Of a stretch of DNA of 64,000 nucleotides, positions 1-64,000 are shown in pieces (within the stretch, counting starts at the first letter, position 1; every line of letters starts with the position of its first letter). Source of the stretch: Advenella sp. S44 (GTDB taxonomy: Bacteria > Pseudomonadota > Gammaproteobacteria > Burkholderiales > Burkholderiaceae_B); contig NZ_NEXS01000005.1 in assembly GCF_002810445.1 (NCBI RefSeq), positions 1-64,000 on the forward strand, in the 5' to 3' direction. Both the position numbers and the translations under genes were made by a program. The notes below the pieces were generated by a model. That model was not told where the DNA came from and searched no databases. It was given only the letters and a program-made list of their open reading frames with translations.

Positions 1-158
1 TTTACGTCGGAGAGCTCCATGCCGCCATATTTGGCTCGCCATTTATAAAATGTGGAGTTACCTACATGATGCTTGCGGCACAGCTCTTTAATCGGTATCC
101 CAGCTTCCGCTTCTTTCAACATCGCCACAATTTGGCTTTCTGTCATCCGTTTGCTCAT
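1..158 (-). CDS. IS3-family transposase OrfA, N-terminal 52 codons (partial)
   Basis: The minus strand from the ATG at 158 encodes a protein starting MSKRMTESQIVAMLKEAEAG and containing IKELCRKHHVGNSTFYKWRA. This is the helix-turn-helix region (HTH_Tnp_1) that lets IS3-family OrfA bind the element ends. In this family OrfA is usually joined to the DDE integrase OrfB by -1 frameshifting. Only the DNA-binding part is in the window, so whether the element is active is unknown. Confidence 0.85.
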   Translation of the reverse strand, partial: MSKRMTESQIVAMLKEAEAGIPIKELCRKHHVGNSTFYKWRAKYGGMELSDV

Positions 159-230
159 CGTAAAAATCCTTTTTTCTTAGTGTAAGAAAAATTCTACGCT
201 TCAGCTGTATTATTTTAGGGGATAGTTACA
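1..230 (-). mobile_element. IS3-family insertion sequence, end fragment cut by window edge
   Basis: The element's terminal inverted-repeat end lies at position 230: read on the minus strand it begins TGTAACTATCCCCTAAAA, with the TG start typical of IS3-family ends. The transposase OrfA start codon follows about 70 bases inside. The rest of the element lies left of the window, so OrfB, the frameshift site, the other end and any target duplication cannot be seen. The flanking LysR gene is intact, so this end did not disrupt it. Confidence 0.8.
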
Positions 231-323
231 ATTCGTTAATCTTAACAAATGAAAAATAAAGATTGATTAATGGATGTCATGAATATATATTAGGACATGA
301 CTACATTTCCGGAGTGCTCCGTA

Positions 324-1280
324 ATGAACCAGAGAGTTACACTTCGACGTCTGCGAAACGTCACTCTTCGTCATTTGCGTAGTTTTGTCGCTGTTGCGGA
401 AACGGGCTCCTTTACCCGTGCGGCAGAAAGTTTATATTTGACACAATCGACCCTTACCACCACTGTCCAACAGCTTGAAGACGAGGTCGGTGTAAAGCTG
501 TTTGATCGAACTACACGAAGCGTCACGCCTACTCCTGCTGCGGCACGTTTTCGAGAGCAGGCAGAACGATTGCTTGGAGACTTTGACACCATGCTGGGCG
601 ACCTCCAGTCGCTGGCGGAAAGTAATGAAGGACATCTGCGAATCGCGGCATCTCCGTCGGTGGTGGCTTGGCTCCTTATTCCATCATTACCGCAATTCAG
701 AGCCGCCTATCCCAATGTCACACTATCGATCCGCGATGCTGGTTCAGCCGAAATAGAGCGCCGTGTCCGCGAGGGTGAGGTTGAGTTCGGAATATGCAGC
801 CAACTGTCGAACTTTTCCGAACTGGAATATACCTTGCTTCTAAAGGACCGATATGGAGTTGTCTGTAGCGCGAATCATCCCTTAGCCATGCTTAAGGAAC
901 CATTGCATTGGTCAGATATTTCTGAATATCAGGATGATTGGGTAGGTTTGGCATCCGATACCCGGGTCGGTGGCATGCATCGCGAAACGATGGAGCGGTT
1001 TGGACTGACATCGTGCTCTGAGGAAGTGTCAAGCTCTACTTCACTGTTTTCGATGCTCAGTCTGGGGAACCGTTTTTCTGTTGTCCCATCCCTTACCCGG
1101 TACAGTCATCAGCTTGACTCGTTCATCTTCAGAGAGCTCGACAACCCGCCTATTGAGCGCGAATTGTGCCTGGTCACGCGAAAATTGCGCTCAATATCCC
1201 CGAGCGCCGAGCGCTTATTGGAAGCACTCCTGGAAACGCTTCGCGCCCGCGACGTGCCACAAGGAACGGTCTTTGTTTAG
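324..1280 (+). CDS. LysR-family transcriptional regulator
   Basis: A full-length LTTR of about 318 residues. The N-terminus has the winged helix-turn-helix (LRHLRSFVAVAETGSFTRAAESLYLTQS; the conserved LFDRTTRSVTPT wing follows), then a linker helix and a two-lobe co-inducer domain beginning near HLRIAASPSVV. An upstream in-frame ATG exists at 297, but AGGA there lies only one base from it. The ATG at 324 has GGAG nine bases upstream and is preferred. The gene converges on the OYE-Bug operon with a 14-base gap, so that operon is a plausible target; this is inference from position. The effector is unknown. Confidence 0.85.
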   Translation: MNQRVTLRRLRNVTLRHLRSFVAVAETGSFTRAAESLYLTQSTLTTTVQQLEDEVGVKLFDRTTRSVTPTPAAARFREQAERLLGDFDTMLGDLQSLAESNEGHLRIAASPSVVAWLLIPSLPQFRAAYPNVTLSIRDAGSAEIERRVREGEVEFGICSQLSNFSELEYTLLLKDRYGVVCSANHPLAMLKEPLHWSDISEYQDDWVGLASDTRVGGMHRETMERFGLTSCSEEVSSSTSLFSMLSLGNRFSVVPSLTRYSHQLDSFIFRELDNPPIERELCLVTRKLRSISPSAERLLEALLETLRARDVPQGTVFV

Positions 1281-1294
1281 AATTGAAAGCATCT

Positions 1295-2524
1295 TTATAT
1301 ATTCACATTCTTGTTCGATACATCAGGGGAAATCTCCCTGATTTGTTCCCGCCTTTTCAACCACCACGCATAGCCATTAGGTAACAGATCCAAATAGTCC
1401 GATACGCCTAACGCTTGTGCCGCCCGCACCGGCCAATTTGGATCCACCAACATTTCTCGGGCTAGAGCGATCAGGTCAGCGTTTCCTTGCTGCAGAATTT
1501 CTTCAGCATGGAATGGATCTGTAATCAGCCCCACCGCGCAACTTTGCACACCGGCTTCGCGTCGTACCCGGGCAGCATACGGAACCTGATATCCGGGGGT
1601 GCGAGGTACCACAGCCATATTTAAAGGCCCATTGATTCCACCCGAAGAGCAAGTTACTACGTCAATTCCCCGCTCACGCAAACAAGCAGATAGTATGACT
1701 GTATCGTCCAGACTCCAGGCGCCGCCATCGCCGTCTACTGCCGACACTCGAAAGAAAACCGGCTTATCTTGCGGCCACACGGCTCGTATAGTTTCTGAAA
1801 TGTCGAGCGCTAAACGCATTCGGCGATGAATATCACCACCCCAGGCGTCAGTCCGGATATTCGCTAACGGCGAAAGGAACTGATGAATCAGGTAGCCGTG
1901 TGCACCATGAATTTCACAGATATCAAACCCGGCGTCCAGTGCTCGTAATGCCGCAGTACGCCACGTCTGCACTATCTGTTCAATTTGTCTTGCGTCCAGT
2001 GATTCGGGGACGAGTGCGCCGGGTTTGGCAGCAATCGCGCTTGCTGAAATGCCTCGCCACGGTGGCATCCCATTTTTCGCATCCTCTTCGGTAAGAGGCT
2101 GGAAGTTTGTCCACGGCGGCCCACAAGACGCCTTCCGGCCTGCATGGCCCAACTGGATAGCGGGAATTGCACCTGAAGCACGGATAAAATCGGTAATGCG
2201 TCGATAGGCAAGCACGTGCTCATCGGTATAAATACCGGCACAGCCATATGTCTTCCTGCCTCTAGCCTCCACGGCAGTTTCCTCACAGAAAACGATGCCC
2301 GCACCCCCAGTCGCAAACTTACCCAAGTGCACGAGGTGCCAGTCGGACGGCATTCCATCCACCGAGGCGTACTGACACATTGGCGAGACGACCACCCTAT
2401 TTCGACTTGTCAGCTCTCGAAGCTTAATCGGCGAAAAAAGTAAAGAATGGTTTTGTTCTTGGGTCTGTGAAGGTAGTGACTCAGCTGCGGCAGGCGGAAT
2501 TATAGAAAAATTTGATGATTTCAT
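1295..2524 (-). CDS. NADH:flavin oxidoreductase, Old Yellow Enzyme family (YqjM-like)
   Basis: A 409-residue FMN-dependent TIM-barrel enzyme expected to reduce activated C=C bonds with NAD(P)H. Residues 1-28 are a low-complexity extension before the usual start LLFSPIKL. SPMCQYA carries the Cys characteristic of the thermophilic-like/YqjM branch. GHAGRKAS and HGAHGYLIHQFLSP hold substrate and FMN contacts, and the His pair suits that branch. Its start codon overlaps the stop of the upstream Bug receptor gene by four bases, so the two are translationally coupled. The substrate is unknown; pairing with a solute receptor suggests catabolism of an imported unsaturated acid (inference). Confidence 0.85.
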   Translation of the reverse strand: MKSSNFSIIPPAAAESLPSQTQEQNHSLLFSPIKLRELTSRNRVVVSPMCQYASVDGMPSDWHLVHLGKFATGGAGIVFCEETAVEARGRKTYGCAGIYTDEHVLAYRRITDFIRASGAIPAIQLGHAGRKASCGPPWTNFQPLTEEDAKNGMPPWRGISASAIAAKPGALVPESLDARQIEQIVQTWRTAALRALDAGFDICEIHGAHGYLIHQFLSPLANIRTDAWGGDIHRRMRLALDISETIRAVWPQDKPVFFRVSAVDGDGGAWSLDDTVILSACLRERGIDVVTCSSGGINGPLNMAVVPRTPGYQVPYAARVRREAGVQSCAVGLITDPFHAEEILQQGNADLIALAREMLVDPNWPVRAAQALGVSDYLDLLPNGYAWWLKRREQIREISPDVSNKNVNI

Positions 2525-3510
2525 TTTAGGCTAATGTTCCTTTCGCTGATCACTTTGCCCCACTTATCATATTCGGCTTTCGCATATGCGGCGTATTCCG
2601 ACGGTTTTCCTCCTGTGAGCTCAAATCCATAAGTGCTTAAGCGCTTCACGACAACGGGGTCTTTCAACGCTGCTGCCAATGCAGAATAGAGCTTCGCAAC
2701 AATTTGATCAGGCACTTTAGCGGGTGCAAACAATCCAAAAGATGTCAGCGACTCAAACCCAGGCACACCCGTCTCAGCAATAGTCGGGACGTCGGGTAGG
2801 GAAGGCGTTCGCGTACCACCGCTGGTACCCAGAGCTCGAATCGCACCACTTCGAATCAATGGCTCGGCAATGCTAATATCGACAAACGCCGCTTGTGTAT
2901 CCTTGGCCAGCAGACCCTGCATCGCAGGTGCGCCACCGCGATATGGCACATGCAACATCTCGGTGCCGGACATTTCCAGAAACATTTCCATCGCTAAATG
3001 ACTAGACCCCCCGTGCCCCGCCGACGCGAAAGGCAGCTTTCCCGGATTTTTCTTTAAATATGCGATGAATTCCTCTACAGTGCGTGCTGGAACAGATGGA
3101 TGCACACATAATATCTGTGGGTTGACCCCAATCATGCCTAAAGGCCTAAAATCGCTATTTAGATCAAAGGGCAGGTCTTTGTAATAATGGGGCGCCATCG
3201 CGAAGGTGCTGTTAGTGCCTAGAAGAATGGTGTAGCCATCGGGTGTTGCATTTGCTACATTACGATATCCGATGGTACCGGTTGCGCCCGGCCTGTTCTC
3301 TACGACCATCGAGACCCCCAAATTCTTCGCCATGCTATCTGCCAGAACACGACCAAGGACATCTGTTGAACCGCCAACCGACCAGGGAATTACCATTGTG
3401 ATTGGACGCTGTGGATATCCTGATGCTGCGGCACTAAAGCCTGGGGAAAGTATCAGACAAAGAAATAGACTTAGAACTCCAACAAACTTACACAAAGCGG
3501 CAATACGCAT
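2521..3510 (-). CDS. Bug/TctC-family periplasmic solute-binding receptor
   Basis: A 329-residue exported protein. The signal peptide is residues 1-28 (hydrophobic VGVLSLFLCLILSPG, cleavage near SAAASG). The family signature YPQRPITMVIPWSVGGSTDVLGR is followed by NRPGATGTIGY. Members are receptors of tripartite tricarboxylate transporters or orphan receptors abundant in Alcaligenaceae, binding carboxylates such as citrate, glutamate or nicotinate. No TctA or TctB membrane subunits lie nearby. The start is supported by a GGGG-rich ribosome site six to eight bases upstream. It is the first gene of a two-gene operon with the OYE. The ligand cannot be read from the sequence. Confidence 0.88.
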   Translation of the reverse strand: MRIAALCKFVGVLSLFLCLILSPGFSAAASGYPQRPITMVIPWSVGGSTDVLGRVLADSMAKNLGVSMVVENRPGATGTIGYRNVANATPDGYTILLGTNSTFAMAPHYYKDLPFDLNSDFRPLGMIGVNPQILCVHPSVPARTVEEFIAYLKKNPGKLPFASAGHGGSSHLAMEMFLEMSGTEMLHVPYRGGAPAMQGLLAKDTQAAFVDISIAEPLIRSGAIRALGTSGGTRTPSLPDVPTIAETGVPGFESLTSFGLFAPAKVPDQIVAKLYSALAAALKDPVVVKRLSTYGFELTGGKPSEYAAYAKAEYDKWGKVISERNISLK

Positions 3511-3646
3511 TTCTGACCCCCTAAAGGTGAATTTAACAATGCCAACCGTATTCGGTACACGTGAAGGAGTGTTTACTATCCGTCAGGGACACCCATTTAT
3601 ACAAATTGAAAATTCTTATCTATTAATGGGCGCGACAAATAACTAG

Positions 3647-3784
3647 ATGGTAGCTGCCATGGACCGCCTGGCTCAGGCCGGGGCCACTGTCGTGACTCAT
3701 GAAATGGTCATGTTCGAATGGTTGAATGCCTGTCGGCACCCGCGCTTTCGCGAGGTACTGGCGCGAATTAAGAGCGCTAACTAA
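3647..3784 (+). pseudogene. C-terminal remnant of an isochorismatase-like cysteine hydrolase
   Basis: The frame from the ATG at 3647 reads MVAAMDRLAQAGATVVTHEM, continues through MFEWLNACRHPRFREVLARI and stops at 3784. This 45-residue stretch matches the C-terminal helix region of isochorismatase/nicotinamidase-type hydrolases, including the FEW-(6)-HPRF-EVL pattern. The catalytic Asp-Lys-Cys core, which would lie upstream, is absent, and no related reading frame precedes it. It is read as a decayed or deleted gene end. Assignment rests on remembered family pattern, so confidence is moderate. Confidence 0.6.
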
Positions 3785-4153
3785 GAATGCTGATTTTGAC
3801 GACTGACCGAATGCGCACATGATGACAGCCGTCACTTGCAGCTTGATCCCCCTCTTCGCTTAATATCCGACGGGTGCCTTGCCATAAAAACAATATCTGC
3901 CAAAAGCGCAAAAGCCGCGCGCAAATTACGATTTTTACGGGATAAATCGCAATTTGATCCAGTGATACAAAAGTTTCAACTGAAATACTGTGTAAACATG
4001 CTACTATTTTCGCGTTTCGCCTGTTCTGTCGGGAACGAGGCCAATGTCGCTCAGACCGCTGCGTGCTGTTCTGCAGCGGTGGCCCGGTACACCTGACACA
4101 CACCACGGGGACTGTGATCCTCCCATCCCCCGCTCCGTTTTTTTCACGATGCC
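3785..4153. other. Intergenic region upstream of first RND efflux operon
   Basis: No credible gene is visible in this 369-base stretch. It contains a 12-base inverted repeat TTTCA-AC-TGAAA at 3974-3985, within AT-rich sequence about 170 bases before the adaptor gene, a possible regulator site. No regulator gene for the efflux operon lies beside it. Promoter elements are not clear enough to call. Confidence 0.4.
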
Positions 4154-5356
4154 ATGATTAAACCCGTCAGTATGTCAACAATGGATACACAGCGCCGAAA
4201 TGCCCCGGTCCTGGCGCTGAACTTGCTGATGCTACTTCTGCTTGCCATTATTCTTGTCGGCTGCTCGCGCGATGACGCGGCAAACGCGCCGGCGCCGAAG
4301 GCCGAGGGGCCGCCCGAGGTCGGCGTCACAACGCTCACATCACAGCGCATCACCTTTGCGACCGAATTGCCGGGACGCACCGTTGCGCCCGTCATTGCGC
4401 AAATCCGTCCGCAAGTCAATGGCATTATTCAGAAGCAATTGTTTAATGAAGGCTCGCAAGTGAAGGCGGGACAGGTGCTCTATCAGCTTGATCCAGCCGT
4501 TTACGAAGCGGAGTACGCGGTGGCACGCGCTAACGTCAAAAAGGCGGAGTCCACGTATGCGAATGCGCGTACGATGGCCAGGCGTAATCGTGAACTGGTA
4601 AAAATTGATGCGATCAGTGCACAAATAAATGAAACCTCGCAGGCCGAAGCGCAACAGGCGGCGGCCGATCTGGCCGTGGCAAAGGCGCAGGAGCAGCGTG
4701 CGAAAATCAATCTTGACTATACCCGGATTGTTTCTCCCATTGACGGGTGGATAGAATTGTCCAATGTGACGCCCGGGGCGCTGGTGACGGCCAACCAGGC
4801 AACTGAACTGACGACTGTGCAGCAACTGGATCCGTTGTATGTACATGTCTCGCAATCCTCTGTCGAACTCTTGCAGCTAAAGGCGGATATTGAAGCCGGT
4901 CGACTGCAGGCCGCATCGGAAAACGATGCAGTTATCGAGCTCAGACTGGAAAACGGCCAACGCTATCCGCACCCGGGACGGCTCACTTTCAGCGGTGTCA
5001 CGGTCAATCCCGATACCGGATCCATCACCCTTCGGGCGCAAGTGCCCAATCCGGATCGGGTGTTAATGCCGGGCATGTATGTACGGGCAGTGCTGCAAAA
5101 CAGTACGGGCGAGCAGTCCATACTGGTTCCCCAGCAGGCAATCACCCGCCGCCCCGATGCCAGCACGGTTGCCCTGGTGGTTGACGCCGACGACACATTG
5201 CAGGAACGCGCCGTGGTGGTCGGGCGTGCCATCGGCGACAACTGGCAGGTGCTTGACGGCCTGGCAGCTGGTGAACGTGTCGTCGTCACGGGCTCTTTGC
5301 ATGTGCGACCCGGTAGTGTGGTGCGGGCAGTTGAAGCTCCCCGTACACCGGGCTAG
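4154..5356 (+). CDS. RND efflux periplasmic adaptor (membrane fusion protein), lipoprotein
   Basis: A 400-residue HlyD/AcrA-family adaptor linking the inner-membrane pump to the outer-membrane channel. The lipoprotein signal ends in the lipobox ILVGC. The lipoyl half-motifs (PQVNGIIQKQLFNEGSQVKAG and IVSPIDGWI), the alpha-hairpin between them (about residues 112-170) and the beta-barrel (GRLTFSGVTVNPDTGSITLRA) are in the usual order. Later Met codons within the first 10 residues are alternative starts. It heads a three-gene operon; the pump gene begins nine bases after its stop. Closest to the AcrA/MexA group by eye. Confidence 0.9.
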   Translation: MIKPVSMSTMDTQRRNAPVLALNLLMLLLLAIILVGCSRDDAANAPAPKAEGPPEVGVTTLTSQRITFATELPGRTVAPVIAQIRPQVNGIIQKQLFNEGSQVKAGQVLYQLDPAVYEAEYAVARANVKKAESTYANARTMARRNRELVKIDAISAQINETSQAEAQQAAADLAVAKAQEQRAKINLDYTRIVSPIDGWIELSNVTPGALVTANQATELTTVQQLDPLYVHVSQSSVELLQLKADIEAGRLQAASENDAVIELRLENGQRYPHPGRLTFSGVTVNPDTGSITLRAQVPNPDRVLMPGMYVRAVLQNSTGEQSILVPQQAITRRPDASTVALVVDADDTLQERAVVVGRAIGDNWQVLDGLAAGERVVVTGSLHVRPGSVVRAVEAPRTPG

Positions 5357-5365
5357 GAAAGGGCT

Positions 5366-8300
5366 ATGGCACAGTTTTTTATCAGCCGCCCAATTTTTGC
5401 ATGGGTCCTTTCCATCGTGATCATGCTTGCGGGACTGGCTTCCATCCAGACCTTGCCGCTGGAGCAATATCCCGACATTGCCCCGCCGCGCGTGGCGATT
5501 ACGGCGACCTATACCGGCGCCTCAGCCAAGACGGTGGAAGATTCTGTCACCCAGGTCATTGAACAGCAATTGAAAGGACTGGACAATTTGCTGTATATGC
5601 GCAGCACCAGCAATGCGGCCGGCCGTGCGCGAATTACGCTGACTTTTGATGCGGGCACGAATATTGACGTGGCCCAGATGCAGGTGCAGAACCGCCTGCA
5701 GCAGGCCATGTCGCGCCTGCCCCAGCAGGTGCAAAGCCGGGGTGTGACTGTCACCAAAGGGGGTGAAGAGTTCCTGATGGTCGTCTCGCTCTATTCGGAT
5801 GATGGCAGCGCCTCACCGGTCGATGTGGGCGACTACATTACCAGCAATTTGGTGGACGTCATCAGCCGGATCGACGGCGTGGGCGAAGTGCAGACACTGG
5901 GGACCGGCTATGCCATGCGTATCTGGCTGGATCCCAAAAAACTGCTCAGTTATAAGCTGATGCCTTCTGATGTGACTGCGGCGATTGAAAAGCAGAACGT
6001 CCAGGTATCTGCAGGCCAGCTCGGCTCGCTGCCTGCAGTCAGCGGCCAGCAGTTAAACGCAACGATCACGGCACGCAGCATGTTGCAGACCGAGGAAGAA
6101 TTTCGCAATGTTGTCCTGCGCGTCACGCCCGATGGTGCCATTATTCGCATTAGCGATGTCGCCCGGGTGGAACTGGGGGCAGAGAACCTGACAATCCGCT
6201 CTGCCCTTGGCGGCCTGCCCGGCGCCGGTATGGGTATTATTACGGCTGACGGCGCCAACGCGGTCGAAGTGGCCGAGCGGGTGCGCGACAAACTGGCCGA
6301 GTTGGAACCGTTCTTTCCGAACAATCTGAAAACCTTTATCGGCGTAGACTCGACGCCATTCATCAGCGCTTCCATTGACGAAGTGGTGAAGGTGCTGCTT
6401 GAAGCCATGGTATTGGTGGTGCTGGTCATTTACCTGTTCCTGCAGAATTTTCGCGCGACCCTGATTCCTGCCATTGCGGTGCCTGTCGTGTTGCTTGGTG
6501 TCTTTGGCGTGCTGTCTATTGCCGGTTTTTCGATCAATACGCTGACGCTTTTTGGGATGGTGCTGGCTATTGGCCTGCTGGTTGATGATGCGATTGTCGT
6601 GGTAGAGAATGTCGAACGTGTCATGCACGAGCAGGGACTGTCGCCGCGTGAAGCCACGCGCAAGTCCATGCGTGAGATTACGCCGGCACTTATTGGGATT
6701 ACACTTGTGCTGTCAGCCGTGTTCATTCCCATGGCATTTTTTGGTGGATCCACCGGCGTTATTTACCGGCAGTTTTCCATTACCATTGTTTCAGCGATGG
6801 CGCTGTCGGTCACGGTCGCCCTCACGTTGACCCCTGCCCTTTGCGCCAGTCTGCTCAAGCCGGTGAAAAAAGGCGAACATATCGATCCCGCTGCCGCACG
6901 CAAAGGCGTCTTTGGATACCTGGATCGCTTTTTCATTGGTTTTAACCGTCGCTTTGACCGGACCGCAAACCGCTACCAGAATACGGTAGCTGGCGTGGCT
7001 AAACGGCCGCGGCGCGGACTGATTGTCTATGCATTAATTGCGATTGTCATGGCATTTCTCTTTTTGCGTCTGCCTACCTCGTTTCTGCCACCAGAAGACC
7101 AGGGTGCAGTGCGCTTGCAGGTCACTCTGCCTGCCGGTGCAACCGATGCCCGGCTACAGCCGATCATGCGACAGATTGAACAGTATTTTCTGAAGCAGCC
7201 TGATGTGCGAAGCATTACAACCATTACCGGCAGAAGTGGCGACCAGAGTTCAGCCAGATCCTATGTCATGCTCAATGACTGGAGCCTGCGGCCATTACCG
7301 GAACAGTCCTCCGCGGCGATCGCCAGAAAGGCGACCCAGGACCTGGCCCATATCCGCGATGCGCGAATTATTGCGACACTGCCACCCATTGTGCGCGGGC
7401 TGGGATCAAGTTCGGGCTTTAACTTTTTTCTGCAGGATGTTAACGGACTGGGACACGAGGCCTTGGTGCAGGCCAGTCGCGATGCCTTGCAAATGCTGGG
7501 GGAACGCCCGGAATTGATGAACGTGCGGATTGATGCGCCGCAAGACACCGCGGAATTTTCCATTGATATTGACGACGCCAAGGCCGGCGCATTCAGTCTG
7601 GATACAAATGCGATTGACAGTACTTTGTCGACCGCGATGGGCGGCACCTACGTCAATGATTTCCTGGATCGGGGCCGTGTCAAACGGGTTTATGTACAGG
7701 GCGATACGCCGTTCCGGATGCTGCCCAGCGATATTGACCAATGGAATGTCAGGAACACGCTGGGCCAGATGGTCCCGTTTCCCGCCTTCTCCAGCACCGG
7801 CTGGACCTTTGGCTCCCCCGAGCTTAGCCGCTACAACGGCAGCCCCAGCCTGGAATTTCAGGGCGATGCGGCGCCAGGCGTCAGTTCAGGGGCAGCAATG
7901 CAGGCGGTCGAAGCCGTAATGCAAAAAATGCCGGCCGGTATTGGATTCGAATGGACCGGTGCGTCTTTGCAGGAGCGGATTTCCGGCGCGCAGGCTCCCC
8001 TGCTCTACGCCGTGTCTATTTTGTTTGTCTTTCTGTGTCTGGCCGCGCTCTATGAAAGCTGGTCCGTACCGTTTGCGATTATTCTGGTTGTGCCGCTGGG
8101 TATTGTGGGAGCGCTTTTGTTTACGGCCCTGCGCGAGTTGCATAACGATGTGTTCTTTCAGGTCGGCTTGCTCACGACAGTCGGACTTACGTCCAAGAAT
8201 GCGATCCTGATTGTGGAGTTTGCCAAGCAGTTGCAGGAACGCGGAGAGTCTGTGCTGCAAGCGACGCTGATTGCAGTACGCCAACGCCTTCGTCCTATTT

Positions 8301-8545
8301 TAATGACCTCGTTGGCTTTTGGCTTTGGCGTGTTGCCGCTGGCCATTGGCACGGGTGCAGGCGCTGGTGGCCGCCACGCCATTGGTACCGCCGTACTGGG
8401 CGGGATGATTGTGGGTACAGCGTTAAGCCTGTTTTTCGTGCCGCTGTTCTTTGTGCTGGTGCGCAGTTTCAGGCGCAAAAAGCATCTGCACGGGGATCAT
8501 TCGGGCCCGCCGGCGACGGATAGCTCGTCTGACAGGACACTATGA
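5366..8545 (+). CDS. RND multidrug efflux pump, HAE-1 (AcrB/MexB) family
   Basis: A 1059-residue inner-membrane proton-driven drug exporter. The N-terminus MAQFFISRPIFAWVLSIVIM is typical. The TM4 motif GMVLAIGLLVDDAIVVVENVE contains the paired aspartates used for proton relay. Two large periplasmic loops and two sets of six membrane spans give the normal internal duplication; the TM10 region has GLTSKNAILIVEFAKQL. Length agrees with the family. It lies between its adaptor and outer-membrane factor and overlaps the latter by four bases. Substrate range cannot be predicted reliably. Confidence 0.93.
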   Translation: MAQFFISRPIFAWVLSIVIMLAGLASIQTLPLEQYPDIAPPRVAITATYTGASAKTVEDSVTQVIEQQLKGLDNLLYMRSTSNAAGRARITLTFDAGTNIDVAQMQVQNRLQQAMSRLPQQVQSRGVTVTKGGEEFLMVVSLYSDDGSASPVDVGDYITSNLVDVISRIDGVGEVQTLGTGYAMRIWLDPKKLLSYKLMPSDVTAAIEKQNVQVSAGQLGSLPAVSGQQLNATITARSMLQTEEEFRNVVLRVTPDGAIIRISDVARVELGAENLTIRSALGGLPGAGMGIITADGANAVEVAERVRDKLAELEPFFPNNLKTFIGVDSTPFISASIDEVVKVLLEAMVLVVLVIYLFLQNFRATLIPAIAVPVVLLGVFGVLSIAGFSINTLTLFGMVLAIGLLVDDAIVVVENVERVMHEQGLSPREATRKSMREITPALIGITLVLSAVFIPMAFFGGSTGVIYRQFSITIVSAMALSVTVALTLTPALCASLLKPVKKGEHIDPAAARKGVFGYLDRFFIGFNRRFDRTANRYQNTVAGVAKRPRRGLIVYALIAIVMAFLFLRLPTSFLPPEDQGAVRLQVTLPAGATDARLQPIMRQIEQYFLKQPDVRSITTITGRSGDQSSARSYVMLNDWSLRPLPEQSSAAIARKATQDLAHIRDARIIATLPPIVRGLGSSSGFNFFLQDVNGLGHEALVQASRDALQMLGERPELMNVRIDAPQDTAEFSIDIDDAKAGAFSLDTNAIDSTLSTAMGGTYVNDFLDRGRVKRVYVQGDTPFRMLPSDIDQWNVRNTLGQMVPFPAFSSTGWTFGSPELSRYNGSPSLEFQGDAAPGVSSGAAMQAVEAVMQKMPAGIGFEWTGASLQERISGAQAPLLYAVSILFVFLCLAALYESWSVPFAIILVVPLGIVGALLFTALRELHNDVFFQVGLLTTVGLTSKNAILIVEFAKQLQERGESVLQATLIAVRQRLRPILMTSLAFGFGVLPLAIGTGAGAGGRHAIGTAVLGGMIVGTALSLFFVPLFFVLVRSFRRKKHLHGDHSGPPATDSSSDRTL

Positions 8546-10035
8546 CAATGATCAAGCAACTGATACGTAGACCTCTGGCGTTGTTTATCCCATTGCTGAG
8601 CTTGACGGCGTGTGTGAACCTTGCGCCCGATTACCAGCAGCCACCAGCGCCGGTCGCCGGCAACTGGCCCCAGCCTCCCGCTCAGACGAGCCTATCGATA
8701 CCGGCGGCGGCTGATCTGGGCTGGGCCACATTCTTTACCGATCCCCGTCTGCGCGATGTCGTTCGGCTTGGTATACAGAACAACCGTGATTTACGTGTCG
8801 CAACGCTGAACATTGAACAGGCGCGCGCACAGTATGGCATCGCCAGCGCCGATCGCCTGCCGGCAGTGGGAATCGATGCGAGCGCCAGTCGCAGCCGGAC
8901 ACCGGCCAGTGTGGCCAATTCGGGGGAAACCACCTTGTCGACCCGCTATAACGTGGATCTGGGACTGACTAGCTACGAGATTGATTTTTTCGGCAAAATT
9001 CGTAACCTTGAAGCTGCGGCAGTACAACGGTACCTGGCTGCGCAGGAGAGCCGCCGCAGTGCGCAGATCAGTCTGGTCAGTGAAATTGCCGCCGCCTGGC
9101 TGCAGCTGGAAGCGACCGGCCAGCAGCTTGAACTGGCGCGCAGTACCCTGCTCAACCAGCAGAAATCGCATGACCTAATTCGCCGCAGTTACGAGCTGGG
9201 TGCCCAATCCGGACTCACATTGGCCCAGTCCCAATCCACGGTGGACGCGGCGCGCGTCAAGGTGGCCGAATACGAAACCCAACTGGCGCAGGACATGAAC
9301 GCCCTTACGCTGCTGGCTGGAGCTCCGGTGCCGGCCACCTTGTTGCCACCGACCGATTTCGCACTGCAGGGTCGGGCCGCAACGCGGCTAGTCTTGCCTC
9401 CTGCCGGTCTGCCTTCCAGTGTGTTGCAGCAGCGACCGGATGTGCTGGCCGCCGAGCATGATTTGATCGCGGCTCACGCCGATATCGGGGCAGCAAGAGC
9501 GGCTTTTTTCCCCAGTATTTCGCTATTGGGGTCTGCAGGCACAGCCAGCAGTAGTCTGTCCGGACTGTTCAGTGGCGGGACGCTCGCCTGGAGCGTGGCA
9601 CCGGCACTGCGCTTGCCTATTTTCGACGGCGGTGCCAATCGCGCGAGTCTGGATATGACAAAGGCGCAAAAAGATATTCTGCTTGCCACCTATGAAAAGA
9701 CGATTCAGACGGCTTTCCGGGAAGTGGCCGATGCGCTTGCGGTACGCGCCGGCATTGCCACGCGTCTGCAGTCGCAGCAATCACTGGTCGCATCCACATA
9801 CCGCAGTTTTGAACTGTCAAACGCGCTTTTCAGGCGCGGCGGAGGCACGGGGTTCCTGGAAGTGCTGGACGCGCAGCGGGCATACTATACCGCTCAGCAG
9901 GACATGATCACGCTGCGGTTGGTCGAGCAGATGAACCGCCTTGCCCTGTTCAAAACGCTGGGTGGTGGCTGGCAAGCGGACACGCCGGCAGCCTCCGCCA
10001 CGCCAGCACCATCGGCAACACCAGCATCGCAGTGA
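8542..10035 (+). CDS. RND efflux outer-membrane factor, NodT/OprM family lipoprotein
   Basis: A 497-residue TolC-like outer-membrane channel. The signal peptide ends in lipobox LTAC, followed by VNLAPDYQQPPAPV, the usual start of NodT lipoproteins. Two OEP repeats are visible, including [14 protein letters not shown] and the helical segment ending in FLEVLDAQRAYYTAQQ. The C-terminus is an Ala/Pro/Ser/Thr tail (about residues 480-497). The start overlaps the pump stop by four bases, indicating coupled translation. It completes the tripartite system. Confidence 0.92.
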   Translation: MTMIKQLIRRPLALFIPLLSLTACVNLAPDYQQPPAPVAGNWPQPPAQTSLSIPAAADLGWATFFTDPRLRDVVRLGIQNNRDLRVATLNIEQARAQYGIASADRLPAVGIDASASRSRTPASVANSGETTLSTRYNVDLGLTSYEIDFFGKIRNLEAAAVQRYLAAQESRRSAQISLVSEIAAAWLQLEATGQQLELARSTLLNQQKSHDLIRRSYELGAQSGLTLAQSQSTVDAARVKVAEYETQLAQDMNALTLLAGAPVPATLLPPTDFALQGRAATRLVLPPAGLPSSVLQQRPDVLAAEHDLIAAHADIGAARAAFFPSISLLGSAGTASSSLSGLFSGGTLAWSVAPALRLPIFDGGANRASLDMTKAQKDILLATYEKTIQTAFREVADALAVRAGIATRLQSQQSLVASTYRSFELSNALFRRGGGTGFLEVLDAQRAYYTAQQDMITLRLVEQMNRLALFKTLGGGWQADTPAASATPAPSATPASQ

Positions 10036-10291
10036 CTTAAGTCCGTTCGATGCAGGTGTTTGAGTCGATGGTCTCCAGCTTTTTAGCGCCATTGCGGCAC
10101 CAGCCAAAGCTCAACCAAGGCAATGCAGGAACAGAGAAACCGCAGCTGAGCACAGTTGCCAGGCCAGCGACGTCAGGGACCACAATGGATATCCGTCATC
10201 CTCACATGGGCAAAGCGCCATTTGAGCGGGCCCGAATGTTATAAACGGGGTGTTAGTCCTATTCACGTAGTCTTCTAAACAGGAGTCAAAC
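10036..10291. other. Intergenic region between RND operon and ohr
   Basis: There is no gene on either strand. The 3' end holds the ribosome site AGGAG at 10281-10285, six bases before the ohr start. No OhrR gene and no clear OhrR operator palindrome are visible. Confidence 0.4.
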
Positions 10292-10717
10292 ATGGCGCTT
10301 GAAAAAGTACTTTACGTAGCACATGCGACCGCAACCGGCGGTCGCGACGGACGTGCAGTGTCCTCGGACAATGTGTTGGATGTAAAACTGACGACCCCGA
10401 CTGAGCTGGGGGGTGCCGGCGGCGCCGGGACCAATCCGGAACAACTTTTTGCCGCTGGCTATTCAGCCTGCTTTCTGGGCGCGCTCAAACTGGTCGCCTC
10501 GCGTGAAAAAGTCCAGCTGCCAGACGACACCCATATTGACGGCAGCGTGGGAATCGGCCCCATCACTGACGGCTTCGGCATCGAGGTCGACCTCAAAATC
10601 TCTGTGCCAGGCGTGGAGCGCGCAGTCGCTGAAGACCTGGTCAACAAAGCGCATAAGGTATGCCCCTATTCAAACGCCACGCGCGGCAATGTGCAAGTGA
10701 CGCTGACGGTGGTGTAA
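10292..10717 (+). CDS. ohr: Organic hydroperoxide resistance protein (Ohr, OsmC superfamily)
   Basis: A 141-residue cytosolic thiol peroxidase that detoxifies organic and lipid hydroperoxides, normally recycled by lipoylated proteins. The two catalytic cysteines are Cys60 in [10 protein letters not shown] and Cys124 in [11 protein letters not shown], the Ohr-type spacing. The catalytic Arg is probably Arg21 in DGRAVS. The start is backed by AGGAG six bases upstream. No MarR-type OhrR lies next to it, so any peroxide control acts in trans or through another regulator. It converges with the M23 peptidase gene. Confidence 0.93.
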
Positions 10718-10764
10718 GTGTCGGTGCCCTGGCCGGCTTGCCGTGTGCGATGGCGGCGCTCCGG

Positions 10765-11532
10765 TCAGTGACGGATAATGGTCCTGATCCGGCCAGAGCG
10801 CATACGCTGGGTGCGGGCGCCTTTTATAGCGGAGGTTTGTTCGATCCGACCGATACCGGCCGCACCCCGACCGGTTAACGGATTGATAGCGTAGTCGTTA
10901 TAGCGGATCTCATAATGCAAATGCGCACCGGTCACCTGGCCGGTGTCACCCAAATTGCCGATCGTTTCGCCTTTATCGATAACCCGTCCGACCGCCAGGC
11001 GTGGCGCAAATTTCTGCAAATGGGCATAGAGCGTAACGTAGCCAGAGCCATGCTCTACGATCACGGTATTGCCATAGCCGCCCTTGACACCGGCAAATAT
11101 AACTTTGCCGCCCAGCGTTGCCTTTACCTCGCTGCCCATCGGCGCAACCAGATCCACCCCCGCATGAAAGCGAAGTTGCTGATGAACCGGGTGCATGCGC
11201 AGACCATAACGGGACGAAACGTAGCTTTTCTCAAGGGGTGATGACAAAAAGCCCATGATTTTCAAGTCGAGCTTCAATGACCCACTACAACCCTTGTCGC
11301 TGCACCCTTTTGGCGCAGCCAGATCGTCCGCCAGCCCGCGTATCGTCTTCACATCGGAATCGACGGCAGGGACCTGGACCGATGCGTCCAGATCCTCATC
11401 GGATTGGGCATGCGATGGCGGCACATTTATCGTGGCGACAAGGCAGGCAAGCAGCGCCAGATAGCGCCTGACGGCCGGGCTCAGGGCAGCGCTCATGGAG
11501 GGAAACGGGTTTGTGAGTACATGAAAGGACAT
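10765..11532 (-). CDS. M23-family (LytM-type) peptidoglycan endopeptidase
   Basis: A 255-residue exported zinc metallopeptidase. The N-terminal hydrophobic segment (residues 22-42, ending near SHAQS) looks like a signal peptide. The C-terminal LytM domain begins at SRYGLRMHPV and carries the zinc ligands His and Asp in HAGVDLVAP and the HLHYE motif, so it should be catalytically active on peptide cross-links. No LysM domain is present. An internal Met at codon 13 is an alternative start, and neither start has a strong ribosome site. Transcribed divergently from the small lipoprotein gene at 11696. Confidence 0.88.
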   Translation of the reverse strand: MSFHVLTNPFPSMSAALSPAVRRYLALLACLVATINVPPSHAQSDEDLDASVQVPAVDSDVKTIRGLADDLAAPKGCSDKGCSGSLKLDLKIMGFLSSPLEKSYVSSRYGLRMHPVHQQLRFHAGVDLVAPMGSEVKATLGGKVIFAGVKGGYGNTVIVEHGSGYVTLYAHLQKFAPRLAVGRVIDKGETIGNLGDTGQVTGAHLHYEIRYNDYAINPLTGRGAAGIGRIEQTSAIKGARTQRMRSGRIRTIIRH

Positions 11533-11695
11533 TTTACTTATTTCAGCTCAATTGCATCGCAAATCCGTGTATAGTTTTCGTTTCTACCCGTTTTGCGATT
11601 GCACGGCGCTTTCCGCGATATCTGCTGTTGCACGACAACCGCGCCTCGCAGATCGATAACCACGCAGCCCCGGAATACACCGTATTTACAGTCCA

Positions 11696-12085
11696 ATGAT
11701 CAGATTGACCGTGATCCTTTCCATCCTTATATCGCTGAGCGCCTGCTCGGATCGGCAGGACGACGAACGCCTACGACTGGCGCTGATGTCCGACTGCAGT
11801 GTGACGCGTGCAGCCTTATTGCCGGACGCCGAATCCGCCGACCAGCATGCACTGGCCAGCGTGCAAAAGGAATGCCTGGCGGCCTACAGCACCCTGCTGC
11901 AGGACACCTCTGCACAAGCACTGCGCGATCAGCAGACCGAGGTGTACGACAGTTTTCAGCGGGCATACCGAATGAAATACTCGCTGCAAGATGTCTTTGA
12001 CAGTCTGCCGCCGAAGTCCAAAGCGGCATACGAGAAACTGGCGACGACTCTTTTCAGTTTGAAAAAAGAGGAGATCGGCCTGTGA
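11696..12085 (+). CDS. Small lipoprotein of unknown function
   Basis: A 129-residue protein with a short signal and lipobox LSAC (Cys at residue 17), so it is probably membrane-anchored on the periplasmic side. The mature part is helical and charged, with two more cysteines (SDCSVT and QKECLA) that could form a disulfide. No known family is recognised. Its stop overlaps the GTG start of the next gene by four bases (GTGA), so the pair is an operon and the proteins may work together. The first of two unassigned genes. Confidence 0.7.
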   Translation: MIRLTVILSILISLSACSDRQDDERLRLALMSDCSVTRAALLPDAESADQHALASVQKECLAAYSTLLQDTSAQALRDQQTEVYDSFQRAYRMKYSLQDVFDSLPPKSKAAYEKLATTLFSLKKEEIGL

Positions 12086-12453
12086 AAGACGTCCGTGATC
12101 GCATGCGTCTACTAAAATATCTAATTGCCGCATTGTTCGTGCTCACCGCTATGGCCTATTTGTGGACCAGCATGAAGCGCCCGCATGAAACGGCCGGCGA
12201 ATATTCGCAGTTTGATAAGGAGCGGGCGGTTATCACCTGCATGACCGCCGCGTATGCGACCCACTATATGGACGATCCGGCCGAAACTGATATGTTCTCG
12301 GAGTGTGAAAGCCGTTTTGAAAAGCTCAAGGCGACCCTGCCTTACGCAGAGTATGTCCGCATTCAGCAGACACCGGTGTCTGCCGATGTCGGCCCCGATC
12401 AAATGCAGCCTTACGAGATTTTTCTCAAAATCATGACCGGCACGGATCGCTGA
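12082..12453 (+). CDS. Small single-pass membrane protein of unknown function
   Basis: A 123-residue protein starting at GTG. A basic N-terminus is followed by one hydrophobic segment (about residues 11-28, YLIAALFVLTAMAYLW), giving a short cytoplasmic tail and a periplasmic domain of about 95 residues. That domain has two cysteines (VITCMTAAY and MFSECESR). No family is recognised. Like its partner lipoprotein it has a small, helical, two-cysteine external domain, which hints at related roles but is not proof of homology. Confidence 0.68.
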   Translation: MKDVRDRMRLLKYLIAALFVLTAMAYLWTSMKRPHETAGEYSQFDKERAVITCMTAAYATHYMDDPAETDMFSECESRFEKLKATLPYAEYVRIQQTPVSADVGPDQMQPYEIFLKIMTGTDR

Positions 12454-12503
12454 TTCTGTGCCATAACGTCTGTTAATAATTGTTCCAAAGGATAAGTTTG
12501 CAA

Positions 12504-13505
12504 ATGCAAAAAAACAAAAGAAAAACAATGATTGCGCTGGCGCTTGCCGCTGTGACCGCCGGTTCCCTGACCTATGCCATTGCTCCGGCCCACGCCGATG
12601 AGAGCAAATGGCCAGAACACCCACTTAAACTGATCGTTCCATTCGGCCCCGGCTCGACTCCCGACCAGATCGCACGCATTATTGCCGGCAGCGCCGAGAA
12701 AAAACTGGGGCAGACCATCGTCATAGAAAACAAGGCAGGTGCCGGCGGCAATATCGGCACCAACGCGATCGCCAAGGCCAAGCCCGACGGCTACACCTTC
12801 GGGATTTCCATTACCGGTCCGCTGGTAAACAACCCGTTCATTTACGATAATCTGCCCTACGACCCGGAAAAAGATCTCGCGCCACTGACCATGGCAGTCA
12901 CGCAACCGAATGTGATTGTGGTTACCAAGAAGTCCGGGATCACCACACTGCAGGAACTGATCAGCAAAATACAGGCCGAACCTGACAAACTCAATTTTGC
13001 GACCTCGGGCAACGGAACCGGCTCTCATCTGTCGATAGCGCTGATGCTGCAGGCGGTCAACGGCAAGGCGACAGCCGTGCCCTACCCTTCGTCGCCAGCA
13101 GCACTCAATTCACTGATTGCGGGCGATACTCAGTTTACGGCACTGGCACCCATTGCTGTTCTTCCACTGGTCAAGGAAGGACGGCTGGTGGCACTGGCGC
13201 AGACCAGTGCGCAGCGCAACAGCTCGCTGCCGGATATTCCAACCGTGTCTGAAGCCGGCGCGCCGGGAATTGAAGGGGCAGCCTGGTCCGGTTTTGTTAT
13301 CTCTTCGCAGGTGCCCATTGCTATCCGCAATACGTTGACCGACGCGCTCTTGAGCGCGCTTAAGGATCCAGAAGTGGGCAAGCGGCTCAATGCCATGTAT
13401 ATGGATCCGATACCGAGCACGCCCGAGGCTTTTCGCGATTATATGAATCAGGAGAAGGCGCGCTGGCAACCATTGATCGAAAAGCTCGAACTCAAAGTCA
13501 ACTGA
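12504..13505 (+). CDS. Bug/TctC-family periplasmic solute-binding receptor
   Basis: A second orphan receptor of the tripartite tricarboxylate transporter family. From the preferred ATG at 12504 (AAGGA 11 bases upstream) it is 333 residues; a TTG at 12480 is a weaker alternative. The signal peptide ends near APAHA-DES. Signatures include PLKLIVPFGPGSTPDQIARI, ENKAGAGGNIGT and the C-terminal KARWQPLIEKL. It stands alone, followed after three bases by a convergent SDR gene. No transporter membrane subunits are nearby. The ligand is unknown, probably an organic acid. Confidence 0.88.
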   Translation: MQKNKRKTMIALALAAVTAGSLTYAIAPAHADESKWPEHPLKLIVPFGPGSTPDQIARIIAGSAEKKLGQTIVIENKAGAGGNIGTNAIAKAKPDGYTFGISITGPLVNNPFIYDNLPYDPEKDLAPLTMAVTQPNVIVVTKKSGITTLQELISKIQAEPDKLNFATSGNGTGSHLSIALMLQAVNGKATAVPYPSSPAALNSLIAGDTQFTALAPIAVLPLVKEGRLVALAQTSAQRNSSLPDIPTVSEAGAPGIEGAAWSGFVISSQVPIAIRNTLTDALLSALKDPEVGKRLNAMYMDPIPSTPEAFRDYMNQEKARWQPLIEKLELKVN

Positions 13506-13508
13506 GTA

Positions 13509-14288
13509 TCAGAATAGAACCGACAGGCCGCCATCGACAGCGATGACCTGCCCGTTGATATAGGCTGACAGGTCCGACGCCAGGAACACGGCCAGTCCGG
13601 CAATTTCGTCGGGCTGACCCCAGCGACCGGTCGGATTGCGTGCGGCCAGTTTTTCGCCTGCTGCCGAACCAGCCATTGCCATATTCGTTTCCGTGGCAAA
13701 GGTGCCGGGTGCAATCGCGTTGCTGGTAATCCCGTCTGCCGCAAACTCCACCGCCAGCGCCCGCATCATGCCCGTCAGTCCTTGTTTGGCGACCGGATAA
13801 ACGGCATCACCGGGACGCGCAACCTGTCCGGCCACCGACGTGATCGTGATGAGTCTGCCCCAGCGCTGCTTTTGCATGAGCGCCGCTGCCTGCTGGGACA
13901 AATACATCGCCCCCAGTAAATTGACCTCCAGCATTTGCTGCATCTGCGCGAAATTGAAGGCGCCAAGCGGCTGGCGAATCCGGATACCCATGTTGTTGAC
14001 GAGTACATCGCAACGACCATGATTTTCGGCCAGGCGCGCCATGCAGCGATCGATATCCTGCACGACCGACATATCGCCGACCAGGCCTTGCACATTTGCG
14101 CCCTGCTCGCCCAGGCTTGCGCAAGCCTGTTGCACCGATTGCGATGTGCGACCATTGATGTACACCAGCGCGCCGCTGCGGGCCATAGCACAAGCCATCG
14201 CTAGGCCCAGACCTCGTGTAGAGCCACTGATAAATACCACTTTGCCGTGCAGGGCGAAGCCCTCCGAGTATGAACGCTGCTGTTGCAT
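13509..14288 (-). CDS. Short-chain dehydrogenase/reductase (gluconate 5-dehydrogenase-like)
   Basis: A 259-residue classical SDR with a Rossmann fold. The cofactor motif is SGSTRGLG at 21-28, with Ser in place of the first Thr. NNMG lies at 98-101, the catalytic triad is Ser151, Tyr164 and Lys168, and the C-terminal INGQVIAVDGGL is typical. INGRTS at the end of the second strand suits NADP(H) (inference). The N-terminal FALHGKVVFISG resembles 5-keto-D-gluconate reductases, but the substrate cannot be fixed. It converges on the Bug receptor gene with a three-base gap, so neither has a separate terminator. Confidence 0.85.
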   Translation of the reverse strand: MQQQRSYSEGFALHGKVVFISGSTRGLGLAMACAMARSGALVYINGRTSQSVQQACASLGEQGANVQGLVGDMSVVQDIDRCMARLAENHGRCDVLVNNMGIRIRQPLGAFNFAQMQQMLEVNLLGAMYLSQQAAALMQKQRWGRLITITSVAGQVARPGDAVYPVAKQGLTGMMRALAVEFAADGITSNAIAPGTFATETNMAMAGSAAGEKLAARNPTGRWGQPDEIAGLAVFLASDLSAYINGQVIAVDGGLSVLF

Positions 14289-14413
14289 TGAAATTCCTGG
14301 GATCTGCTGTTACGAGGGTTTGAATGATAGCCTGACTGATGTCAAGCGTATGCAATAGGCCGGTTTACGGTTAAACTTGAATCTATTTTCACCTAATTGC
14401 CTGGAAAAAGTAA

Positions 14414-15727
14414 ATGTTTGCCAGAAACACCCCTTTTAACTACGAGAAAAACTTAAAAGCGTGTGCAAAAGGACAGAAAAGCGCATTACAGACGCTGTTC
14501 AAACATGAGGCGCCGCCCATGCTCGCCCTTTCCCTGCGTGTTCTTGGCAACTACCATCTGGCTGAACAGGCGGTCGTATCGGCCTTTGTGCTGATCTGGA
14601 ACAATGCCGAGGCTTATGATGAAGACATGGGTCCGGCGCGTGGATGGATCTACTCCATCCTGCGTTACCGCATCAACCAGATTTTCAAAGAGCACTATGA
14701 TGCCATACAGACTGCCAGCAAGAATCAGGATGAATCTGTATTAAATGAAGTCAGCAGTAATCTGCACGCCGACGTGCGCGAAGACTTGCCGGCAACGCCG
14801 GCATTTTATCTGCATCTGGAAGAATTGCCCGATGAGCCGCAAAAAGCATTGATCAATATGTATTTCAGTGGCATGTCGCAGGCGCAAACAGCGACCAAAG
14901 TGGGCATGCCGCTAGGCCGATTCAAGGAAAATCTGTTTCTCGGGCTGCAGCACCTGGCCAAGCATCTACCTGAGTTTTCGCCGCCCCATCACGCTACGGA
15001 AAAAATGGGCGAATACGTTCTGGGAGGCTTGTCCGAGAATGAAGAAAAGCTCGTGTACAAACTGATGAATGACGATGCGGGCGTCTCGCGCATTGCCTTG
15101 TTGTGGGAGGCCCAGTTTACGCATTTGCTCAGTCAGTTGCCTGCGCAGGTTGTCGGCAGTCGCGTATGGGAGAAAGTCAAGGCCAAAGCCTTTGCCAAGG
15201 CGCCGATCCAGTCTCCTGCGGCTACCGCTACAGACTCTGTCGACGAAGACGGAGGCGAGCTGACGTATGGATCGGGCCTGAAAACCACATTGCGCAAACT
15301 TTGGTTCATGCTTCCTTTCTGGCGCAGCCTGGCGCTGCTGCTGGGCATTGCCGCGCTCGCATTCTGGTACGTGGGCACCCCGCCCTCGGATCTGCCCAAG
15401 AAGGTTGCAGTGCTTGATTCGTCCATGAGTAGCACGCAAACGGGATGGGTAGTCCGTATCAATGCCGCCGGCGATGCCCTGTTTTCTCCCGTGGTACGTC
15501 AGACGGTATCGGACGGGCTGGTATTGCAGGTCTGGAAGCACGCCAACGATAACGATAGCGCGCTTGGCTTGATCCGGGACAGCAAAGCCTTTCGGCTGTC
15601 CGCAGAAAAAATCGGCCCGATTCAGGCCGGCGACCAGTTGCTGATCAGTCTTGAGCCCGACGGCGGTTCACGCAATGATCGTCCGTCCGGATCGGTCCTG
15701 TACAAGGGGACTGTGGCGGATCTTTAG
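14414..15727 (+). CDS. ECF-type sigma factor fused to RskA-like membrane anti-sigma factor
   Basis: One uninterrupted 437-residue frame. Residues about 24-95 resemble sigma region 2 (AEQAVVSAFVLIWNNA; GWIYSILRYRIN), and 134-185 resemble region 4 (LPDEPQKALINMYFSGMSQAQTATKVGM). Residues 198-255 match the cytoplasmic start of RskA-type anti-sigma factors (MGEYVLGGLSENEE ... WEKVKA). A membrane span lies at about 304-320, and residues 343-435 match the RskA C-terminal domain (GWVVRINAAGDALF ... DQLLISLEPDGGS). Sigma and anti-sigma are normally separate adjacent genes. An internal ATG at codon 198 preceded by GGA could also give free anti-sigma. No other regulatory gene is adjacent. Target promoters are unknown. 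Confidence 0.85.
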   Translation: MFARNTPFNYEKNLKACAKGQKSALQTLFKHEAPPMLALSLRVLGNYHLAEQAVVSAFVLIWNNAEAYDEDMGPARGWIYSILRYRINQIFKEHYDAIQTASKNQDESVLNEVSSNLHADVREDLPATPAFYLHLEELPDEPQKALINMYFSGMSQAQTATKVGMPLGRFKENLFLGLQHLAKHLPEFSPPHHATEKMGEYVLGGLSENEEKLVYKLMNDDAGVSRIALLWEAQFTHLLSQLPAQVVGSRVWEKVKAKAFAKAPIQSPAATATDSVDEDGGELTYGSGLKTTLRKLWFMLPFWRSLALLLGIAALAFWYVGTPPSDLPKKVAVLDSSMSSTQTGWVVRINAAGDALFSPVVRQTVSDGLVLQVWKHANDNDSALGLIRDSKAFRLSAEKIGPIQAGDQLLISLEPDGGSRNDRPSGSVLYKGTVADL

Positions 15728-16008
15728 TCGCTAAAATGATTTACCCGGATTTATCAAGCGTGTCCATGACTGTTGCGCCATGGCTGCATATCATTGCGAG
15801 CTGTGTAGAAACGCCCGCTGGCGTCGCTCGTCATAATCAAAACAGTCGCCATTTTACGCAAATGCATTGCACCTCGCACACGTTCGCGCGATCAAAACTG
15901 TCATTTTGTCAGCTCAAATTCAGCAGGCAACGAAAAATATAAGCGTCGATCTAAAAAGATAAAGTATGATTGTAATAATTCGCCATAATTCTTCATAAAT
16001 AGCACTAA
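15728..16008. other. Intergenic region upstream of mrp operon
   Basis: There is no gene here. The last 80 bases are AT-rich and probably contain the mrp promoter, but no -35/-10 pair is good enough to place. No terminator hairpin with a T-run follows the sigma gene. Confidence 0.35.
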
Positions 16009-18987
16009 ATGTCATTAATCCTGCTTCTAATTCTTCCGTTTCTGGGTAGTATCCTCGTTGGTTTACTACCCGTGCACGCCAGGGCACCGGAAGCATGGAT
16101 GGCAGGCATTATTGCAGTGATCGGTGCGCTGATCACCTTGTCGTTGCTGCCCGATGTGCTGCAAGGCAACACGATTGTCCAGACGCTGGAATGGGTACCA
16201 TCATATAAACTCAATCTGGTGTTTCGCATGGACGGCTACGCATGGCTGTTTTCCCTGCTTATTACCGTAATGGGTGCGCTGGTGGTGCTTTACGCGCGCT
16301 ACTATATGTCGCCACGGGATCCGGTCACCCGCTTTTACGCCTTTTTCCTGGCGTTCATGGGTTCGATGCTTGGCGTTGTCCTCTCGGGCAACATTATCCA
16401 ATTGGTGATCTTCTGGGAATTGACCAGTCTGTCGTCGTTTATGCTTATCGCTTACTGGAATCATCGCCAGGATGCCAAGCGCGGCGCCAGGATGGCCTTG
16501 ACCATCACCGCAGCCGGCGGGTTCTGTCTGCTGGCGGCCATGCTCATGATCGGGCATATTGTAGGCAGTTATGATCTGGGCGCCGTTCTGGATTCCGGCG
16601 ATTTGCTGCGCGATCATCCATGGTACCTGGCCATCCTGATTTTGTTTGCGCTGGGCGCGCTCACCAAAAGCGCGCAGTTTCCGTTCCATTTCTGGCTGCC
16701 CAATGCCATGGCAGCGCCCACGCCGGTATCGGCCTACCTGCATTCGGCAACCATGGTCAAGGCCGGGGTATTTATTCTGGCCCGATTCTGGCCTGTGCTT
16801 GCCGGCACCTCGGCATGGTTCTGGATTATCGGCATGGCGGGACTGTGCTCGTTGTTCCTGGGCGCGTACGCGGCGACGTTCCAGCGGGATATGAAGGCGG
16901 TCCTGGCCTATTCCACCATTAGCCACCTGGGGTTGATTACGTTATTGCTGGGCCTAAATAGCAAGCTGGCACTGATAGCGGCGCTTTTTCACATGATCAA
17001 CCATGCCACTTTCAAGGCGTCGCTGTTCATGGCCACGGGTATCGTCGATCACGAAACCGGCACGCGGGACCTGATATTGCTGTCGGGTTTGCGCAAGGCG
17101 ATGCCAATCACCGCCACGCTTGCCGTGGTTGCCGCAGCGGCCATGGCAGGCGTTCCGCTGCTTAACGGCTTTATTTCAAAAGAAATGTTTTTTGCCGAAA
17201 CCCTGACTCTGCCGGATTACCTTGAAGTGTCCAGCTGGTTGCCGGTATTTGCCGTGCTGGCCAGTGCGTTCAGTGTCGCCTATTCCCTGCGACTGATCCT
17301 CCAGGTCTTCTTTGGGCCCGTCGCAACCGACTTGCCCAGCCAACCGCATGAGCCGCCACGCTGGATGCTGGTGCCCAGTGGCATTCTGGTGTTGCTCTGC
17401 CTGCTGATCGGCATCATGCCGCAAACGGTGATCGGTCCGGTGCTCGATTCAGCAGCCCACTCAATTCTCGGTCCGACCCTGCCGGAATACAGCCTTGCCA
17501 TTTGGCACGGCTTCAACTTGCCACTTACCATGAGTCTGATCGCCATGGGCGGCGGCGTCCTGCTCATGTTTGTCCTGCGACCGCTGCAGCGGCGCTCGCC
17601 AGGCCAGACACCGTTGCTATACCGCATCGATGGGCGTGTTTTTTTTGACGGGCTGATGAACCTGCTCGATACCGTCGCCTATCAGGCAATGACTGTGTTT
17701 TCAACCAAGCGGCTTCAACCGCAGGTGTTGTGGATCGTTGTTATCACGGTTGTGGTCACGATCATGCCTTTACTGCTGTTTGAGGCCTGGCCGCAACTCG
17801 TTATGCGCAACATCGATTTGCCCTTTACCCTGCTGTGGATTATCGGGTCGTGCTGTGCGATTGGCGCGGCGTACCAGGCCAAATACAATCGATTTCGGTC
17901 TCTGGTTCTGCTCGGCGGCGCCGGCCTGTGCTGTAGCCTGACGTATCTGTGGTTGTCAGCCCCCGATTTGGCGCTCACGCAATTGGTTGTCGAAATGGTT
18001 ACCACGGTTCTGCTTTTGCTGGGCTTGCGCTGGTTGCCGCGCAGAATGTCGACCGAACCACCGTCCGACCGTGGCCGGGCGCTGGTCCGGCGCTTCCGTG
18101 ACATGACAATCGCCGTGGTGGCAGGTCTGGGCATGTCGATCCTCACTTATCTGCAACTGTCGCGTCCCAGACCAGAAGGCGTCTCTTCGTTTTATCTTGA
18201 AAAAGCCCTGCCTGAAGGCGGGGGTACGAATGTGGTGAACGTCCTGCTCGTCGACTTCCGTGGGTTTGATACCTATGGCGAGATCACGGTGCTCAGTATT
18301 GTCGCGCTTACCGTATATGCGTTGTTGCGGCGTTTCCGCCCACCTCGCGAAAGCCTGAAAGCCCTGGAAGACAGGCGCTTTCGTCAGCGCGGTGATACTG
18401 CGAGCGTGGATAAAGACGCCGAGCTGCCGCGTGGCACCATGCTGGTGCCGACCGTGATGTCGCGCTTTGTCATGCCGATCTCTACGCTGATTGCCTTGTT
18501 TTTCCTGCTGCGTGGCCACAATCTGCCTGGCGGTGGCTTTGTCGCGGGCCTTATTTTTGCCGCTTCGGTGATCCTCCAATATATGATGGGCGGCATCCGC
18601 TGGGTCGAAGATCGTTCGCGCATCTTTCCCCAATACTGGATTGCCGGCGGACTGCTCATGGCCGGTACCGCAGGGATATCTGCCTGGCTGTTCAAGTTGC
18701 CGTTTTTGTCTGCGCTGGCAGCCGATATTAATTTGGGCCCGCTAGGCCATCTGCATTTATCCAGTGTCATCTTGTTCGACTTAGGCGTGTTTGCAGTTGT
18801 GGTCGGCTCTACCCTGTTTATGCTGGTCGCCTTGAGCCACCAATCCTTGAGGTTCTACAAAAAAGTGACGGCCGAAGCTGCCGAAGACAATACGGGCAAT
18901 GACGACACCGCGAGTGCTCAAGATGATGCCGCTACGGTCAGACCGGCATTGCCACCAGACACGCAGGGAGCCCCATCATGGAACTGA
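16009..18987 (+). CDS. phaAB: Mrp/Pha Na+(K+)/H+ antiporter subunit A with fused subunit B
   Basis: A 992-residue polytopic membrane protein. Residues about 1-600 form the NuoL-like proton channel, with the conserved PFHFWLPNAMAAPTPVSAYLHSATMVKAG and HMINHATFKASLF segments. A middle part near residues 640-760 (LVVEMVTTVLLLLGLRWL) matches the MrpA C-terminal/MbhD-type domain. Residues about 805-950 (VMSRFVMPISTLIALFFLLRGHNLPGGGF) are an MnhB/MrpB domain. The fusion defines the six-gene Mrp type found in proteobacteria. It heads the operon and overlaps subunit C by ten bases. It couples sodium or potassium export to proton entry. Confidence 0.93.
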   Translation: MSLILLLILPFLGSILVGLLPVHARAPEAWMAGIIAVIGALITLSLLPDVLQGNTIVQTLEWVPSYKLNLVFRMDGYAWLFSLLITVMGALVVLYARYYMSPRDPVTRFYAFFLAFMGSMLGVVLSGNIIQLVIFWELTSLSSFMLIAYWNHRQDAKRGARMALTITAAGGFCLLAAMLMIGHIVGSYDLGAVLDSGDLLRDHPWYLAILILFALGALTKSAQFPFHFWLPNAMAAPTPVSAYLHSATMVKAGVFILARFWPVLAGTSAWFWIIGMAGLCSLFLGAYAATFQRDMKAVLAYSTISHLGLITLLLGLNSKLALIAALFHMINHATFKASLFMATGIVDHETGTRDLILLSGLRKAMPITATLAVVAAAAMAGVPLLNGFISKEMFFAETLTLPDYLEVSSWLPVFAVLASAFSVAYSLRLILQVFFGPVATDLPSQPHEPPRWMLVPSGILVLLCLLIGIMPQTVIGPVLDSAAHSILGPTLPEYSLAIWHGFNLPLTMSLIAMGGGVLLMFVLRPLQRRSPGQTPLLYRIDGRVFFDGLMNLLDTVAYQAMTVFSTKRLQPQVLWIVVITVVVTIMPLLLFEAWPQLVMRNIDLPFTLLWIIGSCCAIGAAYQAKYNRFRSLVLLGGAGLCCSLTYLWLSAPDLALTQLVVEMVTTVLLLLGLRWLPRRMSTEPPSDRGRALVRRFRDMTIAVVAGLGMSILTYLQLSRPRPEGVSSFYLEKALPEGGGTNVVNVLLVDFRGFDTYGEITVLSIVALTVYALLRRFRPPRESLKALEDRRFRQRGDTASVDKDAELPRGTMLVPTVMSRFVMPISTLIALFFLLRGHNLPGGGFVAGLIFAASVILQYMMGGIRWVEDRSRIFPQYWIAGGLLMAGTAGISAWLFKLPFLSALAADINLGPLGHLHLSSVILFDLGVFAVVVGSTLFMLVALSHQSLRFYKKVTAEAAEDNTGNDDTASAQDDAATVRPALPPDTQGAPSWN

Positions 18988-19319
18988 TTTTATCGCTTGC
19001 TATCGGCATTATGGTCGGCTCGGGTGTCTGGCTGCTGTTGCGCCCGCGTACCTACCAGGTCATTATCGGATTGACGCTGGTGTCCTATGCAGTCAACCTG
19101 TTTATTTTTGCCACCGGCAAGCTGACGACCGGCGCCCCACCAATCCTGAAAAAAGGGGTAGCGACAACGCTGGCCAATTATGCGGATCCCCTGCCCCAGG
19201 CGCTGGTGCTGACGGCCATTGTGATCAGCTTTGCCACCACGGCCCTGTTTCTTGTTGTCATTCTCGCGCTGCGCGGCCTGTCCAACACTGACCATGTAGA
19301 CGGAACGGAGTCGCAATGA
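18978..19319 (+). CDS. phaC: Mrp/Pha antiporter subunit C (NuoK-like)
   Basis: A 113-residue protein with three membrane spans, homologous to NuoK of complex I. The conserved pattern GLTLVSYAVNLFIFATGKL and PQALVLTAIVISFATTALFLVV are typical of MrpC/MnhC. Its start overlaps the AB gene and its stop overlaps subunit D, consistent with coupled translation of one complex. The symbol follows rhizobial pha nomenclature and is unrelated to polyhydroxyalkanoate synthase. Confidence 0.92.
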   Translation: MELILSLAIGIMVGSGVWLLLRPRTYQVIIGLTLVSYAVNLFIFATGKLTTGAPPILKKGVATTLANYADPLPQALVLTAIVISFATTALFLVVILALRGLSNTDHVDGTESQ

Positions 19320-20956
19320 GCGCTTGGATGAATCACCTGCCCATATTGCCCGTCGTCATTCCGATGATTGTGGGCGCGTTTATGCTGGTACTGCGCGATC
19401 AGCATCGCAACGCGAGCATTATCCTTGGCGTGGCCTCTGTGCTTGCCCAGTTCGGCGTGGCCGTGGCTATGTTCGGTATGACAACCGGGCGTATCCCGAA
19501 TGATTACGATAACCATATTATGGTTTATCTGCTGGGCAACTGGCAGGCGCCGTTTGCCATCGTGCTCGTTGCCGATCAGCTTAGTACCATCATGCTGATG
19601 CTCACCGCTGTGCTGGGATTGTGTTCGCTGCTCTATTCAACCGCCTTGTGGGATCGGGCCGGCGTATTTTTCCATCCCTTGTTCCAGTTCATCCTGATGG
19701 GCCTGAACGGTGCATTCCTGACTGGTGACCTGTTCAATCTGTTTGTGTTTTTTGAAATATTCCTGGCTGCTTCCTACGGCCTGGCCCTGCATGGCTCGGG
19801 CATGGCCCGCGTAGCTGCCGGCCTGCATTATGTGACCGTTAATTTGATTGCCTCGTTCCTGCTGCTTATTGCCATTTCTGTGCTTTATGGCATTACGGGG
19901 ACGCTCAATATGGCCGACCTGGGCCTGCGTGCAGCCACGCTCAGTGGCGACGACCGCCGTCTGTTCGAGGCCGCCTGCGCCATTCTTGGCATCGCATTTC
20001 TTATCAAGGCAGGCGCATGGCCGTTAAACTTCTGGCTGACCAGCGCCTATTCGGCTGCCGTGGCGCCCGTTGCCGCATTGTTCGCCATCATGAGCAAGGT
20101 GGGCATCTATGCCCTGTTGCGTATCGGATCGCTGCTATTGCCCACAGGCGCGCCCGCAGCTTTCAGTGGCGACTGGATGTATGTCATCGGCCTGGCAACG
20201 CTGCTGTTTGGCACATTGGGCATTCTTTCGGAGAAAAACAGCGGCCGGCTGGTGGGCTATTGCATCATTATGTCATCCGGTACGCTGCTGTCGGCACTCG
20301 GCATGCCCAGTGTCATTCTGACCGGCCCATCCCTGTTTTATATGCTCAGTTCCGTGCTGGTCACCAGTACTTTCTTCTATCTGATTGAACTGATTAAGCG
20401 TACCGAGTCTTTTGGCGGCAACGTGCTGGCAGTCAGTCTTGAAGCGTTCAGCGCCGAAGACGAAGACCGATCCGACTATTCCGGAACCGTTGTAGGCAAA
20501 CCAATACCGTTTGCCCTGGCATTTCTTGGACTCGCATTTTTCATCTGTGCGCTGGTAATCGCCGGTATGCCTCCGTTTTCCGGCTTTATTGCCAAGTTTG
20601 CACTGCTGTCCAAGGCGCTGGATCTGTCACAGACCGACGCGGCCACGACCGGCAGCGTATGGTTGCTGGTGATTGCCATGCTGATTTCGGGAATGGCAAC
20701 GGTGATCGCCTTGGGACGAGCCGGCATCCGGATGTTCTGGAGCAGCGAAAAACTGGAACCGCCCGTGCTCAGTCGCCGGGAAGCCTTTCCCATTACCCTG
20801 CTGTTGATGTTGTGTATTGCGCTGACCGTTTTTGCCGGGCCCGTCATGGATCAGTTATCGCTGACCGCCCAGCAACTTGATGATCCCGGGGCCTATATGA
20901 AAGCCGTGCTCAACAGCCGGCCTGCAGCCATGTCTCTACATGGAGGTGTGCAATGA
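19316..20956 (+). CDS. phaD: Mrp/Pha antiporter subunit D (NuoM/NuoN-like)
   Basis: A 546-residue polytopic antiporter-like subunit. The Proton_antipo_M domain is clear: LFNLFVFFEIFLAASYGLALHG, the LIKAGAWPLNFWLTSAYSAAVAPVAALFAIMSKVG stretch with the essential Lys, and MPPFSGFIAKFALL. It forms one of the two proton channels of the Mrp complex. It overlaps its neighbours by four bases on each side. Confidence 0.93.
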   Translation: MSAWMNHLPILPVVIPMIVGAFMLVLRDQHRNASIILGVASVLAQFGVAVAMFGMTTGRIPNDYDNHIMVYLLGNWQAPFAIVLVADQLSTIMLMLTAVLGLCSLLYSTALWDRAGVFFHPLFQFILMGLNGAFLTGDLFNLFVFFEIFLAASYGLALHGSGMARVAAGLHYVTVNLIASFLLLIAISVLYGITGTLNMADLGLRAATLSGDDRRLFEAACAILGIAFLIKAGAWPLNFWLTSAYSAAVAPVAALFAIMSKVGIYALLRIGSLLLPTGAPAAFSGDWMYVIGLATLLFGTLGILSEKNSGRLVGYCIIMSSGTLLSALGMPSVILTGPSLFYMLSSVLVTSTFFYLIELIKRTESFGGNVLAVSLEAFSAEDEDRSDYSGTVVGKPIPFALAFLGLAFFICALVIAGMPPFSGFIAKFALLSKALDLSQTDAATTGSVWLLVIAMLISGMATVIALGRAGIRMFWSSEKLEPPVLSRREAFPITLLLMLCIALTVFAGPVMDQLSLTAQQLDDPGAYMKAVLNSRPAAMSLHGGVQ

Positions 20957-21444
20957 AGTCATGGTTCTCATGGGTGCCCATGACCCTGTTTCTCGCCGTC
21001 ATCTGGATATTGCTGGCCGGCACCCCGGTCGGGCTGGGTTCAGTGGCTTTCGGTGTTGCGGCTTCGCTGATCATCGTACTCATGTCCCGTCGCCTGCGGC
21101 CGTTTCTGGCCAGGCCGCGACGCCTGTGGGTCATCCTTAAACTGACGGGTATTGTGCTTTTCGATACCTTTCGCTCCAATATGACTGCCATCAAACTGGT
21201 TATGCGCTATCCCAAGATTCGGATTACGCCCGGGTTTGTTAACGTCCCGCTAACACTGCGGGATCCGCACGGTCTTGCGATTCTGGCGGCGATCATCAAT
21301 TATGCGCCCGGCACACTTTGGGCGGGGTTTCCGGAATCTGGCCAATACGTCCAGTTGCATATTCTGGATCTGCCGCAGGAGGCTGACTGGGCAGCATTTA
21401 TCATTGAACGTTATGAAAAGCCATTGAAGGAGATCTTCGAATAA
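20953..21444 (+). CDS. phaE: Mrp/Pha antiporter subunit E
   Basis: A 163-residue protein with two to three N-terminal membrane spans and a cytosolic domain. FDTFRSNMTAIKLVM and the segment HGLAILAAIINYAPGTLWAG are MrpE hallmarks. It is needed for assembly or stability of the complex in studied systems. Its stop and the next start share one base (21444). Confidence 0.92.
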   Translation: MKSWFSWVPMTLFLAVIWILLAGTPVGLGSVAFGVAASLIIVLMSRRLRPFLARPRRLWVILKLTGIVLFDTFRSNMTAIKLVMRYPKIRITPGFVNVPLTLRDPHGLAILAAIINYAPGTLWAGFPESGQYVQLHILDLPQEADWAAFIIERYEKPLKEIFE

Positions 21445-21725
21445 TGGAAACGCTTCTGATCTGGTCCTGCTATTTCACCCTGTTCTGTTTCGCACTGGCA
21501 GGCGTGATTCTGAGTCACCCTCTTTTTGTCGGCCCCACGCCTCAGGATCGTGTTCTGGGCATCGACACCCTGTATCTGATCGGCATGATGATTGCGCTCA
21601 CGCTAGGTATGCTGTATCGCACATCCTGGTATTTTGACATCGGTTTGCTGGTCAGTCTGTTCGGCTTTCTGAGTACCGCGGCAATGGCGCGCTTTCTATT
21701 ACGCGGCGAGGTCATCGAACCATGA
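21444..21725 (+). CDS. phaF: Mrp/Pha antiporter subunit F
   Basis: A 93-residue protein with three predicted membrane spans. The conserved DRVLGIDTLYLIGMMIALTLG is the MnhF/MrpF signature, with the acidic residue in the second span. It overlaps subunit G by four bases. Confidence 0.92.
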   Translation: METLLIWSCYFTLFCFALAGVILSHPLFVGPTPQDRVLGIDTLYLIGMMIALTLGMLYRTSWYFDIGLLVSLFGFLSTAAMARFLLRGEVIEP

Positions 21726-22306
21726 TGGAAACATTATCTCCATTTATCGTGATTCCCGCGGCTATCCTGATGGTTCTGAGCGGTTTGCTGGTGCTGACGG
21801 CCAGCATTGGCATGGTGCGGGTTAACAGCTTCCTGCCCCGTACTCATATACAGGCGGTCATCTACTCTACTGCACTCTGGTGCCTGCTACTGGCATCCCT
21901 GCTTCTGACGTTCAGCCTGAAGGATCGGACTTTTCTGCATGAAATTTTGATCGGCGTTTTTGTTTTCATCACCTCGCCCATCAGTACCATCTTGCTGGTG
22001 CGTTCCTTTGTATTGCGTGAGGAGCGGGCCGGGGTATCCGATAGCAAGGCCACAACGGCACGCATGCCGGGCGCTGATGCCCGTGAACAGCAAGAGGAAC
22101 AGGCGGCTGCCGAAGACGTGGCCTCCATAGAGGCGGCGCTTGACGATTCGGATCAGGGACAAGACGAGGGCCGAGATCAGAATCCGTCTCGGGAGTCGGG
22201 ACAGAACGCAGGTCAGGACACGGATCAAAACGCGGAACAAAACCACGGCCATAATCAGAACAAAGATCAGAGCCAGGATAAAGGCCAGGATCAGAGTAAA
22301 AATTAA
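21722..22306 (+). CDS. phaG: Mrp/Pha antiporter subunit G with long Gln/Asp/Asn-rich tail
   Basis: A 194-residue protein. Residues 1-105 are a normal MrpG: three membrane spans, the GMVRVNSFLPRTHI segment, and FITSPISTILLVRSF. Residues 106-194 form a hydrophilic extension, and the last 55 are built almost only from Gln, Asp, Asn, Glu, Gly, Ser and Lys (DQGQDEGRDQN, QDTDQNAEQN, KDQSQDKGQDQSKN). Typical MrpG is about 100-130 residues. The tail is encoded by repeated CAG/GAT/AAC-rich units, suggesting growth by slippage. It is the last gene of the operon. Confidence 0.9.
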   Translation: MMETLSPFIVIPAAILMVLSGLLVLTASIGMVRVNSFLPRTHIQAVIYSTALWCLLLASLLLTFSLKDRTFLHEILIGVFVFITSPISTILLVRSFVLREERAGVSDSKATTARMPGADAREQQEEQAAAEDVASIEAALDDSDQGQDEGRDQNPSRESGQNAGQDTDQNAEQNHGHNQNKDQSQDKGQDQSKN

Positions 22307-22473
22307 AACCAAGGAAAAAATGGGGCCAGCGCTTAGCGCCTGATACGAAGAATAGATAATGTTCTGCGCGGCTTCCGCAGACGCCAACTATGTTTACTTT
22401 TGTATCGACTGTGGTCGGCTCCTGCAGCGAGATTGTTCTCGCTTACAACATGCCGCCGCAGCGATGATGTTTT

Positions 22474-22491
22474 AGCGGCGACTTGTCGCCG
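22474..22491. repeat. Inverted repeat between phaG and nitroreductase
   Basis: GCGGCGAC-TT-GTCGCCGC is a perfect eight-base inverted repeat between two convergent operons. A second smaller one (GCGAGA-TTGT-TCTCGC) lies about 40 bases to the left. Neither has a T-run, so a terminator role is only suggested by position. Confidence 0.5.
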
Positions 22492-22548
22492 CAGCAGAGA
22501 TGTTTAGCCGTTAAAGCCGCCACTGTGATCGGAAGGCTGCGCCTGATT

Positions 22549-23130
22549 TCAGACGTCTTGTGGTTCAGTCCACTCTTGCACGAACTGCGTATAGTCTGGT
22601 CGTTTTTTCTGTGGAATCGCCATTTTGGGCGTACCGATTGCAATAAAACCCATGAACCGATAATCAAGGGAGTCAAAGCCCAGGCCAGACTGAAATTCGT
22701 CAATATAGGTGGCGATGCCGGTACTCCAGAACGCACCGTAGCCGAGCATGTAAGCCGCATTCAGGATATTGGTGACGCCGGCGCCAGTGGCTAGGACCCG
22801 CTCAGTCTCACTGATGGCCGTATTGCCGTAATCAATATGGCAAGCTACGGCAATAATCATGGGCACTTCGCTTAGCCAGGCGCGGGTCGCCGCTTCTTTT
22901 TCGGGCTTAAATGGCGTATCGCTCTTTTGCCGCAGCGCGATTGAGAAATCAGCGAACTTCTTAATGGCCTCGCCGCGGATTATCTTGAAGCGCCAAGGCT
23001 GAAGGGCGCCGTGATCAGGGGCAGCCATGGCCGCCTGCAGAATCCGGGCCAGATCTTCGTCGCTCGGGGCAGGTGAAGTTACCAGCTTCATGGAAGTGCG
23101 GGACAACAAAAAATCAATGGGTTCAGTCAT
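22549..23130 (-). CDS. Nitroreductase-family FMN oxidoreductase (YdjA-like)
   Basis: A small nitroreductase-fold enzyme of about 193 residues, expected to bind FMN and use NAD(P)H. The YdjA-type signature AAMAAPDHGALQPWRFKIIRG is present, followed by AWLSEVPMIIAVACHI and the GAGVTNILNAAYMLGYGAFWSTG segment. The ATG at 23130 is preferred; a TTG two codons upstream with AGG four bases before it is possible. It follows pdxJ after about 100 bases on the same strand. The physiological substrate is unknown. Confidence 0.87.
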   Translation of the reverse strand: MTEPIDFLLSRTSMKLVTSPAPSDEDLARILQAAMAAPDHGALQPWRFKIIRGEAIKKFADFSIALRQKSDTPFKPEKEAATRAWLSEVPMIIAVACHIDYGNTAISETERVLATGAGVTNILNAAYMLGYGAFWSTGIATYIDEFQSGLGFDSLDYRFMGFIAIGTPKMAIPQKKRPDYTQFVQEWTEPQDV

Positions 23131-23232
23131 GGACAAGTTACCTAAGTTGCAATACAGCTATGATAGCGCAGCGACCCATAAAATGGGCCCATGACCCTGA
23201 TTCCAAAGGAGGTTTCGCGCTCAACCGCTGTC

Positions 23233-23946
23233 TCAATTGCGCAGTAGCGCTTTCATGTCGCGCACTGCCTTTTCCCAGCCGTCAAATATCGCCTGGGCGA
23301 CAATAGCATGTCCGATATTCAGTTCGGATATCCCGCCAAGCGCCACAATGGCCTGAACGTTCTGATAGTGCAGGCCATGGCCGGCATTGACTTTCAGACC
23401 CTGGCGCAACCCTTCGGCGATCGCGACCCGAATGCGATCGAGTTCAACCATCTGCTGCTCGTCCCTGGCTTCGGCATACGACCCGGTATGCAATTCGACG
23501 ACCCTCGCTCCTGCTTGCACGGCAGCACGAATCTGTTCGGCGTCCGGATCAATAAACAGCGAAACCCGGGCATTGACGGCATCCAGCTTGCGAATAGCCT
23601 GGGTCACCGATTCGAAATGGGTGCGTACATCCAGTCCTCCCTCGGTGGTCAACTCCTGGCGCTTCTCTGGTACCAGACAGACGTCATGCGGACGCACCTG
23701 ACAGGCGATATCCAGCATCTCGTCGGTGACAGCGCATTCCAGGTTCATGCGTGTCTTGATCAAGGGTCTGAGCACCTGCACGTCGCTGTCCTGGATATGT
23801 CGGCGATCTTCGCGCAAATGCAGGGTAATTGCATCGGCGCCCGCCTGCTCGGCCAGAAGCGCTGCGCGAATCGGATCTGGATAACCGCAGCCGCGCTGCT
23901 GACGCAGCGTGGCGACATGATCAATATTTACACCCAAATCAATCAT
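23233..23946 (-). CDS. pdxJ: Pyridoxine 5'-phosphate synthase
   Basis: A 238-residue TIM-barrel enzyme that condenses 1-deoxyxylulose 5-phosphate with 3-amino-2-oxopropyl phosphate, the last ring-forming step of the DXP-dependent vitamin B6 route. The family start [19 protein letters not shown] fixes the start at 23946. A longer frame upstream would run into the outer-membrane-factor gene and is rejected. [25 protein letters not shown] and [14 protein letters not shown] are conserved. It begins 13 bases after the RND outer-membrane factor stop, so it is probably read from the efflux operon. The usual neighbours recO and acpS are not here. Confidence 0.95.
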
Positions 23947-23959
23947 GAAATATCCCGAA

Positions 23960-25465
23960 CTATGGCTGTGTTGATGGCGAAGTGCTGTCGCCTGCGGAAA
24001 CCGGAGTCGAATCCGCCACTGGCGCGTCCGGATTCGGACGCATGACCGTGTCGCGATTCCAGCCGCCGCCCAGGGCTTTGTACAACTCGACTTTATTGAG
24101 CAAGGACTCAAGTCCGACTTGTACGAAACTTTGTTGCACGCTAAACAAATTGACTTGTGCAGTCTGGACCTGCAGGAAACTGTCTATCCCATTTCTGTAG
24201 CGCAAGTTTGACAGATTGAGCGACTCGTATGCCGATTTTTGCTGATCCCTGAGCGCTTGCAATTGAGCGCTGTAGGTTGCTTCGCCGGCAAGCGAGTCGG
24301 CCACTTCTTTAAATGCAGTCTGAATGGTTTTTTCATACTGCGCGACTGCGATGTCGTTGCGCACTTCGCTCAGTTCAAGATTATTGCGCAAGCGTCCTGC
24401 CGTAAAGATCGGCATGTTGATGACAGGATTGAACGACCAGGAACCCTGACCGCCGGAAAATAGCGTACTGAGCCCAAGGCTGGCAGAACCGATCAGGCCG
24501 GTGAGCGAGATGCTAGGGAAAAAAGCAGCCCGAGCTGCGCCGATATTGGCATTGGCGGCCAGCAGCTCATGTTCTGCCGCAATCACGTCGGGACGGCGCA
24601 CCAGCAGATCGGAAGGCAACCCCGCCGGGATTTTCTGCATTAAGACATCGCCCGCAAACGGGTTGGGTGCTGGCAGATCGGCCGGTATCGGCGCGCCGAT
24701 AATGAGCTGTAACGCGTTGGTGGCCAGTCGTTCACTGCGGTCCAGTTCAGCCGAGGTCGCCCTGGCCGAATCCAGCAATGTTTTTGCCTGATTCACATCC
24801 AGTGCCGACGCGACGCCGCCCTTAAAACGCGCCTGAACCAGGTCATAGGTAGACTGGCGCGACTTCAGTGTTTTGGCTACCAGGTCCCGTTGCTGCTGCG
24901 CCGCCCGCAGGTTGTAATACGCCGTGGCCAATTGCCCGATCAGATTGATCTGCGCCGTTTTGCGCCCTTCTACCGTAGCAAGGTAGGACTGGAATGCCGC
25001 TTCGGACAGATTGCGCTGTTTACCGAAGAAATCCAGTTCGAAGTCGGTAATGCCAATGCCTGCGGTAAAGCTGCGTGTCACAGAAGGACTGTCGGGACCG
25101 GTCATGCGCATATTGGGAGGCATGCGCTGGGCAGTTTCCTGCGCCGTGGCACCAATTTGCGGAAACTGATCGCTGCGTGTAATCCCATATTGGGCGCGTG
25201 CCTCGTCAACCCGCTTAACTGCAATCCGCATATCACGGTTATTTTCCAGGGCCAGACCGATCAGCGCCTTCAGGCGTGGTTCACGGAAAAACTGCTCCCA
25301 GCCTAAATCGGCAGCCGAGGCCTGGCTTGCGTTGTTCTGGTCCGGATAGGAAGACGGAATCGGTGCATCCGGCCGTGTATAGTCTGGCGACAGCGAGCAG
25401 CCGGCCAGTACAACGGCGATGAAAACTGCGGACAAACGGGGCAATGTACGTTGTGACCCTTGCAT
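23960..25465 (-). CDS. RND efflux outer-membrane factor, OprM-like lipoprotein
   Basis: A 501-residue TolC-type channel protein with lipobox LAGC followed by [14 protein letters not shown]. It contains [28 protein letters not shown] and the C-terminal [16 protein letters not shown] segment of both OEP repeats. The last 30 residues are Pro/Ser/Thr-rich. It starts two bases after the pump gene stop. By motif it is closer to OprM/AdeK-type proteins than the first outer-membrane factor in the window, but both belong to the same family. Confidence 0.93.
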
Positions 25466-25467
25466 GA

Positions 25468-28400
25468 TTATTCAGTTCCTTTTGGAGGTGATCCGTCCTG
25501 ACGTTTGTCGCCATCGGCGGTCATGTCATCTGCCTCAGCCACATCGGTATAGATGTGTTGAGATTCTCTTTCCGCTTCGCTTGCTTTCTCGTGTTCGTCA
25601 GCCTGGCGACCCAGCAGGCGGGGCTTCACTTTGAAGAACGTCATGACAACCACGAAGAATGTCGGCACGAACAGCACGGCAAACGGTGTCGCTGCCAGCA
25701 TGCCGCCAAATACACCAAAACCGACAGCCTGCTGGCTTGCAGCACCCTCGGCACTGGCAAGCATCAGCGGTATGACGCCCATGATAAACGCGAATGACGT
25801 CATCAGAATAGGACGGAACCGCAGCTTGGCTGCTTCCAGCGTCGACTCAACCAGGCCCTTGCCAGATGCGTAGGCATCTTTGGCAAACTCCACAATCAGA
25901 ATCGCGTTCTTTGCCGACAGCCCGATCACCGTAATCATACCGACCTGGAAGTAAATGTCATTGGACATACCTACCAGGGTGACCAGCCCTACCGTGCCAA
26001 GCATACCCAGAGGTACGATCAGCACCGCTGACAGCGGAATCCACCAGCTTTCATACAAGGCGGCCAGTACCAGGAATACCACGGCAAAGGCCAGTGCCAG
26101 CATGATCGGGGCCTGATTGCCTGCCTGCACTTCCTGATAGGACAGTCCGGTCCATTCATAACCGATACCGGAAGGCAACTGGCCGATCAGTCTGACGATT
26201 TCGTCCATCGCTTCACCGTTGGCGAAGCCAGGATTGGCCTGCCCCTGGATGGTGATGGCGTCATAACTATTGTAGCGCTGGATCTGCGTTTCGCCATGCA
26301 CCCAGTCCAGGGTCACGAATGAAGACATGGGAACCAGTTCGCCACTGGTGTTATGCACACGCAGTTTAAGAATATCGTCCGGCGACATCCGCTGCGCGGC
26401 TTCGGACTGAATCCACACGTTCTGCATCCAGCCCTGGTTGGGAAATTGCCCCAAATAGCTGTTGCCGATAGTGCCCGACAGCACGTTGCCCACTTCAGTC
26501 ATGTTCACGCCCAGCGCATAGGCCTTGACGCGATCCACTGTGACTTTCAATTGCGGGCCAGGGCCCAGACCGGAAATACGCACCTGGGACAGAATTTCGC
26601 TCTGGTCAGCCAGTTGTATCAGTTGATTGGCTGCTTCACGCAACTGGGTCTGGCCCATACCGCCCCTGTCCTGCAAACGCAAGTCAAAACCGGTAGCCGT
26701 ACCCAGCGACGGGATGGACGGCGGTACAATCGACAGCACCATGGCATCGGGAATACCGAAAAGCAGTTGTCCCGTGGCACGGCCGGCGACCGACATGGCA
26801 CTGTGCTCCTCTCCCTTACGTTCAGAGAACTTTTTGAACGGGGTAAAGGCGATGGCCGAGTTCAGACCGGAACCGTTGAAACTGAAGCCCTGCACGGTAA
26901 TGATGTTTTCCACCTCAGGCTGCTTCTCGTAGTATTGCTCGACCTGCTTGATGACGTCCTCGGTTCGCTTGGCCGAGACACCAGCCGGCAACTCGATGTT
27001 GGTCACGGCATAGCCCTGATCCTCTGTCGGCAGGAACGAACTGGGCAGGCGCAAATACAGAAAGCCCAGCAAAATAACCAGTCCCAGGTAGATCAGCATC
27101 ATGCGACCACCGCGCTTGAGCAGACTTCCAACAAAACCGGTGTAATTGTTGGTGATTTTGGTAAACGACCGGTTGAACCAGCCGAAAAAGCCTTTTTTCT
27201 CATGATGCCCCTTGGGCACGGGCTTGAGCAGCGTGGCGCACATGGCTGGCGTAAAGGTCAGCGCCAGGAATGCGGAAAAGCCGATAGAAATGATCATCGA
27301 CGCTGCAAACTGACGATAAATCACGCCGGCGGACCCGCTCATGAAGAACAGGGGCGCGAACACGACCATCAGCACGAGCGTAATACCCACGATCGCCCCG
27401 AAAATCTGCGGCATTGCCTTGACCGTGGCCTCCTTGGGTTGCAGCCCCTCTTCGGCCATGATCCGTTCCACGTTTTCGACCACCACGATGGCGTCATCCA
27501 CCAGAATACCAATGGCCAGCACCATGGCGAACATCGTGAGTGTGTTGATCGAGTAGCCCATGTACAGCAAGGTTGCCATGGTGCCCATAAGAGCCACCGG
27601 CACCACGATGGCCGGTATTAATGTATAGCGGATGTTCTGCAGGAACAGGTACATCACCACGAACACCAGCAGCATCGCCTCAACCAGCGTGTGAACGACC
27701 TGGGTGATAGACGCATCGACGTATGGAGCCGTGTTGTACGGAACCTTGTATTCAATATTGTCAGGGAAATACTTGGCCAGATTTTCCATCTCGGCCTGAA
27801 CCAGATTCGAGGTTTCCAGCGCATTGGCGTTGGGAGCCAGCGAGACGGCGAATGCGGCTGATGTTTGCCCGTTCAGGCGTGATCCGAACTGATAGGAATC
27901 GGCACCCACTTCGATACGGGCCACGTCGCGCAGCCGGACTGTAGAACCACCTGTTGTGGCGCGCAGAACGATATCGCCAAATTCCTTGACGGTGCTAAGC
28001 TGCCCATTGACGATCACGGTTGCACTGGTGGTCTGGTCATCCGGCGTAGGCGGCGAACCCAGCGTGCCGCCGGTAATCTGTGCGTTCTGGGTTTGCAAGG
28101 CGGTTTTGATATCGCTGGTAGTCAGACCAAACGACGTCATTTTTGCCGAGTCGATCCAGATACGCATGGCGCGTGGCGAAGCAAACAGCTGGAATTCCCC
28201 AACACCTTTGATACGGGAGACCGAGTTCTGGATATTCCGAGTAATGTAATCGCCCAGGCCGGCATCATCGAGCGAGCCATCGGTAGAGGTCAGGGTCACG
28301 ATCATCAGGAACCCCGCCGTACTCTTGGAGTACGTAATACCCTGTTGGGTCACCGCCTGTGGCAGTTTGGAGTTCACGCTGGAAATGCGGTTCTGGACGT

Positions 28401-28716
28401 CCACCTGGGCCAGATCGGGATCGACGCCCGGTTCAAAGGTCACGTCGATCTTGGCGGCACCGTAGGAGTCGCTGGTAGAGGCATAGTACAGCATGCCCTC
28501 GGCGCCATTAAGCTCGTTTTCGATCAGGCTGGTAACCGAGCGTGCGACCTCTTCGGCCCCTGCTCCAGGGTATGTCGCGCGTACAGTAATGGTCGGCGGC
28601 GCCACTTCAGGGTACTGCGAAATCGCCATATTGGGGATGGAAACAACACCCGCAAAGAATATGATGATCGCAATAACCCAGGCAAAAATTGGCCGGTTAA
28701 TGAAGAAGTTAGACAT
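25468..28716 (-). CDS. RND multidrug efflux pump, HAE-1 (MexB/AcrB) family
   Basis: A 1082-residue proton-driven inner-membrane exporter. It starts MSNFFINRPIFAWVIAIIIF. AMVLAIGILVDDAIVVVENVE carries the paired Asp of TM4, and the second half has GLSAKNAILIVEFAKDAY. The docking and porter domains are complete (TQQGITYSKSTAGFLMIV). The C-terminal 45 residues are a charged Glu/Asp/Lys-rich cytosolic tail. Strongly MexB-like throughout. It is the middle gene of an adaptor-pump-channel operon. Confidence 0.95.
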   Translation of the reverse strand: MSNFFINRPIFAWVIAIIIFFAGVVSIPNMAISQYPEVAPPTITVRATYPGAGAEEVARSVTSLIENELNGAEGMLYYASTSDSYGAAKIDVTFEPGVDPDLAQVDVQNRISSVNSKLPQAVTQQGITYSKSTAGFLMIVTLTSTDGSLDDAGLGDYITRNIQNSVSRIKGVGEFQLFASPRAMRIWIDSAKMTSFGLTTSDIKTALQTQNAQITGGTLGSPPTPDDQTTSATVIVNGQLSTVKEFGDIVLRATTGGSTVRLRDVARIEVGADSYQFGSRLNGQTSAAFAVSLAPNANALETSNLVQAEMENLAKYFPDNIEYKVPYNTAPYVDASITQVVHTLVEAMLLVFVVMYLFLQNIRYTLIPAIVVPVALMGTMATLLYMGYSINTLTMFAMVLAIGILVDDAIVVVENVERIMAEEGLQPKEATVKAMPQIFGAIVGITLVLMVVFAPLFFMSGSAGVIYRQFAASMIISIGFSAFLALTFTPAMCATLLKPVPKGHHEKKGFFGWFNRSFTKITNNYTGFVGSLLKRGGRMMLIYLGLVILLGFLYLRLPSSFLPTEDQGYAVTNIELPAGVSAKRTEDVIKQVEQYYEKQPEVENIITVQGFSFNGSGLNSAIAFTPFKKFSERKGEEHSAMSVAGRATGQLLFGIPDAMVLSIVPPSIPSLGTATGFDLRLQDRGGMGQTQLREAANQLIQLADQSEILSQVRISGLGPGPQLKVTVDRVKAYALGVNMTEVGNVLSGTIGNSYLGQFPNQGWMQNVWIQSEAAQRMSPDDILKLRVHNTSGELVPMSSFVTLDWVHGETQIQRYNSYDAITIQGQANPGFANGEAMDEIVRLIGQLPSGIGYEWTGLSYQEVQAGNQAPIMLALAFAVVFLVLAALYESWWIPLSAVLIVPLGMLGTVGLVTLVGMSNDIYFQVGMITVIGLSAKNAILIVEFAKDAYASGKGLVESTLEAAKLRFRPILMTSFAFIMGVIPLMLASAEGAASQQAVGFGVFGGMLAATPFAVLFVPTFFVVVMTFFKVKPRLLGRQADEHEKASEAERESQHIYTDVAEADDMTADGDKRQDGSPPKGTE

Positions 28717-28725
28717 GTTTTATAC

Positions 28726-30006
28726 TCACTGTGCCGGCTTGTCGCCCTGCTGTTCAGGCTTGCTTTCCTGTGTCGGGGCATTGTCACCCCCTTCTTTGGG
28801 TTCTTCCTGAGCGCCAGACTCAGGCTGCTGGCCATCATTGCCTGCCGCCTTGTCTTTTTTCCATGGCTGAGGTTTGACCGGTGCGCCTGGACGGATTTTC
28901 TGGAATCCTTCAACAATCACTTCGTCACCGGCTTTAACGCCCTGCGTCACGATCGTATCCGTCTTGACTTCTCCGCCTGTCTGGATGGTGACTGTAGCGA
29001 CCTTGCCATCACGCACGAGCATGACGTTACTCAGGCCATCCGTAGAACGCTGGATAGCTTGTGTTGGAATCAGCAGTGCCTTTTCATCCTTGCCCTGCTC
29101 CAGCTTGACGGTAACGTACATGCCTGGCAGCAGCAGCTTGTCAGAGTTGGGGAATGTGGCCCGCAGCGTCACCTGGCCGGTAGATGGCTCAACGCTAACG
29201 CCGGTAAAAAGCAGCTTGCCGTCCTCGGCATATTGCGTCCCGTCTTCCAGTTCAAGCTGGACGCGGGCCGTATTTTCGTCCACCTGGGTCAATTGACCTT
29301 CCGCCATGGCTTTGCGCAAGCGGTACAACTCCGAGGTCGATTGCGTGAAATCGACATAAACCGGATCCAGTTGCTGCACATTGGCCAGTTCGGTGGCCTC
29401 GGTGCCGCTGACCAGCGCGCCTTCGGTTACCAGTGCGCGTCCGATGATGCCATCAATGGGCGATTCCACGTCGGTATAAGACAAATTGATACGTGCAGAT
29501 TCCAGTGCGGCCTGGGCAGATGCGATCGTTGCATCGGCCTGATTCGCCTGTGCGCGGGCATCGTCATATTCCTGACGGCTCACGGCATTGGACTTGACCA
29601 GGGTTGCATAGCGATTAGCCAGTTGCCGGGCACTGCCGGCGGTCGCCTTGGCCTGGTTCAATGCAGCTTCCGCCTGCGCGTACTGAGCTTTGTAGGTAGC
29701 CGGGTCAATGCGAAACAGCACCTGCCCTTTCTTGACTTCACGACCTTGCTCAAATTCAATTTTCTGCACAATGCCGTTGACGCGCGCACGAACCTGGGCA
29801 TCACGCACAGCACTGACGCGTCCGGGCAGCGTCGTGAAAATCGTGGTGGGTGTTTCGGTCACCTTGACAGTGCTGACTGGCGTGGGCGGCGGGCCGCCTT
29901 GAGCACCGGCCTGTTCATCTTCCTTACCGCAACCACTAAGCGCAACCAGGCACGATAGCAAAACTGTTGCAACATAGCGCTTGTGTAAAAAGAGTCTGTT
30001 TGACAT
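28726..30006 (-). CDS. RND efflux periplasmic adaptor (MexA/AcrA-like) lipoprotein
   Basis: A 426-residue HlyD-family adaptor. The signal peptide ends in lipobox LSGC. Lipoyl halves (ARVNGIVQKIEFEQGREVKKG and DVESPIDGIIGRALVTEGALV), the alpha-hairpin and the beta-barrel with VEPSTGQVTLRATFPN are in order. An unusual hydrophilic C-terminal tail (about residues 382-426) is rich in Gln, Glu, Lys, Gly and Pro. It is the first gene of the operon and lies under a good promoter at about 30074-30103. No adjacent TetR-type repressor gene is present. Confidence 0.94.
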   Translation of the reverse strand: MSNRLFLHKRYVATVLLSCLVALSGCGKEDEQAGAQGGPPPTPVSTVKVTETPTTIFTTLPGRVSAVRDAQVRARVNGIVQKIEFEQGREVKKGQVLFRIDPATYKAQYAQAEAALNQAKATAGSARQLANRYATLVKSNAVSRQEYDDARAQANQADATIASAQAALESARINLSYTDVESPIDGIIGRALVTEGALVSGTEATELANVQQLDPVYVDFTQSTSELYRLRKAMAEGQLTQVDENTARVQLELEDGTQYAEDGKLLFTGVSVEPSTGQVTLRATFPNSDKLLLPGMYVTVKLEQGKDEKALLIPTQAIQRSTDGLSNVMLVRDGKVATVTIQTGGEVKTDTIVTQGVKAGDEVIVEGFQKIRPGAPVKPQPWKKDKAAGNDGQQPESGAQEEPKEGGDNAPTQESKPEQQGDKPAQ

Positions 30007-30073
30007 TGACTGAAAACCTTGAGAGCGAGGGCTGATCCTGACGGATAGCTGATTGAACGGTGTTGAAGAAAAG

Positions 30074-30103
30074 ATTATAACCAGAAAATAATTGCCTAAG
30101 CAA
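30074..30103 (-). promoter_or_regulatory. Probable sigma-70 promoter of second RND operon
   Basis: On the minus strand, TTGCTT (30098-30103) and a perfect TATAAT (30074-30079) are 18 bases apart, about 70 bases before the adaptor start codon. The -10 is consensus and the -35 matches three of six positions, a pattern that suits an activator or regulated promoter. Confidence 0.6.
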
Positions 30104-30117
30104 ATACTATTTAGTAT
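30104..30117. promoter_or_regulatory. Palindrome ATACTATTTAGTAT beside RND promoter, candidate operator
   Basis: A perfect 14-base palindrome (ATACTA-TT-TAGTAT) abuts the upstream edge of the -35 element. A second imperfect inverted repeat, AAACCC (30118-30123) with GGGTTT (30135-30140), lies directly beside it. The position fits a regulator site; the regulator is not encoded nearby. Confidence 0.5.
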
Positions 30118-30140
30118 AAACCCTTAAGTATTAGGGGTTT

Positions 30141-30482
30141 CTATCGGCTCGGAGACGATTTTGTGAACACAGCAAGATCATTAATACCCTGCTAACCGTA
30201 AAGGGTAAACCGGCTAACCGTCATGTGACGCACAGCGCAGTGTTCTCGCGTCATGGGTATTCACCCGCTTGCGAGTTCTGCGCCACCAGCTTAGGCCTAA
30301 AAATAACATGGCGTCATAAATTTTGCTGCCATACGCCGCGTGAGGCAGCAATATCGGCCATTTGCCATTTGAATCTTTCATTTGTCATTCGCATTTTTCA
30401 ATTGCATTTGTTACTTGCGTCTGTTACTCGCGTCAGCCAACTTTGCATTTATCACTTGACGGCGGTTTGACCCACCCGGACG
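30141..30482. other. Intergenic region with degenerate short repeats
   Basis: There is no convincing gene. From about 30359 to 30470 the sequence is a run of imperfect ATTTG/CATTT-type units, ending in a 13-base near-repeat (GTTACTTGCGTCT then GTTACTCGCGTCA). No intrinsic terminator for the ABC operon ending at 30483 was found. Confidence 0.4.
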
Positions 30483-31286
30483 TCAGTCAAGCAACAAGGC
30501 GTCGTCGGTGATCTGCTCTCCCCTGACCTTCTCAAACATTTGCAACAGGTCGGTGACGGTCATATCGCGGCGTTGTTCACCGGACACATCCAGCACGACC
30601 CGTCCCTGATGAAGCATAATGGTACGCTCGCCGACTTCCAGCGCCTGCTTCATGCTGTGCGTTACCATCATGGTGGTCAGTTTCTGCTCGGTCACGATTT
30701 TTTCCGTCAGATCCAGTACAAACTGCGCAGTACGTGGATCGAGCGCGGCAGTATGTTCGTCCAGCAGCAGAATTTTACTTGGCTGCAATGCCGCCATCAA
30801 CAGGCTTACCGCCTGGCGTTGGCCGCCCGATAGCAGACCAATACGATCAGTCAGCCGGGACTCCAGCCCCAGGCCCAGGATCGACAGCCGCTCGCGGAAT
30901 AATTGCCGCAAATCAGCGCGCAAAGCCGGACGAAGGCCGCGTGCACCGCCGCGGCAATAGGCCAGCGACATATTTTCTTCGATTGTGAGGTCCTCACAGG
31001 TGCCGGCCATGGGATCCTGGAACACACGCGCCACACTGTTCGCCCGTTGCCAGACGCTCTTGCGAGTCACGTCCTCGTTGTTAATCTGTATCGTACCGGT
31101 GTCCACCATGAGTTCGCCCGACACTGCATTCAGAAAGGTGGACTTGCCTGCCCCGTTGGATCCGATAACGGTCACAAACTGTCCTTCGGGGATGGTCAGC
31201 GACAAACCACGCAAGGCGCGGGTTTCAATGGGCGTGCCGGCATTGAAGGTAATGTGCAGGTTTTGTGCATTTAACATATCAGGCAC
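30483..31286 (-). CDS. ABC transporter ATP-binding protein (partner of PF04392-type receptor)
   Basis: A 267-residue ATPase. Walker A is GSNGAGKST, the Q-loop is in VFQDPMAGT, the signature is LLSGGQRQAVSLL, Walker B is KILLLDEHTAALD (with His after the catalytic Glu, as often in this subgroup), and the switch His is in MMVTHSM. It overlaps the permease gene by eight bases. With the permease and receptor it forms an importer of the type annotated in some Gram-positive bacteria as TrpXYZ; the substrate here is unknown. Confidence 0.9.
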   Translation of the reverse strand: MPDMLNAQNLHITFNAGTPIETRALRGLSLTIPEGQFVTVIGSNGAGKSTFLNAVSGELMVDTGTIQINNEDVTRKSVWQRANSVARVFQDPMAGTCEDLTIEENMSLAYCRGGARGLRPALRADLRQLFRERLSILGLGLESRLTDRIGLLSGGQRQAVSLLMAALQPSKILLLDEHTAALDPRTAQFVLDLTEKIVTEQKLTTMMVTHSMKQALEVGERTIMLHQGRVVLDVSGEQRRDMTVTDLLQMFEKVRGEQITDDALLLD

Positions 31287-32169
31287 GTCCTTTGAATCGC
31301 AGGTTGCGACGAAGTTTGGGCAAAATCAATGCAATGGCCACCAGTAGTGCCGTAATAAGGTTAAGGTCCTGTGCCTTCAGACCAATGAAATCGCTGTTGA
31401 GCGCCAGCGCGATAAAGAATCGATACAGAATGGCGCCGACGATGACGGCCAGAGTAATGAAAAGAAAGCGCCTTGCCGGCAAAATGCTTTCGCCCACAAT
31501 AACGGCAGCCAGGCCAATGACGATGGTTCCGATGCCCATGGAAATATCAGAGCCGCCCTGAGACTGGGCAAACATCGCCCCGCCCAGGCCGACCAGTGCG
31601 TTGGACAGCGCCATGCCGATAAGTACCATGCGGCCGGTCGAAACACCCTGTGCGCGGGCCATCCGCAAATTTGATCCGGTCGACCGCATCGCCAGACCGG
31701 AGCGTGTTGAAAAATAGGCGTCGATCAGGACTTTGGCTACAATCACCACAATGAACAGCAATGCCGGACGCCAGACAAAATCGTCAATGGCTGCCGGTTG
31801 CGTGAGGGTAAACACGGTGTCACTGGTGATGAGCGGGATATTGGGGCCTCCCATGATGCGCAAGTTGATCGAATACAGTGCCGTCATCATCAAGATGCTG
31901 GCCAGCAGATCCATAATCCCCAATTTGACATTGAGCCAGCCGGTAATCATTCCCGCAAAGCCACAGACAAGCATGGCGGCCGCACTGGCCAAAAACGGAT
32001 CGTAGCCGCTGCTGACCAGCAGCGCGGATACGGCGCCGCCCGTAGCGAACGTGCCATCGACTGTCAGATCGGGAAATCGCAGGACGCGAAATGAAATGAA
32101 CACACCCATTGCGACCAGACCGTAGATTAAACCGAGCTCGAGCGCACCAAGGGAAGAAAAAAGAGACAT
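31279..32169 (-). CDS. ABC transporter permease (branched-chain-amino-acid-type fold)
   Basis: A 296-residue membrane protein with about eight to nine spans and the BPD_transp_2 fold. FPDLTVDGTFATGGAVSALL near the N-terminus and GLGGAMFAQSQGGSDISMGIGTIVIGLAAVIVG near residue 200 are conserved in permeases paired with PF04392 receptors. Only one permease gene is present, so the channel is presumably a homodimer. It follows the receptor gene after a terminator-like hairpin. Confidence 0.9.
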   Translation of the reverse strand: MSLFSSLGALELGLIYGLVAMGVFISFRVLRFPDLTVDGTFATGGAVSALLVSSGYDPFLASAAAMLVCGFAGMITGWLNVKLGIMDLLASILMMTALYSINLRIMGGPNIPLITSDTVFTLTQPAAIDDFVWRPALLFIVVIVAKVLIDAYFSTRSGLAMRSTGSNLRMARAQGVSTGRMVLIGMALSNALVGLGGAMFAQSQGGSDISMGIGTIVIGLAAVIVGESILPARRFLFITLAVIVGAILYRFFIALALNSDFIGLKAQDLNLITALLVAIALILPKLRRNLRFKGRA

Positions 32170-32190
32170 GTTAAGAACTTGTGATCAAAT

Positions 32191-32215
32191 AAAAAAGCCT
32201 GAGATAAGCCCAGGC
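32191..32215 (-). terminator. Intrinsic terminator/attenuator between receptor and permease genes
   Basis: On the minus strand, GCCTGGG-CTTAT-CTCAGGC forms a seven-pair stem (one G-U) with a five-base loop, followed directly by six T. It lies inside the operon, after the receptor gene, and should lower expression of permease and ATPase relative to the abundant receptor. Confidence 0.75.
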
Positions 32216-32237
32216 CTCAGAAAAGAGTGATAACGGG

Positions 32238-33209
32238 TTATTTCACAACCACTTTGGCGCTTTTGATAACGTCTTCACTCAATGTAACGCCTTGTTTTTG
32301 CGCAGCGCCCGGGTTGACGAACAGTTCCAGCATTTTGCTGGTTTCGGATGGAATGCTGCCAGGCTTCTCGCCTTTCAGGATACGCGCCACGATTGTACCA
32401 GTCTGAACCCCCAGGTCCTTGTAGTTGATGCCCAGGGCAGCAATGGCGCCGCGCTTGACGCTATCGGTATCCGATGCAATCAGCGGAATCTTGGACTCAT
32501 TGCCGACCTTGACCAGCGCTTCGTAGGCCGACACCACGTTGTTGTCGGTATTGGTATAGATGACATCGACCTTGCCAGCCAGGCTGCGTGCAGCAGATCC
32601 GACGTCCACCGAACGCGGCGCAGACGCTTCAACAAGCGTCATGTCTGATTTGGGAAGCAATTGCTTCAGGCGCTTGACCACCACGCTGGAATTGGCTTCG
32701 CCCGGATTGTAAACGATGCCCACGCGCTTGGCCTGGGGCAATATCTGCTTGATCAATTCGATTTGTTTTTCCAGAACCAGCTCGTCGGAGGCACCGGTGA
32801 CATTGGCGCCAGTCGCTTCCATGGATTTGACCAGTTGTGCGGCTATCGGGTCTGTCACTGCCGAATACACGACCGGGATGGTTTTAGTCGCGGCAATTAC
32901 CGCCTGGGCCGACGGTGTGCCAATGGCGACAATAGCGTCGGGCGTCTCACCGATAAACTGGCGTGCTATCTGGGCCGCTGTGCCGGTATTGCCCTGTGCG
33001 CTCTGGTACTTCCATTTCAGATTTTTGCCTTCTTCAAAACCTTCCTTGGCCAGACCTTCCTTGACGCCATCGCGTACGGCGTCCAGCGCCGGATGTTCGA
33101 CGATTGCCGTTACCGCAACGAATTTGTCTGCTGCCTGGGCTGCACCCGCAAGCAAGGTGGCAGAAACGAGTGCCGTTGAAAGACAAAAAGTAAACGTGCC
33201 CTTAATCAT
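32238..33209 (-). CDS. ABC transporter substrate-binding protein (PF04392 family)
   Basis: A periplasmic receptor of 323 residues from the ATG at 33209, which has AGGAG six bases upstream; a longer frame from 33260 lacks support. The signal peptide ends ATLLAGAAQA-ADK. Family features include TAIVEHPALDAVRDGVKEGL, YQSAQGNTGTAAQIARQF, IVAIGTPSAQAV, VYSAVTDPIAAQLV and YTNTDNNVVSAYEAL. Related receptors bind aromatic amino acids or other small ligands; the ligand here is unknown. First gene of the three-gene importer operon. Confidence 0.9.
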   Translation of the reverse strand: MIKGTFTFCLSTALVSATLLAGAAQAADKFVAVTAIVEHPALDAVRDGVKEGLAKEGFEEGKNLKWKYQSAQGNTGTAAQIARQFIGETPDAIVAIGTPSAQAVIAATKTIPVVYSAVTDPIAAQLVKSMEATGANVTGASDELVLEKQIELIKQILPQAKRVGIVYNPGEANSSVVVKRLKQLLPKSDMTLVEASAPRSVDVGSAARSLAGKVDVIYTNTDNNVVSAYEALVKVGNESKIPLIASDTDSVKRGAIAALGINYKDLGVQTGTIVARILKGEKPGSIPSETSKMLELFVNPGAAQKQGVTLSEDVIKSAKVVVK

Positions 33210-33336
33210 AACTACTCCTGAATGACATGTTCTGAACCCGGTGATTCTGGCACAGCGCAAGGCTTTGCGCCAGTGGTGTTAACGAGAATAATTGACCGGT
33301 GACGGATCGTTGCCGGGCGTCTGAAAGCGTCGGCCT

Positions 33337-34119
33337 TTAAAAACAGATCAGCTCGCCGCCCTTGTCGTTTTCGCTCAGCAGTGTTTTGAGCCAGCCGGTT
33401 GCGGGCAAGCGGTACAGGCTTTGTACCAGCCGGGCACGTTGCTGCAGTTGCGAGCGCGTCACCTGCAATGGCGGACCGCTGAAGGCGATAACAATCCGGT
33501 TGCCGTCTACGGTTTCCGGAAACAGGATGACACGGTCATCAAAGGCGCGTCTGATATTGCGGATATTTTTGCGAAAACTGCCATGGTGTCCGAAAAGATT
33601 GATCGTTACCACACCCAGATCACGGCATACCTTGCGGCATCCCTGATAAAACTCGGCAGAGGAACATACCGGGCCCTGCGCGGTGTAGTCATACAAATCC
33701 ACCATCAGCACGCCATAGCCATTGTCATTGAACGGATCCAGCACCCAATCGTATGCATCCTGGTGGACGACCTGGCACGAGCCTGTCTGCCTCAGGGCAA
33801 AAGCCGATTCGCAGATTGCCGTCACCTGAGGATTCCATTCGACGGTAACGATATCGCTATCGAAATGATGTTGACAAAACCGTGTCAAAGAGCCGGCTCC
33901 CAAGCCCAGGATACCGATATCCCGATCAACGGGTGGAGCAAGAAACAGGAGCCAGGCCATCATTTGTTGGGTGTATTCGAACTCCAGCTTTTCGGGGCGG
34001 GCAACCCGCATGGCGCCCTGAATCCATTCACTATTGAAATGCAGGTAGCGCACACCCTGAGACTCCGAGATCATTGGATCATCGTAGTCCGGATGCGGCT
34101 GCCTTCTTGAAACGGTCAT
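33337..34119 (-). CDS. Spermidine-synthase-like protein (Rossmann methyltransferase fold)
   Basis: A 260-residue protein with the SpeE-type fold. GILGLGAGSLTRFCQHHF is the nucleotide-binding glycine loop, VTVEWNPQVTAICESAF holds the acidic residue after strand 2, and VLMVDLYDYTAQG corresponds to the active-site strand 4 loop. The N-terminal tetramer strands are short, and the classical polyamine-site residues are not obviously all kept. No speD-like gene is nearby. It follows the thiolase gene by six bases on the same strand. Polyamine synthesis is possible but unproven. Confidence 0.75.
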   Translation of the reverse strand: MTVSRRQPHPDYDDPMISESQGVRYLHFNSEWIQGAMRVARPEKLEFEYTQQMMAWLLFLAPPVDRDIGILGLGAGSLTRFCQHHFDSDIVTVEWNPQVTAICESAFALRQTGSCQVVHQDAYDWVLDPFNDNGYGVLMVDLYDYTAQGPVCSSAEFYQGCRKVCRDLGVVTINLFGHHGSFRKNIRNIRRAFDDRVILFPETVDGNRIVIAFSGPPLQVTRSQLQQRARLVQSLYRLPATGWLKTLLSENDKGGELICF

Positions 34120-34125
34120 GCGAAT

Positions 34126-35307
34126 TCAAACCCGCTCGAAAATGGCGGCAATGCCCTGTCCGCCTCCAATGCACATTGTCACTAGTGCATAGCGTCCGCC
34201 AATGCGTTGCAGTTCATGCAAAGCCTTGACCGTAATAATGGCGCCGGTCGCGCCCACCGGATGACCCAGTCCGATACCGCTGCCGTTGGGGTTGACTTTG
34301 GCCGGATCCAATCCCAGTTGCTGCGAAACCGCGCAAGCCTGAGCGGCGAAGGCTTCGTTGGCCTCGATAACGTCCATATCTTCAATGCTCAGCCCTGCCC
34401 TGGCCAGGGCATTGCGGGTTGCGGGTACCGGACCGATGCCCATCAGGCGCGGGTCAACGCCGGCATGGCCGTAGGATACAAGGCGTGCCAGCGGTTTTGC
34501 GCCATGGGACTTAACCATCTCGCCATTCATGAGCACAAGCGCGGCTGCGCCATCGTTAATACCCGAGGCATTGCCTGCCGTTACCGTGCCCTCTTCTTTC
34601 ACAAAGACCGGCTTGAGAGTCAACAGATTTTCCAGCGTAACATCGCGGCGCACGTGTTCATCCGTGTCAAAAACAACCTCGCCCTTACGCGATTTCATTA
34701 CCACCGGTACGATTTGCTCCTTGAAGTAACCTTTATCAATTGCGTTGGCTGCGCGCTGGTGCGAAGCCAGGGCCAATTCGTCCTGTTGCTGGCGGGAAAC
34801 GCCATATTCCTTAGCCACGTTCTCAGCTGTGACACCCATATGCATTTTTTCGAAGGGGTCCGACAAAGCGCCGGTCAGCATGTCCTGCATGACGCTGTCA
34901 CCCATTCTTGCCCCAAACCGGTGTGCCGGCGCAATATAAGGCGCTTTGCTCATATTTTCGACACCACCGGCAATCGCGATGCGGGCATCTCCTAGCAGCA
35001 GCGTCTGAGCAGCCGAGACAATCGCCTGCAGGCCAGAGCCACAAAGACGATTGACATTGAGCGCAGGCGTACCCTGGGCCACGCCGGCAGTAACAGCAGC
35101 GTAACGCGACAAATACATATCGCGGGGTTCTGTATTGAGAACATGCCCGAGGGCCACGTGATCGATCTCTTCACCCGTGACGGCAGCCCGTTCCATGGCA
35201 GCGCGGATGACCGTCGTGCCAAGTTCACCGGGACTGACATTTTTCAGACTTCCACCAAAACCGCCAATGGCAGTGCGAATACCGGATACCACGAAAACGT
35301 CTGGCAT
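34126..35307 (-). CDS. Acetyl-CoA acetyltransferase (biosynthetic-type thiolase)
   Basis: A 393-residue thiolase that condenses or cleaves acyl-CoA. The nucleophile is Cys89 in [22 protein letters not shown] (His near 349) and [10 protein letters not shown] (second Cys near 379) complete the active site. The N-terminus [19 protein letters not shown] is normal. Length fits PhaA/BktB/AtoB-type enzymes. Chain-length preference and pathway (acetoacetyl-CoA formation or beta-oxidation) are not decidable. It is first in a two-gene operon with the spermidine-synthase-like gene and divergent from exonuclease III. Confidence 0.92.
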
Positions 35308-35404
35308 GATAATTCCTTTTTTTGAATGAAGAGAAGCGAATCATAACGCATCCGGCTTACAATGGACGCCCGCTGTTTGTGTTCAACGGAAAATCAGGAT
35401 CGCT

Positions 35405-36187
35405 ATGAAAATTGCTACTTGGAATGTCAATTCGCTCACCGTACGTCTGCCCCAGGTGCTGGCCTGGCTGGATCAGCACAGTATTGATATATTATGTATC
35501 CAGGAACTCAAGCAGATCAATGAGAAGTTCCCGAGGGATGCCTTCCAGGAGCTGGGCTACGATGCCGTCTGGACCGGTCAGAAAACGTATAATGGTGTTG
35601 CCATTCTCTCGCGTTCTTCGCTGGAAGATGTCATTGTCAACAATCCGCTTTACCCCGATACTCAGCAGCGTCTGATTACTGCCACCTGCCATACAAGCGC
35701 GGGCCCGTTGCGTGTCATTTGCGCCTATTGTCCCAATGGCAGCGCGGTGGACAGCGAGAAATACAATTACAAACTGGAATGGTACGCAGCGCTTAACCAG
35801 TTTGTTGAAGCGCAGATGAAGTTGTATCCAAACCTGGCCATCTGTGGTGACTACAACATTGCGCCCGAAGACCGGGATGTACACGCCAAATACTCTGGAG
35901 ACATTCTGATTTCGCCAAAAGAACGGGCCGCCTTGCAGGCGCTCAGTGGTCTTGGCCTGACCGATTCTTTCCGTCTGTTTGATCAGGAAGAGAAGCTTTT
36001 CAGTTGGTGGGACTATCGGATGATGGGTTTTCGTCGCAACGCAGGCCTTCGCATTGACCATATACTATTGACGCCCTCGCTGGCGCAACATTGTACGGGC
36101 TGCATTATTGACAAGGCGCCACGCGGCAATGAACAGCCTTCAGATCATGCACCGGTGGTTGCCTCGCTTTCTTTGTCATTTGCCTGA
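35405..36187 (+). CDS. xth: Exodeoxyribonuclease III (AP endonuclease family)
   Basis: A 260-residue metal-dependent nuclease for abasic-site and 3'-end repair. Motifs follow the family order: MKIATWNVNSLTVRLPQVL, LCIQELKQ (metal Glu), AYCPNG, ICGDYNIAPEDRDV (Asp/Asn), MMGFRRNAGLRIDHILL and the terminal SDHAPVV with catalytic His. It is a single gene followed by a strong terminator. Confidence 0.95.
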   Translation: MKIATWNVNSLTVRLPQVLAWLDQHSIDILCIQELKQINEKFPRDAFQELGYDAVWTGQKTYNGVAILSRSSLEDVIVNNPLYPDTQQRLITATCHTSAGPLRVICAYCPNGSAVDSEKYNYKLEWYAALNQFVEAQMKLYPNLAICGDYNIAPEDRDVHAKYSGDILISPKERAALQALSGLGLTDSFRLFDQEEKLFSWWDYRMMGFRRNAGLRIDHILLTPSLAQHCTGCIIDKAPRGNEQPSDHAPVVASLSLSFA

Positions 36188-36233
36188 TCGGATACCGGCG
36201 TCAGTGCCGGCCCGCAACGAGCGCAAGAAAATC

Positions 36234-36261
36234 AAAAAGGCCGGAGTTATTCCGGCTTTTT
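36234..36261. terminator. Intrinsic terminator downstream of exonuclease III, bidirectional
   Basis: A GCCGGA-GTTAT-TCCGGC stem is flanked by five A on the left and five T on the right. It can serve the + strand nuclease gene and the - strand lipoprotein gene that ends at 36335. Confidence 0.85.
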
Positions 36262-36334
36262 CTTATCTGCAGCGCACGGCATTGTGATGGCCTTGCGAGC
36301 AGGAATGCTTATTGGAAACCCTATTCTGGATAAC

Positions 36335-36910
36335 CTATTCGCCGTCCAGGATCTGGTCTTCAAAGCTGGTGGCTGCCTGTTCGCTGGACATGGGTACATA
36401 AAGGACACCCGAGGTAATAGGCTTGCCGATATTGATGATTGAGATCAGGCGATTTTTCTGCGTGACGGCAAAGCTCTTTCCAATATTGCTGCTGGTCAGG
36501 CTGGCCAGACGCTGCTTGCCGGTTGTAGAAAATTCCAGTTTTACAAAGGCTTTGCCTTCGCTGTTGCGGGTGGCCACGGCATTTTGCAAATCATTGCGAG
36601 TCAAAGTCTGGGTGGGATCTACATAGACAAGGACATCATTTTGGCGCACGGCCGTGTAGCCCTGAACCGGCGTACGTGATGCCACATACATAATAAGCGA
36701 AGACGAAGCCACGGAACTGGATGGCGTAGGCGGTTTGGACGCCGCGTCAGTATTGCCCTGTGCGGACGAAGGCGGTGGCGTCGTTGGCACATCGCTGATT
36801 GGCGTGCCGCCGCTTGGGCGCTTCTTGACCAAATGATCCATGGTGTCGCAACCTGCCAGGGTTAGCGTGGCAGCGAGCGCGGCAAAATATACCCCTTTTC
36901 TGATCTGCAT
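36335..36910 (-). CDS. Lipoprotein with SecD P1-head-like domain
   Basis: A 191-residue exported lipoprotein with lipobox LAGC at residues 18-21. Residues about 33-70 form a Pro/Ser/Thr-rich linker. Residues about 85-188 resemble the periplasmic P1 head subdomain of SecD: an N-terminal strand segment (LVYVDPTQTLTRNDLQNAVA), KAFVKLEFSTTGKQRLASLT, then NIGKSFAVTQKNRLISIINI and the closing helix SSEQAATSFEDQI. It has no membrane segments of SecD itself. Function is unknown. It is monocistronic, with a terminator downstream. The domain assignment is by pattern only. Confidence 0.7.
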   Translation of the reverse strand: MQIRKGVYFAALAATLTLAGCDTMDHLVKKRPSGGTPISDVPTTPPPSSAQGNTDAASKPPTPSSSVASSSLIMYVASRTPVQGYTAVRQNDVLVYVDPTQTLTRNDLQNAVATRNSEGKAFVKLEFSTTGKQRLASLTSSNIGKSFAVTQKNRLISIINIGKPITSGVLYVPMSSEQAATSFEDQILDGE

Positions 36911-36996
36911 GATCTGTTTCCTTGATATCAGGTGAGAGAGTTATGGCGCCATTATAAGATATTGTTGCAAATTCTCATGGGCAGTTTTCTCACCAC

Positions 36997-37722
36997 TCAC
37001 AAAAAGCGCTCATGGCTTTTGAGATAACGCCACTTGCCGGGCGGCAGATCCGCCAGCGCCACGTTCCCCATTCTGACCCGTTTGAGACCAATCACAGTCA
37101 ACCCCACCATCTGGCACATGCGGCGAATCTGCCGTTTCTTGCCTTCCTGCAAAATAAATTTGAGCTGATCGTCGTTCTGCCAGCTTACCTGGGCGGGACG
37201 CAGCACATCTCCATCCAACGACAGCCCGTGGTTAAGCAGTTGCAGCCCATTACCGCTGATTCTGCCTTCAACGCGAACCAGATATTCCTTTTCCACTTCG
37301 GAGTCTTCTCCGATCAGTTGCCGGGCAATGCGACCGTCCTGGGTCAAGACCAGCAGCCCCTGGGAGTCGATATCCAGCCTGCCGGCCGGCGCCAGACCGC
37401 GCAAATGCGACGCATTGAACGCATGCTTGTCGCGATCATATTGACGATCGGGCGTAATCAGCGTCGCTGCCGGACGGTAACCGTCTTCGGCCTGGCCTGA
37501 TACATATCCGACCGGCTTATTCAAGATAATCGTCACGCGGGCCGTCTGTCTTGCCTGCGCAGATTTGTCCAGTGTGATCGCCTGATTGGGGAACGCTTTC
37601 TCTCCCAGGGTAGCAACCCGCCCGTCCACGCGGACCCAGCCGCGCTCAATGTAGGCGTCGGCTTCACGTCGTGAGCATAGCCCTCGCTCGGCAAGCAGTT
37701 TTGATATTCTTGTCTTTTCCAT
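36997..37722 (-). CDS. 23S rRNA pseudouridine synthase, RsuA/RluB/E/F family
   Basis: A 241-residue enzyme. The N-terminal S4 RNA-binding domain ([30 protein letters not shown]) is followed by the catalytic domain with [17 protein letters not shown], whose second Asp is the nucleophile. The C-terminal motif [14 protein letters not shown] most resembles RluF, which modifies U2604 of 23S rRNA in E. coli, but the exact target is not certain. It is divergent from ubiC. Confidence 0.88.
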
Positions 37723-37848
37723 TTGATTCCGTTTGCGTATGCAAATTTGCTATAGTGTGTTTCTTTGTCCGGAAGCACCGGACGTTTCAATTCAAACGTG
37801 ATTATTTAAGATCACGTTTTGCTTGCAGGCTTTGATATCCCGCGACCC

Positions 37849-38418
37849 ATGAAGCATGACCCAATAAGCCCCGGCTGGCTGAGCCGACCTCCACCGAAAC
37901 TTGATGCTGTCCAAAAATACTGGCTTTCCCGTCCTGGCCCGCTGACTCAGGGTTTGCGTCGCCAGGGGCAGGTCCGCATCCAGGTAGTTGGTGAGTTCGC
38001 TGAAGTCGTCAGCACAGACGAAGCGCTGACCATCAGAAAGCAAGCCAATACGGTAGTCTGGGTCCGGGAAATTTTCATGTCTATTGACGGCACGCCAGCG
38101 GTCGTTGCCCGCAGCATTACGCCCCTGGACGCCTCCCGGTCGGTGTGGCAGGCAATGCGCCAGCTTCGCACCCGGCCGTTGGCGGATATTCTGTATCACG
38201 ACCCGGCTATTGTACGATCAGTGTTCGAGTCATGCATAGCAAAATCACCAATGCCGATATTTAAAGCGGTTGCCCGCGCCGGGCAACTGCCCCCGCCCTG
38301 GCAAGCAACATTGCCCACTCGCCGTTCGGTTTTCTGGAAAAATGGCCAGCCCTTGCAAGTGACCGAGTGTTTTCTACCAGCCTTCTGGTCACAGCTGCTC
38401 AGGCATCCGAAGGCATAA
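37849..38418 (+). CDS. ubiC: Chorismate pyruvate-lyase
   Basis: A protein of about 190 residues that converts chorismate to 4-hydroxybenzoate, the ring precursor of ubiquinone. Family segments are KYWLSRPGPLTQGLRR, VREIFMSIDG (conserved Arg-Glu), ITPLDASRSVWQAMRQLRTRPLADILY (Leu-Gly-type region) and SVFWKNGQPLQVTECFLPAFW with the catalytic Glu. The ATG at 37849 is chosen over a TTG at 37819; neither has a clear ribosome site. ubiA is not adjacent. Its 3' end runs into a tandem repeat. Confidence 0.88.
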   Translation: MKHDPISPGWLSRPPPKLDAVQKYWLSRPGPLTQGLRRQGQVRIQVVGEFAEVVSTDEALTIRKQANTVVWVREIFMSIDGTPAVVARSITPLDASRSVWQAMRQLRTRPLADILYHDPAIVRSVFESCIAKSPMPIFKAVARAGQLPPPWQATLPTRRSVFWKNGQPLQVTECFLPAFWSQLLRHPKA

Positions 38419-38480
38419 CATAGTTGCTCCGGCATTCGATGCCTAAATAATGCTGCTCAGGGGTTCGAAGGTCTAGCGCC
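38394..38480 (+). repeat. Three imperfect tandem copies of a 29-base unit
   Basis: Copies start at 38394, 38423 and 38452 and share the frame G(C/T)TGCTC(A/C)GG followed by a (T)CGA(A/T)GGC-like core. The first copy contains the last codons and stop of ubiC, the others lie in the ubiC-glnB gap. Divergence rises in the third copy. Confidence 0.65.
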
Positions 38481-38622
38481 ACTGCTGTCGCAGCCTAAGG
38501 TTTGAACAGCCGGCTGCGGCTTGCGCCGGCCGCAGATTCGACCAAAACCGTGACAGTGGTATTTCACCCGTTCTTTCACAGATCACAGATGTAATAGAAA
38601 CAGCGATTGGATGAAGTCGCGA

Positions 38623-39000
<378 letters not shown>

Positions 39001-39038
39001 TTACTGGAAAAGAATAGCATATTTTTGAATATTGCAGC

Positions 39039-40700
39039 CTAGAATCGATAGCCGTTCGTTATCGGGAATCTCCAATCCCGGCCAAAGGCGCGAGTGGTTA
39101 TTTTCGGCCCCGGCGATCCCTGGCGCCGCTTATATTCATTTATCCGTAGCAGGCGTGCAACCTTTTCGACGTCGTCGCGAGCCAGGCCGGTGCCAACGAT
39201 GGCCTCTACTGAATCATTGTGCTCCATCAGATGCTCAAGAATGGCATCCAGTACTTCATACGGAGGCAAACTGTCCTGATCTGTCTGGTCTTCGCGCAGC
39301 TCCGCAGACGGTGGGCGCGTAATGATGCGTTCGGGAATCATGGCCGACTGGCTATTGCGCCAGTTGGCCAGTTGGTAGACCAATGTTTTGGGAATGTCTT
39401 TCAAAGGCGCGTAGCCGCCGACCATATCACCGTACAGCGTGCAATAGCCTGTTGCCAGTTCAGACTTGTTGCCGGTGGTTAACACGATTGCGTTGAATTT
39501 GTTGGATAAAGCCATCAGCAGCGCGCCGCGGATACGGGCCTGCAGATTCTCTTCGGTCGTATCCTGGGGCAAGTCGCCAAAGACAGGAGCCAGCGCGTCA
39601 AGATAGCTGTCGAACATTGGCGCAATAGCAATTTCATCATAATGTACACCGACTTGCCGGGCCATTAGCTGCGCATCGTTGATTGAGATATCAGCGGTAA
39701 AGCGTGACGGCATCATAACGGCATGCAGGTTTTCCGCGCCGATCGCGTCAATCGCAATGGCCAGTACGACAGCCGAGTCAATGCCGCCAGACAGTCCGAT
39801 CACTGCTTTCTTAAAGAAATTTTTACGCAGATAATCGCGCGTGCCCATGACCAGCGCGCGCCAGATTTCTGCTTCGGCGGGTTCAGTGTCCTGCGACTGC
39901 AGTGTTGCCGACGTCTCCTCTGCCAGCGGGAGTGGCGCCTGTGCCTGGAGCTGGCCGGATGAGGACACTTGTACGCGTCCCATCGATTCGCAGAAACCAT
40001 TTAGCTGGGCAACGACGGCACCCCGCCTGTCCATTGCGAATGAGTGACCATCAAAGATCAGCTCATCCTGCCCGCCCACCAGGTTACAGTAAATGGCAGC
40101 CATGCCCGCATCGCACACGTTTCGGCGCACGACGCCAAGGCGGATATCGTGCTTGCGCACCACATAGGGCGAGGCATTCAGCACCAGCAGGGTTTGTGCT
40201 CCGGCCTCTCTTGCTGCAGCGGCGGCGCCTGCAAACCAGATATCCTCACAAATGGCCACGCCAAAAGTATGCTGCCTGACGGTAAATACCAGCGGCTTGC
40301 GGCCCGCGATGAAATACCGCTTTTCATCAAAAACCGAATAGTTGGGCAACTCCTGTTTCAGGTAGGTACCCAGCTTGTCGCCGTTGAGCAATACACTGGC
40401 CGCGTTGTATGTACCCTTGTCGGTATTGACAACATGGCCGAGCACCACATGCAGGTTTGTCAATGGCGAGAGCGCCTGTTGCAGGGACTGCAGCGCAGCC
40501 TGCTGGTCGGCAAGGAACTGACAGCGCAGCAGAAGATCTTCAGGTGCGTAGCCGGTAAGCGCCAGCTCAGGCAACAGCAGGATGTCATGGCCCTGCTTGT
40601 GCGCCAATGCCGCTGCCTGAAGGATTCGGGCGGCGTTGCCCGCCAGATCACCGACTTTTTGGTTGATTTGTGCAAACGCGACACTCACCGCTGGTTCCAT
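39039..40700 (-). CDS. nadE: Glutamine-dependent NAD+ synthetase
   Basis: A two-domain enzyme of about 553 residues completing NAD synthesis by amidating nicotinate adenine dinucleotide. The N-terminal nitrilase-type amidase (residues 1-250) has Glu in LLLPELALTGY, Lys in YLKQELPNY and Cys in VAICEDIW. The C-terminal synthetase has the PP-loop GLSGGIDSAVVLAI and TGNKSELATGYCTLYGD. The ATG at 40700 with AGGA just upstream is preferred to a GTG at 40739. Divergent from argH; glnB follows. Confidence 0.95.
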   Translation of the reverse strand: MEPAVSVAFAQINQKVGDLAGNAARILQAAALAHKQGHDILLLPELALTGYAPEDLLLRCQFLADQQAALQSLQQALSPLTNLHVVLGHVVNTDKGTYNAASVLLNGDKLGTYLKQELPNYSVFDEKRYFIAGRKPLVFTVRQHTFGVAICEDIWFAGAAAAAREAGAQTLLVLNASPYVVRKHDIRLGVVRRNVCDAGMAAIYCNLVGGQDELIFDGHSFAMDRRGAVVAQLNGFCESMGRVQVSSSGQLQAQAPLPLAEETSATLQSQDTEPAEAEIWRALVMGTRDYLRKNFFKKAVIGLSGGIDSAVVLAIAIDAIGAENLHAVMMPSRFTADISINDAQLMARQVGVHYDEIAIAPMFDSYLDALAPVFGDLPQDTTEENLQARIRGALLMALSNKFNAIVLTTGNKSELATGYCTLYGDMVGGYAPLKDIPKTLVYQLANWRNSQSAMIPERIITRPPSAELREDQTDQDSLPPYEVLDAILEHLMEHNDSVEAIVGTGLARDDVEKVARLLRINEYKRRQGSPGPKITTRAFGRDWRFPITNGYRF

Positions 40701-40815
40701 TATCCTGCTCTGTTTCTTTTGCAAACCATCGATTATCACACAAGCATCTGAAATCAGCGTCTAAAATACCGCTGATTATCGCAAAATACCGACATTGGAC
40801 AGATCAACACACACT

Positions 40816-42228
40816 ATGACAGATAGCCCCAACCCAACCAATCAATTCGACAAAAAAGCCCAGGCCTGGTCGGCCCGTTTCTCTGAACCCGTATCCGAAC
40901 TGGTCAAGCGCTATACTGCCTCGGTCGATTTCGACAAGCGCCTGGCTCGTTTTGACATTCAGGGTTCGCTGGCTCATGCCACGATGCTGGCCACAACCGG
41001 CGTCATCAGCCGTGACGATCTGGCCGCCATTGAAAGCGGTATGCAGCAGATATTGCAGGAAATTGATGCCGGCACGTTCACCTGGCTGCTGGATCTGGAA
41101 GATGTACACCTTAATATCGAAAAGCGCCTGGTCGAACTCATTGGCGATGCCGGCAAACGCCTGCACACCGGACGCTCGCGTAATGATCAGGTGGCAACCG
41201 ACATTCGCCTGTGGCTGCGTTCGGAAATTGACCTGTCCCTTGAACTGATAACGGCCCTGCGTCGCGCACTGGCCCAGGTCGCGCTGGAGCATCATGATAC
41301 GATTATGCCGGGCTTTACGCATTTGCAGGTCGCGCAACCGGTGACTTTCGGGCACCATTTGCTGGCCTATGCCGAGATGTTTGCTCGCGATGCCGAGCGA
41401 CTGATTGATTGTCGCAAGCGCTGTAACCGGCTTCCACTCGGCGCGGCAGCGCTGGCGGGCACCTCGTACCCTATTGACCGCGAACAGGTTGCAACACTGC
41501 TGGAATTTGACGGCGTTTGCCGCAATTCTCTGGACGCGGTGTCGGACCGTGACTTTGCCATCGAGTTTTGTGCGGCAGTTGCCCTTGTGATGACCCATAT
41601 TTCCCGACTGTCGGAAGAGCTCATTTTGTGGATGAGCCCGCGTATTGGTTTTATCGATCTGGCTGATCGCTTTTGCACGGGCAGTTCCATCATGCCGCAA
41701 AAGAAAAATCCCGATGTGCCGGAACTGGCTCGCGGCAAAACCGGCAGGGTCAACGGTAACCTGATCGCGCTGCTTACCCTGATGAAAGGTCAGCCACTGG
41801 CGTATAACAAGGACAATCAAGAAGACAAGGAAGGCCTGTTCGATTCGGCAGATACCCTGCGCGATACACTGACAATATTTGCTGATATGGTCGGTGGCAT
41901 CCGGGTACGCAAGCAGGCCATGCGCGATGCCGCCCTAATGGGATTTTCGACCGCCACCGACCTGGCTGATTATTTGGTCAAGAAGGGCCTGCCCTTTCGC
42001 GACGCTCACGAAACCGTGGCATTGGCCGTGCGGCATTGCGAAGAGCAGCAATGCGATCTGGCTGACCTGACACTGGAAGAGATGCGCAAATTCAATGCGT
42101 CGATTGATAGCGACGTGTTCAACGTACTCACGCTGGATGGTTCAGTTTCTGCACGCGCCCATATTGGCGGCACTGCCCCTTCGCGCGTGAAGGAAGAAGC
42201 CGAACGCGTCCTGGCCGAGCTGGCCTGA
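40816..42228 (+). CDS. argH: Argininosuccinate lyase
   Basis: A 470-residue homotetrameric enzyme that splits argininosuccinate into arginine and fumarate, the last arginine-synthesis step. Family marks are the N-terminal [39 protein letters not shown] and the signature loop [23 protein letters not shown] with catalytic Ser. The ATG at 40816 is chosen; a TTG seven codons upstream is unlikely. It is monocistronic, with a strong terminator 27 bases after the stop. Confidence 0.96.
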
Positions 42229-42254
42229 TCAACGCTGTATTAATTTGGTATTAG

Positions 42255-42289
42255 CGGCGCTTGGGTATCCACGACCAGGCGCCGTTTTT
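42255..42289 (+). terminator. Intrinsic terminator of argH
   Basis: CGGCGCTTGG and CCAGGCGCCG form a ten-pair stem (one G-U) around a ten-base loop, followed by five T at 42285-42289. Confidence 0.88.
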
Positions 42290-42471
42290 ATCACACCGCG
42301 TCCTCGATGGCATAGCGCCGCCCTGGCCGTCCAGCATCGCGGTTGCTGCCGATATTCCCTTTGCTGTTAATTGGCTTTTATCGGTTACTGGCTTTTACTG
42401 GCTACTGTCCGTGCTTAACGTGATTTGGACAGGGCGAAAAAATGGCGTGCACTGAACAAAATCCGCTATAT

Positions 42472-43824
42472 CTACGCCGTTGTCTGTGCGGGCTCGACCG
42501 CAGGCTGGCCGGTTCCCGCTTCGAAAACTGCAATCGATTCCACATGCCCCGTATGCGGAAACATATTGATCGCACCCGCAGCCAGCAGTTTGTAACCACC
42601 TTCGTGCACCAGAATGTCTGCATCGCGGGCCAGAGTGGCCGGATTACAGGATACATAAACAATCCGGGCCGGGCGCTCATGGACCTCCAGCTGGGCCAGC
42701 GCCTGTGCCACTGCCTGCGCGCCATCTCTTGGCGGGTCAATAAGCATGCGATCCACCTGCCCCAGCGTACGCAACCAGCCCGCATCCACTTCAAACAAGT
42801 TCAACGTGGCAAAACGGGTTTTATCTTGCAGGCCATTTAGCGTTGCCGCTTCCAGCGCTCTGTCGGTCAGTGTGCTGCTGCCTTCGACGCCAACCACTTC
42901 GCGTGCTACGGTAGCCAGTGGCAAAGTGAAATTGCCGAGCCCGCAGAACAAATCGGCCACCCGGTCCGTGGGTTGCACTTGCAGCAGATTGATCACCTTG
43001 GCAATCAGGGAACGGTTGATAAAGTAATTGACCTGGGTAAAATCGGTCGGTTTGTACGGCATTTTCAGACCGAACTGCGGTAACCGGTAATAGAGCGAAT
43101 CGGCCTGCTCAGCATGCAGCGGCTTGACCGTGTCCGGACCTTTTGATTGCAGCCACCACACCACGTTGTGGCGAACCGAAAAGGCGTCCAGTTGTTCAAT
43201 GTCGCTCGCCGATAGCGGCTCCAGATGTCGCAGCAGCAACGCAGTGGTGGCCTCTCCTACAGCAACCTCAATCTGCGGAATTTTCTCGTCAATGCTCAGG
43301 TTGCCAATCAGTTCACGCAGTGGCACAAGCATGTCGGAAACATACGGCGGCAAGACATGGCATTCGGTCATGTCTGTGACATAGCGGCTTTTTCGTTCAT
43401 GAAACCCGACCAGTACCTTGCCTTTTTTTATGACCTTGCGAACCGACAGGCGCGCGCGATAGCGGTAACCCCAGGAAGGACCCTGCAAGGGAGGCAACAC
43501 CTGGGGCACCGCCATTTTGCCGATATGCCGGAAACAGTCCTCCAGTGCACGCTGCTTGATTGCAACCTGGGCAGCAGCATCCACATGTTGCATAATGCAC
43601 CCCCCACAGATACCGAAACTTGGACAACGCGGCGTGACACGCTGAGTCGATTCCTTTTGAATGGAGGTCACTTGCGCAATCTCATAGGAAGGCTTGCGGC
43701 GAATAATATCAGCGGTCACCTTTTCAGAAGGCAGCGCGCCGTGGACAAAAATCGCCTTGCCGTCCCGCCGGGCAACACCGCGCGCCTCCAGATCAAGGGA
43801 TTCGATGGTAAATGTTTCCTGCAT
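42472..43824 (-). CDS. rlmD: 23S rRNA (uracil(1939)-C5)-methyltransferase
   Basis: A 450-residue iron-sulfur RNA methyltransferase. The N-terminal TRAM domain is residues 1-55, and the [4Fe-4S] cysteines include Cys67, Cys73 and Cys76 in CPSFGICGGC. The SAM fold has DLFCGLGNFTLPLA, DPPRDGAQ and the catalytic Cys in VYVSCNPATLARD. The TRAM domain and cysteine cluster favour RlmD (RumA) over TrmA. A fragment of this gene occurs in inverted orientation at about 44170-44275. Confidence 0.92.
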   Translation of the reverse strand: MQETFTIESLDLEARGVARRDGKAIFVHGALPSEKVTADIIRRKPSYEIAQVTSIQKESTQRVTPRCPSFGICGGCIMQHVDAAAQVAIKQRALEDCFRHIGKMAVPQVLPPLQGPSWGYRYRARLSVRKVIKKGKVLVGFHERKSRYVTDMTECHVLPPYVSDMLVPLRELIGNLSIDEKIPQIEVAVGEATTALLLRHLEPLSASDIEQLDAFSVRHNVVWWLQSKGPDTVKPLHAEQADSLYYRLPQFGLKMPYKPTDFTQVNYFINRSLIAKVINLLQVQPTDRVADLFCGLGNFTLPLATVAREVVGVEGSSTLTDRALEAATLNGLQDKTRFATLNLFEVDAGWLRTLGQVDRMLIDPPRDGAQAVAQALAQLEVHERPARIVYVSCNPATLARDADILVHEGGYKLLAAGAINMFPHTGHVESIAVFEAGTGQPAVEPAQTTA

Positions 43825-43955
43825 GGCTGACCTCTCTATTCTGAAGGCGTTATTTTAATGAGCATGCCGGCCCAGTTGGCAGGAAAAGGCGACAATGCAA
43901 AACAATTGTCATTAAAATCCGTAAAAGCGATCGCCAGACATTGTGAAACGCGGCG

Positions 43956-43990
43956 GATCGGATCGGATCGGATCGGATCGGATCGGATCG
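43956..43990 (+). repeat. Pentanucleotide tandem repeat (GATCG)x7
   Basis: Seven perfect copies of GATCG lie 130 bases upstream of the rlmD start codon, in otherwise non-coding sequence. Perfect identity over 35 bases implies recent copy-number change by slippage. Confidence 0.95.
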
Positions 43991-44169
43991 CACAGTATGC
44001 GCTACTTTAATCGTATGCTCTGACTCAATCGCTCTGGCAATAGCCAACGCCATTCCCTCATGTAACGGCCCCCGCATTTGATGTCCCGGTAATCTCTATA
44101 CACAATGGGCATTGTTTTGTCGATAAAAGGGCTGCATCGTTCACGCTAATCGTTCGTCCGGAGCCCAGG
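43991..44169. other. Non-coding stretch between GATCG repeat and rlmD fragment
   Basis: No gene is supported on either strand. A minus-strand frame spanning the repeat (44077 to 43850) has no family resemblance. Promoter elements for rlmD are probably in or near 43825-43955 but are not clear. Confidence 0.35.
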
Positions 44170-44275
44170 CAGGTCAGTCTGATTTAAAGTGGATGCGGGC
44201 CGGCTGCGTATACCGGGGCACGTAGATCGAATGTTTATTCATCCGCCAAGAGATGGCGCGCAGGCGCTGCCTGCA
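44170..44275 (+). pseudogene. Inverted fragment of rlmD
   Basis: The + strand reads VDAGRLRIPGHVDRMFIHPP then RDGAQALPA. The intact rlmD at about 42716-42792 on the minus strand encodes VDAGWLRTLGQVDRMLIDPP then RDGAQAVAQ. Nucleotides are also very similar, including the identical run CCGCCAAGAGATGGCGCGCA. The fragment is in the opposite orientation about 1.4 kb away. It lacks start, cofactor loop and catalytic Cys, and has an Asp-to-His change in the DPP motif, so it is not functional. Confidence 0.85.
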
Positions 44276-44287
44276 TCGGCCAAAGGC

Positions 44288-44317
44288 AAAAAAAAGCCCG
44301 TCAGCCATTGCCGACGG
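44288..44317 (-). terminator. Intrinsic terminator of Spy-like gene
   Basis: On the minus strand CCGTCGGC-AATG-GCTGACGG is an eight-pair stem (one G-U) followed two bases later by a run of eight T. It lies about 70 bases after the stop at 44390. Confidence 0.85.
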
Positions 44318-44389
44318 ACTTCCAACAGTGACGTAATGCTGCCCTGCTTCGCCTCACTTCCCGAAAGACGACCAGGGCAAATGCCACGT

Positions 44390-45136
44390 TTACTGTTTTG
44401 GTGCTTCTGCTTCTGTTGCCGTGCTGTCAGCGGCAGCTTCGCTATCGGTGCTATCGGCCGCTTGTGTTTGCTTGGCGTCTTTCATTTTTGCACGCTCTTG
44501 TCCGGATTTATTGCGACGTTCTTTCCACTTGTCTGAACGTTCCTTAAAGTATTTTACGACAGTGGCTTTCTGATCAGCACTGAAAGTGTCCCATAGGCCA
44601 AGCCACTTGGCCTGATCATCGGTCCGCTTTTTCGCAAAATCGGCGTGCATCTCTTTCTGTGCTTCAAGCAGCGCTTTGGGATCAATATTGCCAGATTCCA
44701 GCTGCTTGCTGCGCTCTTGCTGATACTCGCGGAATGCTTCACGATTCGGCTTGTGTGCCTCCTTGCGTTCGTCTTTGATCGCCTTGAGTTTGGTTTGTTG
44801 CTCCTCGGTCAGCTTGAGGTCATCCACCAGTTTCTGACTGCCTCCACCGAGGCCGGGAATAACAATTGCCGCATTGCGCATACCCCGGTGATGACGGCCG
44901 TGTTTCTGACCCTCGGCTTTATGGTGCTTTTTGACACGGTGCTGCGGCTTTGCCTCAATGCGATGGTGTTCCATTGTCCCGTTTGATCCATTTTCAAACT
45001 GGACCGAAGGACTGATCGGCGTAGATTCGGTATCGGGCTTTAACGTTTGCGCGAAGGCAGTCGAGGCCACCGCTGCAGACAGCGCCCCGGCAAAAAGCGA
45101 TTTTGCGAGGAAAGAACCTGAAAATTGAACAGCCAT
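44390..45136 (-). CDS. Spy/CpxP-like periplasmic protein with LTxxQ motif
   Basis: A 248-residue exported protein. The signal peptide ends near ASTAFA-QT. A His/Lys-rich segment (about residues 55-85, HHRIEAKPQHRVKKHHKAEG, HGRHHRG) precedes a long alpha-helical region with the LTEEQQTKLKAIKDERKEA motif, characteristic of Spy/CpxP/Zra periplasmic chaperones. The C-terminal 30 residues repeat an ADST(D/A)(S/T)EA unit. The His-rich stretch could bind metal. A role in envelope stress or metal response is inferred from family only; no Cpx-type two-component genes are adjacent. Confidence 0.75.
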   Translation of the reverse strand: MAVQFSGSFLAKSLFAGALSAAVASTAFAQTLKPDTESTPISPSVQFENGSNGTMEHHRIEAKPQHRVKKHHKAEGQKHGRHHRGMRNAAIVIPGLGGGSQKLVDDLKLTEEQQTKLKAIKDERKEAHKPNREAFREYQQERSKQLESGNIDPKALLEAQKEMHADFAKKRTDDQAKWLGLWDTFSADQKATVVKYFKERSDKWKERRNKSGQERAKMKDAKQTQAADSTDSEAAADSTATEAEAPKQ

Positions 45137-45318
45137 ATTATTACTCCTTGTTTAGTCTGTCTTCACTAGCCTGTTGGTGATGTTTCCATTCTGGCTGAAA
45201 AGCAATTACAAGTGTGTTTCATTGGCGGTTAAAGTCTTTCAGTACATTTCCTTGCGCAGAACGTCAGGCAGCTGATATGGCACGCCAAACGTTAATGACG
45301 CCGCCCACCGGCACGGTG

Positions 45319-46098
45319 CTAGCGGTAATCCCAGGCGGCAAGGTATTCCTGCCACTGGGGCTTTTCGAGGGCGGTGAGGCTGCTGTGCACCAGGGCCACT
45401 TCCTGGTCATAGGCGGTTTTATCCAGCTCGCCTTTCATCAGGCGGAAACGACAGTAAACCAGCCATGTATTGACCACGTCGGTTTCGCAATATGCACGCA
45501 CCTCGTCAGCTTTGCCGTCGCGCCAAGCATCCCAGACCTGACTGCCATCCATGCCCAGTTTTCCGGGGAAGCCGCAGAGTTTAGCCAGCTGATCCAGCGG
45601 TGCATTGGCGCGTCCATTGAATTTGGCGAGCAGATCCATCAAGTCGATATGACGAGTGTGATAGCGGCTAATGTAGTTGTTATATTTGAATTCACGGTCA
45701 TCTTCTCCCATATCCCAGTAACGCGGTGCAGACAAACCGTGAATCAGGCAACGATAATGCAGGACGGGAAGATCGAACCCCGAGCCATTCCAGCTGACCA
45801 GCCTGGGCGTGTATCGCTCGATCGTCTTGAAAAAACCAGAAATAAGCACCGATTCGTCGTCGCCCGGCTCGCCAAGCGTGCGCACACGAAACCCATTGTC
45901 GTCCCGGAAGACGCAGCCGATGACGGCAATTTTTTGCAGATGCAAGGGAAAAAAATCATTGCCTGTCTGTTCAATGCGAAGCGCCCTGGCCCGCTCAATC
46001 ACTTCGTCGTCAGACAGGACATCATCCCAGTCATTTAACGCGCGCAGACCACTGGCGTCAGGAATGGTTTCAAGATCGAAAACAAGCGTTGGAATCAT
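45319..46098 (-). CDS. Predicted 3'-5' exonuclease, PolB-like (DEDDy)
   Basis: A 259-residue protein containing only the proofreading-type exonuclease fold (PF10108 type), with no polymerase. Catalytic acids are in VFDLETIPD (exo I), SWNGSGFDLPVL (exo II) and AYCETDVVNTWLVY (exo III, with the Tyr of DEDDy). It follows nlpD by 31 bases on the same strand. Biological role is unknown; DNA processing or repair is likely. Confidence 0.85.
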   Translation of the reverse strand: MIPTLVFDLETIPDASGLRALNDWDDVLSDDEVIERARALRIEQTGNDFFPLHLQKIAVIGCVFRDDNGFRVRTLGEPGDDESVLISGFFKTIERYTPRLVSWNGSGFDLPVLHYRCLIHGLSAPRYWDMGEDDREFKYNNYISRYHTRHIDLMDLLAKFNGRANAPLDQLAKLCGFPGKLGMDGSQVWDAWRDGKADEVRAYCETDVVNTWLVYCRFRLMKGELDKTAYDQEVALVHSSLTALEKPQWQEYLAAWDYR

Positions 46099-46129
46099 GG
46101 CGCGTTATGTTGTCAGACGAGGCTGTGAG

Positions 46130-46885
46130 TTAGCGACGCGGCAGGTAAGACAGCGGATTGACCGGTTGTCCGCGACGGCGAATTTCAAAGTGCAGGCGGG
46201 GCGAAGAGGTATCCGATTGCCCGACCTCAGCGATTTTCTGACCTTTGGTCACTTTTTGCCCATTCTTGACCAGCAGCTTGCTGTTATGCGCATAGGCCGA
46301 GATAAATCCATTGCTGTGCGAAATCAGAATCAGGTTACCCAGTCCACGCAAGCCATTGCCAACGTAAGACACGGTACCGGCCGCCGCAGCCGACACCGGA
46401 TCGCCAAGTTTTCCTTCGATATCAATACCCCGGGTGCTGGACGAAAACGCCGTCAGGATTTTTGACGAGCCGACCGGCCAGCCCCAGGAGACCGATGTGG
46501 CGTCGCTGGCTGGCGCGGGAGTGGCCGCTGAGCCACTGCCTGCGGCAGACGGTGTGGCGCTGCCTGCAACTGACGAATCGGTGGCAGTCGGACTGGCCGA
46601 CGCCGTTGACGACACGCGCAACCGTTGTCCAACCTCAAGTGACGGAGAGGACAGATTGTTCATGGACATCAGCTGGGAAACGCTGACGTTGTTGGCGCGG
46701 GAAATCTTGTAGAGCGTATCACCACGCTTCACAATATACTCGCCGGGGCCCGCTGGCGCGCGGCTGGCGGAACCAAGTTCGGAGACCGGCGCGCGAGACG
46801 AGGTTCCGCAACCGGCCAGCGTTGCGGCCAATACCAGGGATCCAACTAAAACCGGGAATTTTCTTTTCATTGAGTGAATCTGCAT
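46130..46885 (-). CDS. nlpD: NlpD-like lipoprotein, LysM plus degenerate LytM domain
   Basis: A 251-residue outer-membrane lipoprotein (lipobox LAGC) that in relatives activates cell-separation amidases. The LysM domain is GEYIVKRGDTLYKISRANNVSV, then a Ser/Ala/Pro linker, then the LytM domain from WGWPVGSSKILTAF to LHFEIRRRGQPVNPLSYL. The first zinc ligand His is replaced (TRGIDIEG), so it is probably a non-enzymatic activator like E. coli NlpD. A second Met at codon 6 is an alternative start. The third gene of surE-pcm-nlpD; rpoS does not follow. Confidence 0.9.
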   Translation of the reverse strand: MQIHSMKRKFPVLVGSLVLAATLAGCGTSSRAPVSELGSASRAPAGPGEYIVKRGDTLYKISRANNVSVSQLMSMNNLSSPSLEVGQRLRVSSTASASPTATDSSVAGSATPSAAGSGSAATPAPASDATSVSWGWPVGSSKILTAFSSSTRGIDIEGKLGDPVSAAAAGTVSYVGNGLRGLGNLILISHSNGFISAYAHNSKLLVKNGQKVTKGQKIAEVGQSDTSSPRLHFEIRRRGQPVNPLSYLPRR

Positions 46886-46946
46886 ATGTTTTACCTACCT
46901 GTTCAATGGATGCGTCACGTGTACGCAAAACGGGTATCTTCTCCTG

Positions 46947-47792
46947 TCACGATTGTATGCCCGCACGCAATGGTACAAAGCGTACAGGTTCAAGTTCCTT
47001 ACGATCCCAGCTGTTTACGCCGGTTCTTTCGATCAGTACCAGTTTCTGCTGATCGGAACCCTCTGGCGCAATCAGGCGGGCGCCTATGTCCAGCTGGTGC
47101 AGCAATGCGGGCGGAATCTGCAACCCGGCCGCCGCAATCACGATGGCATCAAATGGCGCAACCGATGGCATGCCAAGCATGCCATCACCATAAACCAGCC
47201 GCACGCGGGAAATCAGCTTGAGTTCACGCAGCGTAGCCCTGGCCATTTCGTATAGCGGCTTAATACGTTCAATTGTATACACTTCGCGGCACATTCCCGC
47301 CATCACGGCGGCTTGATAACCGCAACCGGTGCCGATCTCCAGCATTTTCTGCAGCTGGCGGCCTTCGGCCACCGCCGATAGCATCCGGGATACGACCCAG
47401 GGCTGCGAGATGGTCTGGGAAGAGCCGATGGGCAGTGCGGCGTCATCATACGCCCGGCTGATCAAGCCCGGGTCAATAAACTCATGGCGCGGAACAGCAC
47501 GCATCGCCTCTAGCACCCGTTCATCGGTAATTCCCTTCGTCCGAAGGCGCTCAACCATAACTGCACGCAGGCGCTCCGAATTCAAACCGATGTTCTGGCC
47601 GCTGCGGCCTGTATCGGAGCTATATGTCGGGGACGCCGGCCGGGCCTGGTTCCCGGCGACAATGATTCGGGTGTTGCTATTGGTCGGCGTAATTTTAATT
47701 TTGTTGGACGGAAAAGACAGACGTGAGCGGCTTTCGTTAACATCATTTACATTTCCGAACGCAGAGCTGGAGCCATATGGGGGTTTACGCAT
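46947..47792 (-). CDS. pcm: Protein-L-isoaspartate O-methyltransferase
   Basis: A 281-residue SAM-dependent repair enzyme for isoaspartyl residues. Motif I is [14 protein letters not shown], preceded by [16 protein letters not shown], and [14 protein letters not shown] and [13 protein letters not shown] follow. The first 68 residues are an unstructured, Ser/Asn-rich extension absent from E. coli Pcm but common in beta-proteobacterial versions. Its start overlaps the surE stop by eight bases. Confidence 0.92.
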
Positions 47793-48540
47793 TACTTAAC
47801 TCCACCCAGCTGCGCGCCTGATTCAGCTGCTTGTAATGTGTCAGATCCAGTTGCAGCGGCGTCACAGCGATCAAGCCCTGACTGGTCGCGCCAAAATCGG
47901 TATCTTCAGCGAAATCGGCGACCTCGCCCACCATGCCGATCCAGTAAATGGGCTCGCCGGCCGGATTGTTGCTCTTGATGACCGGTTGCGAAGGATGACG
48001 CCTGCCAAGACGCGTCACGCGCAGCGAGCTCCAATGGTGTTCCGGCAATGGCGGAATATTGACACTGAGCAAAACAGGCGCCGGAAACGGATTGGCAAGT
48101 TGATGACGCACGATCTGTGCGGCGATTTTGGTGGCCGCTTCCAGTTGCGGCCAGTTCTTTTCAGTCAGGGAAAAGGCAATGGACGGGATGCCAAACAGAT
48201 AGCCTTCGGTTGCCGCTGCTACGGTGCCTGAATACAGCGTATCTTCACCCAGGTTCGCGCCGTTATTGATGCCCGATACAACCAGATCGGGCCGATGGTC
48301 CAACAACCCGGTGAGCGCGACGTGCACGCAATCGGAAGGCGTACCATTCAGATAATAGTCGCCCGACGGCGTTCGCCGTACAGACAGCGGCCGATTCAAT
48401 GTGAGGGAATTGGAAGCACCACTGTGATTGACTTCAGGCGCAACGACCGTGACCTCGGCAAACCCGCGTAGCGCCTCGGCCAGGGCCTGCACACCCTCGG
48501 CATTGTAACCATCATCGTTCGACACCAATATTCGTTTCAT
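47785..48540 (-). CDS. surE: 5'/3'-nucleotidase SurE
   Basis: A 251-residue metal-dependent phosphatase for nucleoside monophosphates. The signature [21 protein letters not shown] carries the metal Asp pair; [15 protein letters not shown] and [26 protein letters not shown] are conserved. It is the first gene of surE-pcm-nlpD and is divergent from plsY. Confidence 0.95.
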
Positions 48541-48657
48541 TCAGATCGCAACCAGACATTATTCCCCCTGTATTGTACATGGATCAACCGATACGCGGGA
48601 GACGATATCCTGTTCGGCAATACGAAAGGGATCTGTATATAATCGTGTGTTCCGGTA

Positions 48658-49308
48658 ATGATTACGACGATAATGAATAACTTGCTCTGGGCCATTGTTG
48701 CCCTGCTCGCCGCCTACCTGATAGGTTCTGTCTCTTTTGCCATGGTCTCCAGCCGCCTGTTCCGCTTGCAGGATCCGCGCACCTTTGGTTCGGGCAACCC
48801 TGGCGCGACCAATATGCTGCGCACGGGAAATCGAAAGGCCGCTCTGTTCACCCTGCTGGGGGATGCCTTCAAAGGCTGGCTAGCCGTGGCGCTTGCGATT
48901 TATCTGGCGCCCATAGCGGGCTTCACAGACAGCACGATCGCACTCGTGGCCATTGCCGTGTTCCTTGGACACATCTATTCATGCTTTCTTAACTTCAAGG
49001 GCGGCAAAGGCGTGGCCACGGCGGTGGGCGTGCTGTTCGCCCTACAGCCCTGGCTGGCGGTGGCGACCATTGCGACCTGGCTAATTATTGCCGTTTTCTT
49101 TCGCTACTCTTCCCTGGCGGCTCTGGTGGCTGCGGTATTTGCGCCGTTCTATTATTTTCTGGGCGGGCAGCTTGCGTGGCCGTTTTCCCTGCCATGGTTT
49201 CTGGCCATTTGTTTTCTGACTGTCGTGCTGCTCATCAAACACAAGAAGAACATTGCCAATCTGATGGCCGGGACTGAGTCAAAAATCGGCCAGAAGAAAA
49301 AATCCTGA
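48658..49308 (+). CDS. plsY: Acyl-phosphate:glycerol-3-phosphate acyltransferase
   Basis: A 216-residue inner-membrane enzyme making lysophosphatidic acid from acyl phosphate, with five membrane spans. Conserved motifs are [30 protein letters not shown] and [20 protein letters not shown]. An ATG five codons later (48673) is an equally good start; neither has a strong ribosome site. It converges on tsaD with a nine-base gap. Confidence 0.93.
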
Positions 49309-49317
49309 TTCGACCAA

Positions 49318-50352
49318 TCAAACGCTGATATCGGCCAGATCCCACCGCGGATGCACAGCAGCATCATCGGGACGGTGCATTTTGTCCACCAGGCCTGCCT
49401 TGATCCGTTCGGCCGCGGCATGGGCAATCATTGCGCCGTTGTCTGTGCATAGCGCCAATGGCGGAAAAAAGACTTCGCCCTTGTGCTTTTGCATCTGGCC
49501 AGTCAGGTATTCGCGCAATTGCCGGTTAGCGCCCACCCCGCCGGCAACGACCAGGCGGTTGCTCCCGCTTGCCTTGACTGCCTTCATTGCCTTGTAGCCC
49601 AGTACCTGGACAATTGCACTCTGCACCGAAGCGGCCAGGTCCTGCCGTTGCTTGTCATTGAGCGGCCCTTGCTGCTCAAGCTTGCGCAGCGTGGTTAACA
49701 CCGCCGTTTTCAACCCCGAAAAGCTGAAATCCAGATCACCGCTATGCATCATCGGACGCGGCAAATCGTAGGCCTTTGGGTTCCCCTTGTCGGCAAGTGC
49801 AGCCAGAGCGGGGCCGCCCGGATAAGGCAGACCCATCAGTTTGGCAGATTTATCAAAGGCTTCGCCGGCCGCATCATCCAGCGTCTCACCCAGCAGCTCA
49901 TATTGGCCAATGGCCTTCACATGCATTAGTTGGGTATGTCCGCCAGAAACCAGCAGCGCGACGTAAGGAAAGTCGGGAACTGCCTCAGCCAGCATCGGCG
50001 AGAGCAAATGACCTTCCAGATGATGGATGGGTATGGTGGGAATGTTCAGGCTCCAAGCCAGGGCGCGGGCTACTGATGCCCCTACCAGCAGCGCCCCAGC
50101 CAGACCAGGGCCCGCCGTATAAGCCACCGCATCAATATCTTCGAGCGTCAGCTTTGCATGACGCAACACTTCGCGGGTTAGCGGCAAGACACGGCGAATA
50201 TGATCGCGCGAGGCCAGTTCGGGGACGACACCGCCATAGGCCTGATGCATGGCAATCTGGCTATGCAGCGCATGTGCCAGCAGGCCCGATTGCGTGCTCA
50301 CCAGTGCGACACCGGTTTCGTCACAGGAGCTTTCAATGCCGAGAATGATCAT
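49318..50352 (-). CDS. tsaD: tRNA N6-adenosine threonylcarbamoyltransferase subunit TsaD
   Basis: A 344-residue ASKHA-fold enzyme that, with TsaB and TsaE, transfers threonylcarbamoyl to A37 of ANN-decoding tRNAs. It starts [18 protein letters not shown]. Metal ligands are in [16 protein letters not shown] and [12 protein letters not shown], with [10 protein letters not shown] and [12 protein letters not shown] further on. The usual partner rpsU is not next to it. Single gene between convergent plsY and divergent purine permease. Confidence 0.95.
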
Positions 50353-50574
50353 AAATTACCTGTCCCACGGCCGGCTCGATGCCTTGTTGCGCCTGACGAC
50401 AAGACACAGGTTGTCGTGGCCGTGATGCCAATACCTTGCGGGAAAAAAATGTTGCAGATTAAAGACGATATGGATTATTTGCCGATATGGCGCAGTCGGC
50501 GCGCGTCATTAACTGTAAAGAATACGCTACAGTTGCAATTGTACACATGTATCTGTTTATTAGGAGTTTTGTTC

Positions 50575-51864
50575 ATGCTGGAATCACTGTTCAAGCTCAG
50601 GGAACATGGCACGAATATCCGTACGGAAATTCTTGCCGGTCTGACGACTTTCCTGACGATGTCTTATATTATATTCGTGAACCCCGATATTCTGGGCACC
50701 ACGGGCATGGATAAAGGCGCTGTTTTTGTTGCAACTTGCCTGGCCGCAGCCTTGGGCTGCCTTGTCATGGCGTTCCTGGCCAATTGGCCCATCGGTATGG
50801 CACCGGGCATGGGATTGAATGCCTTTTTTGCTTTCGGCGTAGTCGGATCAATGGGCTATACGTGGCAACAGGCGCTAGGCGCCGTTTTTGTTTCCGGCGT
50901 TATTTTTCTGATCCTTTCGGCCACCGGCATTCGTAAATGGCTCATCGAAGGGATTCCGAAATCGTTGCGCTCGGCGATTGTTGCGGGTATCGGTTTGTTC
51001 CTGGCCTTGATTGCCCTTAAATCGGCAGGCATTGTTGTCGGCAACGAAGCGACACTTGTCGCCCAGGGCGATCTGAAATCCCCCACGGTGTTGCTGGCCA
51101 TACTCGGCTTTTTTGTCATCGTCTGCCTGGACAGTTTGCGCGTCAAGGGCGCGATTCTTATTGGCATTCTGGTTGTGACTGTGTTGTCTGCACTGTTTGG
51201 ATTTAGCGCGCCCATTACCAGCGTTGTGTCGGCGCCTCCCAGTATTGCGCCCACTTTTATGCAACTGGATATTGCCGGTGTATTGAACCAGGGCTTTTTG
51301 CACATTATTCTGGTCTTCGTGCTGGTGGAGGTCTTTGACGCCACCGGTACCCTGATCGGTGTGGCCCGTCGGGCCAACCTGTTGCCGGAAGGCAAGCCCA
51401 ATCGCCTGGGTCGGGCGCTGTTTGCAGACAGTACTGCCATTCTGGCCGGCTCTGCTTTGGGTACCAGTAGCACAACTGCGTTTGTCGAAAGCGCGGCCGG
51501 TGTCCAGGCTGGGGGACGCACGGGCATGACCGCGCTGGTGGTCGGCATCCTGTTTCTATTGTCTTTGTTCTTTGCGCCGCTGGCCAGCGTCGTGCCTTCC
51601 TACGCGACCGCGCCCGCCCTGCTCTATGTCGCCGGCCTCATGGTGCGCGAGTTGGTTGAAGTGGAATGGAATGACATTACCAATGCTATTCCTGCTGCCC
51701 TGACTGCAATTATCATGCCCTTTACTTATTCTATCGCCGAGGGTATTGCGTTTGGATTTATCAGTTATGTAGTCATCAAAACGTTCACGGGGCGTTTCCG
51801 TGAGATTCATATTGCAACACTGATTATCGCTCTGTTATTTGTCTTGCGTTTCGCGCTCGAGTAA
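50575..51864 (+). CDS. NCS2-family purine permease (AzgA/GhxP-like)
   Basis: A 429-residue transporter of the hypoxanthine/guanine/adenine type. The start is fixed by AGGAG at 50562-50566, eight bases before the ATG at 50575; a longer frame upstream overlaps tsaD and is rejected. Marks are LRTEILAGLTTFLTMSYIIFVNP-like start, MAPGMGLNAFFAF in TM3, EVFDATGTLIGVARR and GTSSTTAFVESAAGVQAGGRTG in TM8-10. About 13-14 membrane spans. Purine specificity within this subfamily is likely but the exact base is unknown. Confidence 0.9.
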   Translation: MLESLFKLREHGTNIRTEILAGLTTFLTMSYIIFVNPDILGTTGMDKGAVFVATCLAAALGCLVMAFLANWPIGMAPGMGLNAFFAFGVVGSMGYTWQQALGAVFVSGVIFLILSATGIRKWLIEGIPKSLRSAIVAGIGLFLALIALKSAGIVVGNEATLVAQGDLKSPTVLLAILGFFVIVCLDSLRVKGAILIGILVVTVLSALFGFSAPITSVVSAPPSIAPTFMQLDIAGVLNQGFLHIILVFVLVEVFDATGTLIGVARRANLLPEGKPNRLGRALFADSTAILAGSALGTSSTTAFVESAAGVQAGGRTGMTALVVGILFLLSLFFAPLASVVPSYATAPALLYVAGLMVRELVEVEWNDITNAIPAALTAIIMPFTYSIAEGIAFGFISYVVIKTFTGRFREIHIATLIIALLFVLRFALE

Positions 51865-51892
51865 AACAAAAAATCGCAACTGCGCTGCTGTC

Positions 51893-51972
51893 GGCAAAGG
51901 CGCCCGGTGTAATAACCAGGCGCCTTTGCCGTTGTGGACGCAACAGGCGCGCATCCATACGCGCGCCTGTTG
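51893..51972. repeat. Two adjacent perfect 12-pair hairpins after purine permease
   Basis: The first hairpin has arms GGCAAAGGCGCC (51893-51904) and GGCGCCTTTGCC (51919-51930) with a 14-base loop. The second has arms CAACAGGCGCGC (51941-51952) and GCGCGCCTGTTG (51961-51972) with an eight-base loop. They are ten bases apart. Neither is followed by a T-run on the plus strand, so they are not standard intrinsic terminators. Confidence 0.85.
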
Positions 51973-52137
51973 GTCAGGCGCACTTACGTTCAGGTTTATA
52001 TCGTTAACAATTGAATTACACTTGCCTCTCATAGGCATTCATAATGAGGGCAATAAAAATATTCAACTAGTAATTCACGGTTGCTGCCCCTATATTCATT
52101 GGATGACAAACGGTCTGCAACTTAAACTGGAGAAAGA

Positions 52138-52524
52138 ATGATGCCCATTACCGAACTGACTAAAGACACCTTCCAGCAAGCTATCAAGGAAGACAATACA
52201 CTGATTATTGATTTCTGGGCGCCCTGGTGCGGCCCGTGCAAACAATTTGCCCCCACCTTTGAAAGTGCAGCCGAAGCGCATCCCGGTATTGAGTTTGCCA
52301 AAGTCAATACTGAAGAAGAACAGGAGTTGGCAGGTGCCCTGGGCATCCGTTCCATTCCGACTTTAATGGTATTTCGCGAACGCGTAATGCTATTTTCACA
52401 AGCCGGTGCACTCAGTGCCGGCCAATTGGATGAATTGCTTGAAAAGGTTGAGGCCGTTGATATGGAAAAAGTGCATCAGGAAATTGCCACTGCAGAAGCC
52501 AAGGCCGCTGAAGAAAACTCCTGA
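52138..52524 (+). CDS. Thioredoxin-family protein
   Basis: A 128-residue cytosolic protein with the thioredoxin fold. The active site is WAPWCGPCKQFAP (Cys31, Cys34) and the cis-Pro lies in RSIPTLMVF. The C-terminal 25 residues are a charged Glu/Ala/Lys helix beyond the usual thioredoxin end at about 105, so this is a thioredoxin-like protein rather than the main TrxA. GGAG precedes either of two adjacent Met starts. Followed by a strong bidirectional terminator. Confidence 0.9.
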   Translation: MMPITELTKDTFQQAIKEDNTLIIDFWAPWCGPCKQFAPTFESAAEAHPGIEFAKVNTEEEQELAGALGIRSIPTLMVFRERVMLFSQAGALSAGQLDELLEKVEAVDMEKVHQEIATAEAKAAEENS

Positions 52525-52558
52525 GGCCAAAACGCTTAACATTCACAATGTCTAATTG

Positions 52559-52596
52559 AAAGGCCCGGGCCGGTAAAGTACCGAACCCGGGCCTTT
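52559..52596. terminator. Strong bidirectional hairpin terminator
   Basis: AAAGGCCCGGG (52559-52569) pairs fully with CCCGGGCCTTT (52586-52596), and an inner CGGTA/TACCG stem extends it. It lies between the convergent thioredoxin-like and yigZ genes. Short A and T ends suit both directions. Confidence 0.8.
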
Positions 52597-52626
52597 AGCC
52601 CTCCTGACCAACTGCGAATTATGGGG

Positions 52627-53217
52627 TCAGACCGTCCACTGGCCCTTTCCTTTTGTCTGGTCGGTGTAGACCTGCTCCACAAGAGCCAGTTCAGTGACAG
52701 GAATCGTCAATGTCCACATCACGCCTTCTGCATCAAAACTTTCATCTGTGATAACGGCGCCGGCTTGCGTAAGGCGCACCCGGACTCTGTCGATATCCGA
52801 ATAATTACACGTGCAATAGGCGGTCTGAGAAGGAATGATGACCGACTTTGGTGCCGCGTCCAGGCATTTGGCCGCGCAGCCGCCATAAGCTCTTACCAGG
52901 CCGCCGGTGCCCAGCTTTGTTCCGCCGAAATACCGGATAACCAGGACAGCCACATCCGTCAAGCCTTTGCCTTCTATTGCCTGTAAGATCGGCCGGCCAG
53001 CCGTTCCGCCGGGCTCACCGTCATCATTGAAACGGTATCCCTCGGCTGTCTTATAGGCCCAGCAATTATGAGTTGCACCGGAATCACCCACGGAGGCAAA
53101 GAAAGCCAGCGCCTGCGCGCCGGTGGCTACCGGCGCGGCATGGGCAATGAAGCGGCTCTTTTTTATTTCTTCTTCGAAACTGCACGCGGCCGTGAGCGTT
53201 GATAATAAATCGGCCAT
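52627..53217 (-). CDS. yigZ: YigZ/IMPACT family protein
   Basis: A 196-residue protein of the UPF0029 family. The N-terminal domain has IKKSRFIAHAAPV, THNCWAYK, RFNDDGEPGGTAGRPIL and VIRYFGGTKLGTGGLVRAYGGC; a smaller ferredoxin-like C-terminal domain (DUF1949) follows. Eukaryotic IMPACT affects translation control; the bacterial role is not established. It starts 14 bases after ybiT stops and is probably co-transcribed. Confidence 0.92.
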   Translation of the reverse strand: MADLLSTLTAACSFEEEIKKSRFIAHAAPVATGAQALAFFASVGDSGATHNCWAYKTAEGYRFNDDGEPGGTAGRPILQAIEGKGLTDVAVLVIRYFGGTKLGTGGLVRAYGGCAAKCLDAAPKSVIIPSQTAYCTCNYSDIDRVRVRLTQAGAVITDESFDAEGVMWTLTIPVTELALVEQVYTDQTKGKGQWTV

Positions 53218-53231
53218 CCGATTGCGGTCCC

Positions 53232-54833
53232 CTACTGCTCGATACCACGCGAATTGAGGTAATCGTCGTAACCGCCGTGATAATCATGCAAGGTGCCGTC
53301 AGGCATGATTTCAATGATGCGCGTTGCCAGTCCCGACACGAATTCCCGGTCGTGTGATACGAATATGAGCGTGCCGGCATATTTTTCCAACGCAAATTGC
53401 AACGACTCGATCGACTCCATATCCAGGTGGTTTGTCGGCTCATCCATCAGCAATACATTATGCCGACCCAGCATCAGCCGGCCAAATGTCATGCGATTTT
53501 TTTCGCCGCCTGAAAGCACTGGCACATCTTTGACAATATCATCTGCCGAGAACAGCAGGCGGCCCAACACCGAGCGGATAGCCTGATCCTCGTCTCCCGG
53601 TTTACGATGCTCGCCCATCCAGTCAAACACGTTGATATGTTGTTTGAAGTCTTCGGACACGTCTTGCGGCATATAGCCGATGTCGGCATTTTCCGACCAC
53701 TTGACCGACCCGCTATCGGGCGCCAGATCCTGGGCAAACAGACGCAACAGCGTCGTTTTGCCCACACCGTTGGCCCCGATGATAGCAATTTTCTGTCCGG
53801 CTTCTATCATTGCCGAAAAATTCGTGATAACCGGGTTGTCGTAAGCCTTGCTTACCTTGTCCACCGTCACAGCCAGACGATGCAGCGGCTTGGTCTGTTC
53901 AAAGCGGATATATGGATTCTGGCGCGACGACGGCTTGACTTCAACCGCTTCAGACTTGATACGGTCGATCTGCTTCAGGCGCGAAGTCGCCTGACGCGAT
54001 TTGGATTTGTTCGCGGAAAAGCGACGCACAAAGTCCTGCAGCTCGGCAACCCGCTCCTTGGCCTTCGCATTGTCTGACACCAGACGCTGGCGCGCCTGGG
54101 TAGAAGCAAGCATGTAATCATCATATGTGCCTGGGTAGAGACGAATTTCTCCGTAATCCAGATCAGCCATATGGGTGCACACCTGGTTCAGAAAGTGCCG
54201 GTCGTGGCTGATAATGATCATGGTGCTTTGATAGCCATTGAGTACGCCCTCAAGCCACCGGATCGTGTTGATATCCAGGTTATTGGTTGGCTCGTCCAGC
54301 AGCAGCACATCCGGATTGGAAAAAAGCGCCTGCGCCAGCAGAACACGCAATTTCCATCCCGGTGCGATTTCGCGCATGGGCTGGGTATGCTGCTCTACCG
54401 GGATATCAAGACCAAGCAACAGCTCGCCGGCACGCGCTTCTGCCGTATATCCGTCATATTCGGCAAACTTGGCCTCCAGTTCTGCCGCATGCATGTAATC
54501 GTCGTCGGTCGCTTCCAGGTTTGCATAAATAGCATCGCGTTCATGCATGGCCTGCCACATTTCCTCGTGGCCCATCATCACAACGTCCAGCACCCTCATG
54601 TCTTCAAAAGCGAACTGATCCTGACGCAATTTACCTAGCCTGACCCCCGGATCCAGCGAGACATTGCCCGAAGACGCCTCCAGGTCGCCACCGATGATTT
54701 TCATGAATGTGGATTTTCCCGAACCGTTCGCACCGATCAGGCCGTAGCGATTGCCACCCCCGAATTTGACGCTGACGTTTTCGAAAAGAGGCTTGGGGCC
54801 GAACTGAATGGTTAGATTAGCGGTTGAAATCAC
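53232..54833 (-). CDS. ybiT: ABC-F family ATPase (YbiT type)
   Basis: A soluble protein of about 533 residues with two ABC domains and no membrane segments, expected to act on the ribosome. Cassette 1 has GANGSGKST and [11 protein letters not shown], but its signature is replaced by [15 protein letters not shown], a hallmark of YbiT. Cassette 2 has [19 protein letters not shown] and [11 protein letters not shown]. The linker between them contains [20 protein letters not shown]. The GTG at 54833 matches the family start; an upstream TTG at 54875 gives an extension with no match. Confidence 0.92.
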
Positions 54834-54942
54834 GACTGTATTTAATGCCTTGAATGGAGTTATAAAAAATGCCAAACGCGTTCATAACTGCCGAACGCGT
54901 TGTCCTTGTCTTGCCTGCACCGTGTGAGCGGCTTGCGGATTA

Positions 54943-56546
<1,604 letters not shown>

Positions 56547-56604
56547 TTATCAGGCTACGGTTTGCTGATATTTCTTGTTTTAAGGGTAAACCCGTAGTAA
56601 AATT

Positions 56605-56620
56605 ACTTTGTATGCAAACT
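56605..56620. promoter_or_regulatory. Imperfect palindrome over marR start codon, candidate MarR site
   Basis: ACTTTGTATGCAAACT is a 16-base near-palindrome that contains the ATG at 56612. MarR proteins often bind such TTTGYATRCAAA-like sites. An AGTAA-AA-TTACT inverted repeat (56596-56607) overlaps it. No ribosome site precedes the ATG, so translation may be leaderless or start later. Confidence 0.5.
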
Positions 56621-57091
56621 AAATCGCCAGTCCGCAGCCATTCCTTGCTTGAGCCCTGCCAAAGCCGTAGCCGCTTTGGCTTTCTGCTAGGCAGCGTATA
56701 CAGGCAGTGGCGCCGCCAGATCGATTTGAATTTCAAGGATCTTGGCCTCTCGGATGCTACGCGCATGCCGCTGCTGGTGCTGTACGTGCAAGACAAAGCC
56801 ATGCGACAGAAAGACTTGGCCCAGGCATTGTATCTGGACTCTTCATCCCTGGTGCGCGTGCTGGCGCAATTGCAAAACGCGCACTTGGTGCAATGGGATA
56901 CCGATCCGGCCGACCGTCGTACCAAGTGCATTGCATTGACGTTGGCCGGTCGCAAGGTAGCGGCCCTGATTCTGGAAAAAAGTATGCAAATCGAACAAAC
57001 CATACTGGCCGATCTGTCCGCCGATGAAATACACGTTACCCGCCGAGCCCTGGAAAAAATCTCGGACCGGCTTGAGTCCGGCAATAAGTAA
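56612..57091 (+). CDS. MarR-family transcriptional regulator
   Basis: A 159-residue winged-helix regulator. The DNA-binding domain spans about residues 45-115: MRQKDLAQALYLDSSSLVRVLAQLQNAHLVQW, then the wing DPADRRTKCIALTLAGRKVA. Dimerisation helices flank it. No Shine-Dalgarno lies before the ATG, and a candidate operator covers it. It is 69 bases upstream of an MFS exporter on the same strand, the common arrangement in which a MarR repressor controls an efflux pump in response to an aromatic ligand (inference). Confidence 0.88.
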   Translation: MQTKSPVRSHSLLEPCQSRSRFGFLLGSVYRQWRRQIDLNFKDLGLSDATRMPLLVLYVQDKAMRQKDLAQALYLDSSSLVRVLAQLQNAHLVQWDTDPADRRTKCIALTLAGRKVAALILEKSMQIEQTILADLSADEIHVTRRALEKISDRLESGNK

Positions 57092-57160
57092 ACGAATGAC
57101 GCCTCAATGGCCCTTCCCTTGCATCGGCTTCTCATGCGCCAAAAAACAGACGGTTAAAAA

Positions 57161-58378
57161 ATGAAATTGAAGATATCGCCCTTTGCCTGGGTGAGTTTTG
57201 CCATGATTGTCGGTGTGATGGGCACAGCGCTCATCAGCCCCCTGTACGCGCTCTATAAAGAAGCGTGGCAACTGCAAACCAGTGATATCTCGCTGATTTA
57301 CGTGATGTACATGGGCGGTGCACTGTCCGGCTTGTTGTTTCTGGGGCGCCTGCCTGATCGCGTCGGTTTTCGCCCGATGATGCAGACAGGCCTGGCGTTG
57401 GTGCTGCTCGGGACAGCCATCAGCCTGATCGCCTGGAACATGACCAGCCTGAATATCGGGCGGTTTATCGTGGGCGTTGCCTCTAGCATGGTAACCACCA
57501 GCGCAACCCTGGGGCTGTCTAAATTGTCACGCCACGGCAACGTACAGCGCGTGGCCATGATGACCGGCTTTTTGATGGCGTTTGGCTTTGGCCTGGGGCC
57601 GTTGGTCGGTGGCATTATCGGACAATGGACGCCTGCACCCTTGACGCTGACCTATGTTCCCACGCTGATCCTGGGTAGCCTCGGCTTAATCGTGTTGTGC
57701 TGCCTGACGCTGCCCGATACCATTAAACCCAAGGCGGGACCGCCACTGGCGCTGAACGATATTTTGCCCAAGCTGACCTGGCCCGACTCAAGCGCGTCCG
57801 GGGCATTTGTGCTCACCTGCTGCCTGCCCTTTCTTGCCTTCGGTGTTTTTGGCCTCTATGCGTCCATGGCGCCGCTGTTCCTGGGCAAACTGGTGCCGTG
57901 GGACGGCCCGGTCGTCAGCGGCACCTCCATTGCCTTGATCCTGTTTTCTTCGGCCGCCGTCCAGGTCATTGCCGCAAGAATGCGTACTGACTGGTGCGGC
58001 GCGATAGGAACACTGGCCCTGGCGCTTAGCAACGCGCTTCTGATCCTGAATTTGTGGACCAGTTCAGCCACCTTGTTTGCACTTGGCGTGTTGCTCACTG
58101 CAAGCGGGCACGGCATGACCATGCTTGCCGGCATGAGCATGATCACACGCCTGGCAGGGCCCGGTAATCGATCCGGACTGCTGGCCACTTACCTGGTCGC
58201 CGGTTACGTCGGCAGCATGATCCCCATGATGGGAATAGGCTGGATTGCCGACCACTGGGGTATAGAGGCGGCAATATATTCATTCTGCAACATGGTGATC
58301 GTAATCGGCGTGCCGGTGGCAGTCTTGTTCCAGCGTCATCCGCGTATTCGGCCTGCGGTGGTCCAGGCACCACATTAA
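57161..58378 (+). CDS. MFS transporter, probable drug/metabolite exporter
   Basis: A 405-residue protein with 12 predicted membrane spans. GRLPDRVGFRPMM corresponds to the loop 2-3 motif A, and the matching half-repeat is GWIADHWGIEA near residue 365. MMTGFLMAFGFGLGPLVGGIIGQW resembles motif C of exporters. Linked to a MarR gene upstream. Substrate unknown. Confidence 0.87.
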   Translation: MKLKISPFAWVSFAMIVGVMGTALISPLYALYKEAWQLQTSDISLIYVMYMGGALSGLLFLGRLPDRVGFRPMMQTGLALVLLGTAISLIAWNMTSLNIGRFIVGVASSMVTTSATLGLSKLSRHGNVQRVAMMTGFLMAFGFGLGPLVGGIIGQWTPAPLTLTYVPTLILGSLGLIVLCCLTLPDTIKPKAGPPLALNDILPKLTWPDSSASGAFVLTCCLPFLAFGVFGLYASMAPLFLGKLVPWDGPVVSGTSIALILFSSAAVQVIAARMRTDWCGAIGTLALALSNALLILNLWTSSATLFALGVLLTASGHGMTMLAGMSMITRLAGPGNRSGLLATYLVAGYVGSMIPMMGIGWIADHWGIEAAIYSFCNMVIVIGVPVAVLFQRHPRIRPAVVQAPH

Positions 58379-58691
58379 AAGTAAGGGCAGAATACGCTGG
58401 CCTACTTCTTCATATCTGACTGACGCGTGAGTACGTATGCCATTGCAACAATATTGACGCGAAGGCCAAGACCGGCCGGCACAATCATCAATGGTTACCG
58501 ACATCCTGCGAGCATTTCTGATCCGCAGACGGAATTGGCGCCATTGTGAGACGGCATCCTCCACGCACCATTAAAAAATACCTTGATAATATGGGAATTA
58601 TCGTCATGAACTATCCCTATCTGCCTCGGGCCCGGAGTGACAGCCCCGCTGGCCGTCACTATTTATCGAAGTGCCCCAAGACGAGTCATGC
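58379..58691. other. Convergent intergenic region, no gene seen
   Basis: No gene is supported. One weak hairpin (GTGAC-A-GCC ... GGC-C-GTCAC, 58637-58659) lies near the right end and could end transcription of either neighbour; it has no T-run. Confidence 0.4.
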
Positions 58692-59078
58692 TTATTCAGC
58701 GCAGTGCATATGGTAAATCTTGTTGACCACAACCCATTTTCCCTCTGCCTTGATCAGATTGAAGAAGTCGGTAAAGCAGAAGCCCGAGATATCATTGGTG
58801 TCGATGCGGGCATTTGCGATGTTGCCGACGATGTCAATGCTGACTATAACGCCTTGCGCTTCAGGTGAAGGACGGAATGAATTGTCGATGGTATCGTACA
58901 GAATCTGAATGGGGCCACCACTCAATTTGTTCTCGCTATCAAGACCGAAAATGGTAGCTTGTTCGCTGAACGCGGGCTTCATGAGGCTGCTTTTAGCCTG
59001 CTTGCCGCCTTCGTTGTACTGATTCAGGACCTCGACAATTGCTTTGTATTCCTGAACGTAAGTGGGTTTAGACATCAC
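58692..59078 (-). CDS. NTF2-like / lumazine-binding-type protein
   Basis: A 128-residue protein of the SnoaL/NTF2-like fold, closest by eye to the putative lumazine-binding family (PF12893). EYKAIVEVLNQYNEGGKQAKSSLMKPAFSEQATIF starts the cone-shaped fold, and GFCFTDFFNLIKAEGKWVVVNKIYHMH ends it. No signal peptide. A second Met at codon 2 is an alternative start. It lies downstream of nemA on the same strand after 119 bases. Activity is unknown. Confidence 0.8.
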   Translation of the reverse strand: MMSKPTYVQEYKAIVEVLNQYNEGGKQAKSSLMKPAFSEQATIFGLDSENKLSGGPIQILYDTIDNSFRPSPEAQGVIVSIDIVGNIANARIDTNDISGFCFTDFFNLIKAEGKWVVVNKIYHMHCAE

Positions 59079-59197
59079 ACAACTCCTGCAGTAATAAAAA
59101 TGGATAGCCAGGCTTTTGCGCTGGCTTGAATCGAATCCGCACGCTAACGAGTGCGAAACGATGATGGTGCTGGTAAAAGGCGTTCTACTAACCTGAA

Positions 59198-60301
59198 CTA
59201 GCTGACGGCTGTAGGCCAGTCGGTGTAGCCTTTGGCCCCGCCGCCGTAGTAGGCCTCGCGCGGTGCAACGGCCAGCTCAATACCGCTGCGCAAGCGCTCG
59301 ACCAAATCGGGATTGGCGATAAACGGCCGCCCAAAGGCCACTGCGTCGATCTTCCCTTGCGCGCGACGCTCAATCGCCAGCGCAAGGTCGTAGCTGTTGT
59401 TGCCGATATAGGGGCCGTCGAATAAGGCGCGTAGCGCATCCAGGCTCACGCCATCCGGTAGCTCGCGTGTGCCGCCGGTCGCGCCTTCTACGAAGTGCAA
59501 ATAGGCCAGCTTGAATCGGTTCAGTTTCTGGATCAGGTAACCATAGGTGGCCATGACGTCGCTGTCGATTGGTGTGTTGCCGGCGTCTGGCGTCACGGGT
59601 GACAGCCGAATGCCCACCCGGTCGCCGCCCCAAATCTTGACCACGGCTTCAGTCACCTCCAGTGTCAGGCGCGTACGATTTTCGATGGAACCGCCGTACC
59701 GGTCGCTGCGCTGATTGGTTGAATCCCGTATAAACTGATCCAGCAGATAGCTGTTGGCCGAATGGACCTCGACGCCATCAAAACCCGCCCGTTTGGCGTT
59801 TTCGGCTGCATACTCGTACTGCTCAATGATGCCGGCAATTTCCTCAGTCTCCAGAGCACGCGGCACCGACACCGGCACGAAGCCTTCCGTGGTATAGGTC
59901 TGGCCTTCGGCCTTGATCGCTGATGGCGCAACTGGCGCCGCGCCGTCAGGCTGCAACTGGGAGCTGGAGAATCGGCCGACATGCCACAGCTGGCTGATAA
60001 TTTTGCCGCCTGCGGCGTGCACCGCGTCGGTGACGATCTTCCATCCGGCCACCTGCTGCTCGTTCCAGATACCCGGCGTGGCCGCATAGCCGCGTCCTTG
60101 CGCCGAAATGTTGGTGGCCTCGGCAACAATCAGGCCGGCGCCGGCGCGTTGGGCATAATAAGTGGCATGCAACTGACCGGGAATTCCGTCTTCACCGTAG
60201 CGGCTGCGGGTAAGCGGCGCCATGGCAATACGATTGCTAAGCTCAAGAGCACCCATTGTGGTGGGTGCGAATAAATCCGTTCGGATGTCGGTGTTCGCCA
60301 T
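59198..60301 (-). CDS. nemA: Alkene reductase, Old Yellow Enzyme family (NemA-like)
   Basis: A 367-residue FMN enzyme reducing activated alkenes, nitrate esters and related electrophiles. Family marks are LSNRIAMAPLTRSRYGEDGIPG, AEATNISAQGRGY, SQLWHVGRFSS, HSANSYLLDQFIRD (His-Asn substrate pair of the classical branch) and NQRSDRYGGSIENRTRL. The ATG at 60301 with GGAG upstream is preferred to a start four codons earlier. It follows a TetR gene by 54 bases, and its upstream gap holds a copy of the element also found before that gene. Distinct from the YqjM-like OYE at 1295. Confidence 0.92.
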   Translation of the reverse strand: MANTDIRTDLFAPTTMGALELSNRIAMAPLTRSRYGEDGIPGQLHATYYAQRAGAGLIVAEATNISAQGRGYAATPGIWNEQQVAGWKIVTDAVHAAGGKIISQLWHVGRFSSSQLQPDGAAPVAPSAIKAEGQTYTTEGFVPVSVPRALETEEIAGIIEQYEYAAENAKRAGFDGVEVHSANSYLLDQFIRDSTNQRSDRYGGSIENRTRLTLEVTEAVVKIWGGDRVGIRLSPVTPDAGNTPIDSDVMATYGYLIQKLNRFKLAYLHFVEGATGGTRELPDGVSLDALRALFDGPYIGNNSYDLALAIERRAQGKIDAVAFGRPFIANPDLVERLRSGIELAVAPREAYYGGGAKGYTDWPTAVS

Positions 60302-60320
60302 AAATAACTCCAATTTAGTT

Positions 60321-60333
60321 GACCAGTCGTCTA
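60321..60333. promoter_or_regulatory. Candidate TetR operator upstream of nemA
   Basis: GACCAGTCGTCTA, with inverted GAC/GTC half-sites, lies 20 bases upstream of the nemA start codon. The same 13 bases occur upstream of the tetR gene at 60962-60974. Shared sequence in front of both genes and nowhere else noticed supports a common operator. Confidence 0.7.
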
Positions 60334-60355
60334 TTTAATCAATAAAAAAAATCTG

Positions 60356-60937
60356 TCACGACAGAAGACGTTGGGTGTTGATCAGTGCGGTATCAAACGG
60401 GACGTCATTTTTGTTGAGCTTGGCAAGTAGCGAGGCTCCCAACCAAAGCTGATACAGGGATTGGCCCAGCGTGGCGGCCGCAGTGTCGGCCTGGATGGAA
60501 CCCTCACGCTGACCCTGTTCTACGCAAGCGGTAATACGTTCTATGATGGTATCGGTTCCGTTCTTCAGAACGACGCGCATATCTTCAGATAGATCGCACA
60601 CTTCCGGTCCCAGTTTAACAACCAGACACTTGCCGTCGGGCAGGTCCGAACCTTGAGTGCGTGCCCAATACTCAAAGTATCGCGTTAGCCGCTGCGCCGC
60701 CGTCCCGTCCCCATTGAGCATTGAGTCAACCGTGATCAGGTATTCGGAGAAGTATTCCTGTAGCAAGGCTTGTCCAAATTCTTCCTTCGATTTGAAGTAG
60801 TAATAGAATGACCCCTTGGGCACGTTCGCCATCTTTACTACCTCGGCCAGACCCACAGCGGTATAGCCTTTTTCGGTCATTAGCGAGCGGGCAATATTCA
60901 GGATGTGTTGGCGCATTTCTTGTACTGGTTTTTTCAT
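60356..60937 (-). CDS. TetR-family regulator (NemR-like)
   Basis: A 193-residue repressor. The N-terminal helix-turn-helix is RQHILNIARSLMTEKGYTAVGLAEVVKMANVPKGSFYYYFKSKEEFGQALL; the C-terminal ligand domain includes DGKCLVVKLGPEVCD with two cysteines (GKCLV and EVCDL) placed as in redox/electrophile-sensing relatives such as NemR. It precedes nemA and shares its operator sequence. Autoregulation and control of nemA are inferred. Confidence 0.88.
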   Translation of the reverse strand: MKKPVQEMRQHILNIARSLMTEKGYTAVGLAEVVKMANVPKGSFYYYFKSKEEFGQALLQEYFSEYLITVDSMLNGDGTAAQRLTRYFEYWARTQGSDLPDGKCLVVKLGPEVCDLSEDMRVVLKNGTDTIIERITACVEQGQREGSIQADTAAATLGQSLYQLWLGASLLAKLNKNDVPFDTALINTQRLLS

Positions 60938-60961
60938 AACAGCAAGTTTACCGCAAAACCG

Positions 60962-60974
60962 ACCAGTCGTCTAC
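60962..60974. promoter_or_regulatory. Candidate TetR operator upstream of nemR-like gene
   Basis: GACCAGTCGTCTA, identical to the nemA-proximal element, is 24 bases upstream of the regulator start codon, fitting autorepression. Confidence 0.7.
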
Positions 60975-61086
60975 TAATCCAACCCATCCGTCATTCTTTG
61001 CCCAACCCAGGCTCGGGTAAATTGATGCGCGACCCGACCAGCGCGAGTTCCGTGCTGCAAAGCCCATTGAAGAGCAGCAGGCGTAA

Positions 61087-61500
61087 TTGGTCAGTGCAGA
61101 CGGCAACGTCGTGATCGTCGCCAGCGATCATCCTGCGGCCAGGCGTGCAATGACCATGAAGACTTATTTCGCGCTAGCTCATGTCCTGGTATCTCCCGAG
61201 GGCGAGCGCCACGGTCTTGTTGACCGGGCGCTTGCACAACAAGGCAAGAGGCGCGTACTTGCCCTGACACTGCCGCAGATGTTTGCCGCCCCGGCTGTTG
61301 TGGCGCGAACAAATATGACCGCCACTGTCATGAAGCGAGTTGCGCTTGGTTCCTCTGCCGGCAGCACGCTCGCCCTGTTTCCCCCGCCGATGACACTCCC
61401 CGATGTCACTTTTGACCTGATCTGGCATCGACGCAGCGACGCCAGCCCTGCACAACGCTGGTTCAGATCTATCGTTGAGTCAACTGCCGCGAATCTTTGA
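61087..61500 (+). pseudogene. C-terminal remnant of a LysR-family regulator
   Basis: The frame reads VIVASDHPAARRAMTMKTYF, then HVLVSPEGERHGLVDRALAQ, LTLPQMFAAPAVVARTNMTA and FDLIWHRRSDASPAQRWFRS. This is the end of the effector domain of LysR regulators. The DNA-binding half and the first lobe (about 170 residues) are missing; a stop codon lies directly upstream in frame. It is a deletion remnant. Confidence 0.8.
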
Positions 61501-61720
61501 CGCGGGATGCGAGTGTGCTCAGCAGGGTCAATACCGTCAGCCCCTCCTGAGCCAAGCGATGTTCGTTCAGGTTGTAGTCCTGGGTCAGGGACTCATGCAG
61601 CACGCGCGTCGCCCACTGGCGAACGCGCGTGGCACGGCCGGAGTTGACCCGACAGCCAACGGAAATGATGGCATCCAGCTTGCAGTGCTTGATCCGCCGC
61701 GTGACCTGCCGCTTGCCCAA
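61500..61720 (-). pseudogene. Internal fragment of a RhuM-family protein
   Basis: The minus strand encodes RRIKHCKLDAIISVGCRVNS then GRATRVRQWATRVLHESLTQ and DYNLNEHRLAQ. This matches the conserved centre of RhuM/virulence-associated proteins (LDAIISVGYRVNS ... FRQWAT.VL ... YN.N..RL). The family is about 300 or more residues; only about 70 remain. It overlaps the LysR remnant end-to-end on the opposite strand, indicating joined deletion debris. Confidence 0.75.
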
Positions 61721-61775
61721 CTCCCCTCATGGTATCGGAGCATATTGCTATAGCACGCTCCTTATACACCATAAA

Positions 61776-61816
61776 AAATGCCATTGACAATGTAAAAGAC
61801 ATCATCAATGGCATTT
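61776..61816 (-). terminator. Intrinsic terminator of guaA
   Basis: AAATGCCATTGA (61776-61787) and TCAATGGCATTT (61805-61816) pair perfectly over 12 bases; on the minus strand the stem is followed by a T-run. It lies 38 bases after the guaA stop. Confidence 0.85.
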
Positions 61817-61853
61817 ATGTTATCCAACAGAATCAACTCGTTAGAAAACAGCC

Positions 61854-63446
61854 TTATTCCCACTCAATCGTCGCCGGTGGTTTGCTGGACACATCATAAA
61901 CCACGCGATTGATGCCGCGCACTTCGTTGATAATCCGGGAAGATACGCGAGCCAGCAGCGAGTATGGCAGCTGCGCCCAGTCGGCAGTCATGAAATCGGA
62001 TGTTTGCACGGCCCGCAACGCCACCACATAATCATAGGTGCGGCCGTCACCCATAACACCCACCGACTTGACGGGCAGGAACACGGCAAAGGCCTGAGAC
62101 GTCAGGTCGTACCAGGACTTGCCGGATTCCTCATCGGTCGTATTGCGCAGCTCCTCAATAAAGATTGCATCCGCCTTGCGCAGTAAATCGGCGTATTCTT
62201 TCTTGACTTCGCCCAGTATGCGCACGCCCAGGCCAGGACCTGGAAATGGATGGCGGTACACCATATGATGCGGCAGGCCCAGTGCCAGGCCCAGTTCCCG
62301 AACCTCATCCTTGAACAGCTCGCGCAGCGGTTCCAGCAATTGCAGATTCAGTGTCTCGGGCAATCCGCCTACATTATGATGCGACTTGATGGCAACGGCC
62401 TTGCCGGTTTTGGCGCCGGCAGATTCAATAACATCGGGATAGATGGTGCCCTGAGCCAGCCAGCGCGCGCTTTTACGTTTGCCCGCCTCATTCTGGAACA
62501 CTTCCACGAATTCCCCGCCAATAATCTTGCGCTTTTTTTCCGGATCGCTTTCTCCGGCCAGCTTGCTCATGAAGGCGTCTGTGGCATCCACATGAATCAC
62601 ATTGACGCCCAGATGTTCGCCAAAAATCGTCATGACCTGCTCGGCCTCATTCAGCCGGAGCAGTCCATGATCAACAAAAACACAAGTGAGCTGATCGCCG
62701 ATAGCTTTATGAATCAAGGCCGCCGCTACTGAAGAGTCTACGCCGCCTGACAACCCCAGGATCACGTCGTCGGTGCCGACTTGCTCGCGGATGCGCGCGA
62801 CCGCTTCTTCGACGTAGTCAGGCATATTCCAGTCGTTGCTGCAACCACAAATGTCATTGACAAAGCGGTTTAGCATTGCACGGCCCTGCGTTGTATGGGT
62901 GACCTCAGGGTGAAATTGCACACCATAAAAATGACGGGACTCGTCGGCCATGCCGGCTATGGGGCAGGAAGGCGTGGATGCCATCAGAACAAAGCCTTCG
63001 GGCAGGTCGGTGACCTTATCGCCATGACTCATCCAGACCTTGAGCATGCCATGGCCTTCGGGTGTAACAAAATCGGCAATGTCCTTGAGCAGTGCAGTAT
63101 GGCCATGCGCGCGCACCTCTGCGTAGCCAAATTCACGATGATCAGACCAGCTAACTTTGCCACCCAGCTGCGACGCCATGGCCTGCATGCCATAGCAGAT
63201 GCCCAGCACCGGCACGCCCAGCGCGAACACCTGCGGCGGCACTTTGAGCGACGCCTCGTCGTAGGCAGACGAATGACTGCCCGACAAAATGACGCCCTTG
63301 AGCCCCAAGCCTTGCTGTTCTGCAAGAAAAGCCGCATCGACATCGCCGGGGTGAATTTCACAAAAAACCCCGGCTTCGCGCACACGCCGCGCAATAAGTT
63401 GGGTAACCTGTGAACCGTAATCGAGAATCAGAATCCGCTGATGCAT
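61854..63446 (-). CDS. guaA: GMP synthase (glutamine-hydrolysing)
   Basis: A 530-residue enzyme converting XMP to GMP. The N-terminal glutamine amidotransferase has the nucleophile Cys in [10 protein letters not shown] and His/Glu in [11 protein letters not shown]. The ATP pyrophosphatase domain has [15 protein letters not shown], and the C-terminal dimerisation domain ends in the conserved KPPATIEWE. Usually paired with guaB, which would lie upstream; here a divergent alpha/beta hydrolase gene is upstream instead. Confidence 0.97.
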
Positions 63447-63683
63447 GTGCTATATCCGCCTGAGGACAAAAGAAAAGAAATTGGAAGACGACATTATAAT
63501 GGCTGCCAGGCTCAAAACCGTGCCAAAACCCGACTGCGGACAAGATGTGACCGCCAACCGGTTCAGCAGACGTCGCCGCCGACCGGATACTCGCTGCCCG
63601 GCGGCACCGGCCCGGGCAGGCATGCCAGGCCGGGATTTCTTTTTATGTGCTATTTTTGTTCTTACACCAAAGGTCCAGTATCA

Positions 63684-64000
63684 ATGAAAAGCAATCAGAA
63701 TCCGTCTTTTGCCGCCCCGGCTTGCGCACCCAAAGTCTTCATGCTGGTCCATGGCGCCTGGCATGGCGCCTGGGTCTGGGACGAAGTCGCAAGACATCTA
63801 CGCGGTCTAGGGCATACCGTGTACACCCCGACGTTGACCGGCCTGGGCGATCGCGCAGCCGAACTCTCTTTATCGATCACCCTGAACACGTTCATTGATG
63901 ATATTGAAACCGCAATATTGCGACCGCTGTCGGCCCCTGCCCTGGCTCCAAACGACGGCAATCAGCCTGGCAACTGGGTGCCTGCAGTCTCGTCCGACGA
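63684..64000 (+). CDS. Alpha/beta hydrolase, N-terminal part (cut by window edge)
   Basis: The ATG at 63684 opens a frame that runs to the end of the window without a stop. KVFMLVHGAWHGAWVWDEVA is the oxyanion-hole HG motif of esterase/hydrolases of the salicylate-esterase-like group (Abhydrolase_6), followed by HTVYTPTLTGLGDRAAELS. The nucleophile Ser elbow and catalytic His lie beyond the edge. AAGG about nine bases upstream may be the ribosome site. Substrate unknown. Confidence 0.85.
   Translation, partial: MKSNQNPSFAAPACAPKVFMLVHGAWHGAWVWDEVARHLRGLGHTVYTPTLTGLGDRAAELSLSITLNTFIDDIETAILRPLSAPALAPNDGNQPGNWVPAVSSD

Follow-up and report, generated by a model that had tools for sequence, protein, structure and literature searches.

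A single-chain ECF sigma factor and RskA-type anti-sigma factor in Advenella

In Advenella sp. S44, an ECF sigma factor and an RskA-type anti-sigma factor are encoded as one covalent chain. Within the window, the whole 64,000-nucleotide stretch of DNA that was analysed, the gene lies at 14414-15727 on the forward strand as a single frame from ATG to stop, with 437 codons, 437 residues and no internal stop. A sequence-only reading had described this continuous sigma/anti-sigma frame with its RskA C-terminal domain, and the open frame and Pfam matches bear it out; the covalent fusion, including its membrane helix, is confirmed as real. The account that we favor, and consider probable, is that the protein is a membrane-anchored, self-inhibited ECF sigma factor, made by the joining of genes that overlapped at NTGA and probably released by RseP. 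The gene and its parts are:

14414..15727, + strand: single-chain ECF sigma / RskA-type anti-sigma gene (open frame and Pfam; one chain in 10/10 genomes of the genus)
14495..14674, + strand: sigma-70 region 2, residues 28-87 (Pfam PF04542 Sigma70_r2, 25.0 bits, cut-off 24)
14816..14956, + strand: sigma-70 region 4, residues 135-181 (Pfam PF08281 Sigma70_r4_2, 24.2 bits, E 2.7e-5, cut-off 25.7)
14966..14995, + strand: junction linker, residues 185-194 (AlphaFold helices; conservation)
14996..15190, + strand: predicted cytosolic class I-like anti-sigma domain, residues 195-259 (AlphaFold; layout as in excerpts of PMC7406223)
15005..15007, + strand: internal ATG, codon 198 (not conserved)
15311..15373, + strand: predicted membrane helix, residues 300-320 (AlphaFold helix and hydrophobic sequence)
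15347..15697, + strand: RskA_C domain, residues 312-428 (Pfam PF10099, 53.2 bits, E 4.8e-14, cut-off 29.4)

Domain architecture and predicted structure

By its domain content, with regions 2 and 4 and no other sigma region listed by Pfam at E 1 in the 437-residue chain, the protein would belong to the ECF (group IV) members of the sigma-70 family. The profile searches proposed with the sequence-only reading placed Sigma70_r2 and RskA_C over their cut-offs and Sigma70_r4_2, despite its low E-value, 1.5 bits below its own in the Advenella sp. S44 chain. NCBIfam models of whole ECF sigma factors also match, the best spanning residues 3-179 (E 8.8e-32), as does NF052375, ‘anti-sigma factor’, over residues 198-421 (E 5.2e-16). 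None of the 25 NCBIfam matches listed reaches its curated cut-off, so no named sigma subgroup is assigned. In the PDB, ECF sigma chains align with portions of residues 11-187. The FecR family gave no Pfam match at E 1 in the chain, where RskA_C is listed instead.

Two traits of the RskA-type class I anti-sigma factors are found in the remainder of the chain, namely the RskA C-terminal domain and a cytosolic domain of four helices, predicted at residues 195-203, 208-220, 222-241 and 249-259 in both AlphaFold models. The chain departs from the rule of that class that the anti-sigma factor is encoded apart from its sigma factor. The junction linker connects the final helix of the sigma part (167-184) to the helix that opens the anti-sigma domain, and residues 195-260 contain no cysteine. 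A membrane span had been claimed at about 304-320, and a helix is predicted at 300-320. Beyond it, the full-length model places the strands of RskA_C between residues 328 and 436, a domain that would sit outside the membrane.

AlphaFold gave a pLDDT of 82.7 and a pTM of 0.56 for the full chain (36 fused sequences), and 87.2 and 0.85 for residues 1-262 (38 sequences, fused rows only). The sequence-only reading had raised the docking of the anti-sigma domain on the sigma part, and in the model of residues 1-262 sigma region 2, sigma region 4 and the anti-sigma domain are indeed predicted to form one compact unit, with putative contacts among them. In the Foldseek results, SigW-RsiW chains have the best E-values, and SigK from the SigK-RskA complex (4nqw_A) comes fourth. 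Among the chains listed, the two-domain arrangement of the 1-262 model is best fit by 4nqw_A (TM by target 0.74, rmsd 5.5; 0.73 for the full-chain model), with lower values for SigW-RsiW (0.49-0.51), SigE-ChrR (0.50-0.52), E. coli sigma E-RseA (0.41-0.45) and sigma factors in RNA polymerase complexes (0.29-0.42). Fragments of region 4 alone reach 0.62-0.72 owing to their short length. Excerpts of PMC7406223 describe four sigma/anti-sigma co-crystals together with the scheme for class I.

SigK-RskA of Mycobacterium tuberculosis and Yersinia enterocolitica is thus the nearest likeness in sigma arrangement, and it shares with the Advenella chain sigma regions 2 and 4, a cytosolic anti-sigma domain free of a zinc motif, a membrane anchor and the RskA C-terminal domain. 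SigK and RskA are two proteins, whereas the Advenella protein is one chain, and the SigK model NF007228 scores 49.9 bits against a cut-off of 226, so by this measure the sigma factor does not qualify as SigK. IutY of Pseudomonas putida (ECF243) resembles the Advenella protein in that an N-terminal sigma factor, a single membrane segment and an anti-sigma part on the outer side make up one chain. The outer part of IutY is FecR-like, whereas that of the Advenella chain is RskA_C. The predicted cytosolic part of IutY is described as a pair of domains similar to sigma 2 and sigma 4 (excerpt of PMC9249621), to which the Advenella chain adds a separate anti-sigma domain; after a cut in the membrane, the Advenella sigma factor, unlike IutY, would keep a whole anti-sigma domain. 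IutY is partnered by the outer-membrane receptor IutA, and no such receptor is present among the annotated neighbors of the Advenella gene. The actinobacterial groups ECF48, ECF52 (SCO4117) and ECF53 are alike in having a C-terminal anti-sigma-like extension and membrane helices, but carry a zinc-finger domain that the cysteine-free anti-sigma domain of Advenella lacks. Some members of ECF36 are also fused to an anti-sigma factor; their N-terminal extension has three to four membrane helices and DUF2275, in contrast to the single helix and RskA_C at the C-terminal side in Advenella (both comparisons from excerpts of PMC8999054).

Sigma/anti-sigma hybrids are therefore already known (ECF243 IutY, ECF48/52/53 and some ECF36; excerpts of PMC8999054), and the chain described here adds an RskA-type form to this small set. 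The literature searched yielded no description of a single chain of the RskA type, though the ECF reclassification of 2021, which lies beyond that search, may list one. The word RskA is absent from the main text of the hybrid review PMC8999054, and no paper that treats both Advenella and anti-sigma factors was found in the literature searched. The expectation that such pairs are normally two genes needs amending, given the known hybrids and the recurrence of fusion in this family.

Conservation of the chain in Advenella

The single chain is unbroken in all 10 Advenella genomes examined, one of which (G004) is cut by a contig end and lacks its first 30 residues. Three named public records are among these, from Advenella incenata, Advenella sp. 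FME57 and A. kashmirensis, and encode the same chain at 80-87% identity; NCBI taxonomy places the genus in the Alcaligenaceae, Betaproteobacteria. A single chain is likewise found, among the genomes listed with a match, in 8/8 of genus g23 and 6/7 of genus g24. In the seventh (L044, G247:C79), a TAG follows the anti-sigma domain and the RskA_C part lies in another frame, on a draft contig, which may reflect decay or error. Within the Advenella sp. S44 genome, the only match to the chain at E 0.001 is the gene itself, and no extra split pair is present at that threshold. In six other Advenella genomes (G001, G002, G003, G005, G008 and G009), a split sigma/anti-sigma pair of this type is present as well.

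To describe the rates of change along the chain, the Advenella sp. S44 gene was compared with five relatives that are 80-88% identical to it. Values of dN are 0.034-0.066 for sigma 2, 0.035-0.090 between sigma 2 and 4, 0.008-0.041 for sigma 4, 0-0.039 for the junction and 0.022-0.045 for the anti-sigma domain, rising to 0.104-0.197 for the RskA C-terminal domain and 0.273-0.489 for a loose stretch at residues 257-300. As dS is often near saturation and undefined in some cells, dN/dS ratios are rough. In line with these values, identity is 91-100% across junction residues 187-197 and 89-98% across sigma 2 and sigma 4, and the sigma regions, the junction and the anti-sigma domain are slowly evolving.

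These comparisons bear on two ways in which the single chain could be misread. An error of sequencing or assembly that fused two genes would yield such a frame, and in its favor split pairs are present in 26/33 sampled genera. A hidden stop near codons 190-197, which would have refuted the fusion, is not borne out; the same chain recurs in every Advenella genome examined and its junction is conserved, which rules out assembly error for the S44 gene and leaves an artifact with a negligible probability. It had also been suggested that free anti-sigma factor might be made from ATG-198, so that the gene has two products, the full chain and its second half. This codon is located where the anti-sigma domain usually begins, and has GGAA upstream. 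Met198 is, against this, replaced by Ile in other Advenella genomes, among them close relatives, and in other genera. We scanned 40 distinct fused frames from 14 codons before to 3 codons after the start of the anti-sigma match: 22 have any ATG, GTG or TTG near the junction, 8 have ATG, and 3 have ATG with a Shine-Dalgarno-like stretch, these being the S44 gene and its near relatives L003 and L004. We therefore reject the internal start on conservation; a second product is no conserved feature and is very improbable.

Fused and split relatives across the family

A search of the family gave a match at E 0.001 in 172 of 268 genomes, and from these matches we chose by hand 76 loci in 33 genera. 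Fused and split forms, both of which the sequence-only reading had proposed looking for among relatives, are both present: 39 loci in 9 genera have one frame, and 37 loci in 26 genera have two. Locus L133, where the contig ends after the anti-sigma domain, is counted as fused. Both states occur within one genus in g20 and in g60, so that split relatives stand beside fused ones as a natural comparison in two genera. The short single chains, in Advenella, g23 and g24, are frames of 435-476 codons, and the junction stretch of the others is similar in length to the ten residues of the S44 protein. The long single chains, in g2, g5, g7, g20, g26 and g60, are frames of 487-663 codons in which a spacer rich in Pro, Ala, Ser and Thr separates the anti-sigma domain from the membrane helix. 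Similar spacers in the split relatives L071, L072 and L083 indicate that the spacer is independent of fusion. From the anti-sigma domain to the RskA_C match, spacers in split and long-fusion loci (L072 and L083, for example) comprise about 100-300 residues and are very variable between genera.

In 36 of the 37 split pairs, the stop of the sigma gene overlaps the start of the anti-sigma gene by four bases, NTGA, with ATG as the start in 35 and GTG in one, and the anti-sigma domain lies in a different frame from the sigma factor. The remaining pair, L070 (G165, at about 3506-3545), has both parts in the same frame with one TGA between them, a near-fused state unlike the other 36. Gene overlap of the NTGA type usually couples translation. 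As the split pairs overlap in this way, a near 1:1 ratio of sigma to anti-sigma factor may be older than the fusion.

Genus g60 illustrates how the two states are related. Fused L055 (G169, one genome) and split L131 (G170) differ by one base at the overlap and are sisters with support of 100/100 on short branches. This one-base difference removes the stop from the frame and merges the two frames, as is expected for fusion at an NTGA overlap or for its reverse. L055 is a single draft genome, and sequencing error may explain its fusion.

We found no stop-free full-length single chain outside the family, either in a search of the order (399 genomes, matches listed to about E 4e-7) or among the matches listed in a search of the class (369 genomes, E up to 1e-10), in both of which a chain with a long spacer is scored in two separate parts. 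One match from outside the family, G315:C1, covers residues 17-434 with a TGA inside. Among plasmids, 152 records match, and in 63 of them a single place spans 80% of the query or more; of the best five matches, four coincide with sigma and anti-sigma genes that are annotated as separate, and the fifth with no annotated gene.

Trees of these loci indicate that joins came and went several times in the family. The first tree, of 67 rows, was built from the sigma factor, the anti-sigma domain and RskA_C, with L010 left out, and needs at least 4 changes between fused and split, 2 of which are forced by the starred branches alone. Holding all fused rows together gave a p-AU of 0.013 on this tree and 0.030 for the anti-sigma part (63 rows). 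A single origin of fusion is thus rejected on these data, as it is on a larger tree of 73 rows, where p-AU is 1.4e-63, a value resting largely on the near-identical g60 pair plus L132; the p-AU test presumes a group named before the tree is seen. With the sigma factor alone, a single origin is not rejected (p-AU 0.184), while the sigma tree still needs 5 changes. The larger tree, in which long branches meet at L066/L067 with a warning from the program, requires 7 changes (6-7 in the bootstrap), 4 of them forced by starred branches. It requires 6 without L055, 4 without g20 and g60, and 4 without g60, L058 and L068. The four fused g20 rows held together were not rejected (p-AU 0.135). The short-fusion clade, which includes the S44 gene, has support of 100/100 and a long stem (1.0). 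Changes counted in this way carry no direction; we infer that the split state is the older one because it is spread both inside and outside the family.

Proposed mechanism, upstream region and neighboring genes

In the mechanism that we propose, residues 1-185 would act as the sigma factor and residues 195-259 as an RskA-type anti-sigma domain that folds back onto its own sigma factor, most likely between regions 2 and 4, like RskA on SigK. Residues 300-320 would anchor the chain in the inner membrane and residues 328-437 would form the RskA C-terminal domain outside. Such a gene would have arisen from two genes overlapping at NTGA, an event that probably happened more than once in the family. 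As the sequence-only reading supposed, the sigma factor would be tethered to the membrane in a fixed 1:1 ratio with its inhibitor, and its release would need proteolysis or a conformational switch. We suggest that an envelope signal would lead to trimming of the outer domain and then to a cut by RseP in the membrane, which would free a soluble piece consisting of the sigma factor and the anti-sigma domain. The anti-sigma domain could then be removed further or could stay attached but displaced, the latter option being raised by the reported activator-inhibitor behavior of RskA. Proteolytic release is our preferred first step, with the second step taken either way. The exact contacts, topology, proteolysis, signal and regulon are elements of the scheme that we infer.

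Release by Prc and RseP is a model borrowed for the Advenella chain from IutY, which is processed by both proteases (excerpts of PMC5411451 and PMC8999054); RskA itself is cut by Rip1 (excerpt of PMC7509140). The genome encodes RseP, over the equivalog cut-off, and has two S41-protease matches, the family of Prc. A difficulty for the release model is that a cut in the membrane leaves the anti-sigma domain in place, and processive degradation could destroy the sigma factor too. Alternatively, the protein could switch without cleavage, a signal at the RskA C-terminal domain shifting the anti-sigma domain so that the sigma factor acts while still attached to the membrane or to that domain. RskA is reported to activate SigK as well as inhibit it, via its N-terminal part and with enhancement by the membrane and outer part (excerpt of PMC7509140), and several lineages have kept the anti-sigma domain joined, so its removal may be unneeded. 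IutY, the nearest tested hybrid, nonetheless needs Prc and RseP (excerpt of PMC5411451), and RseP is present here; we consider a switch without any cleavage possible but unlikely.

After the switch model, the rival that we take most seriously is that the sigma part is degenerate and that the protein is a membrane receptor or decoy that no longer directs transcription. When five single-chain relatives were scanned at E 0.01, region 4 was missing from the matches for three (L012, L045 and L066) and weak for L055, so some relatives may bind promoters differently or no longer at all. Regions 2.3-2.4 are less basic in the short chains (mean charge +1.2) than in the long fusions (+3.5) or the split pairs (+4.0), and the branch leading to the short-fusion clade is long. 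Against degeneracy stand the 89-98% identity and low dN of sigma 2 and sigma 4 among the S44 gene and its five relatives, along with W62, N64, A65, G77, W78 and R84, which are invariant in 15 short single chains. On balance we hold a degenerate sigma factor to be improbable and continue to prefer proteolytic release.

The recurrence of joins suggests that the inhibitor need not leave for the sigma factor to work. More tentatively, and with more doubt than confidence, we raise the idea that overlapping sigma and RskA genes were joined repeatedly because the anti-sigma domain need not leave, serving not just as an off-switch but also as a functional component of the sigma factor once this is released and active. 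Were this the case, fused chains would be natural proof that RskA-type proteins modulate rather than merely sequester, and a one-base slip at a gene overlap would be enough to create such a switch. A fused chain can shed its anti-sigma domain only by a cut in or beyond the ten-residue linker, which makes the need for separation testable. The arrangement also suggests one-gene sensor switches in which the levels of sigma and anti-sigma factor are unable to drift apart.

The surroundings of the gene comprise the following features:

12480..13505, + strand: TctC-type solute receptor gene, upstream neighbor (Pfam PF03401)
13509..14288, - strand: SDR dehydrogenase gene, between TctC and the fusion gene and outside the system (annotation of neighbors)
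14354..14413, + strand: conserved upstream block, possible promoter or leader (alignments of six and three loci; contains GGTTAAACTTGAA at 14369-14381)
16009..18987, + strand: first gene of an Mrp-type antiporter operon (annotation of neighbors)

Six Advenella loci have largely the same sequence over the 60 bases that precede the start codon; five of the six contain GGTTAAACTTGAA (L006 is one base shorter), and GGTTAAACT(T/C)GAA is found in three further loci whose proteins are 45-48% identical to the S44 chain. This motif may be a putative autoregulatory site. As a route to the regulon, a genome-wide search for GGTTAAACTYGAA with at most one mismatch gave no excess, with 4 places versus 14 for the reversed control, and no regulon emerged. 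A scan for sigma-70 promoters across 14250-16050 found two promoter-like sites, neither of them before the fusion gene.

Gene neighborhoods were compared at 40 loci, with crude gene calling and flanks of a few kilobases. A TctC gene lies upstream on the same strand in 11/11 short fusions, 8/21 split loci and 0/8 long fusions; such genes are numerous in this family, and single cases such as L090 may therefore be due to chance. The Mrp operon follows the fusion gene in 10/11 short-fusion loci, the exception being L098. In the split genus g14, the pair lies between TctC and a block of DUF455 - MerR - HU/IHF-type - pheT (L078; L072 without MerR). DUF455 also adjoins 6/8 long fusions, and this sharing ties the contexts of g14 split and long-fusion loci together. 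Upstream of TctC in the window are two small genes, 11593-11997 and 12082-12450, without a Pfam match at E 1e-4, and the group of the latter is kept in 8/11 short-fusion loci. The product of 16009-18987, of 992 codons, joins MrpA and an MnhB-like part in one chain (Proton_antipo_M, MbhD, MbhE, MnhB).
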